From Nocardia sp. BMG51109 (GTDB lineage Bacteria > Actinomycetota > Actinomycetes > Mycobacteriales > Mycobacteriaceae): a stretch of 64,000 nucleotides of DNA. Of this stretch, positions 1 through 64,000 are shown piece after piece. The stretch spans positions 2,418,001-2,482,000 of the forward strand of contig NZ_JAFQ01000004.1 of assembly GCF_000526215.1 (NCBI RefSeq). The letters are read 5' to 3'. The notes under the pieces were generated by a model. It saw nothing but the letters and a program-made list of their open reading frames with translations. It was not told the origin of the DNA and ran no database searches. Within the stretch, counting starts at the first letter, position 1; each line of letters opens with the position of its first letter. The translations under genes and the position numbers were made by a program.

Positions 1-1303
1 GGTAGGTCATCCCCTGCCGCTGGGCGGCCGGCAGGAAGCCGGCGCCGACCATGCCGTCGAGCACGTAGTTCCAGCGCGCCTCGGCGCCCTTCGGATTGTT
101 CTCCGGATCCAGGCCGTAGGGCTGCTGAATGGTCGCGGCGAGCATCGCGCCCTCCTCGACCGTCAGGTCCTGCACCTTCTTGTCGAAGTAGGCGTGCGCC
201 GCCGCGTCGATGCCGAAGGTGCCGCGGCCGAACGGGATGGTGTTCAGGTAGGCGGCCAGGATGTCGTCCTTGGCCCACTGCCGCGCCATCTTGGCCGATA
301 TCACCAGCTCGCGCATCTTGCGGGTGACCGAGCGCTGGCTGCCGACCATCGAGTTCTTGACGTACTGCTGGGTGATCGTCGAGCCACCGCCGGCGCTGTC
401 GCGGCCCAGCAGGTTGTCGCGGGCGGCGCGGGTGAAACCGGAGATCGAGAAGCCCGGGTTGGTGTAGAAGTCCCGGTCCTCGGCCGCGAGCACGGCATTG
501 CGGACGTGCGGCGGTATCTGGTCGATGGTGACGTCGGTGCGGTTGCCCTCCGGCGGAACGATCTTGCTGATCTCCGAGGTGCCGTCGGAGGCGAGGATGG
601 TGGCGACCTGATTGGTTTTGAGATCACCCGGCTGGGGTACCGATGCGGTGGTGTAGGCGACCAGGAAGACCGCACTGGGCACCACGATGGCCAACGCCAG
701 CAACACGTACAGCACACGACGCACGATGCGCCACGGCGACTTCTTCTTCGCCTGCGGGCGGCGGCCACCGGGGCCGGAGCCGCTGCCGCCGGAACCCCTG
801 CGCGGGGGCGGCCCGGAGGGCGGCGCGCCGCCGGCCCGATGGCCGCCGGTGCTCGGGCCGGCGGACGCGCGGTTGCCGTCGCGTGCCGAGCGCGGCCGGC
901 CGGCCGCGCCGGAGCGCTGATTTCGCTGGGCGACCGCCTCGCTCAGCGATCCCGTCGGGGTCTTCCTGGTGGGTTCGTCGGGGTTCGGCACCGGGCCGGA
1001 CCGGGGTGCGGACCCCGGACGCTGCGGCGGCGGTGGTCCGGGCCGGCGCGGCGGCTGACCGCCCGGCCCGCGCGGCGGCTGTGAGCCGCGAGGGTCCCCC
1101 TGCGGCGGTGGTCCGGGCCGGCGCGGCGGCGGGCCGCCGGGACCGCGCGGGCCCGGGCCGGGGCCCTGCCCTGGAGGAACCGGTGGCAGTGGGCGCCCGG
1201 GTGGCGGGCCGGACTGCCGGGGCGGCGGATAGCCGCCGGGCCGCGGTTGTGAGCCGCGCGGGGGGTGCCCGCCGTCGGGTCCATCGTCGTAGGGCGAAGT
1301 CAC
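1..1303 (-). CDS. class A penicillin-binding protein, PonA1-like (3' end off window)
   Basis: Bifunctional peptidoglycan glycosyltransferase/transpeptidase; only the N-terminal 434 codons are here and the gene leaves the window at position 1. In order: a long Pro/Gly/Arg-rich cytoplasmic tail (about 190 residues), one membrane helix (IVRRVLYVLLALAIVV), then a GT51 domain with EDRDFY, GGGSTITQQYVKN and RKMRELVISAKMARQW. The transpeptidase domain lies outside. GTG at 1303 is chosen because GGAG ends 9 nt upstream; an in-frame ATG at 1318 has no ribosome site. The DUF5318-padR-ino1 neighbourhood matches the ponA1 locus of mycobacteria (known from the family). It is a paralog of the gene at 5243-7537. 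Confidence 0.9.
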   Translation of the reverse strand, partial: MTSPYDDGPDGGHPPRGSQPRPGGYPPPRQSGPPPGRPLPPVPPGQGPGPGPRGPGGPPPRRPGPPPQGDPRGSQPPRGPGGQPPRRPGPPPPQRPGSAPRSGPVPNPDEPTRKTPTGSLSEAVAQRNQRSGAAGRPRSARDGNRASAGPSTGGHRAGGAPPSGPPPRRGSGGSGSGPGGRRPQAKKKSPWRIVRRVLYVLLALAIVVPSAVFLVAYTTASVPQPGDLKTNQVATILASDGTSEISKIVPPEGNRTDVTIDQIPPHVRNAVLAAEDRDFYTNPGFSISGFTRAARDNLLGRDSAGGGSTITQQYVKNSMVGSQRSVTRKMRELVISAKMARQWAKDDILAAYLNTIPFGRGTFGIDAAAHAYFDKKVQDLTVEEGAMLAATIQQPYGLDPENNPKGAEARWNYVLDGMVGAGFLPAAQRQGMTY

Positions 1304-1595
1304 AGCCTGGATCTCCATAACTCGTAACGGTCCGGGTAGCTCGTTGCGATCGACGCGCTGATCGTTCGGTGATCGGAGCGGGAGCCTACGCGGTTACGCA
1401 CCGCTGCCACCGCGGTGTCCGACAGCGGCGGCCACGGTGCCGGACGGCCGCCGACGCCACGGTGCCCGACGGAGATGCTCGCGGAACGTGCCAGGGTTAC
1501 GCAAGCCTCCTCCTTCGGGCCTCCTCGCTCGAGCCGCTGTGCGCTCGATCGCGGGCGGGCACACCTGTGCTCCGCATATCAGTCGACGGTGCCCA

Positions 1596-2006
1596 TCACT
1601 CGGCGGCGGTCCGCCGGGTGCCGGTGCGACGACGCCTGGGCGCCGGCGTGCGGCCGAGTACATAGGACTGCACCAGATGGTTCCAGCTGCAGGTTCGGCA
1701 CACCTCGACGACGTGCACCGTGAACTCCTCGCGGGTCTCCGCCAGCCGGACCAGCTCCTCGGGCGCGCGGGCCGAACCCGCGGCCGGCCCCAGTCCGTCG
1801 CCGTAGACCCACGACACGAGGGTCAACTGCTCTTTCCGGCAGATCGGACATGTGACCTCGCTCCCCCGCCCGTGGAACTTCGCCGCCCGCAACAGATACG
1901 GGTGCGCATCGCACACCTCGGCGACGTCCACTCGGCCCGCATAGACGTCGGCCAGCAGCGACCTGCGCCGGAGCGCATAGTCGACCACCTGCCGCTGAAT
2001 TCGCAC
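1596..2006 (-). CDS. DUF5318 family protein
   Basis: Conserved actinobacterial protein of unknown function, 136 residues, starting VRIQRQVVDYALRRRSLL. It has two CxxC pairs (CPIC and CRTC), suggesting a small zinc-ribbon-like fold; that is inference. GTG at 2006 is chosen over the GTG at 2030 because relatives begin at this residue and because TACTCT (2014-2019, minus strand) lies 7 nt upstream, fitting a leaderless transcript. It is divergent from padR, with 157 bp between them, and points toward the PonA1-like gene, as in mycobacterial genomes. Confidence 0.82.
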   Translation of the reverse strand: MRIQRQVVDYALRRRSLLADVYAGRVDVAEVCDAHPYLLRAAKFHGRGSEVTCPICRKEQLTLVSWVYGDGLGPAAGSARAPEELVRLAETREEFTVHVVEVCRTCSWNHLVQSYVLGRTPAPRRRRTGTRRTAAE

Positions 2007-2013
2007 GCCCCCC

Positions 2014-2019
2014 AGAGTA
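2014..2019 (-). promoter_or_regulatory. candidate -10 box (TACTCT), leaderless DUF5318 gene
   Basis: TANNNT hexamer 7 nt upstream of the GTG at 2006 on the minus strand. This spacing is the usual one for leaderless actinobacterial mRNAs and supports that start. No convincing -35 is visible. Confidence 0.45.
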
Positions 2020-2092
2020 GCTGTCCCCACCGACGTCGCGCCCCCGCTGACCGAACGGATCGGTTCACACGGCCCCGGGGTGTCGCTGGATG

Positions 2093-2109
2093 TATCGGTC
2101 CGATATAGT
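2093..2109. promoter_or_regulatory. palindrome overlapping a -10 box; candidate PadR operator
   Basis: TATCGG-T-CCGATA (2093-2105) is a perfect 6+1+6 inverted repeat. It overlaps TATAGT (2104-2109), a good -10 match for the padR-ino1 promoter. The site lies between the divergent DUF5318 and padR starts, where an autoregulatory PadR site would be expected. Assignment to PadR is inference. Confidence 0.45.
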
Positions 2110-2163
2110 TGGTCATCGCATCAACCGGTTAGGTCTGCAGATAACAGTCAGGAGGTGAGGCCC

Positions 2164-2721
2164 GTGCTCGAGCTGGCGATTCTCGGGCTGCTCCTGGACT
2201 CGCCCATGCACGGCTACGAGCTGCGCAAGCGGCTGACGGGCCTGCTGGGCCCGTTCCGGGCCTTTTCCTACGGATCGCTCTACCCGACCCTGCGCCGCAT
2301 GCAGGCCGACGAGCTGATCGCCGAGGAGAGTCCGGCCGGTGCGGTCACGAGGCGTGCGCGGCGGGTCTATCAGCTGACCGAGGCCGGCCGGGAGCGGTTC
2401 AGTGAGCTGCTCGCCGACACCGGTCCGCAGAACTACACCGACGACGGCTTCGGCGTTCACCTCGCCTTCTTCGGCCGCACCCCCGCCGAGGCGCGGATGC
2501 GGATTCTCGAGGGCAGGCGGCGGCAGGTCGAGGAGCGCCGAGAGGGACTGCGGGAGGCGATCAAACGGGCCAGCGGCACCCTCGATCGCTACACCCGCCA
2601 GCTACACCAGCTCGGCCTGGAATCCAGCGAGCGCGAAGTGCGCTGGCTCAACGAATTGATCGCCGCGGAGCAGTCGATGAAGGCGGCACCACAGAAAGAG
2701 GGAAATATCGGCCATGAGTGA
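2164..2721 (+). CDS. PadR family transcriptional regulator
   Basis: 185-residue DNA-binding repressor. The N-terminal PadR winged helix runs from [22 protein letters not shown] through [13 protein letters not shown]; the C-terminal half ([16 protein letters not shown] onward) is the helical Vir-type dimerisation region. GTG at 2164 is chosen because AGGAGGT ends 8 nt upstream and because family members start at (M/V)LELAILGLL. The last 8 bp overlap the ATG of ino1, so the two are co-transcribed and probably translationally coupled. The closest family I recognise is the mycobacterial Rv0047c type, also next to ino1. It probably represses this operon through the palindrome at 2093-2105 (inference). 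Confidence 0.92.
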
Positions 2722-3838
2722 TGTCAACACGGCTGAGCACGCCGGCAAGGCGGGCGCCGAATCCGGTACCGAGATTCGGGTGGCCATCGTGGGTGTGGGC
2801 AACTGCGCGTCTTCGCTGATCCAGGGCGTGCAGTACTACCGGGACGCGGATGAGAGCGCGACCGTGCCCGGCCTCATGCATGTCAAGTTCGGGACCTACC
2901 ACGTCCGCGACGTGAAGTTCGTCGCCGCGTTCGACGTCGACGCCAAGAAGGTCGGGTTCGACCTGTCGGATGCGATATTCGCCAGCGAGAACAACACCAT
3001 CAAGATCTCGGACGTGCCGCCGAGCGGGGTCGCCGTGCAGCGCGGCCCGACGCTGGACGGCATCGGCAAGTACTACGCGGAGACCATCGAGCTGTCCGAT
3101 ACCGAGGCGGTCGACGTGGTCGAGGCGCTCCGGGCCGCGCAGGTCGATGTCCTGGTGTCCTACCTGCCGGTGGGCTCGGAGGAGGCCGACAAGTTCTACG
3201 CGCAGTGCGCTATCGACGCCGGTGTCGCGTTCGTGAACGCGCTGCCGGTGTTCATCGCGTCGGATCCGGAGTGGGCGCGCAAGTTCGCCGACGCCGGCGT
3301 CCCGATCGTCGGCGACGACATCAAGAGCCAGGTCGGCGCGACCATAACGCACCGCGTGATGGCCAAGCTGTTCGAGGACCGCGGCGTCCAGCTGGACCGC
3401 ACGATGCAGCTGAACGTCGGCGGCAACATGGATTTCAAGAACATGCTCGAGCGGGAGCGGCTGGAGTCCAAGAAGATCTCCAAGACCCAGGCCGTCACCA
3501 GCAACCTGAAGAAGGAGCTGGGCGCGAACGAGGTGCATATCGGCCCGTCCGACCACGTCGGCTGGCTCGACGACCGGAAGTGGGCCTACGTGCGGCTGGA
3601 GGGCCGTGCCTTCGGCGACGTGCCGCTGAACCTGGAGTACAAGCTCGAGGTGTGGGATTCGCCGAACTCGGCCGGCATCATCATCGACGCCATCCGCGCG
3701 GCCAAGATCGCCAAGGACCGCGGCCTCGGCGGCCCGATCCTGCCGGCCTCGGCCTACCTGATGAAGTCGCCGCCGCAGCAGCTGGCCGACGATGTCGCCC
3801 GGACTCAGCTGGAGGAGTTCATCAGCGGGGCCCAGTAG
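2714..3838 (+). CDS. ino1: inositol-1-phosphate synthase
   Basis: Converts glucose 6-phosphate to 1L-myo-inositol 1-phosphate with NAD+, feeding phosphatidylinositol, PIM lipids and mycothiol. 374 residues. The Rossmann start [16 protein letters not shown], the central [17 protein letters not shown], and [24 protein letters not shown] are the conserved NAD- and substrate-binding and catalytic blocks of the actinobacterial short-form enzyme. It overlaps padR by 8 bp. A strong hairpin follows at 3853-3889. Apart from a slightly variable N-terminal 20 residues the sequence agrees along its length with what I recall of mycobacterial Ino1. Confidence 0.97.
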
Positions 3839-3852
3839 GCAGCCCTGCCCGA

Positions 3853-3889
3853 GGCAGAGCCCGGCCGGAGTTCCCGGCCGGGCTCTGCC
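3853..3889. terminator. perfect 16-bp hairpin between convergent genes
   Basis: Stem GGCAGAGCCCGGCCGG, loop AGTTC, perfect reverse complement to 3889. It lies 15 bp after the ino1 stop and just before the converging gene ending at 3902, so it can serve both directions. No U-tract follows, as is common in high-GC actinobacteria. Confidence 0.8.
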
Positions 3890-3901
3890 GTGTCGCCGGT
3901 C

Positions 3902-4327
3902 TCAGTCCAGCGAGACGTACACCTCGACCGATGTCGGGCCGGTGTAGCGCTCCAGCTCCGCGGTGTGCGAGCGGGTGATGGTGCCGGCGCTCTCGGCCTT
4001 GGCCACCTTCGCCCACGCCGTGCGCAGCAGGTCGTAGGGCTTGTCGGAGACGACGAACTTGGCGTAGCGCCCGGCCGGGATGCGCGTCATCACGTCGCCG
4101 GTGTCCAGCTCCTGCAACGATTCCAGTGCGTAGCCGAGCACCGCGACGGCGTGGTCGTACTGTCCGATGTAGGCGGCCACCCGGGGCACGTTCTTCTCCC
4201 GGGACAGGTAGCGATCCCAGGTGAAGTTCACCAGATCCAGGTCGCGCGCGGTCACCTCGCGGCCCGCCAGCGGCACGGTCAGCCCGGCGACCAGGCTGTC
4301 GTCCAGTGTCACGATTTCGAAGTCCAC
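3902..4327 (-). CDS. GyrI-like / AraC effector-binding-domain protein (second of tandem pair)
   Basis: 141-residue stand-alone effector-binding domain. Features of the GyrI/SOUL-type fold: start VDFEIVTLDDSLVAGLTV, mid-protein IPAGRYAKFVV, and the end TSVEVYVSLD. No DNA-binding domain is attached. GTG at 4327 follows AGGGGG and lies 11 nt after the stop of the upstream paralog, so the two form an operon. Such domains bind small hydrophobic molecules or gyrase in other bacteria; the ligand here is unknown. It converges on ino1. Confidence 0.78.
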   Translation of the reverse strand: MDFEIVTLDDSLVAGLTVPLAGREVTARDLDLVNFTWDRYLSREKNVPRVAAYIGQYDHAVAVLGYALESLQELDTGDVMTRIPAGRYAKFVVSDKPYDLLRTAWAKVAKAESAGTITRSHTAELERYTGPTSVEVYVSLD

Positions 4328-4338
4328 CGTCGTGCCCC

Positions 4339-4806
4339 CTACCTGTCGCCCTCGACCGTGCCGTCGTCCTTCAGGGCGACGAACACCTCGACCGTCTTCG
4401 TATCCGGATAATGCTCGAAGTCTCCGGTGTAGGAGCGCACCAGCGCCCCGGCCGCCTCGAGATCCCACACCGCGCGCCAGACGGACACGATGGTGTCGCC
4501 CAGGTTGTCGCCGCTGCGGATGAACCGGGCGAACCGGCCGGCGGGCACCCGGGCCAGCACGTCACCGGCCAGCAGATCGTCCACGGTGGCGCAGTGATAG
4601 CCGACGATGTGGGTCAGATACGACCCGATTTCCGGCGCGTGGTCCACGTACGCGGTCGCCGGCGGGCCGGGTAGTTTGCGCGCGAGAGTGCGCTTCCAGG
4701 TCTCCTCCACCTTCAGCCGGCGCGGTCCCTCGACCGCCAGTGCCGGGCTCCGTAGCACCGTCCCCGCCACCAGCGTCTCGTGGCGGTCAACGACATTGAA
4801 ATCCAC
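4339..4806 (-). CDS. GyrI-like / AraC effector-binding-domain protein (first of tandem pair)
   Basis: 155 residues, the same fold as the next gene: VDFNVVDRHETLVAGTV, then VPAGRFARFI, then KTVEVFVALKDDG. GTG at 4806 is chosen because AGGGGC precedes it by 8 nt and because the paralog starts at the same residue (VDF). Identity to the downstream copy is clearly visible at both termini and around the IPAG/VPAG motif, so this is an old tandem duplication. Role unknown; possibly ligand buffering or gyrase protection. Confidence 0.75.
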   Translation of the reverse strand: MDFNVVDRHETLVAGTVLRSPALAVEGPRRLKVEETWKRTLARKLPGPPATAYVDHAPEIGSYLTHIVGYHCATVDDLLAGDVLARVPAGRFARFIRSGDNLGDTIVSVWRAVWDLEAAGALVRSYTGDFEHYPDTKTVEVFVALKDDGTVEGDR

Positions 4807-5242
4807 CGGTGTCGCCCCTATGTCTCGTGCTGTGTGCAATCCCGCGCGGCTCGGGCCGACGCCGGACTCCACGATGCTGCCAGCGGGGTCCGATCCCATC
4901 CGTGACCGCTTGCGGCGGATCCCCTGCGACGAGTTCGTCCCGTTGGTTTGTCACTGTGCGCACATCCTCCCGCATCCTGCCACTGTCGCCGGACATCGGG
5001 CCCATTCGGAATTCATGCCATGTCATCGATGTCGATGTCCGGCGCCTTGTGAACGGCAGTCATGCGGTTTGCGCACCAGGTTTCTCACCCGGGCTCCACC
5101 CTATCGGCGGTCGCCGGATGATGGCTGCACAACGAGGATTCGTTTTGTCACAACTCGGCTGCCCCGACGTTGTCGTTCGCTACGGCACGTCGCTCCGCGG
5201 TCCGGCGGTGTAGACCGCCGGTCGGCCCGGCAGCGTTGTCGG
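4807..5242. other. 436-bp intergenic stretch
   Basis: Lies upstream of the GyrI-like pair and downstream of the second penicillin-binding protein gene. Reading all frames I found no coherent protein, no strong hairpin and no recognisable RNA. It probably holds the promoter of the GyrI-like operon, but I cannot place it. Confidence 0.5.
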
Positions 5243-7537
5243 TCAGCCCGGCACCGGGATGCTCAGCCCGGGGAAGATCTCCACCTGCCTCGGTTCGGGC
5301 GGCGGGGGCGGGAGCACGACCACGGGTTCCGGCGCGGGTTCCGGCGCCTGCTGTTGCTGCGGCTGCTGCTGTCCCGACTGCGGGCCGAGCACGTCGAACG
5401 GTCCGCCCCCCTGCGGCGCCTGCGTCGACGGTGCCTGTGCCGCGGGCGGGTCGCTGAACAGCGGGACCGGCGGCGGGCTCTGCTCCGGCACACCGAACGG
5501 CTCCACCGGGGTGTCGGCCAGCGCGCCGTCCATCGTCTGCTTCCAGATATCCGACGGCAGGCCGGACCCGTAGATGGGCGCGCCCCCCGACGTGTGGATG
5601 GGCTGCGACTGTTCGGTGCCGACCCACGTGGCCGTCGCCAGCGACGGCGTGAAGCCGATCATCCACGCGTCCTTGTTCGCCCCGGTATCGCCCAGCTGGG
5701 TGGTGCCGGTCTTGGCGGCCGACGGCCGGTCGGCCAGCGCGTGGCCGTGGGAGTACGCGGCGATCGGCAGCATCGCCTGGATGGTCGTCTCGGCGGCCTG
5801 CCGCGGGATGCGCTGCTCGCCCGGTGGTAGCTGCCCGCCGTGCGCACCGCGGTCCAGCAGCACGCGGCCGTCGCCGGTCACGACCCGTTGCACGAAGTAC
5901 GGCTGGTGGTAAACGCCCGCCGCGGCGATGGTCGCGTACGCCGAGGCCATGTCGATCGGGCGCACCGAATACACGCCGAGCACTATCGCGGGCGGCGGCG
6001 GGCCGTCGCCGTCGGTGAGGGTGCGGCCGGGCACCCCGGGGATCTGCTTCGGGATTCCGGCCTGATGCGCGGCGTCGGCGATCGCCTGCGGCCCGATGGT
6101 CTGGGCGAGCCGGTAGAAGCTGGTGTTGAGCGAGCGCTTGTAGGCCTCCGAGAGCGCGCAGGTGCCGCAGGATTCGCCCTCGACATTGGTGACCCGGACG
6201 CCGTTCACCGTGACCGGCGCGCTGTCGAGCCGATAGGACAGCGGCATCCCCTGCTGCAGCGCCGCCAGCACCGCGAAGGTCTTGAACGACGATCCGGTCT
6301 GCAAGGGGGCTTGCGCGAAATCGAAGCCGGCGCCGTCGTCGCCGCCGTAGTAGGCGCGAACGGCGCCCGAGCGCGGATCGATCGAGACGACCGCGCCGCG
6401 CAGTTCGGGCGGCTGCGGGCCCAGGCGGTTGCGCACGGCGTCCGTGGCGGCCTGCTGGGCGCGGGCGTCGATGGTCGTCACCACCTGCAGTGCGCCGGTG
6501 TTGATCTCGTGCTCGCTCACCCCGGCGGCGCGCAGCTCGCGCAGCACCTGGGTGCGGATCAGGCCGGTCGGGCCGTGCGCCGAGTCGTCGGCCGTCTGGG
6601 CGATCGGCGCGATATCCGGGAACTGGATCGCGTCGCGCTCCCCGGCCGGCAGCGTGCCCATCTCGACCATGCCGTCGAGCACGTAGTTCCAGCGCGCCTT
6701 CAGCTGGTCCAGGTGGGTTTCCGGATCGAGTATCGACGGCGTGCGCACCACGGCGGCGAGCACCGCGCCCTCGGCGAGGTTCAGCTCCGGGACCGGCTTG
6801 TCGAAGTAGGCCCGGGCGGCCGCCGCGATCCCGTACGCGCCGCGGCCGTAGTAGATGGTGTTGAAGTAGGCCGCGAGGATGTCGTCCTTGCTCCACTGCC
6901 GCGCCATCTTCGCCGAGATGATCAGCTCGCGCATCTTGCGCGACAGCGTGCGTTCGGAACTCAGGAACGCGTTCTTGACGTATTGCTGGGTGATCGTGGA
7001 GCCGCCGCCGGCGTCGTCGTGGCCCAGCAGGTTGTCGCGGGCCGCGCGCGCGTACGCCTCGGTCGAGTAGCCGGGGTTGGTGTAGAAGTTCCGATCCTCG
7101 GCCGACAGCATCGCGTTGCGGACCGGCTGCGGCACGTCCGACAGCGGTACCGGGGTCCGGTTGCCCTCCGGGGGAACCACTTTCGCCAGCACCGTGCTGC
7201 CGTCGGACGCGGTGACGGTGGCGATCTGGTTGGTCTGCACCGCGGCCGGCTCGGGGATCTCGGCGCTCCAGTAGGACAGCGTCAGCAGCAGCGCCGGGAG
7301 GACGAAGAAGATCAGGAACAGCGCCAGCAGCAGCCGCCGCACCCGCTGGGCCCGGGTGCGCTCCGGACGGGTCTGTGCCGCTCCGCGATTCGGCGGCCGG
7401 GGCCGCCGGTGTGGCCGGCCCGGTGCGGCCTGCCCGCGGCGAGCGGTGCCGGAGGCCGGCTCGTTCCAGCCGGCGACCGAGGCGTACGGCGCCGCCTCCC
7501 GGCTGCCGTGGCTGCGTCGCTTGCGGATCGAGCTCAC
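5243..7537 (-). CDS. class A penicillin-binding protein (transglycosylase/transpeptidase)
   Basis: 764-residue bifunctional murein synthase anchored in the membrane. Basic cytoplasmic tail (1-65), one helix (about 67-90), GT51 domain with EDRNFY near 147, GGGSTITQQYVKN and RKMRELIISAKMARQW, then transpeptidase with SSFK near 416 (nucleophile Ser), SLN near 469 and KTGTTQ. The C-terminus is a Gln/Pro-rich tail (QQQPQQQQ), probably exposed in the wall. GTG at 7537 has GGGGAG 6 nt upstream; ATG at 7543 would abut it. It is closely similar to the PonA1-like gene at 1-1303, so the window carries a paralogous pair around the ino1 genes. Confidence 0.95.
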   Translation of the reverse strand: MSSIRKRRSHGSREAAPYASVAGWNEPASGTARRGQAAPGRPHRRPRPPNRGAAQTRPERTRAQRVRRLLLALFLIFFVLPALLLTLSYWSAEIPEPAAVQTNQIATVTASDGSTVLAKVVPPEGNRTPVPLSDVPQPVRNAMLSAEDRNFYTNPGYSTEAYARAARDNLLGHDDAGGGSTITQQYVKNAFLSSERTLSRKMRELIISAKMARQWSKDDILAAYFNTIYYGRGAYGIAAAARAYFDKPVPELNLAEGAVLAAVVRTPSILDPETHLDQLKARWNYVLDGMVEMGTLPAGERDAIQFPDIAPIAQTADDSAHGPTGLIRTQVLRELRAAGVSEHEINTGALQVVTTIDARAQQAATDAVRNRLGPQPPELRGAVVSIDPRSGAVRAYYGGDDGAGFDFAQAPLQTGSSFKTFAVLAALQQGMPLSYRLDSAPVTVNGVRVTNVEGESCGTCALSEAYKRSLNTSFYRLAQTIGPQAIADAAHQAGIPKQIPGVPGRTLTDGDGPPPPAIVLGVYSVRPIDMASAYATIAAAGVYHQPYFVQRVVTGDGRVLLDRGAHGGQLPPGEQRIPRQAAETTIQAMLPIAAYSHGHALADRPSAAKTGTTQLGDTGANKDAWMIGFTPSLATATWVGTEQSQPIHTSGGAPIYGSGLPSDIWKQTMDGALADTPVEPFGVPEQSPPPVPLFSDPPAAQAPSTQAPQGGGPFDVLGPQSGQQQPQQQQAPEPAPEPVVVLPPPPPEPRQVEIFPGLSIPVPG

Positions 7538-7711
7538 GATCATCTCCCCTGCGTGTGGTTGCGCCGCAAACCGTGCTACGAGGAGCAGTCCCGCCTGTCG
7601 CCCCTCGCCGTGACGAGAGAAACCCGAGTGATCGTCATCGTACCTCGGTGATGCCGTCCGGCTATCTCATCGGGGCGCGGCGGCAGGGGGTGCCGTGGCG
7701 GACGGGGCTGT

Positions 7712-7746
7712 TGCGGCAGGCAGGGGGGTGGTGCGGCAGGCAGGGG
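7712..7746. repeat. 15-bp direct repeat
   Basis: TGCGGCAGGCAGGGG occurs at 7712-7726 and 7732-7746 (period 20) in the short spacer beyond the sugB stop. Function not evident. Confidence 0.5.
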
Positions 7747-7757
7747 TGGGGCCGAGG

Positions 7758-8660
7758 TCAGCTCTTCACGCCGCCCGCGGTCAGGCCCGAGATGATGCGG
7801 CGCTGGAAGATCAGCACCATGATCACCAGCGGCACCGTGACGATGGTGCCCGCCGCCATGATCGCCGCGTACGGCTGCACCAGCGGATCGTTGCCGGAGA
7901 AGCGCGCGATCGCCACCGTCACCGGCTCGGTGGAATCCGACGACAGCAGCCGGGCCAGCAGGTACTCGTTCACCGCGGCGATGAAGGCGAGGATGGCGGT
8001 GGTGAACACCGCCGGCGCGGCCAGCGGCAGCATGACCAGCCGGAACGCCTGGAATCGGGTGGCGCCGTCGATGCGTGCGGCCTCCTCCAGCTCCCACGGC
8101 AGCTCGGCGAAGAACGAGGCCAGGATGTAGACGGTCAGCGGCAGCACGAACGAGATGTTCGGGACGATCATGGCCTGGTAGTGCCCGATCCAGCCGATAT
8201 CGGTGAACAGCTGGAACAGCGGCGTCACCAGCACCACCACCGGGAACATCGAGGCGCTCAGCACCAGCCCGGCCACCAGCGTCTTCCCGCGGAAGGTGAG
8301 CCGCGCCAGGGCGTAGGCGGCCAGCATCCCGATCAGCAGCGCGATGGCCGCGGTGGCCAGGCCGATGACGACGCTGTTGGTGACCGCCCGCCCGAAGTCG
8401 TTGCCGCGGGTGGTGTCGAAGGCGTTGCGGAAGTTCTCCAGCGTGATGTGCGTCGGCCAGGGCGTGTTGTCGAACGTGTAGTCCGAGTCGCGGAAGGCCG
8501 TGACCACCATCCAGTAGAACGGCGCCAGCCCCCACACCAGCACGATCAGCGCGCCGACGTAGAGGCGCGCCGACTTCAGCCGCTTGCTCCACGGCACGGG
8601 TGCCGCGGCGACCGGGGTGGCGTCGGGGGTCGCGGGAGTCGCATCGGTGAGCGTGGTCAT
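7758..8660 (-). CDS. sugB: sugar ABC transporter permease, SugB-like
   Basis: 300-residue inner-membrane permease of a trehalose/maltose-type importer (CUT1 family). It has about six membrane helices and the EAA loop EEAARIDGATRFQAFRLVMLPLA, which contacts the ATPase. ATG at 8660 shares one base with the sugA stop (TGATG) and has GGAGG 8 nt upstream, so it is translationally coupled. Gene order lpqY-sugA-sugB matches the mycobacterial trehalose recycling operon, but the ATPase gene does not follow; the likely partner is at 17318-18406. Confidence 0.9.
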   Translation of the reverse strand: MTTLTDATPATPDATPVAAAPVPWSKRLKSARLYVGALIVLVWGLAPFYWMVVTAFRDSDYTFDNTPWPTHITLENFRNAFDTTRGNDFGRAVTNSVVIGLATAAIALLIGMLAAYALARLTFRGKTLVAGLVLSASMFPVVVLVTPLFQLFTDIGWIGHYQAMIVPNISFVLPLTVYILASFFAELPWELEEAARIDGATRFQAFRLVMLPLAAPAVFTTAILAFIAAVNEYLLARLLSSDSTEPVTVAIARFSGNDPLVQPYAAIMAAGTIVTVPLVIMVLIFQRRIISGLTAGGVKS

Positions 8661-9688
8661 CAGCGGGCCCTCCGTTGTTCTTCCTGGGTGGCGACGGCGT
8701 TGGCGCCCAACACCTTCACCAGCACGAAGGCGACCGCGAAGATCAGCAGGAAGGTGAGGATCGACAGCGCGGCGGCGCCGTTCTGGCCCTGGCGCACCTG
8801 GTCGACCACCAGGATCGAGATCGTCCGGGTCGCGGGATTGCCCTGCGTCATGATGGCGGGCAGGTCGTACAGGCGCAGCGCGTCCATGGTGCGGAACAGC
8901 ACCGCCACCAGCAGCGCCGGCTTCACCAGCGGCAGCGTGATCTGAGTGAACCGCTGCCAGGCCGAGGCGCCGTCCACCCGCGCCGCCTCGTACACGTCGC
9001 CCGGAATCACCTGCAGCCCGGCCAGAATCAGCAGCGCCATGAACGGCGTGGTCTTCCAGACGTCGGCGATGATCACCGCGAACCGCGACCACCACGGATC
9101 GGTCTGCCACAGGATGTGGGTGCCCAGCACGCGATTCACGACGCCGTCGTACTGGAACATGAACTCCCACAGCCGGGCGGTGACCGCGGTCGGGATCGCC
9201 CACGGGATCAGCACCGCCGCCCGCAGCAGCGCCCGGCCGCGGAACGTCTTGCCCATCACCATGGCCATCCCCAGCCCGATGGTGGCCTCCAGCGTCACCG
9301 TCACGACCGTGAACAGCAGCGTGATGCCGATGGCCACCCAGAACTGCGAACCCAGATTGCCGGTGGGACAGGGCTCGAGGCCGCCGCCGGGAATCGTGCA
9401 CTGCTGCAGCAGCCAGTGTGTGTAGTTGTCGAACCCGGCGAAGCCGCCCTCCTCGAACATCCCGGTGGCCTCGTTGAGCCCCGAGTCCTTCTGGAAGGAC
9501 ATGATGACGGCCCGCACCACGGGATAACCGATGACGACGGCCAGGGCGAGCAGCACGGGCGTGACGAACAACCACGCCCGCGCCGGACCCCGCAGGGGCC
9601 TTCGGGATCCGGCCGTCCGATCCGGGGTCGGGTCCGCCGGTGGTCCGGCGGGCGGCGCGAGGTCGGTCGCTCCCGAAGGATCTGACAC
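8660..9688 (-). CDS. sugA: sugar ABC transporter permease, SugA-like
   Basis: 342-residue membrane permease, partner of SugB. A Pro-rich N-terminal tail is followed by six helices; an extended periplasmic loop after the first helix carries a Cys pair (QQCTIPGGG and EPCPTG). EAA loop: YEAARVDGASAWQRFTQITLPL. The start is GTG at 9688 with GGAG 9 nt upstream. It lies 61 bp downstream of the lpqY stop. Substrate inferred as trehalose from the resemblance to the LpqY-SugABC system; another alpha-glucoside is possible. Confidence 0.9.
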   Translation of the reverse strand: MSDPSGATDLAPPAGPPADPTPDRTAGSRRPLRGPARAWLFVTPVLLALAVVIGYPVVRAVIMSFQKDSGLNEATGMFEEGGFAGFDNYTHWLLQQCTIPGGGLEPCPTGNLGSQFWVAIGITLLFTVVTVTLEATIGLGMAMVMGKTFRGRALLRAAVLIPWAIPTAVTARLWEFMFQYDGVVNRVLGTHILWQTDPWWSRFAVIIADVWKTTPFMALLILAGLQVIPGDVYEAARVDGASAWQRFTQITLPLVKPALLVAVLFRTMDALRLYDLPAIMTQGNPATRTISILVVDQVRQGQNGAAALSILTFLLIFAVAFVLVKVLGANAVATQEEQRRAR

Positions 9689-9749
9689 GTTACTTCTCTC
9701 CTACGGGGCTGGCTCGGGTGGTTCTTCTCCGTCGCGCGCGATCACCGGA

Positions 9750-11072
9750 CTACGACCCGGCCGCCTGAATGCCCTTCTGCATGCCGGTGATCGCGTCGTC
9801 GACGGATTTGGCTCCGGTCAGGGCAGCATAGGCGTTGTCCTGGATGGCTTTCGACACTGCCGGATAGTAGGGGGTAACCGGCCGCGGCACAGCGCTGGCG
9901 ATCGAATCCTTCAGCGCCGGCAGGTACGGGAACTTCGCGATCAGCGCCGGGTCGTCGTACATCGACTGCCGCACCGGCGGGAACGCGCCCTCCGCGACGA
10001 TCCGCTGGGCCTCTTCGCTGATCATGAACCGCAGGAAGTCCAGCGAGGTGGCCTTGTGCTTGGAGTAGGCGCTGATGGCGGCGTTGTAGCCACCGAGGGT
10101 GGACGCGCCGATGCCGTCCTTGCCCGGCAGCGGCGCCACGCCGACATTGCCCTTCACCGCCGAGGAGTCGGCCTCGGCCACGCCGTAGAAGTTCGGCCAG
10201 GTGCGCAGGTACATCAACTGGCCCTGGGCGAAGGCGTTCTGGCTCTCCGGCTCCTTGAAGGAGATGGCCTCCTTCGGGATCTCGCCGTTCTTGTAGCCGT
10301 CGACGAGCACCTGCAGGCCGGCGCGGGACTCCGGGCTGTCCACCGTCGGGGTCTTGCCGTCCGGCCCGACGAAGCTGCCGCCGTAGGCGTTGATCACCTC
10401 GGCGGAGTTCACCGTCAGGCCCTCGTAGGGGGCGAATTGCCCGGCGTAGCAGCCGATCTGGCGGTCGCGGGCGACGCCGCAGGTACCCTGCAGCTCCGCC
10501 CAGGTCTTCGGCGGGTTCGGCACCAGGTCCTTGCGGTAGTACAGCAGGCCGCCGTTGGTGTTGCGCGGCGCCGCGTACAGGGTGCCCTTGTAGGTGGCGC
10601 TGGCCACCGTCGGCGACAGCAGCGTGGCGGTGTCGACGGCGAAGGAGTCCTTCAGCGGCTGCAGCCAGCCCTTGGCGGCGAACTCCGCGGTCCACGGCAC
10701 GTCCAGCGCCATCACGTCGTAGTCGGACTGCTTGGCCCGCATGTGCTGGGCCAGGTCGTCGTACTGCTGGGAGGCGTCGTTGGACTGCTCCTTGAACGTC
10801 ACCTTCTCGTCCGGGTGGGCGGCGTTCCAGCGCTCGATCAGCTGTTTCACCGCGCCGGACTCGGTGGTGTCCTTGCCCTCCACATAGGTGATGGGCCCGC
10901 GGCCGTTCATGTTCTGGTTGACGGCGTCGTCCCCGCCGCCGCTCGAACAGGCGCTGGTGAAGGTCGCTGTCAGCAGCGCGGCCGAGACAGCGGCCAGCGC
11001 GGCGCGAGACACCAGGGACGAGCGTCGTGACGGCACTGTGTTCGAAGCCGACGACACCTTGTTCACAGCCAT
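9750..11072 (-). CDS. lpqY: sugar-binding lipoprotein, LpqY-like
   Basis: 440-residue extracellular solute-binding protein. The signal peptide ends in the lipobox TSAC followed by SSGGGDD, giving a membrane-anchored lipoprotein. The mature part has the ABC-type substrate-binding fold (VEGKDTTESGAVKQLIERWN; YDVMALDVPWTAEFAAKGW), as in LpqY, which captures trehalose released during mycolate transfer. ATG at 11072 is chosen because GGAG lies 5 nt upstream; an extension to 11108 lacks a ribosome site and would bury the signal peptide. First gene of the lpqY-sugA-sugB operon. Confidence 0.9.
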   Translation of the reverse strand: MAVNKVSSASNTVPSRRSSLVSRAALAAVSAALLTATFTSACSSGGGDDAVNQNMNGRGPITYVEGKDTTESGAVKQLIERWNAAHPDEKVTFKEQSNDASQQYDDLAQHMRAKQSDYDVMALDVPWTAEFAAKGWLQPLKDSFAVDTATLLSPTVASATYKGTLYAAPRNTNGGLLYYRKDLVPNPPKTWAELQGTCGVARDRQIGCYAGQFAPYEGLTVNSAEVINAYGGSFVGPDGKTPTVDSPESRAGLQVLVDGYKNGEIPKEAISFKEPESQNAFAQGQLMYLRTWPNFYGVAEADSSAVKGNVGVAPLPGKDGIGASTLGGYNAAISAYSKHKATSLDFLRFMISEEAQRIVAEGAFPPVRQSMYDDPALIAKFPYLPALKDSIASAVPRPVTPYYPAVSKAIQDNAYAALTGAKSVDDAITGMQKGIQAAGS

Positions 11073-11252
11073 TGATACTCCAGGGTCGAGACGTGAGCGC
11101 CAGCACACTCAGCCGGTTGCACAAGGCAAGATACATTGTCGGCCCGAGGTGTTCGATGTGGCATCCGCTCCGGGCCCATACGTCGTGACACTTCACTATC
11201 GCTTCCGGGGCCGGGCGGTCCGTACGCCCGCCGCGATGTCGGTCCTTTCTCG

Positions 11253-11258
11253 TATCCT
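11253..11258 (+). promoter_or_regulatory. candidate -10 box (TATCCT), leaderless DUF2786 gene
   Basis: TANNNT box 8 nt before the ATG at 11267, with no Shine-Dalgarno in between; the mRNA is probably leaderless. Confidence 0.45.
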
Positions 11259-11266
11259 GGGCCGCG

Positions 11267-12103
11267 ATGTCGACCCAGACCCACGACAAACTGCTCACCC
11301 GGATCGGTGGGCTGCTGCGCCAGGCCGAGTCGACCGACAACGAGCACGAGGCCGAGGCCTTTCTCGCCGCCGCACAGCGCCTGGCGACCCGTTCGTCGAT
11401 CGACCTGACGGTGGCGCGCGCCCATGTGGCCGGCCGCGAACACCGGAAGATGCCGACCCAGAAGGTCGTTCCGATCGGCGAGGCGGGCAAGCGCGGGTTG
11501 CGCACCTACGTCCAGCTCTTCGTGGCGATCGCGGCGGCCAATGACGTTCGCTGCGATGTCGCCCGCTCGTCCACCCAGGTGTATGCCTACGGTTTCGACA
11601 CCGACATCACCACCTGCGAGGCGCTGTACGCGAGCCTGCTGGTGCAAATGGTGCGCGCCTCGGACCAGTACATCAAGTCCGGCCGCTACAAATCTGCGAC
11701 GGTGGAGAAGATCGTCGTCGAGAACCGCTGGGGCCGAAAGGTGCAACGGCGCGTTCAGGCCCCTGTCGCCGCGGTGACGGCCCGGCTGAATTTCCAGATG
11801 GCATTCGCCGCCCGGGTGGGTAAGCGCCTGTCCGAGGTCAAGGCCGATGTGGAGGCCGAGGTGCGGGCGGAGCCGACGGCCGACCCGGGCACCGCGCTCG
11901 CCCTGCGCGACAAGGAACTCGAACTGCGGGACTTCTACACCCGCACCTCCGAGGCGCGCGGCACCTGGCGGGGGCCGCAGGAGTCGGCGGGCTATTCGGC
12001 CGCGGCACGCCGCGCGGGCGATCGCGCGGGCCGGGCGGCGCGGCTGGGCAACTCGCCCGAACTGGGCGCGGCGCGCGGGCAACTGGACGCCGGTGAGGCG
12101 TGA
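11267..12103 (+). CDS. DUF2786 domain-containing protein
   Basis: 278 residues. The N-terminal DUF2786 region (LLTRIGGLLRQAESTDNEHE, then AEAFLAAAQRLATRSSIDL) is a short helical domain of unknown function found in actinobacteria and phages. The middle third contains a conserved block (LFVAIAAANDVRCDV) and the C-terminus is Arg/Ala-rich. No membrane helix. It starts at ATG 11267 behind a TATCCT box. The small metallohydrolase gene follows on the same strand after 173 bp; the two often occur together in actinobacteria (from memory), suggesting a joint but undefined job. Confidence 0.8.
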   Translation: MSTQTHDKLLTRIGGLLRQAESTDNEHEAEAFLAAAQRLATRSSIDLTVARAHVAGREHRKMPTQKVVPIGEAGKRGLRTYVQLFVAIAAANDVRCDVARSSTQVYAYGFDTDITTCEALYASLLVQMVRASDQYIKSGRYKSATVEKIVVENRWGRKVQRRVQAPVAAVTARLNFQMAFAARVGKRLSEVKADVEAEVRAEPTADPGTALALRDKELELRDFYTRTSEARGTWRGPQESAGYSAAARRAGDRAGRAARLGNSPELGAARGQLDAGEA

Positions 12104-12276
12104 TGGCGGGCGGGCCGTCCCGGTGCCCGGGTGATGTGCTCGGATGAGCCGCCGCACATCGGCGGTGCCGCTCCCCGGCCCGGGCAACGGCTCGGCGACT
12201 GCTGTCCGGTGCGCGTCGCATGCCCAGCGGACAGCCCGGTCCCGGCTGCCGATCCACGGTCGAGAGGGGCTGCGTG

Positions 12277-12789
12277 ATGGCTGCGCGGGATACTCAGCGC
12301 GCCCGGGTGTATGACGCCGAGGGCCTGGTCCGGCGGATGTTCGAACGCGCCGACGAGCACGGGGTGCGGACGGTGGACCTGCACGGTTCGCAGATCACGC
12401 TGCCGATCGAGCGGCGGTTCGCCTCGGTGGAATCGGTGCAGCGCTACGCGAATCGGGTGCTGGCGCTGAATTGGATACGCGCGCAATGGGATCGGGCGAG
12501 CACGCCGCTCACCGTCCGCGAGCGGGGCGGAACCACGGCCGCGCACTACGAATCCGAGCGCGCCGTGCTGGCGGTGCCCCTGCACGCCCGCGGAACTGCC
12601 TGGGCCCTAAGGGAATTGGTGATCTTGCACGAACTGGCCCACCACCTCGAACCCGCCGGCGCCGAGTTGGCTCCGCACGGCCCCGAATTCTGCTCCCGCT
12701 ACCTGGATCTCGTCGACGGCGTGATCGGCCCGGAGGCCGCGCTGCTGCTGCGCACCACCATGCTGGGCTGCGGCGTCCGGTTCGGCTGA
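12277..12789 (+). CDS. TIGR04338-type putative metallohydrolase
   Basis: 170 residues. The zinc motif HELAHH with downstream H in ELAPHGPEFCSRYLDLV gives the gluzincin/minigluzincin-like HExxH...H pattern. The N-terminal ARDTQRARVYDAE is the signature opening of this actinobacterial family. ATG at 12277 has GAGAGGGG ending 7 nt upstream. Substrate unknown; it is a small cytoplasmic protein (no signal peptide). The DUF2786 gene lies immediately upstream. Confidence 0.85.
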   Translation: MAARDTQRARVYDAEGLVRRMFERADEHGVRTVDLHGSQITLPIERRFASVESVQRYANRVLALNWIRAQWDRASTPLTVRERGGTTAAHYESERAVLAVPLHARGTAWALRELVILHELAHHLEPAGAELAPHGPEFCSRYLDLVDGVIGPEAALLLRTTMLGCGVRFG

Positions 12790-12965
12790 ATCCGGCCGGA
12801 TCGCCGCCGAGTCGGGGGATTGTCGTGGATCGGCATCTGTTGCGTGGGTCGTCCCCGTTGGTGTGAGCCGCTCTGCCTCGGTGAGTCGTGACCCTCTTTG
12901 CGGAGGCGGCACTGCAACCGCGAGGCAACATCCGTCCCCGTCGGCCGGCGCTCGTCTGCAGACGT

Positions 12966-13000
12966 CGGTCCTGTCTGCGTGAGCCGGTCCTGTCTGCGTG
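12966..13000. repeat. 16-bp direct repeat
   Basis: CGGTCCTGTCTGCGTG repeated perfectly with a 19-bp period. It lies 144 bp upstream of the secreted protein gene; no coding sense in any frame. Confidence 0.7.
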
Positions 13001-13049
13001 GAGGCATCGGCATGGTCTCGGTCACGTTCGCGGCAATCTACTGTCTGGA

Positions 13050-13088
13050 TACGTACGATCTATTTACGTACTATTCATCTACGTAGAT
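13050..13088. promoter_or_regulatory. three phased TACGTA palindromes, candidate operator array
   Basis: TACGTA begins at 13050, 13065 and 13080, exactly 15 bp apart; the last is the core of the 12-bp palindrome ATCTACGTAGAT (13077-13088). The patch is unusually AT-rich for this genome and ends 55 bp before the start of the secreted protein gene. The spacing argues for cooperative binding of a dimeric regulator. Which regulator is unknown; a related TACGTA-containing palindrome lies at 44121-44136. Confidence 0.55.
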
Positions 13089-13143
13089 GGGCTCTGTCGA
13101 CTAGGTGGCCAGAGCGCACGACAGCAGAGGCAAAGGGGCCGAT

Positions 13144-13614
13144 ATGCGACGTGTACTTCCCATGCGAACGACGGCGGCGGACGGCGGTCCGCGAGGATCG
13201 TCGACGACGGAGCCGCCGCGACGGTTGTCGCGCATGGCGGCATCGATCCTGGTCATCGGGGCCGCGGCCGCCGGAACAGTACTCGCGGGCGGCACCGCCG
13301 GGGCCGACCCCGGGCCCCGGTCCGGCAATGCCGCGAGTCCGCACGCGGGTACCGGCAGGGGTGTGATCGGCAACAACACCGACGGCGGCGGCTGGCACCA
13401 CATCGATCCGCGCGGTTACCACCACACCAACCCCAATGTGCTGAACCGCCTCGAACAGCAGGACAACCGGCGCGAATACCGCAGCGGCCGATACAACCAG
13501 AACACTCCGGAACGCGCCCTCGGCACCGAGTCGCGCGCCAAGACATGGACCGGAGTGCAGAAGCCGGACGGCAGCGGCTGGGCGGTATGCCGCCCGCACG
13601 CCTCCTGGTGCTGA
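13144..13614 (+). CDS. small secreted protein of unknown function
   Basis: 156 residues. A basic start (MRRVLPMRTT) and a hydrophobic stretch (SILVIGAAAAGTVLAGG) end in TAGA-DPG, a plausible signal peptidase I site. The mature part is about 95 residues, hydrophilic, rich in Gly, His, Asn and Arg (GGGWHHIDPRGYHHTNPN), and has two Cys near the C-terminus (AVCRPHASWC) that could form a disulfide. ATG at 13144 has GGGG 5 nt upstream. No family recognised. It is probably controlled from the TACGTA array just upstream. Confidence 0.75.
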   Translation: MRRVLPMRTTAADGGPRGSSTTEPPRRLSRMAASILVIGAAAAGTVLAGGTAGADPGPRSGNAASPHAGTGRGVIGNNTDGGGWHHIDPRGYHHTNPNVLNRLEQQDNRREYRSGRYNQNTPERALGTESRAKTWTGVQKPDGSGWAVCRPHASWC

Positions 13615-13810
13615 CGGCCGGTACCGATCCGTTCGCCGAGCGCCTGCACAGCAACTGAACGGAGTCGTCGAGGCCGCAGCCTCGGCCCGGGCGCGGCGAG
13701 CGTGGCCGATATCGAAGACCTGCACCCGGACCGGCCGAGCTGATCGCCCGCCGTTTTCGCGCGACGCCGGCGGATCGGGGCTCGGGTGCGTGCCGGAATG
13801 CCGGTGGGTG

Positions 13811-14785
13811 CTAGTCCAGCAGTCGGCGCACGCGGTCGAGGCGGTCGCGCCACCAGCGTTCTCGCTGCGGGTCGGGGTGGCGGAAGCGGTGCAGCAGTTC
13901 GGGATCGGGTTGTGGCGGGGTCCGAGGTACTGGTAAAGAGCCGTTCTCGGGGAGTAGCGAGTCCGTGATCAGGTCGCCGTCGAACAGGCGGACGGTGCCC
14001 AGGCCGCAGGCGAACTCCAGGTCCGGGAGGGCGCCCGCGAGGGCCAGCTGGGCGGGCAGGCCGATGCTGGTCTCCAGCGCGGAGGAGACGACGCAGGGCA
14101 GCCCGGCGGCCTCGGCGACCCGTAGCGCCCGGCGCACTCCGCCGAGCGGGGTGCACTTGAGCACCGCCACGTCGGCCGCGCCGGCGACCGCCACCCGCAG
14201 CGGGTCCTCGGCGCGGCGGATGGATTCGTCGGCGGCGACGCGGACGTCGACGCGGCGCCGGACCTCCGCCAGTTCCTCGATGGTGCGGCAGGGTTGTTCC
14301 ACATATTCGAGACCGCCTGCGGCGCGGTCGATCCGCTCGATCTGCCGCACCGCGGTCTCGACGTCCCACACCGCGTTGGCGTCCACGCGGATCGCGCCGT
14401 CCGGGCCCAGCGCGTCGCGCACCGCGGCGACCCGGTCCAGATCCTCGGGCAGTGCGTCCGGGTGATCGGCGATCTTGACTTTGGCTGTGCGGCAACCCGA
14501 TCCGGCGACAATGGCATGGGCGCGCTCGGCGCTGACGGCGGGCACGGTGCAGTTGACCGGAATGCGGTCGCGGACCGGTTCGGGCCACCCCGCGGTGACC
14601 TGTTCGACCGTGGTGGCCAGCCAGTTCGCCGCTTCCCGGTCGTCGTACTCCGGGAACGGGCAGAATTCGCCCCAGCCGAGCGGGCCCTCGATCAGCACTC
14701 CCTCGCGGACCGTGATGCCGCGGAAGCGGGTACGCAGCGGGATCGCGTACACGTAGGCCGACTCCGGATCCAGCAGGTCGCTCAT
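13811..14785 (-). CDS. menC: o-succinylbenzoate synthase
   Basis: 324-residue enolase-superfamily enzyme that dehydrates SHCHC to o-succinylbenzoate in menaquinone synthesis. Lys pair in AKVKIADHPD, metal ligands in IRVDANAVWD, EYVEQPC and VAADESI, and the second catalytic Lys in AVLKCTPLGG. ATG at 14785 lies 7 nt after a TAGGCT box, so the transcript is probably leaderless. No other men genes are in the window. It converges on the secreted protein gene. Confidence 0.92.
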   Translation of the reverse strand: MSDLLDPESAYVYAIPLRTRFRGITVREGVLIEGPLGWGEFCPFPEYDDREAANWLATTVEQVTAGWPEPVRDRIPVNCTVPAVSAERAHAIVAGSGCRTAKVKIADHPDALPEDLDRVAAVRDALGPDGAIRVDANAVWDVETAVRQIERIDRAAGGLEYVEQPCRTIEELAEVRRRVDVRVAADESIRRAEDPLRVAVAGAADVAVLKCTPLGGVRRALRVAEAAGLPCVVSSALETSIGLPAQLALAGALPDLEFACGLGTVRLFDGDLITDSLLPENGSLPVPRTPPQPDPELLHRFRHPDPQRERWWRDRLDRVRRLLD

Positions 14786-14792
14786 CCGCGCC

Positions 14793-14798
14793 AGCCTA
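14793..14798 (-). promoter_or_regulatory. candidate -10 box (TAGGCT), leaderless menC
   Basis: TANNNT box 7 nt upstream of the menC ATG on the minus strand. Confidence 0.4.
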
Positions 14799-15031
14799 AT
14801 GGGCGTGCCTGCCGACTGGTTTCCGCCTGGTGCGGGCGGGGTGGGATGCTCGCGGACCGCTCTCGCGCGGGCGGGAAGCCGACGCCGTGGGTTCGGTCGG
14901 TCACGGTGGTCACAGCGTTCTTCGGACACATCGGGCGACAGCGACTCGGGCCCGGCGACCGGCGAATATCGCAGCGGCCGCTGAGTAGTTTCTCGGATGT
15001 CTGGCGCATGCCGGTCGCCCATGCTGGAACC

Positions 15032-15412
15032 ATGGCTCATCCGGGATACGGCTCCACCGCTCACCCACCAACCGCGGCGGCCCAGCCGATGCGAACCTGG
15101 GATCTGGTGCTGGCCATCGTGTTGTACGTGCTCGCCGTGGCGGCCGGTCTGCTGGCCGCGTCCATCACACCGTTCTTCGCGATGGCGAGCGATTCCTGCG
15201 GGGCGGAGTCGGGCTGTCGCGAAGAGCTGGCCACCTGGGGAATCCTGGTCTCCTGGGGCGGAACCGCCGTCGCGCTCGGCGGCGGACTGGTGATGATGAT
15301 CCTGGCCGCGGTGAAACGGTGGCAGATATGGATCTGGCCCACCCTCGCTCTGGTGCTCGTGCCGGTGTCGTTCCTCGTCGGAATGGCACTCGCCGAACAG
15401 GTCACCGGCTGA
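15032..15412 (+). CDS. small membrane protein, unknown function
   Basis: 126 residues. A short polar N-terminus (MAHPGYGSTAHPPTAAAQP) is followed by three hydrophobic segments: LVLAIVLYVLAVAAGLLA, GILVSWGGTAVALGGG-LVMMILAA and IWIWPTLALVLVPVSFLVGM. A Cys pair lies in the first loop (DSCGAESGCREE), probably outside. ATG at 15032 has a weak GGA upstream; longer in-frame extensions overlap menC and are not credible. No family recognised. Confidence 0.65.
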   Translation: MAHPGYGSTAHPPTAAAQPMRTWDLVLAIVLYVLAVAAGLLAASITPFFAMASDSCGAESGCREELATWGILVSWGGTAVALGGGLVMMILAAVKRWQIWIWPTLALVLVPVSFLVGMALAEQVTG

Positions 15413-15440
15413 ACGGTTTCCGGTGGCGGCCGCTACCCGT

Positions 15441-16610
15441 TCACAGCCGTTCGTAGATCGTGGCGTTCGCCAAACCGCCTGCCTCGCACATGGTTTGCAG
15501 GCCGTAGCGCGCGCCGCGCTCGCGCATGGCGTGCACCAGCGTGGTGGCCAGCCGTGCGCCGGAGGCGCCGAGGGGGTGCCCCAGCGCGATGGCACCACCG
15601 TTGACGTTCACCCGCGACGGGTCCGCCCCGGTATCGCGCTGCCATGCCAGCACGACGGAGGCGAACGCCTCGTTGATCTCGACCAGGTCGATATCGGACA
15701 GCTGTAAACCGGCCCGCCGCAACACCTTCCGAGTCGCCGGTAGCACCGCGGTCAGCATCAGCAGCGGATCGTCGCCCGCGACGGCGACGCTGTGCACCCG
15801 GGCCAGCGGGGTCAGGCCGAGCCGGGCGGCGACCTCGCTGGTCGTGATCAGTACCGCGGCGCTGCCGTCGTTGATCTGGCTGGCGTTGGCGGCGGTGACA
15901 TTCCAGCCGATCTCCGGGAACCGGGCCGCGTATTGCTCGTTGTAATACGCCGGGCGCAGGCCGGCCAGGGTGTCCAGGGTGCTGCCGACCCGGATGCCCT
16001 CGTCGGCGGTCAGCCCGCCGATCGGCGCGAGCTCGGGCTCGAACGCACCGTTCTTGGTTGCCGCCGCGGCCTTCTCATGGCTGGCGAGTGAGAACTCGTC
16101 CATGGCGGTGCGATCGATGCCCCATCGCGCCGCGATCAGCTCGGCGCTGATGCCCTGCGGGACAAGGTCTTCCGGATAACGCTCCCGGAAGGCGATCCCG
16201 TCGAGGTCCGACGCGTCGAGCACGCCGGCGCCCATCGGGATTCGGCTCATCGACTCCAGCCCGGCGGCGACCACCACGTCGTAGGCGCCCGCGATCACGC
16301 CCTGGGCGGCGAAGTGGATGGCCTGCTGGCTGCTGCCGCACTGGCGGTCGACGGTGGTCGCGGGCACGGACTCCGGATAGCCGGCGGCGAGCACGGCCCG
16401 CCTGGTCACGTTGGCGGCCTGCTCGCCGGCCTGGGTGACCACGCCGCCGATCACGTCGTCGATCAGTTCCGGGTCGATGCCGCTGCGCCGCACCACCTCG
16501 CGCAGGGTGTGGGCGAACAGATCCACCGGGTGCGTCGCGTGCAGGGCGCCGGTGGCCTTGCCCTTCCCGATCGGGGTGCGCACGGCCTCGACGATCACTG
16601 CGTCTCTCAT
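15441..16610 (-). CDS. acetyl-CoA C-acyltransferase (thiolase)
   Basis: 389-residue thiolase of fatty-acid or steroid side-chain beta-oxidation. Nucleophilic Cys in TVDRQCGSSQQA, His in NGGAIALGHPLGASG, and the second catalytic Cys in MCEAGGLANATIYERL; the NEAF block is also present. ATG at 16610 has AGGA 6 nt upstream. Divergent from an HxlR-type regulator across an AT-rich spacer with repeated TAACTA motifs, suggesting that regulator controls it. The chain-length preference cannot be read from the sequence. Confidence 0.92.
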   Translation of the reverse strand: MRDAVIVEAVRTPIGKGKATGALHATHPVDLFAHTLREVVRRSGIDPELIDDVIGGVVTQAGEQAANVTRRAVLAAGYPESVPATTVDRQCGSSQQAIHFAAQGVIAGAYDVVVAAGLESMSRIPMGAGVLDASDLDGIAFRERYPEDLVPQGISAELIAARWGIDRTAMDEFSLASHEKAAAATKNGAFEPELAPIGGLTADEGIRVGSTLDTLAGLRPAYYNEQYAARFPEIGWNVTAANASQINDGSAAVLITTSEVAARLGLTPLARVHSVAVAGDDPLLMLTAVLPATRKVLRRAGLQLSDIDLVEINEAFASVVLAWQRDTGADPSRVNVNGGAIALGHPLGASGARLATTLVHAMRERGARYGLQTMCEAGGLANATIYERL

Positions 16611-16644
16611 GACGATTCCTTCCGTGCCGCGGCTGTGCGACATC

Positions 16645-16664
16645 TAACTAGGAATAACTATAGT
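16645..16664. promoter_or_regulatory. TAACTA repeats and ACTATAGT palindrome, candidate HxlR operator
   Basis: TAACTA at 16645-16650 and 16655-16660 are 10 bp apart, and the second merges into the palindrome ACTATAGT (16657-16664). ATAGTT at 16683-16688 gives an inverted partner. These lie in the spacer between the divergent thiolase and HxlR genes. Operator role is inference. Confidence 0.45.
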
Positions 16665-16705
16665 CAGATTAATCGCTGGCAATAGTTGCCACAAGTCAGA
16701 ATTGC

Positions 16706-16711
16706 TATGAT
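16706..16711 (+). promoter_or_regulatory. candidate -10 box (TATGAT), leaderless HxlR gene
   Basis: TATGAT lies 7 nt upstream of the ATG at 16719 and overlaps the alternative ATG at 16707, which it therefore disfavours. Confidence 0.4.
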
Positions 16712-16718
16712 CGTCGTC

Positions 16719-17210
16719 ATGTCGGCTGTACTGGAAGGACCGCTGCGCGATCTGAGTTCGTGGAAGCCCGAGCACTGCTCGATCGTGAAGGCGCTGGATG
16801 TCGTCGGAACCCGGTCCGCGCTGCTCATCCTGCGCGAGACCATCTACGGCACCACGCGTTTCGACGGTTTCGCCGCGCGAGTGGGCATCACCGATGCCGC
16901 CGCCTCGGCCGCGCTGCGCAAGCTCACCGAGGCCGGCCTGCTCCGCAAGCGGCCCTATCGGGAGGAGGGCAAGCGGACCCGGAACGAATACGTGCTCACC
17001 GACATGGGCCGCGATCTGCTGCCGGTGGTGTTCGCCCTGTGGCAGTGGGGCGACAAGTACCTGCAGGACGCTGAGGCGCCGCTGGAACGCCTCGAGGATT
17101 CCACCGGCGAGCCGGTGCGTGTCGAGATCCGCAGCGCGGCGGGAAACGAGGTCCCGCTGGAGAATCTGCGCATCCGCCTGAACCGGAAGTGGCGCCGCCG
17201 CAAGTCCTGA
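16719..17210 (+). CDS. HxlR family transcriptional regulator
   Basis: 163-residue winged-helix regulator. The family Cys and opening are present as PEHCSIVKALDVVGTRSALLIL, followed by the recognition region GITDAAASAALRKLTEAGLL and the wing RNEYVLTDMGRDLLPV. The C-terminus is a basic tail (NRKWRRRKS). ATG at 16719 fits a leaderless transcript from TATGAT; ATG at 16707 is the alternative. Divergent from the thiolase, which it probably controls. HxlR members typically respond to electrophiles or redox change. Confidence 0.85.
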   Translation: MSAVLEGPLRDLSSWKPEHCSIVKALDVVGTRSALLILRETIYGTTRFDGFAARVGITDAAASAALRKLTEAGLLRKRPYREEGKRTRNEYVLTDMGRDLLPVVFALWQWGDKYLQDAEAPLERLEDSTGEPVRVEIRSAAGNEVPLENLRIRLNRKWRRRKS

Positions 17211-17278
17211 CGGCGACATGTTTCGACGGCCGCGACTCGAGCTGTGCCGGGCGTGGCGCATGTCGGGCGGTTGGGTGT

Positions 17279-17309
17279 GCCGGGCGGGCGCCGGTGTGGC
17301 CCGCCCGGC
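17279..17309. terminator. 11-bp GC hairpin between convergent genes
   Basis: GCCGGGCGGGC, 9-nt loop, perfect complement. It lies 68 bp after the HxlR stop and 9 bp from the end of the converging ATPase gene, so it may act in both directions. Confidence 0.65.
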
Positions 17310-17317
17310 GCGCTCGC

Positions 17318-18406
17318 TCAGTTCAGGCGCGTGCCGTCGGCCGGCGCGAAGAAGTAGATGTGCTCGGGAGTCGCTGTGAGCGTGAGCTTGTCGCCCTTGG
17401 CCGGCGGGTTGCGCCAGTCGGCCCGGGCGACCACGGTCTCGCCCGTACCCGGCGTACCGTCCTCGCCGAGGGTGCGGCCGTAGATGTAGGCGTCGGAGCC
17501 GAGCTCCTCGACCACGTCGATCTCGATCGCGATGCCGTCACCCGTTCCGGCGAGTTCGAAATGTTCCGGCCGGATGCCGACCTCCACGGTTCCCTCGACC
17601 GCGTCGGTGACCGTGCGGGGCACCGGCAGCGTGTGGCCGCCCAGCGTCACGCCCTCGGCCTGCACCGGCAGCGTGAACAGGTTCATCGCCGGCGACCCCA
17701 TGAAACCGGCGACGAACAGGTTCGCCGGATCCCGGTACAGGTCGCGCGGGGTCGCACACTGTTGCAGCACACCGTCTTTCAGCACGGCCACCCGGTCGCC
17801 CATCGTCATCGCCTCGACCTGGTCGTGGGTGACGTAGACCGTGGTGGTGGCGAGCCGGCGCTGCAACTGCGCGATCTGGGTGCGGGTCTGCACGCGCAGC
17901 TTGGCGTCCAGGTTCGACAGCGGCTCGTCCATCAGGAACACCTGCGGCTGCCGCACGATGGCCCGGCCCATCGCCACCCGCTGGCGCTGACCGCCGGACA
18001 GCTGCTTGGGCTTGCGGTCCAGGTACTGCGTCAGATCCAGCAGCTCGGCGGCCTCGCGCACGCGCTGCTCCTTCTCCACCTTGGGCACCTTGGCCATCTT
18101 CAGCGCGAAGCCCATGTTCTCCGCGACCGTCATGTGCGGGTAGAGCGCGTAGTTCTGGAACACCATCGCGATGTCGCGCTCCTTGGGCTCGGCGTCGGTG
18201 ACGTCCTTGTCGCCGATCAGGATGCGCCCGCCGTCGACGTCCTCGAGCCCCGCGAGCATGCGCAGCGAGGTGGACTTGCCGCAGCCGGACGGGCCGACGA
18301 GGACCAGGAACTCGCCGTCGGCGATCTCCAGGTCCAGCTTGTCGACGGCGGGTGTGGTGGCGCCCGGGTACACCCGGGTCGCGCGGTCGAAGGTGACCGT
18401 GGCCAT
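17318..18406 (-). CDS. sugC: sugar ABC transporter ATPase, SugC/UgpC-type
   Basis: 362-residue MalK-family ATPase. Walker A GPSGCGKS, signature LSGGQRQRVAMGRA, Walker B VFLMDEPLSNLD and the switch His in VYVTHDQVEAM. The C-terminal 120 residues are the TOBE regulatory domain (VGIRPEHFEL). It stands alone, flanked by HxlR and a methyltransferase, while the matching permeases and binding protein lie at 7758-11072. In many actinobacteria such an ATPase (MsiK type) serves several importers, so the pairing with LpqY-SugAB is probable but not exclusive. Confidence 0.9.
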   Translation of the reverse strand: MATVTFDRATRVYPGATTPAVDKLDLEIADGEFLVLVGPSGCGKSTSLRMLAGLEDVDGGRILIGDKDVTDAEPKERDIAMVFQNYALYPHMTVAENMGFALKMAKVPKVEKEQRVREAAELLDLTQYLDRKPKQLSGGQRQRVAMGRAIVRQPQVFLMDEPLSNLDAKLRVQTRTQIAQLQRRLATTTVYVTHDQVEAMTMGDRVAVLKDGVLQQCATPRDLYRDPANLFVAGFMGSPAMNLFTLPVQAEGVTLGGHTLPVPRTVTDAVEGTVEVGIRPEHFELAGTGDGIAIEIDVVEELGSDAYIYGRTLGEDGTPGTGETVVARADWRNPPAKGDKLTLTATPEHIYFFAPADGTRLN

Positions 18407-18683
18407 CGTGAATCAATCCCTTCACCGGCAGGAACGTGCCGGACGATCCGAGTAGAGGGTGGGTGCGGCCAGGCCGCAGGCAGCGATCTTACTGGGCCGG
18501 TGCCGGGCGGGTGGGTGAACGTCCCGTGTCGGGCGTGAACGTTTCCGGGTCCGTTCTCGCGATTACCGGACGGTTCCCGGGCGATGCTCGAAAGACTGTT
18601 TCGGGGGGTTAATTTCGATCTATCCCCGACCACCTGTGCCTCGGCTCGGGCCCGGCCGCCGCCATCATCGACAGGGAGCCGAG

Positions 18684-19922
18684 ATGATCGATACCTCTGC
18701 ACATCGACTGCTGCGTATCGCGGAGACGATCGCGGATGGATCCGTGCGGCTCCGGCTTCGGCTGTGGGACGGCAGTGCGGCTGGGGAGGACGGGCCGGTG
18801 GTGGTGTTTCGCAATCGGAATGCCTTGCGGTGGATGTTGTTTCGGCCGGGGGATCTCGGTGTGGCACGGGCCTACGTCAGCGGTGATCTCGACATCGAGG
18901 GTGGTCTCGTCGACGTCGTCCGGGAGTTCATGGGCGCCACCGGGCATGCGTTCGACGATCTGCTGGCCCCGCGGGTCCGGCCGACCCTGGCGCGGCTGGC
19001 CGCATTGGCCGCCATCGCGGATCTGCTGCGCCACTCCGGGGGTGTCGGGCTGCCGCCGCGGCCGCCCGCCACGGAGGTGGCCCGGGCCGGGCTGCGGGGT
19101 GCGGCGGCCGTCCGGCACCACTACGACCTGGACGACGAGTTCTACCGGCTGATGCTGGGCCCGTCGATGGTGTACTCGGGCGCCGTCTGGAAGTCCCCGG
19201 CACAATCGACCGACCTGGAGGCGGCGCAGCTCGCCAAGCTGGATCGGGTCTGTGAACGCCTGGAACTGCAACCCGGGATGCGGCTGCTCGACATCGGTTG
19301 CGGCTGGGGCGCTCTGGCCGTCCACGCGGCCCAGCATTACGGCGTCGACGTGGTGGGCGTGACCCTGGCGCGCAACCAGGCCCGCTACGCGCGCGAACTC
19401 GCCGGCCGGTGCGGAGTTTCCGATCGGGTCGATATCCGGCTGTGCGATTACCGCGACATCACCGACGGGCCGTTCGACGCGGTCTCCAGCATCGAGATGA
19501 CCTTCCACCTGGACGCCCGGGCCCGCCGCGCGCACGCGCGCACGGCATACGACCTGCTGCGGCCCGGCGGCCGGCTGTTCTGCCACGAGATCACGGCATC
19601 GCGCAGAGGCCGTCTGTTCCAACGGTTTTCCGGATTCATCACCGCATACATCTTCCCGGAGATCGACATTCCCACGCGCACGTCCGCGATCGACTGCCTC
19701 GAGTCGGCCGGCTTCGACGTGCACACGGTCGAGGACCTGCGCGACCACTTCACCGCGAGCCACCGGGCCTGGCTGCGCAATATCGAGGAGAACTGGGACG
19801 CTGCGGTCTCGGCGATCGGCGAACAGCGGGCCCGCGCCTGGCGGCTGTTCGCCGCGATGTCGGTGGTCGGCTGCGAGATGCGCAATATGAGCGTCACCCA
19901 CACCGTTGCCCGGCGGCCGTGA
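18684..19922 (+). CDS. cyclopropane-fatty-acyl-phospholipid synthase family methyltransferase
   Basis: 412 residues. An N-terminal SCP2-like domain (ALRWMLFRPGDLGVARAYVSGDLDIEG) precedes the SAM-dependent methyltransferase domain: HHYDLDDEFYRLMLGP, Walker-like SAM loop LDIGCGWGALAVHAA (202-216) and GVTLARNQ. The motif that normally reads GMFEHVG, with the bicarbonate-binding Glu, is SIEMTFHLD (269-277) here, so the activity may differ from classical cyclopropanation; it may instead methylate or methylenate a lipid. ATG at 18684 has GGGAG 5 nt upstream. Single gene. Confidence 0.85.
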   Translation: MIDTSAHRLLRIAETIADGSVRLRLRLWDGSAAGEDGPVVVFRNRNALRWMLFRPGDLGVARAYVSGDLDIEGGLVDVVREFMGATGHAFDDLLAPRVRPTLARLAALAAIADLLRHSGGVGLPPRPPATEVARAGLRGAAAVRHHYDLDDEFYRLMLGPSMVYSGAVWKSPAQSTDLEAAQLAKLDRVCERLELQPGMRLLDIGCGWGALAVHAAQHYGVDVVGVTLARNQARYARELAGRCGVSDRVDIRLCDYRDITDGPFDAVSSIEMTFHLDARARRAHARTAYDLLRPGGRLFCHEITASRRGRLFQRFSGFITAYIFPEIDIPTRTSAIDCLESAGFDVHTVEDLRDHFTASHRAWLRNIEENWDAAVSAIGEQRARAWRLFAAMSVVGCEMRNMSVTHTVARRP

Positions 19923-19998
19923 GCGGGAGCGTGGCCGGTTCGGTGAGTCCTGCACAGAATCCACACATTCGGCGCAAACCATCTCCACCGTCGGTCCT

Positions 19999-20004
19999 TA
20001 GGGT
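19999..20004 (+). promoter_or_regulatory. candidate -10 box (TAGGGT), leaderless two-component operon
   Basis: TANNNT box 8 nt before the response regulator ATG at 20013, with no separate ribosome site. Confidence 0.4.
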
Positions 20005-20012
20005 CTCAGGGT

Positions 20013-20705
20013 ATGGAACCGATCCACCCGCACCGCGGCGGGCGCCGGATTCTCGTCGTCGAGGACGAGCCGGCGATCGCGGACTCGATCGCCGTGCGGC
20101 TGCGTGCCACGGGGTTCGAGGTCACCATTGCCTGTGACGGACCGGCCGGGGTCGCCGCCGCCGAGGCCCACGCGCCGGATCTGGTGGTGCTCGACCTCAT
20201 GCTGCCCGGCTTCGACGGACTCGAGGTGTGCCGGCGCATCCAGGCCCAGCGGCCGATTCCGGTGCTGATGCTCACCGCCCGCGCGGACGAGACCGACATG
20301 CTGGTCGGGCTCGGCGTGGGCGCCGACGACTACCTGACGAAACCGTTCTCGATGCGCGTGCTCACCGCGCGGGTCAACGCGCTGCTGCGCCGGGTCGCGC
20401 GGGCCGGCGGCTCCGATGCCGCCGTGGTCGTCGGCGATCTGCGGATCGATCTCGAACAGCGGCGGGTGTGGCGTGCCGACGCCGAAAAGCAGCTGACGCC
20501 CTTGGAGTTCGAGCTGCTGACGTATCTCGCGCGCCGTCCGCGGGCGGTGTACTCGCGCGACCAACTGCTCGGTGACGTGTGGGGATGGGCCGACGCGTCC
20601 GGAACGCGGGTCGTCGACAGCCACGTCAAAGCCTTGCGGCGCAAGCTCGGTGCGGATCTCATCCGCACCGTGCACGGCGTCGGATACGCGTTGGAGGTGC
20701 GATGA
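20013..20705 (+). CDS. OmpR-family response regulator
   Basis: 230 residues. Receiver domain with acidic pair VVEDEP, phosphoacceptor D61 in VVLDLMLPG and K110 in DDYLTKPF; C-terminal winged helix (TPLEFELLTYLARRP, ending VDSHVKALRRKLG and VHGVGYALEV). First gene of an operon with the kinase (ATGA overlap) and probably the DUF4153 protein. Target genes and signal unknown; an alpha4-beta5 linker of normal length is present. Confidence 0.95.
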   Translation: MEPIHPHRGGRRILVVEDEPAIADSIAVRLRATGFEVTIACDGPAGVAAAEAHAPDLVVLDLMLPGFDGLEVCRRIQAQRPIPVLMLTARADETDMLVGLGVGADDYLTKPFSMRVLTARVNALLRRVARAGGSDAAVVVGDLRIDLEQRRVWRADAEKQLTPLEFELLTYLARRPRAVYSRDQLLGDVWGWADASGTRVVDSHVKALRRKLGADLIRTVHGVGYALEVR

Positions 20706-21721
20706 CCTCGACCCTCGCCGACCGGATCGGGGCACGGCTGCCCCGGCCGCTGGATCCGGTCCGCTCGATCAAGCTGAAGCTGGCCATCCTGATGGTGTGC
20801 TCGGGCGGTCTCGCCTTCGCGTTCTTCAGTGTGCAGATCGGCTGGATCCCGCCGCTGACGACCGTGGTGGCGTTGCTGATCGCGCTGGTCACGTCGCAAA
20901 TCTTGGCGCACGGCATCACCCGTCCGCTGCGGGAGATGACGGTCGCGGCGCAGCGGATGGCCGACGGCGACTACTCGCACCGGGTCCGGGCCACCTCCCG
21001 CGACGAGGTGGGGCAGCTGGCCGACGCGTTCAACACGATGGCGGCCGATCTGGCCGCCGCCGACCAGCAGCGCCGCGACTTCATCGCCAATGTGTCGCAC
21101 GAACTGCGCACCCCGATCACGGCGGTGACGGCCGTGCTGGAGAACCTCGTGGACGGGGTGGCGGACTCCGATCCGGAGACGTTGCGCACCGCCCTGACAC
21201 AGACCGAGCGCCTGGGCCGGCTGGTGTCGGAGCTGTTGCAGCTGTCCAGCGTCGAGGCGGGCGCGATCGCGCTGGACCGCGAGACCATCCGGGTCGAGCG
21301 GTTGTTGGCCGACGTCGTGGCCGAGGCCGAGGCGGCGGTCGCCGCGGCGGGGCGCGGGGTGCGGGTGACGACCTCGGCGCGGCCCGAACTCCTCGTGCAT
21401 GCCGATCGGGCGCGCCTGCACCAGGTGCTGCTGAACTTGCTGGACAACGCCGCTCGGCACGGACCGGCCGGGGGCACGGTATGTCTCGCGGCCTACGCCA
21501 CCGCCGACGGCGTCGTGCTCGAGGTGAGCGACGAGGGTCCCGGCATCCCGCCGGCCGATCGGGCCCGGGTGTTCGAGCGATTCACCCGCGGCGGGCGCTC
21601 CGAGGGCGGCGGCACCGGCCTCGGCCTGGCCATCGCCCGGTGGATCGTCGGCCTGCACGGCGGCACCGTCGCCGTCGCGGACCCCGGTTCCCGAATCCGG
21701 GTGACCTTGCCTTCCCCGTAG
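20702..21721 (+). CDS. two-component sensor histidine kinase
   Basis: 339 residues. Two adjacent membrane helices (about 27-45 and 50-69) with almost no external loop, so it probably senses something in the membrane or from a partner protein. HAMP region (GITRPLREMTVAAQRMADGDY), H-box H133 in VSHELRTP, N-box LLNLLDNAARHG, G1 EVSDEGPGIPP and G2 GGGTGLGLAIAR. ATG at 20702 overlaps the regulator stop (ATGA). The DUF4153 membrane protein 85 bp downstream is a candidate sensory partner. Confidence 0.95.
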   Translation: MTSTLADRIGARLPRPLDPVRSIKLKLAILMVCSGGLAFAFFSVQIGWIPPLTTVVALLIALVTSQILAHGITRPLREMTVAAQRMADGDYSHRVRATSRDEVGQLADAFNTMAADLAAADQQRRDFIANVSHELRTPITAVTAVLENLVDGVADSDPETLRTALTQTERLGRLVSELLQLSSVEAGAIALDRETIRVERLLADVVAEAEAAVAAAGRGVRVTTSARPELLVHADRARLHQVLLNLLDNAARHGPAGGTVCLAAYATADGVVLEVSDEGPGIPPADRARVFERFTRGGRSEGGGTGLGLAIARWIVGLHGGTVAVADPGSRIRVTLPSP

Positions 21722-21806
21722 CTTCCCCGTCCCCGCCCCTCTCCCGAATCCCGGACCGCACCACCGGTCGCGGGACGATCCCGCACGCCTACCGGAGGTA
21801 TTCACC

Positions 21807-23807
21807 ATGCCGCCCACAACCGTCCCGACTCCCGTGGTCACGCCGGCGGAATCTTCGAAGAGACCGGTGCCGCAACGAATCCCCCCGCGATGGACGCGGG
21901 TCGCGGTGCCCCGCGGTGTTCTACCGGCGACCGTCGCCGCGGGCGTCGCCGGCGCGATCGCGATTCCGCTCGATCGCCCCGGTGTCGGGTGGCTGCTGGC
22001 CGCGCTGGTCTGCGGCGCTGCGATTGTTGTTGTCGACCGCGGTGCCCGGCGCGCGGCGGCCACTACTTCCCTGAACCCGCCCCCGGCGGTCGCACCGTCC
22101 GGCATCGAGGCCGAGGCAGACGCCGAGATCTGGAAACCGGGACCGGCGAGGAAAGACCCGAAAGAACCGGCGGCGGAACGTCTTGTCGATCCCTCCGAAC
22201 CCGGCACGGCGACGTCCGGCCCGGCGGGCGACGACGTTGGCGATCCGGACGCGACGGACATGGAAGAGTGCTCGCGCCCCGCCGTTTCCGCATCGGGGCC
22301 GGGCACCGAGACGCCGGAGATCGATATCTCGCCCGAGACTCGGGTATGGCGACAGATCCTCGCGGGCATCGAGGCGACCGCCGACCAAGAAGGTACCGAG
22401 GCGACCGCCGACCGAGCGGGTACCGAGGCGACCGCCGACCGAGCGGGTACCGAGCCGAACGCCGACCAGACGAGCACCGAGCCGAACGCCGACGAGTCCG
22501 CCCTGGAATCGGCCACCGCTGTTCCCGGCACGCCGCGCACGGAACCCGAGGGGGCCGACAGGGAAGCCGGCACCGCCGAACCGGTTGCGCCACAGCCGTA
22601 TCGAGGACGTCGATGGTGGGCTGCTCTCACTGTGGCGCTGTTGTCGGTGGGTACTTGGCGGGCCTCGGGCTGGCTGTTCGCCTGCTGCCTCGCGGCCGCG
22701 ACGGTGACCGGATCGCTGGCTCTGGTGGGCCGGCGGTCGGCGTTCGGCATGTGGTTCGATGCGTTCGCCGTGCCGTGGTCGGCCCTGACGGTGCCGCCGT
22801 GGCTGTTCCGTGCCGCCTCGAGTCGCGGCGGCGGAACGCGGGGCGTGCGAGTCGGGGTGTCGCTGGCGGTGACCGTGGTCATGCTCGCGGTGTTCGTACC
22901 GCTGCTGGCGGGAGCGGACGCCGTCTTCGCGAGCCTGCTGAGCGCGGCGGTACCGGATCTGGATGCGGCGTCGGCGGCAAAGGGACTGGCGGCGTTCGGG
23001 ATTGCCGCGGGTGTGGTCGCCGGCGCGCTGTATCTGCTGGCCGGCCCGCCGCCGCCCGCGACTCGGCAGGAAGGCGCCGATCGGCGCGGACTCCGATGGC
23101 GAACCGCGGAGTGGGCGCTGCCGGTGGGCACGCTGACCGTGCTGTTCGCGGTCTTCGTGGCCGTCCAGCTGGCCACGCTGTTCGGCGGCGACGACTATGT
23201 GCAGCGCACCGCCGGCCTCACCTATGCCGAGCACGCGCGCCAGGGGTTCTGGCAGCTGTCGGCGGTGACGATCCTGACGTTGGCGGTGATCGCCGCCGTA
23301 CTGCGATGGGCCGTGCAGGATCGCGGTACCGACCGCAACCGGTTGCGCGCCCTGCTCGGTGCGGTGGCGGTGCTGACCCTGGTGATCATCGCCTCCGCGC
23401 TCTACCGCATGTGGACCTACCAGCAGGCCTACGGTTTCACCGTGCTGCGCCTGCTGGTGGAGGTGTGCGAGCTGTGGATCGGCCTGGTGTACGTGCTGGT
23501 GCTCGCCGGGCTGATCCGGTTGCGCAGGCGGTGGCTACCGCGGGCGGTGATCGGCACGGCGGCGGTGACCCTGCTGGCGCTGGCCGTCGTGAATCCGGAG
23601 CGCCTGATCGCCGACCGGAACATCGATCGCCGGCAGGCGGGCAAGAACATCGACACCGTGTACCTGAGCGGCCTGTCCGCCGACCTCGCCCCCGCGGTGG
23701 CCCGGCTGCCGGAACCACAGCGCGCACCGGTACTCGAGGCGATACGTGCGCATTCGGACGGATCCGGTTGGCAGAGCTGGAATCTCGCGCGCGAAGGGCT
23801 GCGCTGA
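21807..23807 (+). CDS. DUF4153/DUF4173-type membrane protein with repetitive acidic segment
   Basis: 666 residues. Residues about 20-80 hold two hydrophobic segments; 90-265 are a hydrophilic acidic stretch including five 9-residue repeats (EATADRAGT type); from about 270 a polytopic membrane domain of ten or so helices contains the family motif YAEHARQGFWQLSAVT. A soluble C-terminal tail of about 75 residues includes NIDRRQAGKNIDTVYL. ATG at 21807 has GGAGG 8 nt upstream. It follows the two-component genes on the same strand and is probably their co-transcribed partner. Biochemical function unknown. Confidence 0.85.
   Translation: MPPTTVPTPVVTPAESSKRPVPQRIPPRWTRVAVPRGVLPATVAAGVAGAIAIPLDRPGVGWLLAALVCGAAIVVVDRGARRAAATTSLNPPPAVAPSGIEAEADAEIWKPGPARKDPKEPAAERLVDPSEPGTATSGPAGDDVGDPDATDMEECSRPAVSASGPGTETPEIDISPETRVWRQILAGIEATADQEGTEATADRAGTEATADRAGTEPNADQTSTEPNADESALESATAVPGTPRTEPEGADREAGTAEPVAPQPYRGRRWWAALTVALLSVGTWRASGWLFACCLAAATVTGSLALVGRRSAFGMWFDAFAVPWSALTVPPWLFRAASSRGGGTRGVRVGVSLAVTVVMLAVFVPLLAGADAVFASLLSAAVPDLDAASAAKGLAAFGIAAGVVAGALYLLAGPPPPATRQEGADRRGLRWRTAEWALPVGTLTVLFAVFVAVQLATLFGGDDYVQRTAGLTYAEHARQGFWQLSAVTILTLAVIAAVLRWAVQDRGTDRNRLRALLGAVAVLTLVIIASALYRMWTYQQAYGFTVLRLLVEVCELWIGLVYVLVLAGLIRLRRRWLPRAVIGTAAVTLLALAVVNPERLIADRNIDRRQAGKNIDTVYLSGLSADLAPAVARLPEPQRAPVLEAIRAHSDGSGWQSWNLAREGLR
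22371..22505 (+). repeat. five 27-bp coding tandem repeats
   Basis: Units begin at 22371, 22398, 22425, 22452 and 22479, encoding EATADQEGT, EATADRAGT, EATADRAGT, EPNADQTST and EPNADESAL. Units 2 and 3 are identical in protein sequence. The repeats preserve frame and could vary in copy number between strains. Confidence 0.9.
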
Positions 23808-23845
23808 TAAACCTCGGAACACACACCGTCCGGGCCGTTCTCGCA

Positions 23846-23851
23846 TAGTCT
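23846..23851 (+). promoter_or_regulatory. candidate -10 box (TAGTCT) for leader peptide transcript
   Basis: TANNNT box 7 nt before ATG 23859. The start of the enzyme gene (23897) is too far away to be leaderless from it, which points to an upstream reading frame. Confidence 0.45.
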
Positions 23852-23858
23852 GGATGCC

Positions 23859-23900
23859 ATGCCAGTCTGTCGGTCCGTGCCGGATCGTGGAACATCGTGA
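23859..23900 (+). CDS. 13-residue upstream leader peptide
   Basis: ATG at 23859 opens MPVCRSVPDRGTS and stops at TGA 23898-23900, overlapping the GTG start of the oxidoreductase (GTGA). A TAGTCT -10 box sits 7 nt upstream of the ATG, so the peptide is probably the first thing read on a leaderless mRNA. The GTG itself has no good ribosome site, so its translation would depend on termination of the leader. Contains one Cys. Prediction from layout only. Confidence 0.4.
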   Translation: MPVCRSVPDRGTS

Positions 23901-24850
23901 GGGCCGTCGTCTACGGCCGCTACGGTGGCCCGGAGGTGCTGTCGATCGCGGAGGTGCCGGTACCTGCGCCGAACGAGAAGCAGGTCCTCGTCCGGGTCCA
24001 TGCCACCTCGCTCAACCTGTCGGACTGGGAGTGCCTGCGGGGGAAGCCGTTCTATTCGCGTATCGACGGATTGCGGGCGCCGGGGCGGCGGATTCTCGGT
24101 TCCGACATCGCCGGACGGGTCGAGGCCGTGGGCTCCGCTGTCACCCGGTTCCGGCTCGGTGACGAGGTCTATGGTGACAACCTTTCGCTCAAGGGAGGTT
24201 TCGCCGAGTACGCGGTGGCTCCCGAGTCGGCCTTGGCCCGCAAGCCGGAGTCGCTGACGTTCGCCGAGGCGTCGACGCTGCCGCAGGCCGGGGCGATCGC
24301 GCTGCAGGGCACGGCGGGCGCCGGTCCCGGCACGTCGGTGCTGATCAACGGGGCGGGCGGCGGCTCGGGGGCGTTCGCGATCCCACTCGCCAAGAACGCC
24401 GGCGCGCACGTGACCGGGGTGGACAACGGCGCCAAGCTGGAGTTCATGCGCTCGGTCGGGGCCGACGAGGTGATCGACTATCGCACTCGGGATTTCACCG
24501 CAACCGGGCCGTACGACCTCGTGCTCGATCTCGTGGGCTACCGCTCGGTGTTCGCGTACCGAAGGGCGCTCGCCCGCGGTGGCCGGTACCGCTGTGTCGG
24601 GGGTACCACGCGGGTACTGCTGCGGCTCGTGACGGCCGGAGCGCTGGTCGGCGCCGTGACCGGCCGCCACCTGGGGGTCCTGGTCGTGAAACCGGGCCCG
24701 CCGCACTTCGTTCCGCTCGCCGAACAGTGCGTCGCCGGCCGGGTCGGCATCCGTATCGACCGCAGTTTCTCCCTCGACGAGGTGCCCGAGGCCCTGGCGC
24801 ACGTCGGCGAGGGGCGGGCCCTCGGCAAGGTCGTAGTCGAGATCCCGTGA
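23897..24850 (+). CDS. zinc-free MDR / quinone oxidoreductase-like NADP(H) enzyme
   Basis: 317 residues. GroES-like N-terminal domain (VRAVVYGRYGGPEVLSI; LGSDIAGRVEAVG) and Rossmann domain with the glycine-rich loop NGAGGGSGAFAIPLAK. The zinc-ligand Cys/His residues of alcohol dehydrogenases are absent, placing it with quinone or enone reductases. GTG at 23897 is the only reasonable start in frame; it overlaps the stop of the 13-residue leader. Substrate unknown. Confidence 0.88.
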   Translation: MRAVVYGRYGGPEVLSIAEVPVPAPNEKQVLVRVHATSLNLSDWECLRGKPFYSRIDGLRAPGRRILGSDIAGRVEAVGSAVTRFRLGDEVYGDNLSLKGGFAEYAVAPESALARKPESLTFAEASTLPQAGAIALQGTAGAGPGTSVLINGAGGGSGAFAIPLAKNAGAHVTGVDNGAKLEFMRSVGADEVIDYRTRDFTATGPYDLVLDLVGYRSVFAYRRALARGGRYRCVGGTTRVLLRLVTAGALVGAVTGRHLGVLVVKPGPPHFVPLAEQCVAGRVGIRIDRSFSLDEVPEALAHVGEGRALGKVVVEIP

Positions 24851-24914
24851 GCCGGAAGAGGATAGTTCCGCGCCCGCGCTGTAACGCCGCGCGCCGAGAG
24901 GGGCACTGAGAGGC

Positions 24915-25421
24915 ATGTCCTCGATACGACTGTCCCGGCCCCGGCTGCTGGCCGGCTTCGCGATCTGCCTGGTCTTCGCGCTGGCGATCGGACTCTATCT
25001 GTTCCAGCCCTGGCGGTTGTTCACCACGGTCCGGGTGGACGAGGCCGCCGTGGTGGCGGCCGACGGTCAGGCTCCGCCGGTGGTCGCGATGGGAACCTTT
25101 GTCTCTCATGAGCATTCGACCTCCGGCTCGGCGAGTCTGCAACGCGCGCCGGACGGCACGGCGACGCTGCGGATCAGCGACCTGCGCACCTCCGACGGAC
25201 CCGCCCTGCACGTCTGGCTCAGCGATCAGCCGGTGCGGCCGGACGACTGGCACAACCTCGACGACGGGCGGTACATCGACCTCGGCGCGCTGAAGGGCAA
25301 CCAGGGCAACCAGAACTATCAGGTGCCCGCCGGGACGGACCCGACCGGCTTCGACACGGTGACGATCTGGTGCGAACGGTTCAGCGTGTCGTTCGGCGCG
25401 GCGGCCCTCGTCCAACCCTGA
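24915..25421 (+). CDS. DM13 domain membrane-anchored protein
   Basis: 168 residues. A single N-terminal helix (LLAGFAICLVFALAIGLYLF) anchors an exported DM13 domain (about 58-168): MGTFVSHEHSTSGSASL, GPALHVWLSDQ, YIDLGALKGNQGNQNYQVP and the conserved Cys in TVTIWCERFSVSFGAA. DM13 domains are proposed redox or electron-transfer modules. It lies 64 bp after the oxidoreductase, same strand. Confidence 0.88.
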   Translation: MSSIRLSRPRLLAGFAICLVFALAIGLYLFQPWRLFTTVRVDEAAVVAADGQAPPVVAMGTFVSHEHSTSGSASLQRAPDGTATLRISDLRTSDGPALHVWLSDQPVRPDDWHNLDDGRYIDLGALKGNQGNQNYQVPAGTDPTGFDTVTIWCERFSVSFGAAALVQP

Positions 25422-25470
25422 ACGATTACCGAAAAACCTTGGTGTATAGGTTGTTTCCGAGGAGGCCGCC

Positions 25471-26040
25471 GTGTCGTCGACCGCTCTGCCCACCGTCGCT
25501 TCCTGGCGGCACGAAGGAGCGCGCGTGGGATTCGAGGCCGCGTTCTTCGCCGATGACGAGCGCGGCCTGCAAGTCGAAGGCACCACCACGGCCACCGAGG
25601 ACGGGACGCCCTGGGTCGTGGATTACCTGATCCGCCTGGACGAATCCTGGGTGACCCGGTACGCGCGGATCACGAGTCGTTCCCGCGGCGCCACCACGGT
25701 CACGGTGATCGAGGCGGACGGGGTGGGCGGCTGGCACATCGACGGTGCCCCCGCGCCCCGGCTGGAGGGCTGCCTGGACCTGGATCTGGAGGCCTCGGCA
25801 ATGACCAACACCTTTCCCGTGCACCGGTTGCGCCTGGAAACCGGCCGCGCGATGTCCGCACCGGCGGCCTACGTCCGTGCGGCCGGGCCGGCGGTGGAGC
25901 GTTTGGAACAGACCTATACCCGTTCCACCGAACGGCATTACGACTACACCGCACCGGAGTTCGGGGTGGCCTGTCGCCTGACGTACGACCAATTCGGCCT
26001 GATCCTGAACTACCCCGGCCTCGCCACCCGCATCACCTGA
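25471..26040 (+). CDS. putative glycolipid-binding protein (PF06475 family)
   Basis: 189-residue cytoplasmic protein. The family pattern is clear: VDYLIRLDESWVTRYARI, GVGGWHIDGAPAPRLEGCLDLDL and the late TERHYDYTAPEFGVACRLTYDQFGLILNYPG. In Pseudomonas the fold is a beta-rich barrel similar to LolA-type lipid binders. GTG at 25471 has GGAGG 5 nt upstream. It converges with the thioesterase gene (15-bp spacer). Confidence 0.85.
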   Translation: MSSTALPTVASWRHEGARVGFEAAFFADDERGLQVEGTTTATEDGTPWVVDYLIRLDESWVTRYARITSRSRGATTVTVIEADGVGGWHIDGAPAPRLEGCLDLDLEASAMTNTFPVHRLRLETGRAMSAPAAYVRAAGPAVERLEQTYTRSTERHYDYTAPEFGVACRLTYDQFGLILNYPGLATRIT

Positions 26041-26055
26041 CGATCGTGCGCCGCA

Positions 26056-26910
26056 TCAGTCGCGGGCGCGCACCTCGAGGGTTTGCAGCGCACGGCCGAT
26101 CGGGCCCTGCTCGTCGTGCAGCACGGTCGAGCACAGGCCGACACCGTCGGGGCCGAGGGAGGTCTGCACGTCCAGGCCGATCCACTCGCCGTTCGGGTTT
26201 CGGAACAGGTCGACGGTGAGATCCGTGTTGAGGAAGGTCCACTTCTCCGGATCGAGCCGCGCCCCGACGCCATTGGCGATATCCGCGACGGCCAGGGTGC
26301 GGACCAGCGGGCTCATCCGCTCGTCGTCGACCACGGCGGTGCGCGGCCGCACCCACACCCGTCGCCCGCCGTCGAGGGACCGGAGATCGACCGTCTTCAC
26401 ATACCCGACATGCCACCCGGACGGGATCGTCGAGTCGGCATCCGGCGCCGCCGGAACCGGCGGCAGCGGAGCATCCGCGGCCAGGGTGACCGCCGTCGTG
26501 TCCGACGTCGCGATGCGCCACGCGCGGGCGGTGGCGACCACGCGGCGGGAGCCGTCGGGCCGGGCGGCCACGAGTTCGGCGGCCACGAGCTCGACCCGCT
26601 TGCCGGGCCGCTCGACCCAGGCGCGAACGTCGATCTCGGCCACCGGAATCGGCCCCAGGATCTCCATGGTCATCCGCGCCACCCGCGCCCCGTCCCGCGG
26701 ACCACACCGTTCGATCGCGCGCCCCAGCAGCGCCGACGGCGGCGCACCGTGCTGCATGGTGGCGGCCCAGACGCTCACCGTCGATTCGGTCGCCAGATAC
26801 CGCTCGAACCCGGCCTCGGACGATCTCCCCGACAGGTAGTAGGGCCGGATCTCCCGATGATCGCCCGCCGTCGATCCGTCGGCCCGGTCCGTCTCGTGCA
26901 CTCGGCTCAC
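26056..26910 (-). CDS. TesB-like acyl-CoA thioesterase family protein
   Basis: 284 residues forming a double hot-dog protein. The N-terminal hot-dog contains SVWAATMQHGAPPSALLGRAIE, RMTMEILGPIPVAEIDV; the C-terminal one contains DIANGVGARLDPEKWTFLNTDLTVDLFRNPNGEWIGLD. GTG at 26910 lies 6 nt after a TAGGTT box. It probably hydrolyses acyl-CoAs; chain length unknown. Confidence 0.82.
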   Translation of the reverse strand: MSRVHETDRADGSTAGDHREIRPYYLSGRSSEAGFERYLATESTVSVWAATMQHGAPPSALLGRAIERCGPRDGARVARMTMEILGPIPVAEIDVRAWVERPGKRVELVAAELVAARPDGSRRVVATARAWRIATSDTTAVTLAADAPLPPVPAAPDADSTIPSGWHVGYVKTVDLRSLDGGRRVWVRPRTAVVDDERMSPLVRTLAVADIANGVGARLDPEKWTFLNTDLTVDLFRNPNGEWIGLDVQTSLGPDGVGLCSTVLHDEQGPIGRALQTLEVRARD

Positions 26911-26916
26911 GGGGCA

Positions 26917-26922
26917 AACCTA
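26917..26922 (-). promoter_or_regulatory. candidate -10 box (TAGGTT), leaderless thioesterase gene
   Basis: TANNNT box 6 nt upstream of the GTG at 26910 on the minus strand. Confidence 0.4.
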
Positions 26923-27098
26923 CCAACCCGCCGGTTACCGCTCGGACCCCGACGAGGAGGCCGTGCCGGCGGGGCGGCGGGGTAGCCTCGGGAACAGTTC
27001 GGGGCCGGGGCCGGTTGGCACCGGCGTAAGCCACGTCACCCGTCTGTGAATCATCGAACACTGCCGGCCGGTGCTTCGGGCGGCAGCGAGGAGGAGAT

Positions 27099-27878
27099 AT
27101 GACCCGAGCGGTCCGCATCGGAGTCCAGCTACAGCCGCAGCACGCCCCCGACTACGGCCTGATCCGCGATGCCGTGCTCCGCGCCGAGGACGCGGGGGTG
27201 GATGTCGTCTTCAACTGGGATCACTTCTATCCGCTGTACGGGGATCCGGACGGCGCGCACTTCGAGTGCTGGACGATGCTCGGCGCGATCGCCGAGCAGA
27301 CCGAGCGGGTGGAGCTGGGCGCCCTGGTCACCGGCGGTGGCTACCGGAACCCGGATCTGCTCGCCGATATGGCACGCACCGTCGACCACATCTCCGGCGG
27401 CCGCTTGATTCTCGGCATCGGCGCCGGCTGGTTCGAGAAGGACTACGACGAGTACGGCTACGAATTCGGCACGGCCGGAACGCGTCTGGCGCTGCTGAAG
27501 GACTACATGGCGCGCATCGACGCCCGCCTGAAGAAGCTGAATCCGCAGCCCGTGCGCGATATTCCGATCCTGATCGGCGGTGGCGGCGAGAAGAAGACGC
27601 TGCGACTGGTCGCCGAGTACGCCGACATCTGGCACACCTTCGCGAAACTGGATGTGCTGGAACGCAAGTCGAAGATCCTCGCCGAACACTGCGCGACCGT
27701 GGGCACCGACCCGGGCGCTATCGAGCGCTCGGTCGACTGGCCGGGCGCCGATCATGCCGCGGCGCTGGTGGACGCCGGCGCGACCCTGTTCACGGTCGGC
27801 ACCGGCGGCCCCGAATACGACCTGACCCAGCTGGTGGAGGCCATCCGCTGGCGCGACCGGTTCCAGTCGGGCTCGTAA
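27099..27878 (+). CDS. LLM-class F420-dependent oxidoreductase
   Basis: 259 residues, TIM-barrel luciferase-like fold. Blocks typical of the F420 group: VFNWDHFYPLYGDPDGAHFE, ELGALVTGGGYRNPDLLADM, GGRLILGIGAGWFEKDYDEYG and IPILIGGGGEKKTLRLVAEYADIWH. GGAGGAGAT precedes ATG 27099 directly. A strong hairpin lies 33 bp after the stop. Substrate unknown; such enzymes move hydride between F420 and varied organic substrates. Confidence 0.92.
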   Translation: MTRAVRIGVQLQPQHAPDYGLIRDAVLRAEDAGVDVVFNWDHFYPLYGDPDGAHFECWTMLGAIAEQTERVELGALVTGGGYRNPDLLADMARTVDHISGGRLILGIGAGWFEKDYDEYGYEFGTAGTRLALLKDYMARIDARLKKLNPQPVRDIPILIGGGGEKKTLRLVAEYADIWHTFAKLDVLERKSKILAEHCATVGTDPGAIERSVDWPGADHAAALVDAGATLFTVGTGGPEYDLTQLVEAIRWRDRFQSGS

Positions 27879-27910
27879 CGGGCTGTCTCGACCGACACTG
27901 CGCCACTCCG

Positions 27911-27944
27911 GTTCTCGGCCGGGTCTTCGGGCCCGGCCGAGAAC
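27911..27944 (+). terminator. 13-bp hairpin after LLM oxidoreductase
   Basis: GTTCTCGGCCGGG, 8-nt loop, perfect complement to 27944; begins 33 bp past the stop at 27878. No U-tract. Confidence 0.75.
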
Positions 27945-28140
27945 GCAGCGGCAACCGGACTCGGAAGGCACTGCCGGGTGCGTATTTTCGGGCGCGGTGT
28001 CGGATCCGCAGGTGGACAGCCGCTTCCGTGCCGGCTCGAATCACCGTGATTCGATCGGTTCCCCCGAACGCCACGTGCCCTCATGATGGCTGCTGATCGC
28101 GTGCCGAATGCCGCGGTCGGTAGTGATGAGGGAGTCAGTG

Positions 28141-28278
28141 ATGGGCGAGCCGGGCCCCGCGGGGGACTCGCGACGGTCGGTGGTCGAGCGGATCGGCGTG
28201 GACTGGTGGGCGGTGATCGTCGCGGGTGTGGTCGTGCTGCTCGCTGTCGCCGGGGTGCTGCCGAAGATCCCGTGGTGA
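28141..28278 (+). CDS. 45-residue single-helix membrane peptide preceding YeiH-type exporter
   Basis: [19 protein letters not shown] then [19 protein letters not shown] and VLPKIPW: a short cytoplasmic head, one membrane helix and a 7-residue tail. GGGAG lies 6 nt before ATG 28141. The stop is 4 bp before the exporter ATG, so translation is coupled. In several YeiH-family proteins from other phyla I recall an N-terminal helix starting with a DWWAV-like motif, so this is probably that helix encoded separately. Easily missed because of its size. Confidence 0.7.
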
Positions 28279-28282
28279 TCCG

Positions 28283-29389
28283 ATGGCCACCGAAACAACT
28301 ACTCCGGCAACGGAGTTCGTGCCAGGGCGGCGGGTGCTCGACTATCTGCCGGGTGTCGCGCTGCTGATCGCGGTCGGGCTGCTCGGCAAGTACACCCAGA
28401 TCTGGGTGAACGATTTCGCGCACGACCGCGAATGGCGTTTCCCGGACATCGAATATGTGCTGTGGGCCATCCTCTTCGGGCTGATCATCGCCAATACCGT
28501 CGGCGTGCACCGGATCTTCAAGCCGGGTATCGGAACCTACGAGTTCTGGCTGAAGGTCGGCATCGTCGCGCTGGGCTCGCGGTTCGTGCTCGGTGACGTG
28601 GCGAAGCTGGGCGGGACCAGTTTCGTGCTGATCCTGGTCGATATGACGGTCGCGGGGGCGATCATCCTCGTGGTGGCGCGGTTGCTGGGGCTGTCCGGCA
28701 AGCTGGGTTCGCTACTGGCGGTGGGGACTTCGATCTGCGGGGTCTCGGCGATCGTGGCCGCCCGGGGCGCCATCCGCGCCCGCAACGCGGACGTCGGCTA
28801 CGCGATCGCCGCCATTCTCGCGCTGGGTGCGGTGGCGCTGTTCACCCTGCCCGCGATCGGGCACGGCCTCGGCCTGACCGATCACGAGTTCGGCCTGTGG
28901 GCCGGTCTGGCCGTGGACAACACCGCCGAGACCACCGCGACCGGCTACGCCTACTCCGAGGAGGCGGGCAAGGTGGCGGTGCTGGTGAAGTCGACGCGCA
29001 ACGCCCTGATCGGGTTCGTGGTGCTGGGCTTCGGTCTGTACTGGGCGGCGCGGGGCGAGGCCGACGCGCTCGCGCCGGGGCTGCGCGCCAAGGCGGCGTT
29101 CGTCTGGGAGAAGTTCCCCAAGTTCGTGCTCGGTTTCCTGGTCGTGTCGGCGCTGGCGACGGTGCACTGGATCGACAAGGCCCAGCTGGCGAGCCTGGCC
29201 AACGTGTCCAAGTGGGCGTTCCTGCTCACCTTCGCGGGGGTCGGGCTGAACACCGACTTCCGTGAGCTCGGGCGCACCGGCTGGCGTCCGCTGGTGGTGG
29301 CGGTGGTCGGCCTGGTGGTCGTGGCGACCGTGTCGCTGGGGTTGATGTTGTTCACCACGCGGGTGTTGCACTGGGGTGTGGTCGACTGA
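28283..29389 (+). CDS. YeiH/UPF0324 family putative sulfate exporter
   Basis: 368-residue polytopic membrane protein with about ten helices. Family signatures: [50 protein letters not shown] and [14 protein letters not shown]. Members are thought to export sulfate or sulfite-like anions or taurine metabolites; function is inferred from the family. ATG at 28283 starts 4 bp after the 45-residue membrane peptide, with no ribosome site of its own, consistent with coupling. Confidence 0.88.
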
Positions 29390-29408
29390 TGGGTAGTGTT
29401 TCCGGCTA

Positions 29409-31016
29409 ATGTTTTCGCCTATGGTCCGTTTGCCCGTATCACGATCCCGTGCGCTGATCGCGGTGGTTTCGGTCCTGAGCCTGCTGTTTCTGACGGCGTG
29501 TGGTTCGGACAGCAGCAACACCTCGGCGAACAGCGGGCTGTGCGCACCGCCGGGTGTCGAGTCGGCGTCCGCGGCACCGACCAACCTGGCCACGGGCGCC
29601 CAGTCCGGGACCGACCGGTTCACCACGCCGAACACCGTTCCGCTGGAGGGGATCGATACCGGCAAGCTCGGCCTGCTCACGCCGGGCACGCTGAGCGTCG
29701 GCACGCTGTCGGACGCGCCGCCGAGCATCTGCGTGAATGGGCAGGGCACCTACACCGGCTTCGACAACGAGCTGCTGCGTGCGATCGGCGCGAAACTCGG
29801 CCTGCGGGTGGAGTTCAACGGCACCGAATTCTCCGGCCTGCTGGCGCAGGTGGCCAACGGGCGATTCGATGCCGGTTCGTCGAGCATCACCACCACCGAC
29901 GAGCGCCGGAAGCTGGTGGGGTTCACCAACGGCTACGACTTCGGCTATTTCTCGCTGGTGGTGCCGAACGGCAGTGCGGTGCACGGTTTCTCGGACCTGA
30001 AACCGGGCGTGCGGATCGGCGTGGTGCAGGGCACGGTGCAGGACGAGTACGTCGTCAACACGCTGAAGCTGGAGCCGGTGAAGTTCCCGGACTACAACAC
30101 CGCGTACGCGAATCTGAAGTCCGGCCAGATCGACGCCTGGGTCGCCCCGTCGGCGCAGGCCACCGGCGCCGTCCAGCCGGGCGATTCCACCGCGATCGTG
30201 CAGAACACCTTCAGCCTGGACAACTTCACGGCGTGGGCGGTGCGCAAGGACAACCAGCCGCTGATCGATGCGCTCAACGCCGGCCTGGACGCGATCATCG
30301 CCGACGGCACGTACGCGAAGCTCTATTCCGACTGGGCGCCAAGGACTTTCCCGCCGGGCTGGAAACCGGGATCCAAGGCCGCGCCGACGCCGCAGCTGCC
30401 GGACTTCGACGAGATCGCCGCCGAGCACCAGAAACCCGACGCCCAGCAGCAGGCCGCGCCCAAGTCGACCCTGGAGCAACTGCGGGACACGTTCTTCGAC
30501 TGGTCGCTGTACCGCAAGGCATTTCCCGACCTGCTCGAGACCGGTCTGCCGAATACCCTGATCCTGGCGCTGGTCTCGGGTGTCCTGGGCACCCTGCTGG
30601 GCATGCTGCTGGCGGTCGCCGGAATCTCGCGCACGCGCTGGCTGCGGTGGCCCGCACGGGTGTACACCGATATCTTCCGCGGCCTGCCCGCCGTGGTGAT
30701 CATCCTGCTGATCGGCCTCGGCATCGGCCCGGTGGTCAAGAACCTCACCGGGAACAACCCGTACTGGCTGGGCGCGGTGGGGCTGGCGCTGCTGGCCTCC
30801 GCGTATATCGGCGAGATCTTCCGCTCCGGCATCCAATCCGTGGAGGCGGGGCAGCTGGAGGCCGCGCGGGCCATCGGGTTCGGGTATCGGCAGTCGATGA
30901 CCCTGGTGGTGATCCCGCAGGGCGTGCGGCGGGTGCTGCCCGCGCTGATGAACCAGTTCATCGCGCTGATCAAGGACTCCTCGCTGATCTACTTCCTGGG
31001 CCTGCTGGCCTCGTAG
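29409..31016 (+). CDS. amino-acid ABC transporter binding protein-permease fusion, truncated by in-frame TAG
   Basis: 535 residues as written. The lipobox LTAC at C31 is followed by a polar-amino-acid binding domain (to about 345; GQGTYTGFDNELLRAIGAKLG, FDAGSSSITTTDERR), then a permease domain with EAARAIGFGYRQSMTLVVIPQG. The reading frame stops at TAG 31014-31016 just after IYFLGLLAS, then continues in frame for 68 codons (RELFAVGRDL... including the last membrane helix). Relatives have Gln here, so one CAG-to-TAG change explains it. A truncated permease lacking its final helix is unlikely to work. ATG 29409 lies 9 nt after TAGTGT. Confidence 0.85.
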   Translation: MFSPMVRLPVSRSRALIAVVSVLSLLFLTACGSDSSNTSANSGLCAPPGVESASAAPTNLATGAQSGTDRFTTPNTVPLEGIDTGKLGLLTPGTLSVGTLSDAPPSICVNGQGTYTGFDNELLRAIGAKLGLRVEFNGTEFSGLLAQVANGRFDAGSSSITTTDERRKLVGFTNGYDFGYFSLVVPNGSAVHGFSDLKPGVRIGVVQGTVQDEYVVNTLKLEPVKFPDYNTAYANLKSGQIDAWVAPSAQATGAVQPGDSTAIVQNTFSLDNFTAWAVRKDNQPLIDALNAGLDAIIADGTYAKLYSDWAPRTFPPGWKPGSKAAPTPQLPDFDEIAAEHQKPDAQQQAAPKSTLEQLRDTFFDWSLYRKAFPDLLETGLPNTLILALVSGVLGTLLGMLLAVAGISRTRWLRWPARVYTDIFRGLPAVVIILLIGLGIGPVVKNLTGNNPYWLGAVGLALLASAYIGEIFRSGIQSVEAGQLEAARAIGFGYRQSMTLVVIPQGVRRVLPALMNQFIALIKDSSLIYFLGLLAS

Positions 31017-31223
31017 CGGGAGTTGTTCGCCGTCGGGCGCGACCTCAACGCGCAGACCGGCAACCTCTCTCCGCTGGTCGCCGCCGGCCTGGTCTACCTG
31101 CTGCTCACCATTCCGCTGACCCATCTGGTGAACTACGTCGACCGTCGGCTGCGGACCGGGCGCACCGAGGAGCCGGTGGATCCCATCGAACAGTCGGCCG
31201 TCACGGAAGGGCGCGGAGCGTGA
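31017..31223 (+). pseudogene. C-terminal remainder of the interrupted permease
   Basis: In-frame continuation beyond the amber codon: RELFAVGRDLNAQTGNLSPL, the last membrane helix VAAGLVYLLLTIPLTHLV, and a charged tail ending EGRGA at TGA 31221-31223. That stop overlaps the ATPase GTG (GTGA), the normal coupling for an intact operon. The region is well conserved, so the interruption is recent or is a sequencing error. Confidence 0.75.
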
Positions 31224-31969
31224 GCGACAATCCGAATCAGCAGCACAGCTCCTCGCTGACCGGCACCGGCCTGCACCTGACCCTGGGCCGCAACGAGGTG
31301 CTGCGCGGTATCGACATCCACGTCGACGCGGGCCGCACCACCACCGTGATCGGCCCGTCCGGCTCCGGTAAGTCCACGCTGCTGCGCGTGCTGAACCGCC
31401 TGTACGAGCCGGATTCCGGCGACGTGCTGCTCGACGGCGTCTCGGTGCTCACGGAGGATCCGGACCGGCTGCGCCGGCGCATCGGCATGGTCTTCCAGCA
31501 TTTCAACCTGTTCCCGCACATGACCATCGCCGAGAACGTGGCGCTGGGACCGCGCAAGCTGCTCGGACTGCCGAAGGACGAGGCGCGCGCGGTGGCCGTC
31601 GAGCAGCTGGAGGCCGTGGGCCTCGCGGGGCGCGCCGACGCGCGCCCGGCGAACCTGTCCGGCGGGCAGCAGCAGCGCGTCGCGATCGCCCGGGCGCTGG
31701 CGATGAAGCCGGGGCTGATGCTGTTCGACGAGGCCACCTCGGCGCTGGATCCGGAACTGATCAAGGGCGTGCTGGCGCTGATGACCGACCTGGCCTCCGG
31801 CGGCATGACGATGCTCGTCGTGACGCACGAAATGGGTTTCGCCCGTTCGGTGTCCGATCGCGTGGTGTTCATGGACCGGGGCCGGGTCGTCGAATCCGGC
31901 GTGCCGGATCGGATCTTCGACGATGCCGAGACCCCGCGGTTGCGCCAGTTCCTCTCGCAGGTGCTGTAG
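31220..31969 (+). CDS. amino-acid ABC transporter ATPase (GlnQ-type)
   Basis: 249 residues. Walker A GPSGSGKST, Q-loop VFQHFNLFPHMT, signature LSGGQQQRVAIARAL, Walker B LMLFDEATSALD, switch His VVTHEMGFA. GTG at 31220 overlaps the permease stop, so its translation normally depends on ribosomes finishing the permease; the upstream amber codon 200 bp earlier should therefore be polar. Substrate probably a polar amino acid such as Gln or Glu. Confidence 0.93.
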   Translation: MSDNPNQQHSSSLTGTGLHLTLGRNEVLRGIDIHVDAGRTTTVIGPSGSGKSTLLRVLNRLYEPDSGDVLLDGVSVLTEDPDRLRRRIGMVFQHFNLFPHMTIAENVALGPRKLLGLPKDEARAVAVEQLEAVGLAGRADARPANLSGGQQQRVAIARALAMKPGLMLFDEATSALDPELIKGVLALMTDLASGGMTMLVVTHEMGFARSVSDRVVFMDRGRVVESGVPDRIFDDAETPRLRQFLSQVL

Positions 31970-32101
31970 CCGGAAACGAACAATCCGACCGGTACGGCTG
32001 TGGCAAGCGTCACGTATTGGCCCTGTGTTCACCTGTTCGTCTTCCGGCCCTTGCCTGCGCTGTTTAGCGTGCGCCCAGCACGCTGAACCCCGGGAGCAAC
32101 A

Positions 32102-34195
32102 GTGAGTTCTCACCCTTCGCCGCCGAAGTCGGCGATCCAACCGTTGACCTTGTTCGTCAAGCGGGACGGCGGCCCCAGGCGGTCGTCGCTCACCTGCCGA
32201 TACAAGTGCGGTGACGCCTGTGCGCACGAGGCGCCCAACACCTCGGGCAACGAATACTTCGGCGATATCGTCCGCTCGGCCCTGTCGCGTCGCGGCATGC
32301 TCAAGGGCGGTGCGGCGGTGGTGGCCGCGTTCGGCACGGGCGGTCTGCTGGCGGCTTGCGGTGACGACGAGCCCACCGGCACGGCCGCCGGGGGCACCCT
32401 GGTCGACGGCGTGCCGGTCGGAACCAACTTCACACCGGTCGTGCCGAATTCCGAGGACGCCTTCGTGACCGCGGCCGGTTACGAGCACCAGGTCGTGATC
32501 CGGTGGGGCGACCCGCTGTTCGCCGACGCCCCGAAGTTCGACCCGGCGCGGCAGACCCCGGAGTCGCAGGCCAAGCAGTTCGGGTTCAACAACGATTTCG
32601 CCGCCCTGCTGCCGATCGACGGCGCGCCGGACACCTACCTCATGGTGGTCAACCACGAGTACACCACCGAGCCGCAGATGTTCCCGGGCTACGATCCGGC
32701 GAATCCGTCCGAGGTCCACTATCGCACCGCCCTTGCGGCACATGGTCTTTCGGTGGTCCAGGTGCGCGGCGAGGCCGGATCCGGCAGGCTCACACCGGAA
32801 TTCGGTCAGTACAACCGCCGCATCACCGGCACGACCGAATTCGTGGTCACCGGCCCGGCCGCCGGCAGCCCGTTGTTGAAAACCGCCGCCGACCCGACCG
32901 GCACCAAGGTGCTCGGCACGTTCAACAACTGTTCCGGCGGCCGGACCCCTTGGGGCACGGTGCTTTCCGGCGAGGAGAACATCAACCAGTACTTCGCCAA
33001 CGCGGGACAGACGCCGGAACCGGCGAAGTCCCGGCTGGCGCGCTACGGCTTCAGCGACGCCTCCGAGCGCAAGTGGGAGCGGTTCGACCCCCGCTTCGAT
33101 CTGACCAAGGAACCCAACGAGGCCAACCGGTTCGGCTGGGTCGTCGAGGTCGATCCGTGGGATCCGTCCGCGAAGCCGATCAAGCACACCGCGCTCGGGC
33201 GGTTCAAGCACGAGGCGGCGACCATCCACGTCACCGGGGACGGGACCGTGGTCGCCTATCTGGGCGACGACGAGCGCTTCGACTACATGTACAAGTTCGT
33301 GTCCTCCCGCAAGATGCAGTCCGGCGGAACGGCGGCCGACCGCCGCACGAACACCGCCATCCTGGACGCGGGCACGCTGTATGTCGCCAAGTTCACCGGC
33401 GACCATCCGGACCGGATCGACGGTAGTGGAAAGCCGCCCTCCGACCAGGGTTTCACCGGTAAGGGCAGCTGGATTCCGCTATTGGTGACCGGCGAGGACG
33501 GCAAGGCCGAATCGAAGGTCGAGGGGTTCACGGCCGAGGAGGTCGCGGTGTTCACCCGGCTCGCGGCCGATAAGGCCGGCGCCACCAAGATGGACCGGCC
33601 CGAGGACTTCGAGGCGAACCCCAAGTCCGGCAAGGTGTATGTCGCGCTGACCAACAACGAGAAGCGCGGCACCGACGGCAAGGCCGCCGCCGACGAGGCG
33701 AACCCGCGCAACGCCAACAAGTTCGGCCAGGTGCTCGAGCTCGACGACGACCACGCCGGCACCACATTCACCTGGACCGTGCTGCTGCTCTGCGGCGATC
33801 CGAAGACCGCCGACACCTACTTCGCCGGATTCGACAAGGCGAACATCAGCCCGATCGCCGCGCCGGACAACCTCGCCTTCGACGACCACGGCAACCTGTG
33901 GATCTCCACCGACTCGTCGCGGGCCATGGAGGCCAACGACGGACTGTTCTCGGTGGTGCTGGACGGCCCCAACCGCGGCGAGACCAAACAGTTCCTGACG
34001 GTGCCGTTCGGCGCCGAGACATGCGGTCCCATCGTCACCGGCAAGCGGGTCACGGTGTGCGTTCAGCACCCCGGCGAGCGCGACGGGGCGACGGCGGACA
34101 AGCCCGCATCGCATTGGCCCGACGGCGGCAGCTCACTGCCGCGGCCGTCGGTGGTGGCGGTGTGGAATGGCAAGGGCGGCAACATCGGTGCGTAA
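32102..34195 (+). CDS. PhoX family protein (DUF839), Tat-exported
   Basis: 697 residues. A long n-region with a Cys pair (CRYKCGDAC) precedes the twin-arginine motif SRRGMLKGG (about residue 61) and a hydrophobic stretch ending in LLAACGDDE, a lipobox, so it may be a Tat lipoprotein. The PhoX beta-propeller follows: FNNDFAALLPIDG, NNCSGGRTPWGTVLSGEENINQYF, GRFKHEAATIHV, MDRPEDFEANPKSGKVYVALTNN and APDNLAFDDHGNLWISTD. Known PhoX enzymes are Ca/Fe alkaline phosphatases. GTG at 32102 has GGGAG 5 nt upstream. Confidence 0.9.
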   Translation: MSSHPSPPKSAIQPLTLFVKRDGGPRRSSLTCRYKCGDACAHEAPNTSGNEYFGDIVRSALSRRGMLKGGAAVVAAFGTGGLLAACGDDEPTGTAAGGTLVDGVPVGTNFTPVVPNSEDAFVTAAGYEHQVVIRWGDPLFADAPKFDPARQTPESQAKQFGFNNDFAALLPIDGAPDTYLMVVNHEYTTEPQMFPGYDPANPSEVHYRTALAAHGLSVVQVRGEAGSGRLTPEFGQYNRRITGTTEFVVTGPAAGSPLLKTAADPTGTKVLGTFNNCSGGRTPWGTVLSGEENINQYFANAGQTPEPAKSRLARYGFSDASERKWERFDPRFDLTKEPNEANRFGWVVEVDPWDPSAKPIKHTALGRFKHEAATIHVTGDGTVVAYLGDDERFDYMYKFVSSRKMQSGGTAADRRTNTAILDAGTLYVAKFTGDHPDRIDGSGKPPSDQGFTGKGSWIPLLVTGEDGKAESKVEGFTAEEVAVFTRLAADKAGATKMDRPEDFEANPKSGKVYVALTNNEKRGTDGKAAADEANPRNANKFGQVLELDDDHAGTTFTWTVLLLCGDPKTADTYFAGFDKANISPIAAPDNLAFDDHGNLWISTDSSRAMEANDGLFSVVLDGPNRGETKQFLTVPFGAETCGPIVTGKRVTVCVQHPGERDGATADKPASHWPDGGSSLPRPSVVAVWNGKGGNIGA

Positions 34196-34246
34196 GCCGC
34201 CGCCCCTGGCGGAGCCATCTCGCGTGTTGTGAGGGGACGCGTGGGT

Positions 34247-34288
34247 CGAGGGGGTCGCCACCCGTCCGCGGGTTCCGCGACCCCCTCG
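34247..34288. terminator. 12-bp hairpin with nested stem between convergent genes
   Basis: CGAGGGGGTCGC (34247-34258) pairs perfectly with 34277-34288; the loop holds a second 5-bp stem (ACCCG/CGGGT). It lies between the PhoX gene and the GH25 gene, which converge. It is followed by a 14-bp direct repeat (GTCTCCGCTGGCTC, 34288-34301 and 34303-34316). Confidence 0.65.
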
Positions 34289-34337
34289 TCTCCGCTGGCT
34301 CCGTCTCCGCTGGCTCGCGCCGCGCGCTCGGGCCGGA

Positions 34338-35087
34338 TCAGCTGCTGCCGGTCGGCGGCATGTTCGCGAACCGCGCGAAATCGCCCTGCGCCCCGCTGTA
34401 GACGTTCATATCGGTCTTCCCGCCGATACCCGGAACATGCCCGGAATCGGTGGTCTGCCAGAACGTCCAGGCCGGCCAGCCGCCGGGCACCTCGGGCTGG
34501 TCGTTGCCGCGGTAGTCGGCGATCCACAGCGGGTAGCCGGTGAACTCGTTGGTGTCGGCCATCGCCGTCTTCCAGAACGTCGGATAGGTGTAGATGATCG
34601 GCGCCCGGCCGGTGAGCGCCTGCACCGTGTTCAGGTAGCGATGCGTCCAGTCGATCAGCCCCGCCGGCGGCAGGCCGCCGGACGTCTCCAGGTCGAGGAC
34701 CGGCGGCAGGTCCAGCGGGCCGTTCTGGCCGAGGACCGTCGTCGCGTACAGCGCCGCCTGCGGTTCGGGCGGCAGTTCGGGATGCGCGTAGTGATAGGTG
34801 CCGCGGGCGACTCCGGCCGCGCGCATCAGCACGCTGTCCGGCACGAAGTACGGGTTGACGTAGTTGAGCCCCTCGGTGGCCTTCACCATCGCGAAGTTGT
34901 TGCCCGAGGCCCTGACCTCGAACCAGTTGATCATCCGGCCGTCGACATGCTGCCAGGACGAGACGTCCGGACCCGCCGGTTCGGCGATTGCCATGGAAGT
35001 TGCGGAAAGGATGCCTGCCGCCGCTATCGCGGGCAGAACCAGGAGAGCGCGACGAACTTTCGGACGGGCCACGGTGCGTCGGTACAT
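34338..35087 (-). CDS. secreted GH25 family lysozyme-like hydrolase
   Basis: 249 residues. A signal peptide (basic MYRRTVARPKVRR, hydrophobic core, AIA cleavage) leads directly into the GH25 barrel: GPDVSSWQ (first Asp), NFAMVKATEGLNYVNPYF, GTYHYAHP, PPVLDLETSGG (catalytic Asp/Glu), APIIYTYPTFW and PAWTFWQTTDSG. It cleaves the glycan strand of peptidoglycan outside the cell. No binding domain is attached. Divergent or unlinked to neighbours. Confidence 0.92.
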   Translation of the reverse strand: MYRRTVARPKVRRALLVLPAIAAAGILSATSMAIAEPAGPDVSSWQHVDGRMINWFEVRASGNNFAMVKATEGLNYVNPYFVPDSVLMRAAGVARGTYHYAHPELPPEPQAALYATTVLGQNGPLDLPPVLDLETSGGLPPAGLIDWTHRYLNTVQALTGRAPIIYTYPTFWKTAMADTNEFTGYPLWIADYRGNDQPEVPGGWPAWTFWQTTDSGHVPGIGGKTDMNVYSGAQGDFARFANMPPTGSS

Positions 35088-35133
35088 GGCTAAGAGCGTA
35101 AGCAGCCGAGCCGATTGTGACCACCGTCATGGC

Positions 35134-36510
35134 TCACCCGAGCCAGTCGAGCACCGATGCCGCCGTCCAGGACTGTTGCATGCTGCCCAGCGGCGCGCCG
35201 GTGAACGGGTCGTAGTACTCGGCGAAGCTGCCGTCGCTCGCCTGGCGCAGGCCCTCGGCGCGCAGCATGAACGAGCGCTCGGCCCAGCCGCGCCGGGCGA
35301 ACACCCAGGAGAACAGCCAGCTCATCACCGGCCACACCGGGCCGCGCCAATATTCGCGCCGGCGGAAGTCCTTCGACACGGGCGACGTCGACGGCGGCAG
35401 CGCGTAGTACAGGTCCGGGTGGCCGCAGAAGCGCGGGCCCTCGAACAGCCGCAGCAGGCTGCGCTCGGTGTCGCGGGGCAGGCCGCCGCACAGCAGCGGC
35501 GAGAACATGGCCAGCGTCTCGGTGGTGATCCAGCGGCCCAGGCGCACATCGAAGTCGCGGGCCGCGCCCGTGCGGGAATCGGTGGTGGCGACGACCCCGG
35601 CGCGGAAGTAATCGGCCCACTCGTACAGCTCGCGCACGTCGGCGTGCGGCAGCCGATAGTCCTCGCCGATATTCGCCAGCACCTCGCAGGCCAGCGCGAA
35701 GATCGCGGTGACGAACACGTCCTCCACCGCGAAGCCCATCGTCGCGGCCAGTTGGAAATCGTCGTATCCACACCGCCGCATCTGCTCCACCAGCCACATG
35801 TAGCGGTCGTATTCGCGGTCGCTGGGGCGCTGCGCCGCGTCCACCAGGGTGATGTCGGCGCGCTCGTAGGGCGTCAGGTCGCCGGGGATCACGTTCTCGT
35901 ACGCGCGGTCCCAGCGCGGGGAGTTGTCCATCCCGGACTCCCAGCCGTGGTACAGCGTGATGCGGCCGTTCTGCTTGGGGTCGCGCGCGTGCGCCAGCCA
36001 GCGGTGCCAGCGCATCAGGTCGGGCCAGCGCCGATCGAGGAATGCCTCGGCGACCGAGCGGGTGCTGCGGCCGTGCCGGCGGGAGTGGTCCAGGATCCGC
36101 TGGACCGCGATGGCGTGCACGGGCGGCTGGGTGATCCCGGAGGTGTCCGGGCCGTCGGGTGCGTTGGCGGCCAGACGGCGGCACTCCCAGCGGGACGGCC
36201 CCGGGAAATATCCGTCCACACCGTTGGCGAACACGATGTGCGGGATCATCCCGTTCTTCCACTGCGCCGACAGCAGCGTGTCGAGTTCGACCACCGCGCG
36301 TTCCACGCTCAGCGGGGCTAGGCCCACCGCGACGAACGCCGCGTCCCAGCTCCACATGTGCGGGTACAGCTTGGGTGCGGCGCTGGTCATGGTGCCCAGG
36401 TCGTTACCTCGCAGGAGGTACGCGGCCCGGGCAGCCAGCTGTGTCGGTGTGAATCCGGGCCCGTTCATACCCCTATTCTGCGACGTCACCTTCAGGTACG
36501 CGTGCCGCAC
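35134..36510 (-). CDS. ggh: glucosylglycerate hydrolase (GH63), mycobacterial GgH type
   Basis: 458 residues by this start. The core agrees almost residue for residue with what I recall of the Mycobacterium hassiacum enzyme: FTPTQLAARAAYLLRGNDLG, LYPHMWSWDAAFVA, HGWESGMDNSPRWD (likely general acid Asp) and SDGSFAEYYDPFTG (likely base Glu), ending SWTAASVLDWLG. It releases glucose and glycerate from the compatible solute glucosylglycerate, used during recovery from nitrogen starvation. GTG at 36510 has GGAGGG 7 nt upstream; ATG 36468 would give 444 residues, nearer the known length, but with poor ribosome-site spacing. Confidence 0.9.
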   Translation of the reverse strand: MRHAYLKVTSQNRGMNGPGFTPTQLAARAAYLLRGNDLGTMTSAAPKLYPHMWSWDAAFVAVGLAPLSVERAVVELDTLLSAQWKNGMIPHIVFANGVDGYFPGPSRWECRRLAANAPDGPDTSGITQPPVHAIAVQRILDHSRRHGRSTRSVAEAFLDRRWPDLMRWHRWLAHARDPKQNGRITLYHGWESGMDNSPRWDRAYENVIPGDLTPYERADITLVDAAQRPSDREYDRYMWLVEQMRRCGYDDFQLAATMGFAVEDVFVTAIFALACEVLANIGEDYRLPHADVRELYEWADYFRAGVVATTDSRTGAARDFDVRLGRWITTETLAMFSPLLCGGLPRDTERSLLRLFEGPRFCGHPDLYYALPPSTSPVSKDFRRREYWRGPVWPVMSWLFSWVFARRGWAERSFMLRAEGLRQASDGSFAEYYDPFTGAPLGSMQQSWTAASVLDWLG

Positions 36511-36774
36511 GGTCCCACCCTCCGGCCGGTGCGATGCCGGCTGCTGTTCGGCAGTACTCACACTGTTCGCCTCGGTTCGTGATTCCGGTTGCCGAGATTG
36601 ATACACCCGGCCGCGGGGTGCTCGCCACCCGTGGGGTGACTGTTTGCTCACACCGGCCATTGCGTGCATCGTCGCGGCCGTCTCCGGGGTTACGGGCGGC
36701 ATGCCCGCGAATCGCTCGAACGCCGGCCGGTGCTTGCCGGCCGGGTGCTCGCGCCCGCGTGCCGTCGCCCCGGT

Positions 36775-36780
36775 TACGGT
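36775..36780 (+). promoter_or_regulatory. candidate -10 box (TACGGT), leaderless SDR gene
   Basis: TANNNT box 6 nt before ATG 36787, which also sets the start over longer in-frame extensions. Confidence 0.4.
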
Positions 36781-36786
36781 GATCGC

Positions 36787-37488
36787 ATGGCCGCATCCAG
36801 CTCCGACCTCTCGAAGCCGACCGCGCTGATCACCGGGGCGAGCCGGGGACTCGGCGCCGCCATCGCCCGGGAACTGGCGCCCGGCCGCGATCTGCTGCTC
36901 GGCGCGCGCTCCGCGGACGCGCTGACCGGCATCCTGGCCGAATTGCCCGGTGCCGCACCGTGGCCGGTGGAGCTGACCGACTACGCCGCGGTGCGGCGCG
37001 CGGCCGCGCCGATCGAGCGGCTGGACGTGCTCGTGCACAACGCCGGCATCGCCGAACTGGGCACCCTGGCGGAGTCGTCGGTCGAGCAGTGGCGAAACAC
37101 CTTGGAGGCCAACCTGATCGCGGTGGCCGAACTGACCCGGCTTCTGCTCCCCGCCTTGCGGGCGGCCAAAGGCCATGTGGTGCTGATCAATTCGGGCGCC
37201 GGGCTGCGCGCCAACCCGGGCTGGGGTGTGTACGCGGCGAGCAAGTTCGGCCTGCGCGCCTTCGGTGACGCGCTGCGCGCCGAGGAGCCGGACCTGCGCG
37301 TGACCTCGGTGCACCCCGGCCGCATCGCCACGGAGATGCAGCGCGCCATCGTCGCCGGCGAGGGCCGCGAGTTCGACCCGAACGAGTTCCTCACCCCCGA
37401 GACGGTCGCCCGGGCGGTGCGGAATGCGATCGAGACACCCGGCGACGCTCATCCGACCGAGATCGTGCTGCGGCCGATCGCGCGCTGA
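36787..37488 (+). CDS. short-chain dehydrogenase/reductase
   Basis: 233 residues, classical SDR. Cofactor loop TALITGASRGLGAAIA, NAG motif VLVHNAGIAELG, catalytic Ser in VVLINSGAG, and YAASK with Tyr/Lys (GVYAASKFGLRAF). The glycine motif followed by GARSADA suggests NADP(H). ATG at 36787 fits a leaderless transcript. Substrate unknown. It ends 18 bp from the converging leuS stop. Confidence 0.9.
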   Translation: MAASSSDLSKPTALITGASRGLGAAIARELAPGRDLLLGARSADALTGILAELPGAAPWPVELTDYAAVRRAAAPIERLDVLVHNAGIAELGTLAESSVEQWRNTLEANLIAVAELTRLLLPALRAAKGHVVLINSGAGLRANPGWGVYAASKFGLRAFGDALRAEEPDLRVTSVHPGRIATEMQRAIVAGEGREFDPNEFLTPETVARAVRNAIETPGDAHPTEIVLRPIAR

Positions 37489-37506
37489 CCGGCGGCCGCC
37501 GTCCGC

Positions 37507-40461
37507 CTACGCCACGACGTTGACCAGGCGGCCCGGGACGACGATGACCTTGCGGGGCTGCTTGCCGTTCAGGAACTCCAGCAGCTTCTCGTCGGTCAGG
37601 GCGGCCGATTCGATGGTCTGCCGGTCGGCGTCGGCGGGGACGCTGATGCGGCTGCGGACCTTGCCGTTGACCTGGATCGGGTACTCGACCGAATCCTCCA
37701 CCAGCAGTGCGGGATCCGCGACGGGGAACGGGCCGTGTGCCAGCGCGTCGCTGTGCCCCAGCCGTTCCCACAGTTCCTCCGCGATGTGCGGGGCCATCGG
37801 CGCCAGCATCAGCACCAGCGGCTCCACCACCGACCGCGGCGCGCCCTGCGGGTACCCCTTGGTCAGGTGGTTGGTCAGCTCGATCAGCTTGGCGCCTGCG
37901 GTGTTGTCGCGCAGCGCGGCATAGTCGGCGTCGACGCCGTCGATCGTCTTGTGCAGCAGGCGCAGTGTGCCGCCGGACGGTTCGGCGTCGGTGGTGCGCA
38001 CCGCGCCGCTCTCCTCGTCGACGACCAGGCGCCACACCCGCTGCAGGAACCGGTGCGCGCCGACGACGTCCTTGGTCGCCCACGGCCGCGAGGTGTCCAG
38101 CGGACCCATCGCCATCTCGTAGAAGCGGAACGTGTCGGCCCCGTACAGGTCGTACATCTCGTCCGGCGAGACGGCGTTGCGCAGCGACTTGCCGATCTTG
38201 CCGTACTCCTGGAAGACCTCGTGCTCGACGTCGTCCCCGTCGGTCCAGAAGAACTTGCCCAGCCGCTCCTCGACCTCGGCGGCCGGCACGTACGCGCCGC
38301 GCTTGTCGGTGTAGGCGTAGGCCTGGATGTAGCCCTGGTTGAACAGCCGGCGATACGGTTCCGGACCGGACACGTCACCCAGGTCGAACAGCACCTTCTG
38401 CCAGAACCGCGCGTACAGCAGGTGCAGCACCGCGTGCTCGACGCCGCCGACGTACAGATCGACGCCGCCCGGATCGTCCGGGCCGTGCTCGGCCGGGCGG
38501 GGGCCCAGCCAGTACCGCTCGTTCTCCGGCGCGGCCAGTGCCTCGGTATTGGTCGGATCGGTGTAGCGCAGCTGATACCAGGAGCTGCCCGCCCACTGCG
38601 GCATCACGTTGGTGTCGCGGCGGTAGGTCTTGGGCCCGTCGCCCAGGTCCAGTTCGACGTTCACCCAGTCGGTGGCCTTGGCCAGCGGCGGCGACGGTTC
38701 GGAATCGGCGTCGTCGGGATCGAAGGTGACCGGCGCGAAGTCCTTGACCTCCGGCAGTTCCACCGGCAGCAGGGATTCCGGCAGCGCGTGCGCCTGCCCG
38801 TCCTCGTCGTAGACGATCGGGAACGGCTCGCCCCAGTAACGCTGGCGCGCGAACAGCCAGTCGCGCAGCTTGTACTGCACGGTGCCGCGGCCGTGGCCGT
38901 CGGCCTCCAGATGCTCGACGACCTTCGCCTTCGCGGCCTCGATGTCCAGGCCGTTCAGATAGTCGGAGTTCACCAGCACACCGTCACCGGAGTATGCGGC
39001 CGTCGAAACATCGCCGCCGGCAACGACTTCCACGATCGGCAGGCCGAAGGCGGAGGCGAACTCCCAGTCGCGCTGATCGTGGCCGGGCACGGCCATGATG
39101 GCACCGGTACCGTAGCCGCTCAGCACGTAGTCGGCGATGAACACCGGAACCTGCTCGCCGTTCACCGGGTTGGTCGCGTGCACGCCCAGGAAGACGCCCG
39201 TCTTCTCCTTGTTCTCCTGGCGTTCCAGATCCGACTTCGCCGCGATCGACTCGCGGTAGGCCGCAACGGCTTTCGCGGGGGTGTCGGAGCCGAAGGTCCA
39301 GCGCTCGTCGACGCCCGCCGGGTACCGCGCGGCGACCAGCCGGTCCACCAGTTCGTGTTCGGGCGCCAGCACCACGTACGTCGCACCGAACAGGGTGTCG
39401 GGCCGGGTGGTGAACACCTCGACCGTCTCCGCTGTGTCGATGGCGGGGCTTCCGGGTCCCTCCTTCGTCGCGGCCGCTGCGGTAGGGTCGTCTCCCGCCC
39501 GTCCCGTCGCTGATCCCGCGCCGGCCGGGAACGTGACCTGCGCGCCCCGCGACCGGCCGATCCAGTTGCGCTGCATGGTCTTCACGTTGTCCGGCCACTC
39601 CAGCAGGTCCAGATCGTCGACCAGCCGGTCGGAGTAGGCGGTGATGCGCATCATCCACTGCCGCAGGCGCTTGCGGAACACGGGGAAGTTGCCCCGCTCG
39701 CTGCGTCCCTCGGCGGTGACCTCCTCGTTGGCCAGCACCGTGCCCAGGCCGGGGCACCAGTTGACCACCGAATCCGACTGGTACACCAGGCGATAGGAGT
39801 CCAGCAGCTCGCCGCGCTCGGCCCGGGACAGCTCCGCCCAGGCCCGGCCGCCGTCGATGTCGCGCTCGCCCGCGGCGAATTCGGCCTCCAGCTCGGCGAT
39901 CGGGCGGGCCTTGTTCGCCGCCGTGTCGTACCAGGCGTTGTAGATGCGCAGGAAGATCCACTGCGTCCACTTGTAGAACTCGGGATCGGTGGTGGCGAAC
40001 GAGCGCCGCCGGTCGTGGCCCAGGCCCAGGCGGTCCAGCTGGCGCCGCATGTTCTTGATGTTGGCCTCGGTGGTCTGCCGGGGATGCGCGCCGGTCTGCA
40101 CCGCGTACTGCTCGGCGGGCAGGCCGAAGGCGTCGTAGCCCAGGGCATGCAGCACGTTGCGGCCGCGCATCCGGTGGAAGCGGGCGAACGTGTCGGTGGC
40201 GATGTAGCCCAGCGGATGGCCGACGTGCAGGCCCGCGCCGGACGGGTACGGGAACATGTCCTGGATGAACAGCTTGTCGACCGGCGTCTCGCCGCGCAGC
40301 GGGCCGACCGGGTTGGGCGCCTGGAAGGTGCCGCGCTCGTCCCATGCCCGCTGCCACTTGCGCTCGATGCGGCCGGCGAGGTCGGCGTTGTAGCGGTGTG
40401 CGGGCACGTCGCTGTCGCCGGCTGTCGCGCCGACCGGATCGGTTACACGAGTGTCCTGCAC
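37507..40461 (-). CDS. leuS: leucyl-tRNA synthetase
   Basis: 984 residues. HIGH-type motif in [21 protein letters not shown]1 editing domain ([23 protein letters not shown]), a zinc-free connective region and the KMSKS equivalent as [15 protein letters not shown]. The enzyme carries an Ala/Gly/Asp-rich insertion just before the editing domain (around 39430-39530). The start is GTG at 40461, weak ribosome site AGG. Essential single-copy gene; divergent from the SdpI gene. Confidence 0.96.
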
Positions 40462-40601
40462 GGTCCTGCCTTCTGGTCGCCGATGTCCCCGGAATGAACG
40501 CCCCCGGAATGAACGTCGCTACCAGGGTAGAGCGTGCGCATGTCAGAGCCCAAAAAGGGTTCCCGGGGGACCTCCGCGAACGCCGCCTTTTCACACCCGG
40601 G

Positions 40602-40607
40602 TACCGT
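40602..40607 (+). promoter_or_regulatory. candidate -10 box (TACCGT), leaderless SdpI gene
   Basis: TANNNT box 7 nt before GTG 40615; this decides the start against the in-frame ATG at 40534. Confidence 0.4.
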
Positions 40608-40614
40608 ATGCGAG

Positions 40615-41016
40615 GTGTTCGTGCTGGCGCTGATCCTGTTCGTGCTGGCGGTGGTGGCCGTCGTCACCGGGGTGCTCGGGCTGACCGGTTCCCTGCCTCG
40701 CAATCGCTTCTTCGGTGTGCACACCGAGGCTGCCCTGCGCACGGACGAGACCTTCCGGGTCGCCAACCGGGTCGCGGCCCCCACCTCCTTCGGCGCGGGG
40801 GTGCTGCTCGCCGCGGGCGGGATGATCGCGCTGCTGGCGGGCGGGATCGTGGGCCTGATCGGTGCGCTGCTGGCCGCGGTGATCGCGCTGTTCGTGCTCG
40901 GCGCGGGCGCGAACGCCGGCGCGGGGGCCATCGCCGGACTCGCCTCCGCGAGCGGTGGTTGCGGCCAGGCGTGCGGGGCCTGCTCGCTGCGCGACGCCTG
41001 CCGATCGGCCGACTGA
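40615..41016 (+). CDS. SdpI family membrane protein
   Basis: 133 residues. Helix 1 (VLALILFVLAVVAVVTGVLGL), the SdpI motif GSLPRNRFFGVHTEAALRTDE and FRVANRVAAPT, then two further helices. The tail has a Cys cluster GGCGQACGACSLRDAC (C-x3-C-x2-C-x5-C) also seen in related actinobacterial proteins. In Bacillus SdpI is an immunity/signalling protein; the role here is unknown. GTG at 40615 is chosen from the TACCGT box; ATG 40534 would add a polar tail. TGATG overlap with the HAD gene. Confidence 0.75.
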   Translation: MFVLALILFVLAVVAVVTGVLGLTGSLPRNRFFGVHTEAALRTDETFRVANRVAAPTSFGAGVLLAAGGMIALLAGGIVGLIGALLAAVIALFVLGAGANAGAGAIAGLASASGGCGQACGACSLRDACRSAD

Positions 41017-41642
41017 TGCGCCCGCCGCTCACGGTCGGCTTCGACCTCGACATGACCCTGATCGATTCCCGTCCCGGCATCCGCGCCTGCTATCGAGCGC
41101 TGTCCGAACGCACCGGCACCCACATCGACTGGGATCTGACGATCACCAGGCTCGGCCCGCCGCTGGAGGACGAGCTCGCGCACTGGTTCCCGGCCGCCGA
41201 CGTCGCGGCGATGGCCGACCTCTACCGCGAGATGTATCCCGGCCACGCCGTCACCGGAACGCTCGCGATGCCCGGCGCGCGCGAGGCCATCGAGGCCGTG
41301 CGCGCCGCGGGCGGCAGCACGCTGGTGGTCACGGCCAAATACCAGCCCAACGCCGAACTGCACCTGACCGAGCTGGACATTCCCACGGATGCGGTCGTCG
41401 GCGATCTGTGGGCGGAACGCAAGGCACACGCCCTGCGCGAACACGGCGCGAGCATCTACGTCGGCGACCACACCGGCGACGTGCTCGGCGCCCGCACCGC
41501 CGGCGCCTACTCCGTCGCCGTCACCACCGGCCCCTGCGACGCCGAGGAGCTACGCGCCGCGGGCGCGGACGTCGTGCTGACCGACCTGACGGACTTCCCC
41601 GATTGGCTGGACGGCTACCTCGACACCGTGCGCTCCGCCTGA
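41016..41642 (+). CDS. HAD family hydrolase (phosphatase-like)
   Basis: 208 residues. HAD motif I as VGFDLDMTLIDSRPG (nucleophile Asp and acid Asp), motif II Thr in STLVVTAKYQ, Lys in AERKAHAL and acidic motif YVGDHTGDVLGA. A helical cap lies between motifs I and II, as in phosphoglycolate-type phosphatases. The ATG shares a base with the SdpI stop (TGATG), so the two are coupled. Substrate unknown. Confidence 0.88.
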   Translation: MRPPLTVGFDLDMTLIDSRPGIRACYRALSERTGTHIDWDLTITRLGPPLEDELAHWFPAADVAAMADLYREMYPGHAVTGTLAMPGAREAIEAVRAAGGSTLVVTAKYQPNAELHLTELDIPTDAVVGDLWAERKAHALREHGASIYVGDHTGDVLGARTAGAYSVAVTTGPCDAEELRAAGADVVLTDLTDFPDWLDGYLDTVRSA

Positions 41643-41683
41643 CCACGACGGGATCAGGGCTTCCGGGCGTCACCGAGGGCAGA

Positions 41684-41721
41684 CGAACGCTCCCGGGACG
41701 AGGTCGTCCCGGGAGCGTTCG
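41684..41721. terminator. 18-bp inverted repeat between convergent genes
   Basis: CGAACGCTCCCGGGACGA and its exact reverse complement are separated by only GG; the folded form would have about 16 bp and a 6-nt loop. It sits between the HAD stop (41642) and the converging ABC permease stop (41737). Confidence 0.8.
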
Positions 41722-41736
41722 GTCCGGCGTGCCGGC

Positions 41737-42504
41737 TCAGGTGGTCCTGCGGCGGAATGTGGTTTTCGCCCAGAGGTAGCCGACGATCGCGATGCCCGCG
41801 CACCAGGCGAGGGCGATGAGGGCGTTGTTGCCGATCTCCGTGCCCATCAGCAGGCCGCGCAGGGTCTCGGTGATCGGGGTGAAGGGCTGGTACTCGGCGA
41901 ACTGGCGGACGCCGGTCGGCATGGTGTCGGTCGGGACCAGGCCGCTGCCGAGCATCGGCAGGTATACGACGGGCATGGGGGTGTTGCTGGCGCTCTCCGG
42001 ATTCGAGGCCGAGACGCCGAAACCCGCACCGAGCCAGTTCAATGCGAAGACCACCACCGTCAGCAGGCCCACCGCGGCCACCCATTCGAGCGGGTCGGCA
42101 TTCGGCCGGAACCCGAGCAGCAGCGCGACGCCGACCATCAGGGTGATGCCCAGCAGCCCCTGGATCAGCGTGCCGAGCACCTCGCCGGTGAGTATCGCGG
42201 AGTGCGACATCGACATGGTGCGAAAGCGATTGACGATGCCCTTGGTCATATCCGTCGCCACCGACACCGAGACCGATGTGACCAGCAGCGCCGGGACCAG
42301 CAGGATGATGCCCGGGGCGAGGTAGTCGATGTAGTCGCCGTCGATGGCGCCGCCGAGCGCGCCGCCGAACACGTAGTTGAACATCAGCAGCAGCACGACG
42401 GGCAGGGCGATCAACATCACCGTCATGCCGGGATAACGCTTGGCGTGCACCATATTCCGGCGCAGCATGGTGGCGGTATCGGCCACCGCATAGGTGGTGC
42501 TCAT
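41737..42504 (-). CDS. ABC-2 type permease, DrrB-like
   Basis: 255 residues with six hydrophobic segments. Typical ABC-2 drug-exporter features: MVHAKRYPGMTVMLIALPVVLLLMF start, YIDYLAPGIILL and the re-entrant-type FRTMSMSHSAILTGEV loop. ATG at 42504 overlaps the ATPase stop (ATGA), so the two proteins form one exporter. Third gene of the EXLDI-ATPase-permease operon. Substrate unknown; the divergent biosynthetic operon makes its product a candidate. Confidence 0.9.
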   Translation of the reverse strand: MSTTYAVADTATMLRRNMVHAKRYPGMTVMLIALPVVLLLMFNYVFGGALGGAIDGDYIDYLAPGIILLVPALLVTSVSVSVATDMTKGIVNRFRTMSMSHSAILTGEVLGTLIQGLLGITLMVGVALLLGFRPNADPLEWVAAVGLLTVVVFALNWLGAGFGVSASNPESASNTPMPVVYLPMLGSGLVPTDTMPTGVRQFAEYQPFTPITETLRGLLMGTEIGNNALIALAWCAGIAIVGYLWAKTTFRRRTT

Positions 42505-43466
42505 GACACGGTTTCCTTTTCGGGAACGTCGGGAACGGGTTGTCCGGTGAGGGTGAGGAATACGTCGTCGAGATCGGGGGTGTGCACGGCCAGCCCCTCG
42601 GGTTCGATGTCGGCGGCGTCGAGCCGGTCCAGCACGGCGCGCAGCGAACGCACGCCGCCGTCGCTGGGGATCGCGAGGGTCGGGTCGTCGGCCTGCGGCA
42701 CGCCGCCGAGCAGCCGCGCCGCGATGTCCAGGGCGGCGCGATCGGCGAACGTCAACCGGATGTGGCCACCGGGGACCAGCCGTTTCAGCTCGCCGGGTGT
42801 GCCCTGCGCGACGATGCGGCCGTGGTCGAGGACCGCGATCCGGTCCGCGAGCTGATCCGCCTCCTCCAGGTACTGCGTGGTGAGGAAGACCGTCACGCCG
42901 TCCGCGACCAGCTCGCGGATGATCTCCCACATGCCGCGGCGGCTGCGTGGATCGAGACCGGTGGTCGGCTCGTCCAGGAAGATCACCTGCGGATCGCCGA
43001 CCAGCGTCATGGCCAGGTCGAGCCGCCGGGTCATGCCGCCGGAGTAGGTGCCCGCCACCTTCTCGGCCGCCTCCACCAGGTCGAACCGGGCCAGCAGATC
43101 GTCCGCGCGGCGGCGGCCCTCCCCGCGCGGCAGATGATGCAGATCGCCCATCAGCAGCAGGTTCTCGCGACCGGTGAGCAGTTCGTCGACGGCGGAGAAC
43201 TGCCCGGTGACGCCGATGATCGCGCGCACCGCATCCGGATCGCCGGCGATATCGTGGCCGCCCACCCGGATCTCGCCACCGTCGGCGCGCAGCAGCGTGG
43301 ACAGGATGTGCACCATCGTGGTCTTGCCCGCGCCGTTGGGGCCGAGTAGCGAGAAGATGGTGCCTTCGCCGACGTTCAGGTCGATGCCGTCGAGCACGAC
43401 CTGGTCGCCGAAGGATTTCCGCAGGCCGGCGACCGCAATGGCCGGCGGGGGATATCCGGTGGTCAT
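42501..43466 (-). CDS. ABC exporter ATPase, DrrA-like
   Basis: 321 residues. Walker A GPNGAGKTT, signature YSGGMTRRLDLAM, Walker B QVIFLDEPTTGLDPRSRR, switch region LTTQYLEEADQLADR, and the C-terminal DrrA-type extension ending in LDDVFLTLTGQ. ATG at 43466 has GAGGG 6 nt upstream; longer forms lack a site. It lies 123 bp downstream of the EXLDI gene, same strand. Confidence 0.93.
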   Translation of the reverse strand: MTTGYPPPAIAVAGLRKSFGDQVVLDGIDLNVGEGTIFSLLGPNGAGKTTMVHILSTLLRADGGEIRVGGHDIAGDPDAVRAIIGVTGQFSAVDELLTGRENLLLMGDLHHLPRGEGRRRADDLLARFDLVEAAEKVAGTYSGGMTRRLDLAMTLVGDPQVIFLDEPTTGLDPRSRRGMWEIIRELVADGVTVFLTTQYLEEADQLADRIAVLDHGRIVAQGTPGELKRLVPGGHIRLTFADRAALDIAARLLGGVPQADDPTLAIPSDGGVRSLRAVLDRLDAADIEPEGLAVHTPDLDDVFLTLTGQPVPDVPEKETVS

Positions 43467-43589
43467 GGTTGTCCCTCTCATCAGTGAATGGTTATGAATG
43501 CATGAATCGGCCGCGCCGTGACCACTTCGACAGTGGCCAAGGGTGGGTTGTGCCGTATTCGGTTGTGCGGGAAAGGTTCCCGCCGAGGC

Positions 43590-44111
43590 TCAGATGTCGA
43601 GATCCTCGATCTGCGGATGCTCGACGATGTCGCGCACGCGCGCGTAGAGGTTGTTCGGGATCCTCCCCTTCAGATCGGTGACCGAGTCGTAGATGTCCAG
43701 CGTGAAATCGCCCCAGTCGGGATCGCCGACGCCGAGCAGCTTGCGCCAGTTGGTCAGGTCCTTGATCCAGTTGCCGCCGCTGTCGGTGGGATATTCGGCC
43801 CACGCGGAGGTCTGCATGTGCAGCGCGAACTTGCCCTTGCGGCTGCGGTACACGCGGATGTGTTGCTGGTGCTGATCGTTGATATCGCGGAACTCGCCCA
43901 GCAGGACCCCCGAGAAGCGGACCTGTCTGCCGCCGTTGTGGCCGACGCGCAGGACGACCTCCTCGTAGCCCTGCTGCCGGCCCTCCTCCAGTTCGATGAA
44001 CCGGCGCAGCGCCGTCACGATCGCCCCCGACAGATTGCCGCCGACCAACTCCTGCGCGCGCTGGAACAGGGGCAGGTCGTCGTCGGATACGTACACGGTC
44101 TTGTTGGGCAT
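43590..44111 (-). CDS. EXLDI family protein, putative ribbon-helix-helix regulator
   Basis: 173 residues ending in the family-defining EDLDI. The N-terminal KTVYVSDDDLPLFQRAQELV followed by GGNLSGAIVTALRRFIELEE has the strand-helix-helix pattern of Arc/MetJ-type DNA-binding proteins (my reading). The rest is a beta-rich domain (RVYRSRKGKFALHMQTSAWAEY, DIYDSVTDL). ATG at 44111 lies 7 nt after TATAGT, and a perfect palindrome overlaps that box, implying autoregulation. First gene of the exporter operon. Confidence 0.82.
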   Translation of the reverse strand: MPNKTVYVSDDDLPLFQRAQELVGGNLSGAIVTALRRFIELEEGRQQGYEEVVLRVGHNGGRQVRFSGVLLGEFRDINDQHQQHIRVYRSRKGKFALHMQTSAWAEYPTDSGGNWIKDLTNWRKLLGVGDPDWGDFTLDIYDSVTDLKGRIPNNLYARVRDIVEHPQIEDLDI

Positions 44112-44118
44112 GTGAATC

Positions 44119-44124
44119 ACTATA
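44119..44124 (-). promoter_or_regulatory. -10 box (TATAGT), leaderless EXLDI operon
   Basis: Good TATAAT match, 7 nt before the EXLDI ATG on the minus strand, sharing four bases with the palindrome at 44121-44136. Confidence 0.55.
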
Positions 44125-44136
44125 CGTAGACGTATA
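44121..44136. promoter_or_regulatory. 16-bp palindrome, candidate EXLDI operator
   Basis: TATACGT-AG-ACGTATA is a perfect 7+2+7 inverted repeat overlapping the -10 box of the EXLDI-DrrAB operon. Occupation would block that promoter; the divergent biosynthetic operon starts only 160 bp away. It contains TACGTA, as does the array at 13050-13085. Confidence 0.6.
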
Positions 44137-44295
44137 CATACACACAAGGGCTGTCGCGGAACGGCAACCGCCGGGCGTTGCCGGCAGGGGGTGCTCGGTT
44201 CAGCCCTAGGTGTGTGAACTCCCCGCTGCCGTGGGTCGTATTCCGGGCAGAGCGAACAACGATCGTGCGCTCGGGCCCGGCAGAAAGGAGCCCTC

Positions 44296-46014
44296 ATGCC
44301 ACCACGGGCAGTGGATTATCTGGTGCAGGCCGTCGCGACCCTCGGGGTCCGGCACATCTTCGGCGTGGACGGCGCCAACATCGAGGACCTCTACGACGCG
44401 ATCTTCGACTCGCCCCACGACGTGACCGGTGTAGTGGCCAAGCACGAGTTCTCCGCCGCCACCATGGCCGACGGATACGCGCGATCCACCGCCGGACTCG
44501 GCGTCGTGTGCGCCACGTCCGGCGGCGGCGCCATGAATCTCGTTGCGGGGCTGGCGGAATCGTTCGCCGCGCGGGTGCCCGTGCTGGCGCTGGTCGGGCA
44601 GCAGCCGGCCGCGCTGGAAGGGCGGGGCGCCTTCCAGGATTCCAGCGGTCTTGCCGGGACCTTCGATGCCGCAAGGCTTTTCGAACAGATCACGCGGTAC
44701 TGCGCCCGGGTGGACGCGGTCGACGCGCTGCCCCGGCACCTGTCCCGGGCGGTGACGGCGGCCCGGCGGGGCGGCCCGGCGGTGCTGTTGCTGCCCAAGG
44801 ACGTTCAGCAGGCGGAGATCGGTGACCTGCCCCCGTTCGTCGCGCCGCGGCCGTCCACCGCCCGGGACGACGCCGGGCTGGACCGGGTGGTGGCCGAGCT
44901 GCATTCGGCCCGGGCCACCGGCAAGATCGTGATCATCGCCGGTGATCAGGTGGCCCGCGACGGCGCCCGCGACGAATTGCGGCACCTGGCAGCGGTATTG
45001 GATGCCGCGGTGGGCGTGGCCCCGGACGCCAAGGACGTCTACGGCCCCGACGAACCCGGATTCTGCGGCGTGTCCGGCACCATGGGTCACCCCGAACTCG
45101 TCGACGCCGTGCGGCGTTCGGCGCTGTGCCTGCTGGTCGGCACCCGCATGCCGGTCACGGCCCGGGCCGGGCTGGACGACGCGCTGCGCGGCCCCGCGCT
45201 GGCGAGCGTGGGCGCCGAACCGCCCTACCCGGCGTCGGTGCACGCCACCAGCGCCGACCTGAGGACGGCCCTCGCCGAACTCGCCGCATCCCAGGGCGCC
45301 ACCGAGCCCGAACCGGCGCCGCACCGCCCAAATCCCTCCGACGGTCCCTTCTTCGCCGCGGCGCGCCCGCGCGAGCTGACCCCGCTCGAGGTGCCCGCCG
45401 CCACCGGCCCCGGGCTGCGCTACCGGGACATCGTCGAAACTCTCAATGCCACCGTCGATCCCGGCACCGACGTCTTCGCCGACGCCGGCAATACGGGTGC
45501 GTCGGTGGTCCACCACCTGCGCCTCCCCCGTGGTGGCCGGTTCGTCGTCGCGCTGGGCATGGGCGGCATGGGGTACGCCTTCGGCGCCGGCATCGGCTCG
45601 GCCTTCGCGCGGCGGCGGCGCTCCGGCGGCGGCGTGCGGCGCACCCTGGTGGTCGCCGGGGACGGCGCATTCTTCATGCACGGCATGGAGATTCACACCG
45701 CGATCGAGCACGAGCTACCGGTGACGTTCCTGGTGTTCAACAACAACGCGCACGCCATGTGCGTCACCCGGGAACAGCTGTACTACGGAGATCGCTACAG
45801 CTTCAACCGATTCCAGCCCGCCCACCTCGGCGCGGGCGTGGCCGCCATGTTCCCGCGGCTGCCCTCGTACTCCCCCACCGGCACGGACGAACTCGCCGCC
45901 GTGCTGGACCACTGCTTCGAAACCACCGGGCCGTCGTTCGTCTCGATCGACTGCGACCCGGACGAGATCCCGCCGTTCGCTCCATTTCTCTCGATACCCA
46001 GGAGGAATCCGTGA
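44296..46014 (+). CDS. thiamine-diphosphate-dependent enzyme, acetolactate synthase-like
   Basis: 572 residues with the three-domain ThDP fold. N-terminal pyrimidine-binding domain with catalytic Glu E51 in VAKHEFSAATMADGYAR; central domain (about 190-330); C-terminal pyrophosphate domain with GDGAFFMHGMEIH and NNNAHAM, the GDG...NN metal motif. It should decarboxylate an alpha-keto acid and either release an aldehyde or ligate it to an acceptor. It is not an anabolic acetolactate synthase by context: no regulatory subunit or ilvC nearby. AAAGGAG lies 5 nt before ATG 44296. First gene of a four-gene coupled operon. Confidence 0.9.
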   Translation: MPPRAVDYLVQAVATLGVRHIFGVDGANIEDLYDAIFDSPHDVTGVVAKHEFSAATMADGYARSTAGLGVVCATSGGGAMNLVAGLAESFAARVPVLALVGQQPAALEGRGAFQDSSGLAGTFDAARLFEQITRYCARVDAVDALPRHLSRAVTAARRGGPAVLLLPKDVQQAEIGDLPPFVAPRPSTARDDAGLDRVVAELHSARATGKIVIIAGDQVARDGARDELRHLAAVLDAAVGVAPDAKDVYGPDEPGFCGVSGTMGHPELVDAVRRSALCLLVGTRMPVTARAGLDDALRGPALASVGAEPPYPASVHATSADLRTALAELAASQGATEPEPAPHRPNPSDGPFFAAARPRELTPLEVPAATGPGLRYRDIVETLNATVDPGTDVFADAGNTGASVVHHLRLPRGGRFVVALGMGGMGYAFGAGIGSAFARRRRSGGGVRRTLVVAGDGAFFMHGMEIHTAIEHELPVTFLVFNNNAHAMCVTREQLYYGDRYSFNRFQPAHLGAGVAAMFPRLPSYSPTGTDELAAVLDHCFETTGPSFVSIDCDPDEIPPFAPFLSIPRRNP

Positions 46015-46670
46015 CCACCAGTTCCCTGCCCGCGCTCAGCGATATTCCGCAGCAGGACATCCCCGAGATCCTGCGCATCGAGAACTCCGATCGCGAGGCC
46101 ACGACGCCGATCATCATGGACATGCTGCGGTCGGTGTATCCGCACGACCAGATCTACGGCGAGTACTGCCCGGTGCAGTCCTACATCGCCGCACCGCCGC
46201 GCGAGGTCTACGAGTATCTGGCCGACACCCGCAGCCTGGAGGAATGGACCTACAGCCTGCGCGGATTCGTCGAGACCGACGAGCCGGGGCTGTGGCTGGC
46301 CTACGACCGGCTGGGTTCGGAAACCGAGATCTACACCCGCACCGTCGCCAACCCGGACGCGCTGACCGTCGACTACCACTGCGCCTGGGACCAGGGCAAA
46401 CACCTGTGGATGATCTACCTGATGCGGGTGGTCGACGCCCAGGTGGTGTTCGACAAGCCGGGTTCGGTGGTGCTGTGGATGAACTGCCGCCACCCGTTCT
46501 ACGACGACAACCCCTACCCGGAGACCGCGCCGCCGAAGCGGCCGGTGTGGGTGGGTGACTTCTGGGACATGTTCTCCGCCGGTCATCAGCTGGAGATGAA
46601 CAACCTCAAGGCGATCTGTGAATACCGGGCGGCGCACGGCCTGCCCGTCACCCCCGACTGGATGAAGTGA
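46011..46670 (+). CDS. SRPBCC (START-like) family protein
   Basis: 219 residues. After a 60-residue polar N-terminus comes a START-type cavity domain: VQSYIAAPPREVYEYLADTRS, WTYSLRGFVETDEPGLWLAYD, LTVDYHCAWDQ and a C-terminal helix with SAGHQLEMNNLKAICEYRA. Such proteins act as cyclases/aromatases or lipid binders in biosynthetic clusters. GTG at 46011 overlaps the ThDP gene stop (GTGA) and has AGGAGG 5 nt upstream. Its substrate presumably comes from the ThDP or KASIII-like enzyme. Confidence 0.82.
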   Translation: MTTSSLPALSDIPQQDIPEILRIENSDREATTPIIMDMLRSVYPHDQIYGEYCPVQSYIAAPPREVYEYLADTRSLEEWTYSLRGFVETDEPGLWLAYDRLGSETEIYTRTVANPDALTVDYHCAWDQGKHLWMIYLMRVVDAQVVFDKPGSVVLWMNCRHPFYDDNPYPETAPPKRPVWVGDFWDMFSAGHQLEMNNLKAICEYRAAHGLPVTPDWMK

Positions 46671-46681
46671 GGCACGCGCCG

Positions 46682-47722
46682 ATGGATTTCACCGAACCCA
46701 CCCTGTCGCTGCCGCCGGTCAGCCTGGTCGACGTGGCCGGATATCTGCCCGGGGACCCGGTCGGCACCGAGTATTTCACGCAGTTCTCCCGTTCCGAGCG
46801 GATGGCCAAGAACGTGATGTTCCGGGCGCCCAAGGCCCGCCATCACGTCGATCGGGACGAGACGGCGGTCGACATGGTCGAGCGCGCCGTCGCGCCGTTG
46901 ATCGAACGTCATGGGGCACGGGTCGTTTCGGATGTCGACGTGGTGATCACCCATACCCAGCTGCCGACCAATCCGGTACTGGGCGCCGGGCCCGAGGTGG
47001 CCCGGCGGCTCGGGATGCGCCCGGGCTGGGTGCTCGACGTGCACAACGGCGGCTGTGCGGCATTCATCCACATGATGTCGCTGGCGCGGATGATCCTGCA
47101 GACCACCAGCGCCCGCAGCGCATTGATCGCGGCGGTCCAGAACACCGCGGGCCCGGTGTTCACGCAGAGCACCATCCGTGGGCTCGCCCAGGCCCCGGTG
47201 CCGGGCGACGGCTGCGGTGTCGGGCTGCTGATGAAGAACAACCGGGCGCCGATCCTGGACATCGAGGCCCGCACCTATCCCGAATTCGCCGGCGATATGG
47301 ACTTCGGCACCAACTCGGAGCGCAAGTACTGGGAGCCGGGGGAGGGGCAGGGCTGCGTCAGCTTCAACGAATCCAAGATCACCAAGGTGTTCGCGCGCGG
47401 CAACCGGCTGGTGCCCGAGGTGGCGCTGGCGGTCTGTGAACGGATCGGGATGAAGAGCCGCGACGTCGATACCTTCGTCACCAATCAACCCAACCGGTTG
47501 TTCCTGCGCAACTGGCACGACGCGCTGGAGCTGCCGGCGGAACGTCATCCCGACACCTTCGACCGGTGCGGAAACCTGTTCGCCGCGGGCATTCCCGTCA
47601 CGCTGGATGCCGAGAATCGGGCGGGCCGGCTGCGCAACGGCTCGGTGGTGCTGCTGTCGGCCTTCGCGCACGCCGGTGATTTCGCCGCCGCGGCCGCCGT
47701 GCGCTGGGGGGCCGCGGAATGA
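46682..47722 (+). CDS. KASIII-like (3-oxoacyl-ACP synthase III family) enzyme, altered active site
   Basis: 346 residues, thiolase fold. The nucleophile C125 lies in LDVHNGGCAAF, and N298 in DRCGNLFAAGIP matches the third catalytic residue. The usual PHQAN His is replaced: FVTNQPNR has N268. Loss of that His argues against normal decarboxylative condensation and for acyl transfer or another reaction. ATG at 46682 has GAGG 9 nt upstream, 11 bp after the SRPBCC stop. ATGA overlap with the next gene. Confidence 0.87.
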   Translation: MDFTEPTLSLPPVSLVDVAGYLPGDPVGTEYFTQFSRSERMAKNVMFRAPKARHHVDRDETAVDMVERAVAPLIERHGARVVSDVDVVITHTQLPTNPVLGAGPEVARRLGMRPGWVLDVHNGGCAAFIHMMSLARMILQTTSARSALIAAVQNTAGPVFTQSTIRGLAQAPVPGDGCGVGLLMKNNRAPILDIEARTYPEFAGDMDFGTNSERKYWEPGEGQGCVSFNESKITKVFARGNRLVPEVALAVCERIGMKSRDVDTFVTNQPNRLFLRNWHDALELPAERHPDTFDRCGNLFAAGIPVTLDAENRAGRLRNGSVVLLSAFAHAGDFAAAAAVRWGAAE

Positions 47723-48885
47723 GCGGCAACCGGTCCACCTCGGCCCGGCGCCCCTCGGCCCGGCAGTCGGTGCGGGCGCAGCACACGATGCCGCGACAGG
47801 TGACGAATCCGGTCCGCTTCGATCTGCGGCTGAGCGAAAACCCGTTTCCGCCACTGCCCTCGGTGGTCGAGGCGATGAACGGCACGCTGGCGCAGGCGAA
47901 CCGGTATCCGGAATTCCTGCCGCACCGGCTGCCGCGGCTGATCGCCGGGCAGGTGGGGGTGTCCGAGGACCAGATCGTGGTCGGCTCGGGGGCGACCGGC
48001 GTGGCACTGCAGATCATGCAGGCGCTGACCGCCCCGGGCGACGAGATGGTCCACGCGACACCGACCTTCGACGGCTACCCGATCCTGGCGGGGATGGCGG
48101 GGCTGAAGACCGTTGCGCTGCCGCTGGATTCGCGGGGCCGGCAGGACCTGTGGGCGCTGGCGCGGGCCGTCGGCGATCGCACCGGGCTGGTCGCGGTGTG
48201 CCGTCCGCACAACCCGACCGGCACCGTGGTCCCGGCCGCCGAACTCAAGGCATTCCTGTTCGGGATGCCGCGCGACGTGCCGGTGGTCCTGGACGAGGCC
48301 TACGTCGAATTCCTCGGCGCCGACGACACTCTCGACGCCGTCGGGCTGGTCTCCCGCTATCCGAATCTGCTGGTCCTGCGGACCTTCTCCAAGGCCTACG
48401 GGCTGGCCGGGCTGCGCATCGGCTACGCGATCGGTCAGACGGACCTGGTGCGCCGGGTGCGGCGGTTGCAGCTGCCGTTCGGGGTGCCCGAATCGGCGGT
48501 CACCGCGGTGACCGCCTCCTACGCCGCGCGGCGGGAGCTGGACGATCGGGTGCTGCGCATCACCACCGGGCGCGAGATGCTGCGAACGACGTTGCGCTGC
48601 CACGGTATCCGCGTGCCGCGCAGTCGCGCGAACTTCCTCTACCTGCCTGGTGCGGACGTCGCCGACCGGCTGGCCCGGGCAGGCATCGCGGCCAAGACCT
48701 ATCCGGACGGCAGTGCCCGGATCGCGGTCGGCGATCCGCTGTCGGACGCCGCGGTCCGGCGGGTGCTGACCGAGCACGCACCGGTCGGCGGACATCGGTT
48801 CCGGTCCCGGCGCGAGGACACCGGCATGTGCACCTACACCGTGCGATCCGAATCGACCGGGGACGGCGACGACCAGAAAAACTAG
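47719..48885 (+). CDS. PLP-dependent aminotransferase, HisC-like
   Basis: 388 residues, fold-type I class I/II. VRFDLRLSENPFPPLPSVVEAM, YPEFLPHRLPRLIA, RPHNPTG, VLDEAYVEF and the PLP-Lys block LRTFSKAYGLAGLRIGYA. The C-terminus extends about 30 residues beyond the HisC core with a polar tail (GMCTYTVRSES). No other his genes are nearby, so a role in amination of the operon's product is more likely than histidine synthesis. ATG overlaps the KASIII-like stop. Confidence 0.9.
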   Translation: MSGNRSTSARRPSARQSVRAQHTMPRQVTNPVRFDLRLSENPFPPLPSVVEAMNGTLAQANRYPEFLPHRLPRLIAGQVGVSEDQIVVGSGATGVALQIMQALTAPGDEMVHATPTFDGYPILAGMAGLKTVALPLDSRGRQDLWALARAVGDRTGLVAVCRPHNPTGTVVPAAELKAFLFGMPRDVPVVLDEAYVEFLGADDTLDAVGLVSRYPNLLVLRTFSKAYGLAGLRIGYAIGQTDLVRRVRRLQLPFGVPESAVTAVTASYAARRELDDRVLRITTGREMLRTTLRCHGIRVPRSRANFLYLPGADVADRLARAGIAAKTYPDGSARIAVGDPLSDAAVRRVLTEHAPVGGHRFRSRREDTGMCTYTVRSESTGDGDDQKN

Positions 48886-48910
48886 CAGCGCTGGACAGTG
48901 CCGTCGGGCG

Positions 48911-49121
48911 TTGCTACTCGGGTTCCTCACCCGCTACGCCGGCGTCGCCGAGCCGATCGACGAGGCGCAGAAGGCGGCCGCGCGATCGGGCGTGATTCCG
49001 CCGGACGCCCGTGCGCTGCACCAGAAATGGGACAGCGTCCTGGGCCTGCGGGTCGGTGCGCAGGGCATCGCCGTCGCGGCCCTGTGCACGACCCTGGCGC
49101 TGCTGCGAGAAATGCCGGGCA
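48911..49121 (+). pseudogene. possible remnant of a small membrane protein gene
   Basis: The frame through this spacer reads GFLTRYAGVAEPIDEAQ, then ALHQKWDSVLGLRVGAQG and IAVAALCTTLALLRE, a protein-like sequence resembling the tail of DUF1772-type membrane proteins. It has only a TTG start with no ribosome site and runs into the antisense end of the anti-sigma gene. Best read as a decayed fragment; weak evidence. Confidence 0.25.
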
Positions 49122-49916
49122 TCACAGGCTGCTCCGGAGCAACGCCTGATTGGATGCGGTGGAACGGATCTCGATGGAACGGATCTGATCCGGCGGGGCG
49201 GCGGTGGTGCCGTCGGGCGCCACGGTCTCGCCCGGCTGGGCCGTCCACTGCGCGATCATCGACTGGGTGCCGTCGGCGTGCAGTACCCACATCGAACCCT
49301 GCCACGTGTACTGCGTGGCGGACGGTGCGTAGCTGCACGTCATTTCGACCCGGGTGCCGTCGGGTACGGCCACCACCCGGAAACTGGCGGTGATCGGCGA
49401 GGGAACCACCGGATCCATGCTCCGCTCGGCCACCACCTGGGGAACGGCCGCCGGAGCGGGGCTCTCGCTCAGCGAGGTCGTCACCGGGATCGCGATGGCC
49501 GCCGCCGCGACGGCCGCGGCCACCGCCCCCGCGGCCGCGAGTGCCCGCCCGCGGCGGCGCTCCTCGCGCGCCCGGGTTGCCAAGCGGGACAGTGGTATAG
49601 GCGCGGGCATCGGCGCGGACGTGGGCATCGGCGCAGACGCCGCCGGGTGACCGAACGCACCCGGATCCTCGTACGCGGTCGGCTCGCCGGGTACCGAATC
49701 GACCAGCGACAGCGCCACACCGGCATTCACCTGCCCGAGCAACCCGGGCATCCCGGCCAGCTCCGCCACCGCCTCCCGGCACCGCGCGCACTGCGCCAGA
49801 TGCGCCTCGAATTCCCATCGTTCGGCACGGTCGAGGGCGCCGAGAACGTAAGGGGCATCCCACGTCGCGTACGCGTCGTCGCCGCCGGGCACCGCCGTTG
49901 GCGCCGTGTCCGTCAC
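49122..49916 (-). CDS. rslA: anti-sigma factor, RslA-like
   Basis: 264 residues. The N-terminal anti-sigma domain has the zinc motif H-x3-C-x2-C (FEAHLAQCARCREAV); one membrane helix (AAAGAVAAAVAAAAIAIPV) and an external C-terminal domain with YTWQGSMWVLHADG follow. In mycobacteria RslA holds SigL inactive and releases it on oxidation of this zinc site. GTG at 49916 overlaps the sigma stop (GTGA). Confidence 0.88.
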   Translation of the reverse strand: MTDTAPTAVPGGDDAYATWDAPYVLGALDRAERWEFEAHLAQCARCREAVAELAGMPGLLGQVNAGVALSLVDSVPGEPTAYEDPGAFGHPAASAPMPTSAPMPAPIPLSRLATRAREERRRGRALAAAGAVAAAVAAAAIAIPVTTSLSESPAPAAVPQVVAERSMDPVVPSPITASFRVVAVPDGTRVEMTCSYAPSATQYTWQGSMWVLHADGTQSMIAQWTAQPGETVAPDGTTAAPPDQIRSIEIRSTASNQALLRSSL

Positions 49917-50494
49917 TTCGTCACCCCCATCTCCTGTAGTGCCGAGCGCAGCGCGCGCATGCCGTAGTGCATCCGGGATTTCACCGTGCCCTCGGGGATG
50001 GCCAGTTCCGTCGCGATCTGCTGGGTCGACAGGCCACGGTAGTAGGCGCGCACGATCACCTCGCGGTGGTCGATGCTGAGCCGGGCGAGCGCATCCGTGA
50101 TCAGCCAGCCGTCCAAGGCGCGGTCCGCCTGGTCCGGGGTCGGCTGCTCGGGCGGCTTGTCGGTGCGGAACTCCCGGCGATGGCGGGCGCTGCGGTACTC
50201 GTCCACCACCATGTTGCGGGCCACGGTGAACAACCACGCCCGCGCCGAGGCGGTCGACTGATCGAGGACCTGCGGGCGTTGCCACGCCCGCAACAGCGTC
50301 TCCTGCACGATGTCCTCGGCCCGCCCCGAATCCCCGACGAGGCTGTAGGTGTAGCGCCACAGCGCCGCCGAGTGCTGGTCGTACAGCACCCGCAGCAGCT
50401 CCGCCTGAGCCGGGTCACCACCGACGGCCGGGAGTGCGGGAGCGCCGCCGCGAGACGGCTGGGTATCGGATCCGTCACTGGGCGAGCGTGCCAT
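49913..50494 (-). CDS. sigL: ECF RNA polymerase sigma factor, SigL-like
   Basis: 193 residues. Region 2 (LYDQHSAALWRYTYSLVGDS, AEDIVQETLLRAWQRP, ARAWLFTVARNMVVDEYRS) and region 4 (LSIDHREVIVRAYYRGLST, IPEGTVKSRMHYGMRALR), ending LQEMGVTK. This matches mycobacterial SigL nearly throughout as I recall it. SigL controls wall/envelope and polyketide genes. Upstream region not resolved into a promoter. Confidence 0.9.
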   Translation of the reverse strand: MARSPSDGSDTQPSRGGAPALPAVGGDPAQAELLRVLYDQHSAALWRYTYSLVGDSGRAEDIVQETLLRAWQRPQVLDQSTASARAWLFTVARNMVVDEYRSARHRREFRTDKPPEQPTPDQADRALDGWLITDALARLSIDHREVIVRAYYRGLSTQQIATELAIPEGTVKSRMHYGMRALRSALQEMGVTK

Positions 50495-50560
50495 ACGCTC
50501 GCCTGGTCGATCGTCGGATCACGGATCCGGAAATAGTGGCCACACTAGGCGTATACGTTT

Positions 50561-51175
50561 TCAGTTCCGTTCCAGTTCGATCGGATGCGTGGCCAGCATC
50601 GACAGCGGCAGCGGCTGTCGGCGCAGCACCTGAGCCCACAGGTCGGCGCGGCCGGCGATCGGGTCGCTCGGCAGGGCCGACAGCACGATCCAGTCGCCGC
50701 GCTCCAGCTCGCTCTCCAATTGCCCGAACGTCCAGCCCGCATAGCCAGCGAAGACACGGATACCCTCCACCATCGGCGCGATCACGTCCGGATCGGAATC
50801 CAGATCCAGCAGCGCCACCCGGCCGTCCACCCGGCGCAGGCCGGCGGACCGATCTATCGGGGTGCCCACCTTCACCGTGGCCAGGCACAGTGCCGCGTCG
50901 CGCTTCACCGGGCCGCCCAGGTACAGCGAACCTGGTGCGGCCGCCAGCTCGCCCCAGCGCGGTAGCACGTCCCCCACCGGCGTGTCGCTGGGCCGGTTGA
51001 TGACTACGCCGAGGCTGCCGGCGTCGTTGTGCTCGACGATGTACACGACGGTGCGCCGGAACGAGGGCTCGGTCAGATCGGTCGCCGAAACCAGCAGCGT
51101 GCCGGGCCGCACCACCTGTTCCTCGTGCTGGGATTCCCGTCCGAAGCGGTCGCCGTGTTCCTCTGCGCGTGCCAC
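50561..51175 (-). CDS. YqgE/AlgH family protein (DUF179)
   Basis: 204 residues. Family blocks: VRPGTLLVSATDLTEPSFRR, VYIVEHNDAGSLGVVINRP, LYLGGPVKRDAALCL, GYAGWTFGQLESELERGDWIV and PLSMLATHPIELERN. Conserved in mycobacteria (Rv0038 type); molecular function unknown. GTG at 51175 gives the usual length; ribosome site weak. Separated from sigL by 66 bp on the same strand. Confidence 0.88.
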   Translation of the reverse strand: MARAEEHGDRFGRESQHEEQVVRPGTLLVSATDLTEPSFRRTVVYIVEHNDAGSLGVVINRPSDTPVGDVLPRWGELAAAPGSLYLGGPVKRDAALCLATVKVGTPIDRSAGLRRVDGRVALLDLDSDPDVIAPMVEGIRVFAGYAGWTFGQLESELERGDWIVLSALPSDPIAGRADLWAQVLRRQPLPLSMLATHPIELERN

Positions 51176-51506
51176 CCCGTCATCATCGCACCGCTGTCGC
51201 CGAAACGGGACCGTGTTGGTTGCCGCGACTGCGCCACGGCGTGTTTCCGCGGTCTCGCGGTGCGGTTCCGGCGGGCCCCGTCCGGTCCACCGCCGGTTGC
51301 GCGCCGACCGTCGCGAACCGAGCCGCACCGGGATTCGGGAGGGGTTGCGCGGGAGCTTTTCGATCGGCCCGTGCCATAGTGATCGGTTGCCTCGCAATGG
51401 CCGCGGCGCCGGTGTCCGGACCGGCACGGACCGCGCCGGCGGTAGGGTGTAAGGCAAATCACAGGACCGTTTGGGTGCGTGGGCCGTTCTCGCTACTGTT
51501 TCCGGC
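51176..51506. other. 331-bp intergenic stretch
   Basis: Spacer between the divergent YqgE and acyltransferase genes. No coherent ORF or strong hairpin found; the last 15 bp contain the TACTGT box of the acyltransferase gene. Confidence 0.5.
51494..51499 (+). promoter_or_regulatory. candidate -10 box (TACTGT), leaderless acyltransferase gene
   Basis: TANNNT box 7 nt before ATG 51507, supporting this start over the upstream in-frame GTG. Confidence 0.4.
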
Positions 51507-52268
51507 ATGCAACACCCCGAGGTGGTCCTCGACAACTGCGATGCCGTGTACGAGTTCTATCGGGAGCACCGGCAGAATCGGTGGCAGGCCAAGGGCGCTT
51601 ACGCACTGCTGGCGCGGCGCTACCGGCCGCGGATCAGCTACGCCGACGGGGCCCGGGAGGGCCTGCGGGAGTTGGTGTCCCGGCGGCGCCCGCTGCTGAT
51701 CGCGATCAACCACCTCTCCGAACAGGATCCCTACACCGTGGCGGCCGCGGCCTGGCGCAGCGGATTGCGGCCGGTGATCGGGCGGGCCCGGGTGCTGGCC
51801 AAGGACGAGCTGTTCATCGATCCCGAACAGCGCCGCAAGGTCGACATGATGGGCGGCATTCCGGTGTTCCGCGGCAAGGATCACGGCCTGCGCGCGGTGA
51901 ACGCGGCGGGCCAGCGGATGATCGACGTCTGCGCCGAGCGGATGGCGCGCGGCGACGCCGTGGCGGTCTTTCCCGAGGGCACCTGCAACGATGTCGACCC
52001 CACCCGGGTGCAGGCGGTCGGCAGCGGCATCGGGCACATCGCGTTCCGCGCGATGAAGCTCGGCGCCCGCCCGGCCCTGGTCGGCCTCGGTCTCAGCTAC
52101 GGCCCGCGCCCCGACCCGACCGTGCCGCCGACCGGCGACGAGGCGAAGTCGGCCAGCTTCCATCTCGGCGTGCCGGTGGCCGAACTGCCCGCCCGCCCCG
52201 CCGAGATCGCCCGGGTGGTGCGCGAGAGCCTGCAGCGGGCGCTCGACGGAGCCGTCGCGGCCTACTGA
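51507..52268 (+). CDS. PlsC-type 1-acyl-glycerol-3-phosphate acyltransferase family
   Basis: 253 residues. Block I catalytic NHLSEQD (NHx4D), block II/III region DMMGGIPVFRGKD and FPEGTCNDVD. It resembles lysophospholipid acyltransferases of membrane lipid synthesis; specificity unknown. ATG at 51507 fits a leaderless transcript. The stop codon TGA lies inside the first unit of a 17-bp tandem repeat. Confidence 0.85.
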   Translation: MQHPEVVLDNCDAVYEFYREHRQNRWQAKGAYALLARRYRPRISYADGAREGLRELVSRRRPLLIAINHLSEQDPYTVAAAAWRSGLRPVIGRARVLAKDELFIDPEQRRKVDMMGGIPVFRGKDHGLRAVNAAGQRMIDVCAERMARGDAVAVFPEGTCNDVDPTRVQAVGSGIGHIAFRAMKLGARPALVGLGLSYGPRPDPTVPPTGDEAKSASFHLGVPVAELPARPAEIARVVRESLQRALDGAVAAY

Positions 52269-52341
52269 CAGAGGCGGCCTACTGACAGAGGCGGCCTACT
52301 GACAGAGGCGGCCTACTGACAGAGGCGGCCTACTGACAGAG
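52261..52341. repeat. 17-bp minisatellite, 4 full copies plus partial
   Basis: Unit CCTACTGACAGAGGCGG starts at 52261, 52278, 52295 and 52312; a fifth partial copy (13 bp) starts at 52329 and is joined to TCTGTC, forming a small GACAGA/TCTGTC hairpin. All four full copies are identical. The first unit contains the acyltransferase stop, so copy-number change cannot alter that protein. Confidence 0.95.
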
Positions 52342-52369
52342 TCTGTCGCGGCCTACTCGCGGAGCCGGC

Positions 52370-52681
52370 TCATTCGGGCAGCCCGAACCGTTCGCGCGCC
52401 CATTGCGGGACCAGCGCCACGTACTCCGGCCTGGTCTCCACGAAGCGGTGCACCATCGGGCACAGCGGCAGGATTCCGTACCCCTCGTCGCGGCTGGCGT
52501 CGAGGGCGGCGTGGACCAGCGTGCGCCCGTAGCCCTGGCCCCCGTAGCGGGAATAGATCTCGGTGTGGACGAAGGCGCGCTCGGCGGCGGTGTCCTGATA
52601 TTCCGCGATGCCGGCGAGTCCGTCGTCCACATAGATCTCGAAACGATCGAGCTCCTTGTTGTTGCGCACATCGGTCGACAT
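52370..52681 (-). CDS. small GNAT-like N-acetyltransferase (NATD1/YjdJ type)
   Basis: 103 residues. FEIYVDDGLAGIAEYQD, FVHTEIYSRYGGQGYGRTLVHAAL (acetyl-CoA loop RYGGQGYG) and LPLCPMVHRFVETRPEY, the last being the family-typical Cys/Pro segment. ATG at 52681 lies 6 nt after a TAGCGT box. These short GNATs may act on small electrophiles or protein ends; substrate unknown. Confidence 0.9.
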   Translation of the reverse strand: MSTDVRNNKELDRFEIYVDDGLAGIAEYQDTAAERAFVHTEIYSRYGGQGYGRTLVHAALDASRDEGYGILPLCPMVHRFVETRPEYVALVPQWARERFGLPE

Positions 52682-52687
52682 GGTTCG

Positions 52688-52693
52688 ACGCTA
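52688..52693 (-). promoter_or_regulatory. candidate -10 box (TAGCGT), leaderless GNAT gene
   Basis: TANNNT box 6 nt upstream of the GNAT ATG on the minus strand. Confidence 0.4.
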
Positions 52694-52855
52694 CTGTGTC
52701 GCGCACGCGAGCGGGCCGAATGTGACGGGTATCCGGTTGCCCGCCGCCGGCGGCCGACTCGAGTTGTCACCGGGCCCGCGGCCGCCCAGAATGCTTGTGG
52801 CCGACTGTGAGCGCGATCCGATGCTCGAGCGGCTCGACCGGGGAGAACGACGCCG

Positions 52856-54397
52856 ATGACGAGACGACGCGCGATGCGCTCGGTGGCCTGGCTGTTCGCC
52901 GCCTGCCTGGGTGTGCAGTCGGTCGGTGTCGCGGTCGCCGACGCCGCGCCCGCGTTCGGCGCCTGCCCGGAGGGCGCGGTGGCGCCGGGCAGCGGCGCCG
53001 AATGCGCGGTGATCTCGGTGCCGCGCGACTATTCCGCACCCGACGGGCCGCGAATCGACGTGACCGTCAGCCGGATCCGCGCGACGGGGGAGCGGCTCGG
53101 CACGCTGTTCGCCAATCCCGGCGGCCCCGGCGCCGATGCCCTGGACTATTGGGCCCAGCATTCGCCGCGGCTGCCCGCGGAGCTGAGCGAGCATTACGAC
53201 CGCATCGCCGTGCAGCCGCGCGGGCTGCGTTGGTCCACGCCGCTGAGCTGCGGAATCGCCGATCACGAGGACCGCAGTGTCACGCGCGCCGCCTGTGACG
53301 AGGCGCAACCCGGCTACGTGCAGACCATCACCACCGAGAACACCGCGCGGGACATGGACGCCGTGCGCGCCGCTCTGGGCCTGGACCGCATCGACTTCTA
53401 CGGCACCTCGTACGGCACCTATCTGGGCGCGGTCTACGCGACGATGTTCCCCGAGCGGGTCGACCGCATGGTGCTCGACTCCAGCGTGCATCCGGGCTGG
53501 GTGTGGAACGAGCAGTTCGCGCAGCAGCAGCTGGCCGGCAAGCAGCGCCTGGACGACCTGTTCAGCTGGATCGCCGAGCACGATGCCGAGTACCACCTCG
53601 GCGCGACACCGCTGCAGGTGTACCGGAACTGGGTGCGGCTGGTGGTCGCGCAGGGCGGCGGCTGGTACGCCAACCTCACCCCGCCGCCCGCCTCGACCGC
53701 CGACCTGCCGGGCAATCTGCCCGAACCGGTTCTCCAGGTGGCCCGCGACGGCCTCAACGGCAGCCGCGACCAGATCGGCCAGCTGCAGAACCTGATTCGC
53801 GCGCTGACCTCCGGCGGGACCTCGGCGCAGGTGCCGCTGCTGGCGGCGACGTCGGTCGCGACCTACACCCGCGGCTTCTGGCCGACCTTCGCCCGCGCCA
53901 TGGCCGACGCCGACCTCGATCCGAACGACACCCGGGAACTGCAGGCGATCGAGGGCGTGACGGCGACCGACAGCACGGGCCGCAACGTATTCGCCGCGAT
54001 CACCTGCAACGAGAACGCGATACCGGGCCGGATGGAACTGCTCGGGACGGCCGCCGCGACCGTCGCCTCCGGCGGCAACGCCCTGGACGCCCGGGCCGAT
54101 ATGGTCCGGTCCGGGGTGGCCTGCTCCGATTGGGATCCGGTGGCCACGCCGGTCGCCGTCGCCAACCGCGGGCTGCCCACCCGGCCCCTGGTTCTGCAGA
54201 GCCGTCACGACGCGGCCACCAAATACGAAGGCGGCCCGGCCATGTCGGCCGTCCTGAACGGCTCCCTGATCACCGTCGAGGGCGGTGACCACGGCACCTT
54301 CGGCCGCGGGAACGCCCCGCTCGACGATGCCGTGATGACGTATCTGCGCACCGGCGACGTCACGATCGACCACGTCGACCAGGCTCCGCTGAACTGA
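52856..54397 (+). CDS. secreted alpha/beta hydrolase, tripeptidyl aminopeptidase-like
   Basis: 513 residues. The signal peptide ends near VAVADAAPA. Alpha/beta fold with oxyanion region LFANPGGPGADALDYW, nucleophile elbow YGTSYGTYLG, and the TAP-like C-terminal domain with late Asp in LVLQSRHDAATKY and His in EGGDHGTFGRG. Six or more Cys suggest disulfides. Streptomyces relatives cut N-terminal tripeptides. GGGGAG lies 10 nt before ATG 52856; a second ATG at 52871 is possible. Confidence 0.9.
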   Translation: MTRRRAMRSVAWLFAACLGVQSVGVAVADAAPAFGACPEGAVAPGSGAECAVISVPRDYSAPDGPRIDVTVSRIRATGERLGTLFANPGGPGADALDYWAQHSPRLPAELSEHYDRIAVQPRGLRWSTPLSCGIADHEDRSVTRAACDEAQPGYVQTITTENTARDMDAVRAALGLDRIDFYGTSYGTYLGAVYATMFPERVDRMVLDSSVHPGWVWNEQFAQQQLAGKQRLDDLFSWIAEHDAEYHLGATPLQVYRNWVRLVVAQGGGWYANLTPPPASTADLPGNLPEPVLQVARDGLNGSRDQIGQLQNLIRALTSGGTSAQVPLLAATSVATYTRGFWPTFARAMADADLDPNDTRELQAIEGVTATDSTGRNVFAAITCNENAIPGRMELLGTAAATVASGGNALDARADMVRSGVACSDWDPVATPVAVANRGLPTRPLVLQSRHDAATKYEGGPAMSAVLNGSLITVEGGDHGTFGRGNAPLDDAVMTYLRTGDVTIDHVDQAPLN

Positions 54398-54485
54398 GCG
54401 ACCGGTCGTGCGCGTCCGACGCGCGTGACCGGGCGAATGCGATTCGCGGTAGGAGGCCGAGCGGGCGGCATCGCAGAATGGCGGG

Positions 54486-55610
54486 ATGATCAACGGGACT
54501 TCGCGGCGAGTGGTGCTGGCACCGGACAAGTTCAAGGGGTCGCTGACGGCCGCCGAGGTGGCGGCGGCGCTGGCGGCCGGGATCACCCGGGAGGTCCCGG
54601 AGGCCGACATCCGGCAGGTTCCGGTGGCGGACGGCGGGGACGGGACCGTCGACGCCTTTCTCGCGGCCGGGTGGGAGCGGGTATCGGTGGCGGCGTCGGG
54701 GCCGACCGGTGCTCCGGTGTCGACTTGCTATGCGGTGCGAGACGATACCGCTGTGATCGAACTGGCCTCCGTCGTGGGCCTGGTGACATTGCCCGGCGGG
54801 CAGCTCGATCCGCTGCATGCGGGCACCTACGGCTTGGGGCAGGTGATCGCCCACGCCCTCGACCGGGGTGCGCGGTCCCTCGTTCTCGGGGTCGGCGGCA
54901 GTGCGTCCAGCGACGGTGGCGCGGGCATGTTGCAGGCACTCGGACTGCGAATCCTCGATGTCGGCGGCGACGAGATCCCCAGGGGCGGAGCGGCTCTCGC
55001 TGAGGCGGCGCGAGTGGATCGGTCGGCCCTGCACCCCGCCCTCGCCGAGTCCACGGTCACGCTCGCGAGCGATGTCGACAATCCGCTGCTCGGACCCGAG
55101 GGTGCGGCGGCGGTCTTCGGCCCGCAGAAGGGCGCCGATCCCGGTCAGTGCGCGATTCTCGAAGCAGCCCTGGCGAATTGGGCCGAGCTGATCGATCCGG
55201 AAGCCGCCGGGCGCCCCGGCGCGGGGGCGGCCGGCGGTACCGGCTTCGGTGCGATGTCCGTGCTCGGCGCGGTCGAACGTCCCGGAATCGATGTCGTGCT
55301 GGAGCTGACCGATATCGAATCCCGTTTGCGCGGTGCGGCTCTCGTCGTCACCGGCGAGGGTTCGCTGGACGAGCAGACCTTGCGCGGTAAGGCGCCGATG
55401 GGTGTCCGCGCGGCCGCCCGCGCCGCCGGTGTACCGGTGGTGGCGGTGGCCGGGCGCTGCCTGCTGTCCGGCGAACAGCTGCGCACGGCGGGCTTCGACG
55501 GGTGCCGTGCGCTGTCGGAGCTGGAACCGGACCCGGCGCGTTCCATCGCCTACGCCGGGTCACTGCTGGAGCAGCTCGGTGCCCGGCTCGCCGCCGAGTA
55601 CCTGAGCTAG
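54486..55610 (+). CDS. glxK: glycerate kinase
   Basis: 374 residues, GlxK/GarK family. LAPDKFKGSLTAAEVA, PVADGGDGTVDAFL, LGVGGSASSDGGAGMLQALG, ASDVDNPLLG and TGEGSLDEQTLRGKAP. It phosphorylates glycerate into central metabolism. The glucosylglycerate hydrolase at 35134-36510 releases glycerate, so the two may act in sequence although not adjacent. Its last 4 bp overlap the end of the converging reductase gene. Confidence 0.94.
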   Translation: MINGTSRRVVLAPDKFKGSLTAAEVAAALAAGITREVPEADIRQVPVADGGDGTVDAFLAAGWERVSVAASGPTGAPVSTCYAVRDDTAVIELASVVGLVTLPGGQLDPLHAGTYGLGQVIAHALDRGARSLVLGVGGSASSDGGAGMLQALGLRILDVGGDEIPRGGAALAEAARVDRSALHPALAESTVTLASDVDNPLLGPEGAAAVFGPQKGADPGQCAILEAALANWAELIDPEAAGRPGAGAAGGTGFGAMSVLGAVERPGIDVVLELTDIESRLRGAALVVTGEGSLDEQTLRGKAPMGVRAAARAAGVPVVAVAGRCLLSGEQLRTAGFDGCRALSELEPDPARSIAYAGSLLEQLGARLAAEYLS

Positions 55611-56473
55611 CGGCCGCCGCGCAACAACTCGTACATCGTCACGGGCCGGTCGGCCCCCCGGTTTGCGGCAATCGCCTTGCGCCACAGGCTTTGTGCGGCC
55701 CGCGACAGGGTGGCGTCGACACCGGACTCCGTGCTGGCGTCGATGATGTGCTGCGCGCCGGCGTCCATCATCACCCAGCTCGCCGCATCGCCCCAGCCGC
55801 CGGCCTTGGCCGCGGTCGCGTACTCGGTCATGAAGTACGGGAACGCCGCGCTGGATCGTTCCGCGTAGGGCAGGAATTGGTCGATCTCGTGCCCGGAGTT
55901 CTCGATGACCGCCAGCGCCTGGGTGAACCCCAGCGTCCACGGGTGGAAGATCACCAGCAGGGCCTGGTAGAAGACCTGTGCGACACCGTCGTCGGCGCCG
56001 AGGTATTCCTGCGGACTCAGCGGGCGCAGCAGGCCGGCGTGCGCGTCGAAGACCTCCCGCGGTCCGCTGAAGAAGATGTACGACGCCGGATGCGTGATGT
56101 TGTCGCCGGCCGACATGAAACCGCCGGACAGGAATTCCGCACCGTGCGAGCGGATCCAGGCCCCGCCCGCCCGGGCCCGCTCCGGGGAGTCGGAGGACAG
56201 GTTGACGATCACCTTGCCCGCCAGGTGGCCGGTCGCCGGGGTCAGCACCTCGTACATGGCGTCGTAGTGGGTCAGGCTGACCACGATCACCTCGTTGGCG
56301 TCCAGCGCCTCGGCCACGGTGGCCGCCCGCGTGGCGCCCGATTCGGCCATGGCATCGGCCTTGTCGGGGCTCCGGTTCCACACCGTCACCTCGAGGCCGG
56401 CCGCCAGGAACTGTTTCACCATCGCCTGCCCCATCGGGCCCAGGCCGATGACCGAGACGGACTGCTGAGACAT
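55607..56473 (-). CDS. imine-reductase-like NADP-dependent oxidoreductase
   Basis: 288 residues. Rossmann domain with VIGLGPMGQAMVKQFL and TVWNRSPDKA (Arg/Ser favours NADPH); C-terminal helical domain with FFSGPREVFDAHAGLLRPL and the long helix around GVAQVFYQALLVIFHPWTLGF, as in imine reductases/reductive aminases of the 6PGDH superfamily. Divergent from a Cys-rich HxlR regulator. Substrate unknown. Confidence 0.87.
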   Translation of the reverse strand: MSQQSVSVIGLGPMGQAMVKQFLAAGLEVTVWNRSPDKADAMAESGATRAATVAEALDANEVIVVSLTHYDAMYEVLTPATGHLAGKVIVNLSSDSPERARAGGAWIRSHGAEFLSGGFMSAGDNITHPASYIFFSGPREVFDAHAGLLRPLSPQEYLGADDGVAQVFYQALLVIFHPWTLGFTQALAVIENSGHEIDQFLPYAERSSAAFPYFMTEYATAAKAGGWGDAASWVMMDAGAQHIIDASTESGVDATLSRAAQSLWRKAIAANRGADRPVTMYELLRGGR

Positions 56474-56560
56474 CGTGAAATCCTTCGTGTTGTCGCGAAA
56501 TCGGAAGTGGCGCCGGATTCCGATGGTCGCGGCCGCCGGTAGTCTCGGGAATACCGCACG

Positions 56561-56584
56561 TCGAGGTCCGGTTGCTTACCTCGA
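56561..56584. promoter_or_regulatory. inverted repeat TCGAGGT-N10-ACCTCGA, candidate HxlR operator
   Basis: A 7-bp perfect inverted repeat with a 10-bp spacer, between the divergent imine-reductase-like and HxlR genes. A direct repeat near GGGAATACCG / GGAAATACCG flanks it. HxlR dimers bind sites of this size; assignment is inference. Confidence 0.45.
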
Positions 56585-56612
56585 GGTGGGAAATACCGTC
56601 AGGAGGGTCGCG

Positions 56613-57002
56613 ATGGAGCCGAGCTGTGACGCGGATAACTGTCACCCGGATGGCTGTCACCCGGATGACGACGTGTGCGGCATGTCCGTGGCCATCGACG
56701 TGGTCGGCGGCAAGTGGAGGATGCACCTGATGTGGGTGCTCGGCGAGGGTCCGCAGCGCTTCGGCCGCATCCGCCGGCTGCTCGACGGGGTCAGTGAGAA
56801 GGTGCTGGCCGAGAACCTGCGCCACCTGGAGGGCAGCGGCATCGTCCATCGCGAGATCTATCCGGAAATTCCACCGCGCGTGGAATATTCGCTCACTCCG
56901 CTCGGCGAGGAGCTGCGTACGGCCCTGCGCCCACTGGAACGGTGGGGCGACGAGCACCGCGCCCGGATCCTCGGTTGCGAGCTGGAATCGGCCGGGCCGT
57001 AA
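56613..57002 (+). CDS. HxlR family regulator with N-terminal Cys/His cluster
   Basis: 129 residues. Unusual N-terminus: C5, C10, C15 and C22, with a tandem CHPDG-CHPDD repeat, then the normal HxlR winged helix (MSVAIDVVGGKWRMHLMWVL, LDGVSEKVLAENLRHLEGSG, RVEYSLTPLGEELR). C22 corresponds to the family redox Cys; the other three and two His are extra and could bind metal. AGGAGGG lies 5 nt before ATG 56613. Probably regulates the divergent reductase. Confidence 0.9.
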   Translation: MEPSCDADNCHPDGCHPDDDVCGMSVAIDVVGGKWRMHLMWVLGEGPQRFGRIRRLLDGVSEKVLAENLRHLEGSGIVHREIYPEIPPRVEYSLTPLGEELRTALRPLERWGDEHRARILGCELESAGP

Positions 57003-57039
57003 GACGGTCCGGGCCGATGTCGGTCTCAGCGGTGCGTGA

Positions 57040-58203
57040 TCACGCCGTGCGCTCCTTCGCGGGCACCGGGCCGGCATCGGCATGCAGGATGGCGTCGGCC
57101 GAGTCGACGACTGCCTGGTCGAGGGGAGCGTAGGCCAGCCCCGCCCGCATGTCCGTGCGCGTGCGTGCGGAAGGGACCGCGGCGGCGCTCGTCAGGCCCC
57201 AGGTGGTGATGTGCCCCTGCAGGAACCCCTCGTAGGTGTCCGGATCCGGCTCTCCGAGCCCGAGGGCTGCGCTGCGACCCAGACTGCCGACGACGACGGT
57301 GTACCGCCGGTCCAGCAGGGCGCCCACGATGGCGCCGGCGGGGGACCAGTCGACGGTCATCCCCGCCATGCGCATACTGCTCCGATTGCGTTGCAGGTGA
57401 GCGTTGTTGGCGAAAACCAGCGTCGGGCCGCGCTGCTCCTCGATGCCGCGGATGTCCAGGAGGTTCCGGGCCATGAGCGTGTCCCGGGCGGCCAGCAGGC
57501 CGGATATTCGGGCGCCCTCCTCGATCCGCCGGGCGGCCTGCTTGTGGTAGCGCAGCAGCCCGAGGCCGGCGGTGAGGTGGGTGCGGGCCCGGAACCAGTC
57601 GGCGCGCGAGGTCGCCGCGATCAGCTCCGCCGCGCGGGTGTAGAGCGCGGTGAGCAGGTCGTCGGCGATCGCCCGCAGGTGCGCGGCCGCGGGGCTGTCG
57701 CCGATCGACAGGGCGGGGTCCAGGATCGCCTCCTGGCGGCTCCACCGTTCGTCGGCGCCCAGCAGGTTCGCGAGGTCTAGGTCGAGTCCCAGATAGTCGC
57801 GCGCGTATTCGAGATAGCGCCGGGGACTGGGTGCGCTGGTGTTCTCGGTCGGCGCGTCGAAGCCGTGGAAGGCCAGCCGTTCCGTGGCGGGGCGGCCCTC
57901 GTTGTATTCGCGCATCCAGGTGACCAGCCGGCGGTTGGCCTCCAGCTCGCCGAATCCGTGCGAAAAGCCTTGCCCCATCGCCTTTTCGAGTGTTCCCACG
58001 CCGTCCTGGACGAAGTCGTTCACCGCGAGCGCCGACACCCGATCGGTCTCCAGGGCGATGGACCGGAAGCCTTGGCGCGCAAGCGATGCGAACAGTTCGT
58101 TCCGGAGGGGCCCGAAGGCCGGTTCCTGCGTCGGGTGTGCCGGTTCGCCCAGTGCCAGCAGCTCACACGGCGGATTGGCGAAGTCTCGAATCTCCTGGCT
58201 CAT
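57040..58203 (-). CDS. erythromycin esterase family protein
   Basis: 387 residues. The EreA-like motifs are present: LLALGEPAHPTQEPAFGPLR with the conserved Glu and His, IALETD, LAFHGFDAP and LVFANNAHLQRN. Family members hydrolyse macrolide lactones, though many homologs have other or unknown substrates. ATG at 58203 lies 8 nt after TACGAT. Divergent from a TioE/MerR regulator, a pairing I recall from other actinobacteria. Confidence 0.87.
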   Translation of the reverse strand: MSQEIRDFANPPCELLALGEPAHPTQEPAFGPLRNELFASLARQGFRSIALETDRVSALAVNDFVQDGVGTLEKAMGQGFSHGFGELEANRRLVTWMREYNEGRPATERLAFHGFDAPTENTSAPSPRRYLEYARDYLGLDLDLANLLGADERWSRQEAILDPALSIGDSPAAAHLRAIADDLLTALYTRAAELIAATSRADWFRARTHLTAGLGLLRYHKQAARRIEEGARISGLLAARDTLMARNLLDIRGIEEQRGPTLVFANNAHLQRNRSSMRMAGMTVDWSPAGAIVGALLDRRYTVVVGSLGRSAALGLGEPDPDTYEGFLQGHITTWGLTSAAAVPSARTRTDMRAGLAYAPLDQAVVDSADAILHADAGPVPAKERTA

Positions 58204-58211
58204 ACTCCTGA

Positions 58212-58217
58212 ATCGTA
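58212..58217 (-). promoter_or_regulatory. candidate -10 box (TACGAT) for erythromycin esterase-like gene
   Basis: TANNNT box 8 nt upstream of ATG 58203 on the minus strand, in the spacer shared with the divergent TioE-like regulator. Confidence 0.4.
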
Positions 58218-58292
58218 TCTTTGAACGAACGAGGTAAACTTCGTCAGCCACCACCAGCAAGTAATGCCATAAAGTCTCAAATCGGTGAAAAC

Positions 58293-58994
58293 ATGCGCCC
58301 TGCCGACCTGGCCCGCGAACACGGCCTCTCGACCCAGGCCGTCCGCAACTACGAGCGAGACGGGTTCATCCCACCCGCCGCCCGCACGCACAGCGGCTAC
58401 CGCATCTTCACCGAACTGCACGCGGCGGCGCTTCGCGCCTACCTCGCCCTCATCGCGGCCTACGGCCACCGGGCCGGCGGCGCGATCATGAACGCGCTGC
58501 ACGCGAACGAACTGGACAAGGCCCTGACGATCATCGACCGCGGCCACGCCCGGCTGCTCCGCGACCGCGACACCCTCGATCGGGTGCGAAAGGCGGTCGA
58601 CCACCTCACCTCGCAGTCCGAAAATGACTGGGACCGAACGGGTCCCGGCATTCGATCCATCGGCGAGCTCGCGCACCGGCTCGGCGTCACCCCGGCCACG
58701 GTGCGCACCTGGGAACGAGTCGGCATCCTCGCCCCCGCCCGAGACCCGCTCACCGGCCACCGGATCTTCCGCGCAACCGACACCCGCGACGCCGACCTGG
58801 CCCACCTCCTCAGACGCGGCGGCTACCCCCTGGACCACATCGCCACCGTGGTCCAGCAGGTCAGAACGGCCCGCGGCACAGACGAACTGACCGCCGCCCT
58901 GACCGAATGGCAACACAAGCTCACCACCCAGGGCCTGGCCATGCTCACCGCAGCCACCCACCTCGACCACTACCTGAGCACGCCCGCCGGATAA
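58293..58994 (+). CDS. TioE family (double MerR domain) transcriptional regulator
   Basis: 233 residues with two MerR helix-turn-helix units: MRPADLAREHGLSTQAVRNYERDGF at the N-terminus and GELAHRLGVTPATVRTWERVGIL near residue 130, each followed by wing residues (SGYRIFTE; TGHRIF). TioE-like proteins are found beside resistance genes. ATG 58293 is chosen at the first HTH residue; ribosome site weak. It probably controls the divergent esterase gene. Confidence 0.87.
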   Translation: MRPADLAREHGLSTQAVRNYERDGFIPPAARTHSGYRIFTELHAAALRAYLALIAAYGHRAGGAIMNALHANELDKALTIIDRGHARLLRDRDTLDRVRKAVDHLTSQSENDWDRTGPGIRSIGELAHRLGVTPATVRTWERVGILAPARDPLTGHRIFRATDTRDADLAHLLRRGGYPLDHIATVVQQVRTARGTDELTAALTEWQHKLTTQGLAMLTAATHLDHYLSTPAG

Positions 58995-59014
58995 CCGCCC
59001 ATCCACGATGCGCA

Positions 59015-59123
59015 CCGGGCCCTGGATTCGCGGAGCGCTTGATCGACGGCAGGATGCGTGCGCGGAGTCGTCGTCCCAGTCGTGCAGGACCGCGGACATC
59101 ACATCGACGTTCCGGTTCGCCAC
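59015..59123 (-). pseudogene. decayed C-terminal fragment of an O-methyltransferase
   Basis: One frame reads NVDVMSAVLHDWDDDSA, the HDWDD motif of SAM-dependent O-methyltransferases; a shift of frame gives ARILPSIKRSANPGPG, the helix that normally follows; the first frame then resumes with VRIVDG. Two compensating frameshifts in about 100 bp show a dead gene fragment. No upstream or downstream part is recognisable. Confidence 0.5.
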
Positions 59124-59159
59124 CGGGCGCCGCGGCAGCGCGCTTGGTTGTGCGGCGGA

Positions 59160-59957
59160 TCAGGGCTTGCGGGCGACCGCGGCGTAGAGCGGCAGGGTGG
59201 CGTCGTAGGTGGCGGGCTGCTCCATCTCGGGCCGCCAGCGGTGCAGGGGGACGATGCCGGGCTCGACCAGGTTCAGTCCGGCGCAGAATCGGGCGACGGC
59301 GTCCCGGTCGCGGGGCGCCAGCTCGATGCCGCCCTGCGCCGCGGCCCGGACGGTGGCGCCGACGCCCTCGGGGTCGATGTCGGTGGTCAGGTGGGTCATC
59401 GCCAGGTAGCTGCCGGGAACCAGCGGTGCCAGCAGACTGTCGACGATCTCGTACAGCCGGTCGCCGGGGACGAAATGGGCGACGGCGATGAGGCTCACCG
59501 CGATCGGCTCCGCGAAATCCAGCGTCGCGGCGACCTCGGGTGCGTTCAGGATGGCCTCCGGGTCGGTGAGGTCGGCGTGCACGTAGGCGGTGCGGCCCTC
59601 CGGCGTGCTGGACATCAGCGCTCGGGCGTTGGCGAGGACGATCGGGTCGTTGTCGGCGTACACCACGCGCGCGGCCGGATTCACCTCCTGCGCGACCTGG
59701 TGCAGATTGGGCTCGGTCGGGATCCCGGTGCCGATGTCCAGGAACTGCCGAATTCCCGTCTCGGCCAGGAATCGTGCCGCCCGGTGCATGAAGGCCCGGT
59801 TGGCCTTGGCGACCTTGCGCGCGTGGGGATTCGACCGCAGGACCTGCTCCGCCGCCGCCCGGTCCACCTCGTAGTTCGACTTGCCGTCGAGCATGTAGTC
59901 GTACATGCGGGCGCTGTGCGGCCGGTCCTGTTTCAGATCGATGGGCTCGTTCGGCAC
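59160..59957 (-). CDS. SAM-dependent methyltransferase, DUF574 family
   Basis: 265 residues. DUF574 opening HSARMYDYMLDGKSNYEVDR, SAM loop FLDIGTGIPTEPNLHQVAQ, VVYADNDPIVLANARALM and AVSLIAVAHFVPG. The family is expanded in Streptomyces and Nocardia, function mostly unknown. GTG at 59957 has GGGAG 9 nt upstream; a TTG at 59987 is the alternative. Confidence 0.88.
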   Translation of the reverse strand: MPNEPIDLKQDRPHSARMYDYMLDGKSNYEVDRAAAEQVLRSNPHARKVAKANRAFMHRAARFLAETGIRQFLDIGTGIPTEPNLHQVAQEVNPAARVVYADNDPIVLANARALMSSTPEGRTAYVHADLTDPEAILNAPEVAATLDFAEPIAVSLIAVAHFVPGDRLYEIVDSLLAPLVPGSYLAMTHLTTDIDPEGVGATVRAAAQGGIELAPRDRDAVARFCAGLNLVEPGIVPLHRWRPEMEQPATYDATLPLYAAVARKP

Positions 59958-60181
59958 GGGGTCGTACTCCCTGGGCGAATCGGACAATTTCTTCGAGGGT
60001 AACCCGAAACCGGTCCGGCACGAGCGTGTGTGGCCCCGGTGGCGCGCCTGCGGTATCGCACCTGGCCATGCGCGGTGCCGACCCGCCTCGCACGCGCTCC
60101 CGCCCGCCGCTTGACCTCGAGTTAGGTTCAGGATCTAGCGTCGCGTTCATCCGATGAGACCGCTACGGAAGGCGTCGACAG

Positions 60182-61012
60182 ATGACACACCTCGAACTGG
60201 GCCCGATCGGCGTGACCCTGGATGCGCGCGCCGACGGCGGCCACCTCGACGACGCCGCCCTGCTGGAGAGTCTCGGTTACTCCACGATCTGGATCGCCGG
60301 CGGACAGCTGGCGACGCTGGACCCGCTGCGCGACGTCGTCCGGGCGACCGGGAAGGTCACCGTCGGCAGCGCGATCGTTCCGGTCGGGAGGTATTCCGCC
60401 GAGGATGTGGTCGCGTTCCGCCGCGATCTCGAGGCCACCGATCCGGGGCGGCTGATCACGGGATTGGGTGGGGCGCACGGTGAACGGCCACTGCGCACCA
60501 TGAACGCCTACCTCGACGACCTGGACGCCGCCGACCCGCCGGTTCCGGCGAGCGCCCGGATGCTGTCGGCGCTGGGTCCGCGGATGCTGGAACTGTCCCG
60601 CGACCGGGCGGCGGGCGCGCTGCCGCTGCTGGTCACCCCGGAGTTCACCGCGCGGGCCCGGCGGATCCTGGGTGACGAGTCGACCCTGGCCGTCATGGAA
60701 TACGTTGTGCTCGAACGGGATCCGGAGCGGGCCCGGGCCACGGTCCGCGAGTCGGTCGGCTTCTTGACCCGGGTGGGCGGCTACCGCCAGAACCTACGCC
60801 GGATGGGCTTCGGCGACGACGACATCGACAGTACGAGTGACCGCCTGATCGACGGGCTGGTCGCCCGGGGTGACGTCGACGCCGTCGCCACCCGCGTCAG
60901 GCGCCATCTCGACGCGGGAGCCGACCAAGTGGTGCTCGTCGTGCAACCGACCGACCCCGATGACGTGCCCCGTGCGCAATGGCGCGCTCTCGCCGAAACC
61001 CTCATCGGCTGA
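60182..61012 (+). CDS. LLM-class F420-dependent oxidoreductase (TIGR03620 type)
   Basis: 276 residues. LGPIGVTLDARADGGHLDDA, LGYSTIWIAGGQLATLDPL, VGSAIVPVGRYSAEDVV, LITGLGGAHGERPLRTMNAYLDDLD and GALPLLVTPEFTARARRILG are typical of this actinobacterial subgroup. AAGG lies 9 nt before ATG 60182. Substrate unknown. Single gene. Confidence 0.88.
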   Translation: MTHLELGPIGVTLDARADGGHLDDAALLESLGYSTIWIAGGQLATLDPLRDVVRATGKVTVGSAIVPVGRYSAEDVVAFRRDLEATDPGRLITGLGGAHGERPLRTMNAYLDDLDAADPPVPASARMLSALGPRMLELSRDRAAGALPLLVTPEFTARARRILGDESTLAVMEYVVLERDPERARATVRESVGFLTRVGGYRQNLRRMGFGDDDIDSTSDRLIDGLVARGDVDAVATRVRRHLDAGADQVVLVVQPTDPDDVPRAQWRALAETLIG

Positions 61013-61114
61013 GGGCGATCCGGCCTCGTCCTGCCGAGTGGACGTTGCCGTGCCGGGACGTCGTGTGGCGCTGAGATTGCCTGTGCCCGGTTCGACAGCG
61101 GAAACCTCGGTGGT

Positions 61115-61357
61115 TCAAGCAGATTCGGATTCCGACCCGAGCCGCGGGAAAGGCGTGACGGAGAAGATCACCTCCACCGTCACCCCGAAGTACTCCGAAA
61201 TCCGCAGCGCCAGATGCAGGCTCGGGTTGTACTCGCCGCGCTCCAGGTATCCGACGGTCTGATAGTGCACGCCCAGGGCCTCGGCCAGCTGCCGCCGCGA
61301 GATGCCGCGCTCGGCGCGCAGCATCGCGATGCGGTTGTAGATGACCTCAGTAGGCAC
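61115..61357 (-). CDS. XRE family HTH regulator
   Basis: 80 residues, essentially one Cro/C1-type HTH: NRIAMLRAERGISRRQLAEALGV and HYQTVGYLERGEYNPSLHLA. GTG at 61357 overlaps the permease end by 11 bp, so it is the last gene of the ABC exporter operon and may tune it. A short C-terminal tail (FPRLGSESESA) follows. Confidence 0.85.
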   Translation of the reverse strand: MPTEVIYNRIAMLRAERGISRRQLAEALGVHYQTVGYLERGEYNPSLHLALRISEYFGVTVEVIFSVTPFPRLGSESESA

Positions 61358-62198
61358 TCCGCATCGCCCTCTCGCGGCGCGCGGCCACGCTCGATCCGGA
61401 TTCGCGACGAGCCATGCGCCGCAACACGATCGGGGCGATCGTCAGCCCGATCACGGTCCAGACTCCCAGCATGCCGAGCGTCTCCCAGTGCCGCCAGGAG
61501 TGGCCGAGCTCGACGACGGCCGCATCGCCGGGCAGCAGAGCCGAGCGCATGCCCAGGCCCAGCCAGTAGACCGGGAAGACCTGGGCCAGTCCCTGCACCC
61601 AGCCCGGCATCGCGGTGATGGGGTAGAAGATGCCGGACACCGCGACCAGGCCCATGATCGGAAACGAGATGAACCCGATATTGCGCGGGTTCTCGAACAC
61701 CGAGCCGAGGACCGCCCCGATCGGCAGCGTGGCGAGCAGGCCGAGCACGAGCACCCAGACCAGGGTGAACCAGGTGTAGACGCTGCCGAGGTGCAGCCCG
61801 CCGACGATGAAGGCCCCGGCCACCAGCATGACCACCACCTGCACCAGTACGGAACCGGAGGTGCTGATGATCTTGCCGATCAGGTAGCCGAACATGCCGT
61901 TCGGAGTCGCCTTGGCGCGCAACAGGGTTCCGTCTTCGCGATCGATGGCCAGGAACTGCGAGATGCCGAGCAGTCCGGTCGAGGCCACCAGCAGGCCCAG
62001 CACGCTCGGCAGGGCCAGCGACCCCAGACCGATTCCGGTGCTCTCGAAATGGCCGTTGCGCATGAAAAACAGCGCCACGAGCATGAGCATCGGCCAGAAG
62101 TACTGCACGAACAGATCTTGTCCGTTGGTGTGCATCTGGCGCATCTCGGTCAGCCCGCGAGCCGCCCCGGCCCGGGCCGCCGCCGCTATCGGACTCAT
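61347..62198 (-). CDS. ABC-2 type permease
   Basis: 283 residues with six hydrophobic segments. After a polar N-terminus: FVQYFWPMLMLVALFFM, LPSVLGLLVASTGLLGISQFLAIDREDGTLLRAKATPNG and GFISFPIMGLVAVSGIFYPITAMPGWVQGLAQVFPVYWLG, the ABC-2 transporter core. ATG at 62198 overlaps the ATPase stop (ATGA). Drug or lipid exporter; substrate unknown. Confidence 0.9.
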   Translation of the reverse strand: MSPIAAAARAGAARGLTEMRQMHTNGQDLFVQYFWPMLMLVALFFMRNGHFESTGIGLGSLALPSVLGLLVASTGLLGISQFLAIDREDGTLLRAKATPNGMFGYLIGKIISTSGSVLVQVVVMLVAGAFIVGGLHLGSVYTWFTLVWVLVLGLLATLPIGAVLGSVFENPRNIGFISFPIMGLVAVSGIFYPITAMPGWVQGLAQVFPVYWLGLGMRSALLPGDAAVVELGHSWRHWETLGMLGVWTVIGLTIAPIVLRRMARRESGSSVAARRERAMRSAY

Positions 62199-63124
62199 CG
62201 GGTCACCTCCTCCAGGCTGTGCACCTCGGCGCCGCCCTGCCCGGACTCGAAGCGCTGCACCAGGATCATGTAGGTGTCCTCGAGCGAGGCGCGGCGCACC
62301 TCCAGTTCGCCGATCGCCTCGCCGTACTGCTGGAACAGCTCGTAGACGAACTTGGTCGATTCGGTGGTGGTGTGCACGAACCGCTGACCCTCGCGGGTCC
62401 ATTTCACCTCGGCCTCGCCGGCGATCCGCCGCGACAGCTCGTCGGCCGAGCCGTCGGCGATGATGCGCCCGCCGGCCAGGATCAGGATGCGGTCGGCCAG
62501 CTTCTCCGCCTCGTCCAGGTCGTGCGTGGTCAGCATGATCGTGGTGTGCTCGTCGTCGGACAGGCGGTGGATCAGGTCGTGGAATTCGCGGCGCGCCTGC
62601 GGATCGAAGCCCGCGGTGGGTTCGTCGAGGAACAGCAGTTCCGGCCGGCCGACGATGCCGATGGCCACGTCCAGGCGGCGGCGCTGGCCGCCGGACAGTC
62701 TGCTGATCTTGGTGTCGGACTGCTCGGTCAGGCCGACCGCGGCGATCAGTTCGTCGGTGTCCCACGGCCGGGTGATCGCCGCCGTCGAATACGGCGCGTA
62801 GTACGCCCCGAGCTGGGTCAGCAGCTCGCGCACGCGCCAGCGGCCGTGGTCGCGCCAGGATTGCAGCACGATGCCCAACCGCGCCCGCCACGTCTCGTCG
62901 CCGTGCGCGGGATCGGTGCCGAGCACCGTGACCTCGCCGGCCGACCGCATCCGGAAGCTCTCCAGGATCTCGATCGTGGTGGTCTTACCCGCGCCGTTCG
63001 GCCCCAGCAGCACCAGGACCTCTCCCGCGCGGGCCTGAAATGTCACGTCGTGCAACACGTCCCGGGTGCCGTACCGCATTCGCAGACCCCGGACGTCGAG
63101 CACGACGTCATCGCCTACTGTCAT
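62195..63124 (-). CDS. ABC exporter ATPase
   Basis: 309 residues. Walker A GPNGAGKTTTIEIL, Q-loop VLQSWRDHGRW, signature LSGGQRRRLDVAIG, Walker B LLFLDEPTAGFDPQARR, switch LTTHDLDEAEKLAD. The C-terminal extension (FVYELFQQYGEAIGELEVRR) is typical of CcmA/DrrA exporters. GGAGGG lies 6 nt before ATG 63124. First gene of the ATPase-permease-XRE operon. Confidence 0.93.
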   Translation of the reverse strand: MTVGDDVVLDVRGLRMRYGTRDVLHDVTFQARAGEVLVLLGPNGAGKTTTIEILESFRMRSAGEVTVLGTDPAHGDETWRARLGIVLQSWRDHGRWRVRELLTQLGAYYAPYSTAAITRPWDTDELIAAVGLTEQSDTKISRLSGGQRRRLDVAIGIVGRPELLFLDEPTAGFDPQARREFHDLIHRLSDDEHTTIMLTTHDLDEAEKLADRILILAGGRIIADGSADELSRRIAGEAEVKWTREGQRFVHTTTESTKFVYELFQQYGEAIGELEVRRASLEDTYMILVQRFESGQGGAEVHSLEEVTR

Positions 63125-63228
63125 CCTGCCCTCCGTAGCAACATCAGGATGGCTCGTAGCATATCTACTACACCCGGAGGCGCACAGGGATTTTCGCCGA
63201 GCGCGGAATCGCCGACGTGTCCAGCGAA

Positions 63229-63660
63229 CTACGGTCTGGTGCAGAGGAATTCGACGGCGGCGGCGTAGCCCTGGATGCCCATGCCCGCGACCACCGCGGT
63301 GGCGATGGGGGAGATGTAGGAGTGGTGCCGGAAGTCCTCCCGGGCGTGCACGTTCGAGATGTGCACCTCCACGATCGGCACCTCCGGGACGACCAGCGCG
63401 TCCCGCAGCGCCACCGAGGTGTGGGTGAATCCGCCGGGATTGATGACGATGGCGGACTCGGCCCCGCGCGCCGCGTGCACCCGATCGATGAGGGCGCCTT
63501 CGGAATTGGACTGGAACGCGATGATCTCCCGGCCGAAACGCGCGGCCGTCTTGCGGCACAGCTCGATGACGTCGTCGAGGGTGTCCGAGCCGTACACGTC
63601 GGGCTGGCGGGCGCCCAGCATATTCAGGTTCGGGCCGTTGAGCACGAGGATCGGTGCCAT
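63229..63660 (-). CDS. aroQ: type II 3-dehydroquinate dehydratase
   Basis: 143 residues. [20 protein letters not shown] (active-site Arg and Tyr), [32 protein letters not shown] and [21 protein letters not shown] (catalytic His). Third step of the shikimate pathway. ATG at 63660 lies 7 nt after a TAAGGT box. No other aro genes are in the window; the conserved gene at the right edge is upstream. Confidence 0.95.
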
Positions 63661-63667
63661 GCCGGAC

Positions 63668-63673
63668 ACCTTA
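63668..63673 (-). promoter_or_regulatory. candidate -10 box (TAAGGT), leaderless aroQ
   Basis: TANNNT box 7 nt upstream of the aroQ ATG on the minus strand, inside the 29-bp spacer after the upstream gene. Confidence 0.4.
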
Positions 63674-63689
63674 GTCGGCGCCCGCGATA

Positions 63690-64000
63690 TCAGAGCCCGC
63701 GCGGACCCTCGGCGCGCAGATCGTCGACCTTGCGCATGGCCGAGCGCAGCTCGTCGAGCCATTCCTCGGCGTGCTTGCCGGCCAGCTTCACCGTCCAGGC
63801 CAGCGCGTCGGCGCGGGAGCGGGCGACCCCGGCGTCCACCAGCGTGTCCAGCACCTTTCGCTCCGGCTGGCGCAGCCGCGTCATCACCGGAACCGCCAAG
63901 TGGGTGAACAGGATTCGCTCGCCCTCCACCGAGACGCCCCAGGCGACGTTGCGGCCGTAGCGGGCCTGCGCCTCCTGAGCGATTTGTATCCGGGCCGGAC
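63690..64000 (-). CDS. conserved protein of unknown function (5' end off window)
   Basis: The last 102 codons run in from the right edge without a start: [20 protein letters not shown], then [20 protein letters not shown], and a helical C-terminus with [21 protein letters not shown]. An internal GTG at 63929 could act as a start but the coding pattern clearly continues upstream. No membrane helix. Family not recognised with certainty; probably actinobacterial and upstream of aroQ. Confidence 0.7.

What the first reader, a model, noticed from the sequence alone, without database searches (positions are those of the whole stretch)
41737..48885. Candidate undescribed small-molecule system: EXLDI + DrrAB exporter divergent from a ThDP/SRPBCC/KASIII-like/aminotransferase operon
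Four biosynthetic genes are fully coupled (GTGA, 11 bp, ATGA). The set can make a compact logic: ThDP enzyme ligates or decarboxylates a keto acid, the KASIII-like enzyme transfers an acyl group, SRPBCC shapes or cyclises it and the PLP enzyme aminates it, giving an amino ketone, amino alcohol precursor or small heterocycle, reminiscent of ThDP + aminotransferase pairs in prodigiosin-type pyrrole formation. A dedicated exporter and putative repressor lie 160 bp away. I do not recognise a known cluster with this composition.
Basis: partly seen in the sequence, partly recalled or inferred. Interest (0 to 1): 0.75.

Follow-up and report, generated by a model that had tools for sequence, protein, structure and literature searches.

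The report
SigL-controlled carbazole-type operon in Nocardia, mycobacteria
The four enzymes look like a compact version of a known bacterial pathway that builds carbazoles, oxidation-fighting ring compounds, and in many soil relatives of the tuberculosis bacterium they sit beside, and appear to be switched on by, the redox-sensing regulator pair SigL-RslA.

Summary
The genes are real and as described, but their composition is not unknown. The SRPBCC protein is a relative of the carbazole synthase CqsB2 (45% identity, best structure match, four of five catalytic residues kept, the fifth Glu-to-Asp). The ThDP enzyme forms one clade with CqsB3/NzsH-type enzymes, the KASIII-like enzyme joins CqsB1/NzsJ-type ones, and the aminotransferase fits the tryptophan-deaminating step. 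The operon most likely makes an alkylated 3-oxygenated carbazole. It is a sister lineage: order ThDP-SRPBCC-KAS-AT, KAS catalytic His replaced by Asn, no tailoring genes seen nearby. Its SRPBCC gene is in 102 of 301 family genomes (16 of 31 genera) and in some Streptomyces.

Of 60 genomes with SigL, 55 carry the SRPBCC gene, 51 of them within 9 kb, and a TGAACY-N16-CGT promoter precedes the operon in most Nocardia and mycobacterial loci. In 13 of 16 mycobacterial loci the operon lies exactly between rslA and a MarR gene; four operon-less genomes show rslA followed by MarR, the M. tuberculosis order. DrrAB-EXLDI is a separate Nocardia unit that persists without the operon. Product and regulation are inferred, not measured.

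The parts
44296..46014 (+). [quoted passage not shown]
   Evidence: TPP N/M/C domains; best PDB hits BbmA, CsmA; clade with the ThDP enzymes of cqs/nzs-type loci 100/100 against six own-genome ThDP paralogs; Glu51 and GDG-NNN motif
46011..46670 (+). SRPBCC carbazole synthase (CqsB2/NzsI-like), ring-A cyclase
   Evidence: CqsB2 6ipv E 9.8e-48, 83 of 186 aligned residues identical; Y136, Y164, H192, E195 = CqsB2 Y144, Y172, H206, E209; E105 is D99; AF2 model's top fold hit 6ipv E 1.9e-17, next 8e-06
46667..47722 (+). KASIII-like condensing enzyme (CqsB1/NzsJ role); Cys130, Asn273 in place of the catalytic His, Asn303
   Evidence: ACP_syn_III_C; tree split puts it with CqsB1/NzsJ-type KAS apart from FabH and CqsB5 (long branches); Asn273 in 150 of 152 distinct sequences at 45% identity or more; 4 of 4 cqs/nzs-type KAS have His
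47719..48885 (+). PLP aminotransferase (CqsB7-like role): tryptophan to indole-3-pyruvate (inferred)
   Evidence: HisC-type family NF002878 (314.6 bits, below its cut-off of 374); PDB best hit a Phe aminotransferase 4r2n; 35-45% to the AT of the five cqs/nzs-type loci, 39% to the closest own-genome paralog
44215..44239 (+). SigL-type promoter TGAACT-N16-CGT(AT), 57-81 bp upstream of the ThDP start
   Evidence: conserved at about this position in Nocardia; genome-wide TGAACY-N16-CGTAT has 3 sites in 8.79 Mb, reversed control 1
49913..50494 (-). ECF sigma factor SigL
   Evidence: PDB SigL 6dv9 E 8e-63; NF007227 250.7 bits, cut-off 202; within 10 kb of SRPBCC in 51 of 55 genomes with both
49122..49916 (-). 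membrane anti-sigma factor RslA with zinc motif HLAQCARC (HxxxCxxC)
   Evidence: zf-HC2; PDB RslA 3hug_B E 2.5e-17; NF052375 anti-sigma 44.3 bits, below its cut-off of 100; sequence
50555..50579 (-). SigL-type promoter-like site CGAACT-N16-CGT(ATA) upstream of sigL
   Evidence: the relaxed motif precedes sigL in 36 of 45 distinct Nocardia sequences, the strict form in 0 of 45; relaxed 24 of 24 in mycobacterial loci
43590..44120 (-). EXLDI protein; ribbon-helix-helix-like N-terminus by eye; NOT judged part of the pathway
   Evidence: TIGR04342; present in 21 of 21 Nocardia genomes without an SRPBCC hit
42501..43466 (-). DrrA-type ABC ATPase; with EXLDI a separate Nocardia unit
   Evidence: TIGR01188 319.8 bits; kept beside EXLDI at 10 of 14 operon-less sites read
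41737..42501 (-). DrrB-type ABC-2 permease; same separate unit
   Evidence: PF01061; kept beside EXLDI at 10 of 14 operon-less sites read

Best explanation
The operon encodes a minimal carbazole-building machine of a lineage sister to the Streptomyces cqs/nzs pathway, controlled by the redox-sensing SigL-RslA pair. Proposed course: oxidation strips zinc from RslA and frees SigL; SigL transcribes the operon from the TGAACY-N16-CGT promoter; the aminotransferase makes indole-3-pyruvate from tryptophan; the ThDP enzyme joins it to pyruvate; the KASIII-like enzyme adds an acyl chain from host fatty-acid metabolism with loss of CO2; the SRPBCC protein closes and aromatises ring A. The product would be a 1-alkyl-2-methyl-3-oxygenated carbazole acting as a lipophilic antioxidant, as the lipocarbazoles of Tsukamurella are reported to do. 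Shown here by computation: homology, catalytic residues, clade membership, gene order, SigL linkage, promoter conservation. Inferred: every reaction, the substrates, acyl chain and product, the induction and the antioxidant role.
For: SRPBCC = CqsB2 relative with catalytic residues kept. ThDP and KAS group with the CqsB3 and CqsB1 types against other enzymes. Same four enzyme classes as published carbazole pathways. SRPBCC gene in 102 of 301 family genomes, 16 of 31 genera. SigL: 55 of 60 SigL-bearing genomes have it against 47 of 241 without a SigL hit (Fisher p 7e-26, not corrected for relatedness), 51 of 55 within 10 kb. Promoter: relaxed motif upstream of the ThDP gene in 79 of 83 distinct Nocardia sequences and 17 of 18 mycobacterial loci; controls upstream of EXLDI 2 of 73, DrrA 5 of 70, MarR 0 of 20, adk 0 of 19. 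RslA of M. tuberculosis loses affinity for SigL on oxidation (PMC2877774, abstract and passages). Lipocarbazoles with antioxidative activity come from Tsukamurella pseudospumae (title in the reference list of PMC7466098); a genus whose nearest named relative is Tsukamurella has the SRPBCC gene in 15 of 16 genomes.
Against: No metabolite, expression or enzyme data for a SigL-linked operon were met in the papers seen. The KAS lacks the catalytic His, so its reaction may differ. E105 of CqsB2 is Asp here. No ACP, prenyltransferase or other carbazole tailoring gene was seen among about 31 window proteins scanned with Pfam. AT was not detected in 10 of the 52 loci with collinear ThDP-SRPBCC-KAS, and the AT is not clearly closer to the cqs/nzs ATs (35-45%) than to an own-genome paralog (39%). 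The promoter motif is missing in Gordonia (0 of 7) and Tsukamurella-like loci (0 of 3), in Streptomyces 0 of 20 strict and 1 of 20 relaxed; over all 140 distinct sequences 71 strict, 95 relaxed. Five genomes have SigL without the SRPBCC gene. KAS tree has long branches.
Confidence: 0.75

Rival explanations
1. Same ring logic but a different aromatic starter: the aminotransferase supplies phenylpyruvate or another keto acid, so the product is an indole-free acyloin-derived ring, not a carbazole.
For: Best PDB hit of the AT is a Phe aminotransferase; the KAS active site differs from CqsB1; the SRPBCC protein also scores weakly to ScyC of scytonemin, 23.2 bits against a cut-off of 400.
Against: CqsB2 catalytic residues are kept and its proposed mechanism attacks through the indole C4a-C9a electrons; the ThDP enzyme is in the clade of the CqsB3/NzsH type and NzsH uses indole-3-pyruvate as donor (PMC9822442, passages).
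Confidence: 0.15
2. One reading: DrrAB-EXLDI and the four genes form one biosynthesis, export and repression cluster.
For: Divergent neighbours in the window; EXLDI within 6 kb of SRPBCC in 91 of 94 Nocardia genomes with both; a palindrome TATACGTAGACGTATA at 44121-44136 in the shared intergenic region.
Against: EXLDI kept in 21 of 21 Nocardia genomes without an SRPBCC hit, the trio in order at 10 of 14 such sites read; EXLDI was found in 80 of 95 Nocardia loci and 0 of 66 loci of other genera. SigL-type motif upstream of EXLDI in 2 of 73 and of DrrA in 5 of 70, i.e. background.
Confidence: 0.1
3. The operon is regulated by SigL but its product is a signal, a pigment or a metal-related compound instead of an antioxidant.
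For: SigL of M. [quoted passage not shown] a catechol- or ortho-quinone-type carbazole could bind metals (inference).
Against: Several simple carbazoles of this type are reported as radical scavengers or antioxidative (PMC7466098); RslA senses oxidation.
Confidence: 0.25

Closest known systems
Carquinostatin (cqs) and neocarazostatin (nzs) carbazole clusters of Streptomyces
   Same: Same four enzyme classes for the carbazole core; CqsB2-type cyclase with kept catalytic residues; ThDP and KAS in a joint clade with those of cqs/nzs-type loci.
   Different: Order KAS-SRPBCC-ThDP there (5 of 5 loci), ThDP-SRPBCC-KAS-AT here; KAS has His there, Asn here; 24-26% (KAS) and 35-36% (ThDP) identity; cqs/nzs carry ACP, supplying KASIII, prenyltransferase and IPP isomerase genes.
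Chlocarbazomycin (chlCz) and carbazomycin-type Streptomyces clusters
   Same: AT, ThDP, KASIII and SRPBCC (199 aa) genes; accession order suggests ThDP next to KAS (inference); non-beta-hydroxy acyl donor proposed (PMC10100901 section 12). L225 looks like such a cluster and belongs to the window's lineage.
   Different: chlCz carries ACP, FAD and SDR oxidoreductases and uses a halogenase; none was seen beside the window operon. The chlCz sequence itself was not compared.
SigL-RslA(-Rv0737) regulatory locus of mycobacteria
   Same: Homologous sigma and zinc anti-sigma pair; same promoter type; in 13 of 16 mycobacterial loci with sigL-rslA-operon a MarR gene follows the operon.
   Different: In M. 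tuberculosis rv0737 is immediately downstream of sigL-rslA (PMC13002591, passages), i.e. without the operon; the SigL targets named there are lipid, redox and DNA-repair genes.
Lipocarbazoles of Tsukamurella pseudospumae
   Same: 3-oxygenated carbazoles with antioxidative activity from the same order (PMC7466098 text and reference title; order).
   Different: No genes for them were met in the papers seen; the three Tsukamurella-like loci read lack an adjacent SigL and a detected AT.

Membership tests
cqs/nzs-type carbazole biosynthesis | CqsB2-type cofactor-free carbazole synthase with Y144, Y172, H206, E209, E105 | tested here: met
   four of five identical, E105 is Asp; D99, Y136, Y164, H192, E195 invariant in 23 sequences of this lineage
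cqs/nzs-type carbazole biosynthesis | ThDP acyloin synthase of the CqsB3/NzsH clade | tested here: met
   both lineages together 100/100 against six own-genome paralogs
cqs/nzs-type carbazole biosynthesis | KASIII-like CqsB1/NzsJ with Cys-His-Asn triad | tested here: not met
   His is Asn in the window and in 150 of 152 distinct relatives (one Ser, one not covered); His in 4 of 4 cqs/nzs-type KAS. Hence filed as a sister lineage, not as a cqs/nzs member
cqs/nzs-type carbazole biosynthesis | aminotransferase for tryptophan | tested here: inconclusive
   right fold class; 35-45% to ATs of five cqs/nzs-type loci, 39% to an own-genome paralog; substrate not testable by sequence
cqs/nzs-type carbazole biosynthesis | ACP plus supplying KASIII, prenyl or other tailoring genes in the cluster | tested here: not met
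   none seen among about 31 window proteins scanned, mostly between 34 and 63 kb; the other window genes were not scanned
cqs/nzs-type carbazole biosynthesis | carbazole product | not testable with these tools
   needs assay or metabolomics
SigL regulon | SigL and RslA homologs linked to the operon | tested here: met
   51 of 55 genomes within 10 kb
SigL regulon | SigL-type promoter upstream | tested here: met
   window 44215-44239; same kind of motif upstream of sigL. The published consensus is recalled, not read
SigL regulon | SigL-dependent, redox-induced transcription | not testable with these tools
   needs expression data
DrrAB-EXLDI dedicated export unit | occurs with the operon and not without it | tested here: not met
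   EXLDI in 21 of 21 Nocardia genomes without an SRPBCC hit; trio in order at 10 of 14 such sites

The most novel reading that the evidence does not exclude
Mycolic-acid bacteria share an ancestral, redox-induced carbazole antioxidant pathway whose dedicated switch is SigL-RslA (with the neighbouring MarR regulator in Mycobacterium). In mycobacteria that lost the four enzymes, apparently including M. tuberculosis, the switch SigL-RslA-Rv0737 remains at the emptied site and has lost its first target. The Asn-for-His KAS lineage would also be the branch that makes the mono-oxygenated (lipocarbazole-type) carbazoles whose machinery the 2020 review calls unidentified.
Probability: 0.45. Interest if true: 0.85.

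Novelty: new variant of a known kind. Interest (0 to 1): 0.68.

Why it matters
It would give carbazole chemistry, best described from Streptomyces, a conserved place in the biology of Nocardia, Rhodococcus and environmental mycobacteria; it offers candidate genes for the lipocarbazoles; and it supplies a concrete original target for SigL-RslA, a redox-sensing pair studied in M. tuberculosis. It also presents a natural His-to-Asn active-site change in a condensing enzyme, kept across a large family.

Tried and rejected
Rejected: exporter plus EXLDI as part of the pathway. Rejected: scytonemin-type cyclisation as primary reading (ScyC score far below cut-off). Left open: use of the second Asn-type KAS locus of the same genome (L260) as tailoring in trans; no evidence links it. 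The codon-bias gene caller missed rslA at first. The broad neighbour clustering mixed shadow ORFs with genes and was used only to spot candidates. The two other genome-wide promoter matches were not followed. I used the one genome-contig scan and no viral or metagenome scan.

Papers: PMC7466098 parts 1-3 of 5 plus passages; PMC10100901 section 12 part 1 of 2 plus passages; PMC2877774 abstract and passages; PMC13002591 section 18 and passages; PMC10449499, PMC9822442, PMC7024260, PMC11350554, PMC6917791 passages only; all others only as listings. Searches that gave nothing useful: BbmA/CsmA; 20 of 146 listed; carbazole + mycobacteri + thiamine diphosphate; 2 papers, unrelated by title; TGAACC + sigma factor + SigL; 0. 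The SigL consensus TGAACC-N16-CGTgtc, the gene numbers of the mycobacterial flanks and the identity of the flanking genes by those names are recalled or judged by eye; 'rv0737 immediately downstream of sigL-rslA' was read. In-print status: no listed title or abstract start linked this operon or carbazole biosynthesis to SigL, Nocardia or mycobacteria; searches list 20 of 63 and 20 of 142 papers, and subscription literature was not searched.

Full report
OBSERVATION. The window (about 70% GC) is from Nocardia: 72 of the 80 kept loci of the species-genome scan are Nocardia, and the window sits in an 8.79-Mb, 4-contig genome. All seven genes are at the stated places and the four biosynthetic genes are coupled as described.

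IDENTITY OF THE FOUR ENZYMES. The 219-aa protein without a Pfam match has one strong PDB relative, the carbazole synthase CqsB2 of carquinostatin biosynthesis (6ipv, E 9.8e-48); 83 of 186 aligned residues are identical, and of the residues that the review PMC7466098 names in its mechanism Y144, Y172, H206 and E209 are kept and E105 is Asp. An AlphaFold2 model (pLDDT 81.5) finds 6ipv first at E 1.9e-17, the next fold at 8e-06; the rmsd of that match is poor (19.6), so I lean on sequence and residues. The ThDP enzyme's best PDB hits are BbmA and CsmA, and in a tree it forms one clade (100/100) with the ThDP enzymes of cqs/nzs-type loci, apart from six other ThDP enzymes of the same genome. For the KASIII-like enzyme a split (100/99, long branches) separates it and the CqsB1/NzsJ type from FabH, CqsB5 and a third own paralog. 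The aminotransferase is of the HisC/aromatic class, but below the cut-off of the HisC-type models. The review (parts 1-3) gives the same set for the carbazole core: aminotransferase CqsB7, ThDP enzyme CqsB3, KASIII-like CqsB1, cyclase CqsB2.

A SISTER LINEAGE. I read 20 of the 38 places: 5 of 5 high-identity copies lie in the order KAS-SRPBCC-ThDP, while 15 of 15 others (of 33 such places) lie as ThDP-SRPBCC-KAS like the window, 6 of them with the AT directly after. The window lineage differs by an active-site change: among 152 distinct KAS sequences at 45% identity or more to the window's, Asn stands for the catalytic His in 150 (one Ser, one not covered) and Cys is kept in 152; 8 loci without such a KAS were left out. 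Four of four cqs/nzs-type enzymes have His. The published chlCz cluster has the same gene types, a 199-residue SRPBCC protein and a proposed non-beta-hydroxy acyl donor (PMC10100901 section 12); L225 looks like it. By the membership rule I file the window operon as a sister lineage that works like the carbazole pathway, not as a cqs/nzs cluster.

DISTRIBUTION. The SRPBCC gene is in 102 of 301 genomes of the family, 16 of 31 genera, at 117 places; a scan of 84,980 species genomes found 514 encoding stretches, of which the best 80 were kept. Named protein hits include Nocardia, Rhodococcus, Gordonia, Williamsia, Tsukamurella, Mycobacterium and Mycolicibacterium (120 of 866 listed). Of 60 places read, 42 have all four genes collinear, 10 lack a detected AT, 2 have only SRPBCC-KAS, 3 are rearranged and 3 have SRPBCC alone. 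A genus nearest to Tsukamurella has it in 15 of 16 genomes; antioxidative lipocarbazoles were described from Tsukamurella pseudospumae (title seen in a reference list).

THE REGULATOR. Convergent with the operon lies an ECF sigma factor that matches M. tuberculosis SigL (6dv9, E 8e-63) and an anti-sigma factor that matches RslA (3hug_B, E 2.5e-17) with the HxxxCxxC zinc motif (sequence). In the same 301 genomes SigL (E <= 1e-45, at most 10 candidates scored per genome) is in 60; 55 of these have the SRPBCC gene, against 47 of the other 241; in 51 of 55 both lie within 10 kb, at 3.0-8.7 kb (Fisher p 7e-26, uncorrected for relatedness). The five with SigL only are all of genus g29 (Mycobacterium). 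A motif TGAACY-N16-CGT with freely varying spacer stands upstream of the ThDP gene: strict form (CGTA) in 65 of 83 and relaxed form (GAACY-N16/17-CGT) in 79 of 83 distinct Nocardia sequences, 4 of 4 Antrihabitans, relaxed in 17 of 18 mycobacterial loci (strict 0 of 7 there, because the mycobacterial form mostly ends CGTGT). Upstream of sigL the relaxed form stands in 36 of 45 Nocardia (strict 0 of 45) and 24 of 24 mycobacterial sequences. Controls: EXLDI 2 of 73, DrrA 5 of 70, MarR 0 of 20, adk 0 of 19; random windows 420 of 9660 relaxed, 71 of 9660 strict, true sites included. In the whole genome the full motif occurs three times, the reversed control once. Results against generality: 0 of 7 Gordonia, 0 of 3 Tsukamurella-like, Streptomyces 0 of 20 strict and 1 of 20 relaxed, 1 of 4 in genus g23 and none in g27, g10, g6, g11, g7, g8; and six Nocardia genomes with the operon, and with the motif, but without a SigL hit. 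In Gordonia-type loci a response-regulator-like and a kinase-like gene stand there instead (by eye, no family search).

THE MYCOBACTERIAL SITE. Of 26 mycobacterial loci read, 16 hold sigL-rslA-ThDP-SRPBCC-KAS-AT in that order; in 13 of these a MarR gene follows and secY-adk-mapA precede (with a gap of about 2.6 kb before sigL in L296 and L297). In four genomes without an SRPBCC hit (L280, L282, L283, L284) the same flanks stand with rslA followed directly by MarR; so they do in L286, whose genome has its SRPBCC gene on another contig; in L285, of another such genome, rslA was not detected; L279 and L281 show sigL-rslA only; L051 has the operon and MarR with rslA about 6 kb off; L062 is an operon copy without sigL. 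PMC13002591 (passages and section 18) states that rv0737, a MarR gene, is immediately downstream of sigL-rslA in M. tuberculosis, i.e. the operon-less arrangement; no M. tuberculosis genome was searched by name here. Because SigL and the operon are also together in Nocardia, Antrihabitans and others, loss in some mycobacteria is the simpler reading; I did not test it with a reconciled tree. RslA of M. tuberculosis releases zinc and binds SigL 8-fold more weakly on oxidation (PMC2877774 abstract).

THE EXPORTER. EXLDI is in 115 of 118 Nocardia genomes and the SRPBCC gene in 97 (one of them, G1044, only as a second-type copy without a detected ThDP gene); 94 have both, 91 adjacent; 21 have EXLDI alone and 3 the operon alone. 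Of 14 of the 21 operon-less EXLDI sites read, 10 hold DrrB-DrrA-EXLDI together in that order, one has the parts rearranged, three show EXLDI alone; one of the 14 (L266) still has sigL-rslA beside it. In 2 of 3 operon loci lacking EXLDI, sigL-rslA directly precedes the ThDP gene as in other genera. EXLDI was found in 80 of 95 Nocardia loci and 0 of 66 loci of other genera; a cluster with one g23 and one Streptomyces member at that position was not examined. The trio is thus a near-universal Nocardia unit that shares the site.

MODEL AND LIMITS. Oxidation frees SigL, SigL switches on the four genes, and these turn tryptophan, pyruvate and a host acyl thioester into an alkylated 3-oxygenated carbazole that protects lipids. 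Homology, residues, linkage and promoter are computed results; substrate, chain length, product, induction and role are inference. What works like a known system: carbazole core formation. What is different: gene order, KAS active site, absence of tailoring genes among about 31 window proteins scanned, redox sigma control and breadth of conservation. The corrections made on re-checking (fewer truly operon-less mycobacterial genomes, wider AT identity range) did not call for changed odds.

Noticed in passing
L260 (own genome C4:6469000-6488000): A second KAS of the Asn type (46% identity to the window KAS) sits in a separate lipid-like cluster with desaturase, AMP-binding enzyme, PP-binding protein, CMAS methyltransferase, SDR, NAD_binding_4, DAO, acyl-CoA dehydrogenase and MaoC genes; by eye a similar set borders the carbazole-type genes in Streptomyces locus L225.
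   Followed up: partly
window 44121-44136: Perfect palindrome TATACGTAGACGTATA just upstream of EXLDI, a possible operator for it.
   Followed up: no
L084, L085 and similar copies at 35-39% identity in some Nocardia genomes: Distant SRPBCC paralogs; in L084 and L085 no ThDP or KAS gene of this type was found within about 8 kb; function unclear.
   Followed up: no
L071, L072, L074, L075: Second complete operon copies (64-65% SRPBCC identity) in some Nocardia genomes, upstream of which TGAAC(C/T)-N16/17-CGT also occurs, without SigL in the stretch read.
   Followed up: partly
Gordonia- and Williamsia-type loci such as L049, L052, L056, L057: Response-regulator-like and kinase-like genes stand upstream of the operon in 9 loci of four genera where others have SigL-RslA, suggesting a regulator swap (by eye).
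   Followed up: no
L081, L082, L083: Rearranged operon copies in which SRPBCC-ThDP and KAS-AT are on opposite strands.
   Followed up: no
window 57040-58038: Gene with an erythromycin-esterase domain (PF05139), beside an HxlR-type regulator; unrelated to the finding.
   Followed up: no
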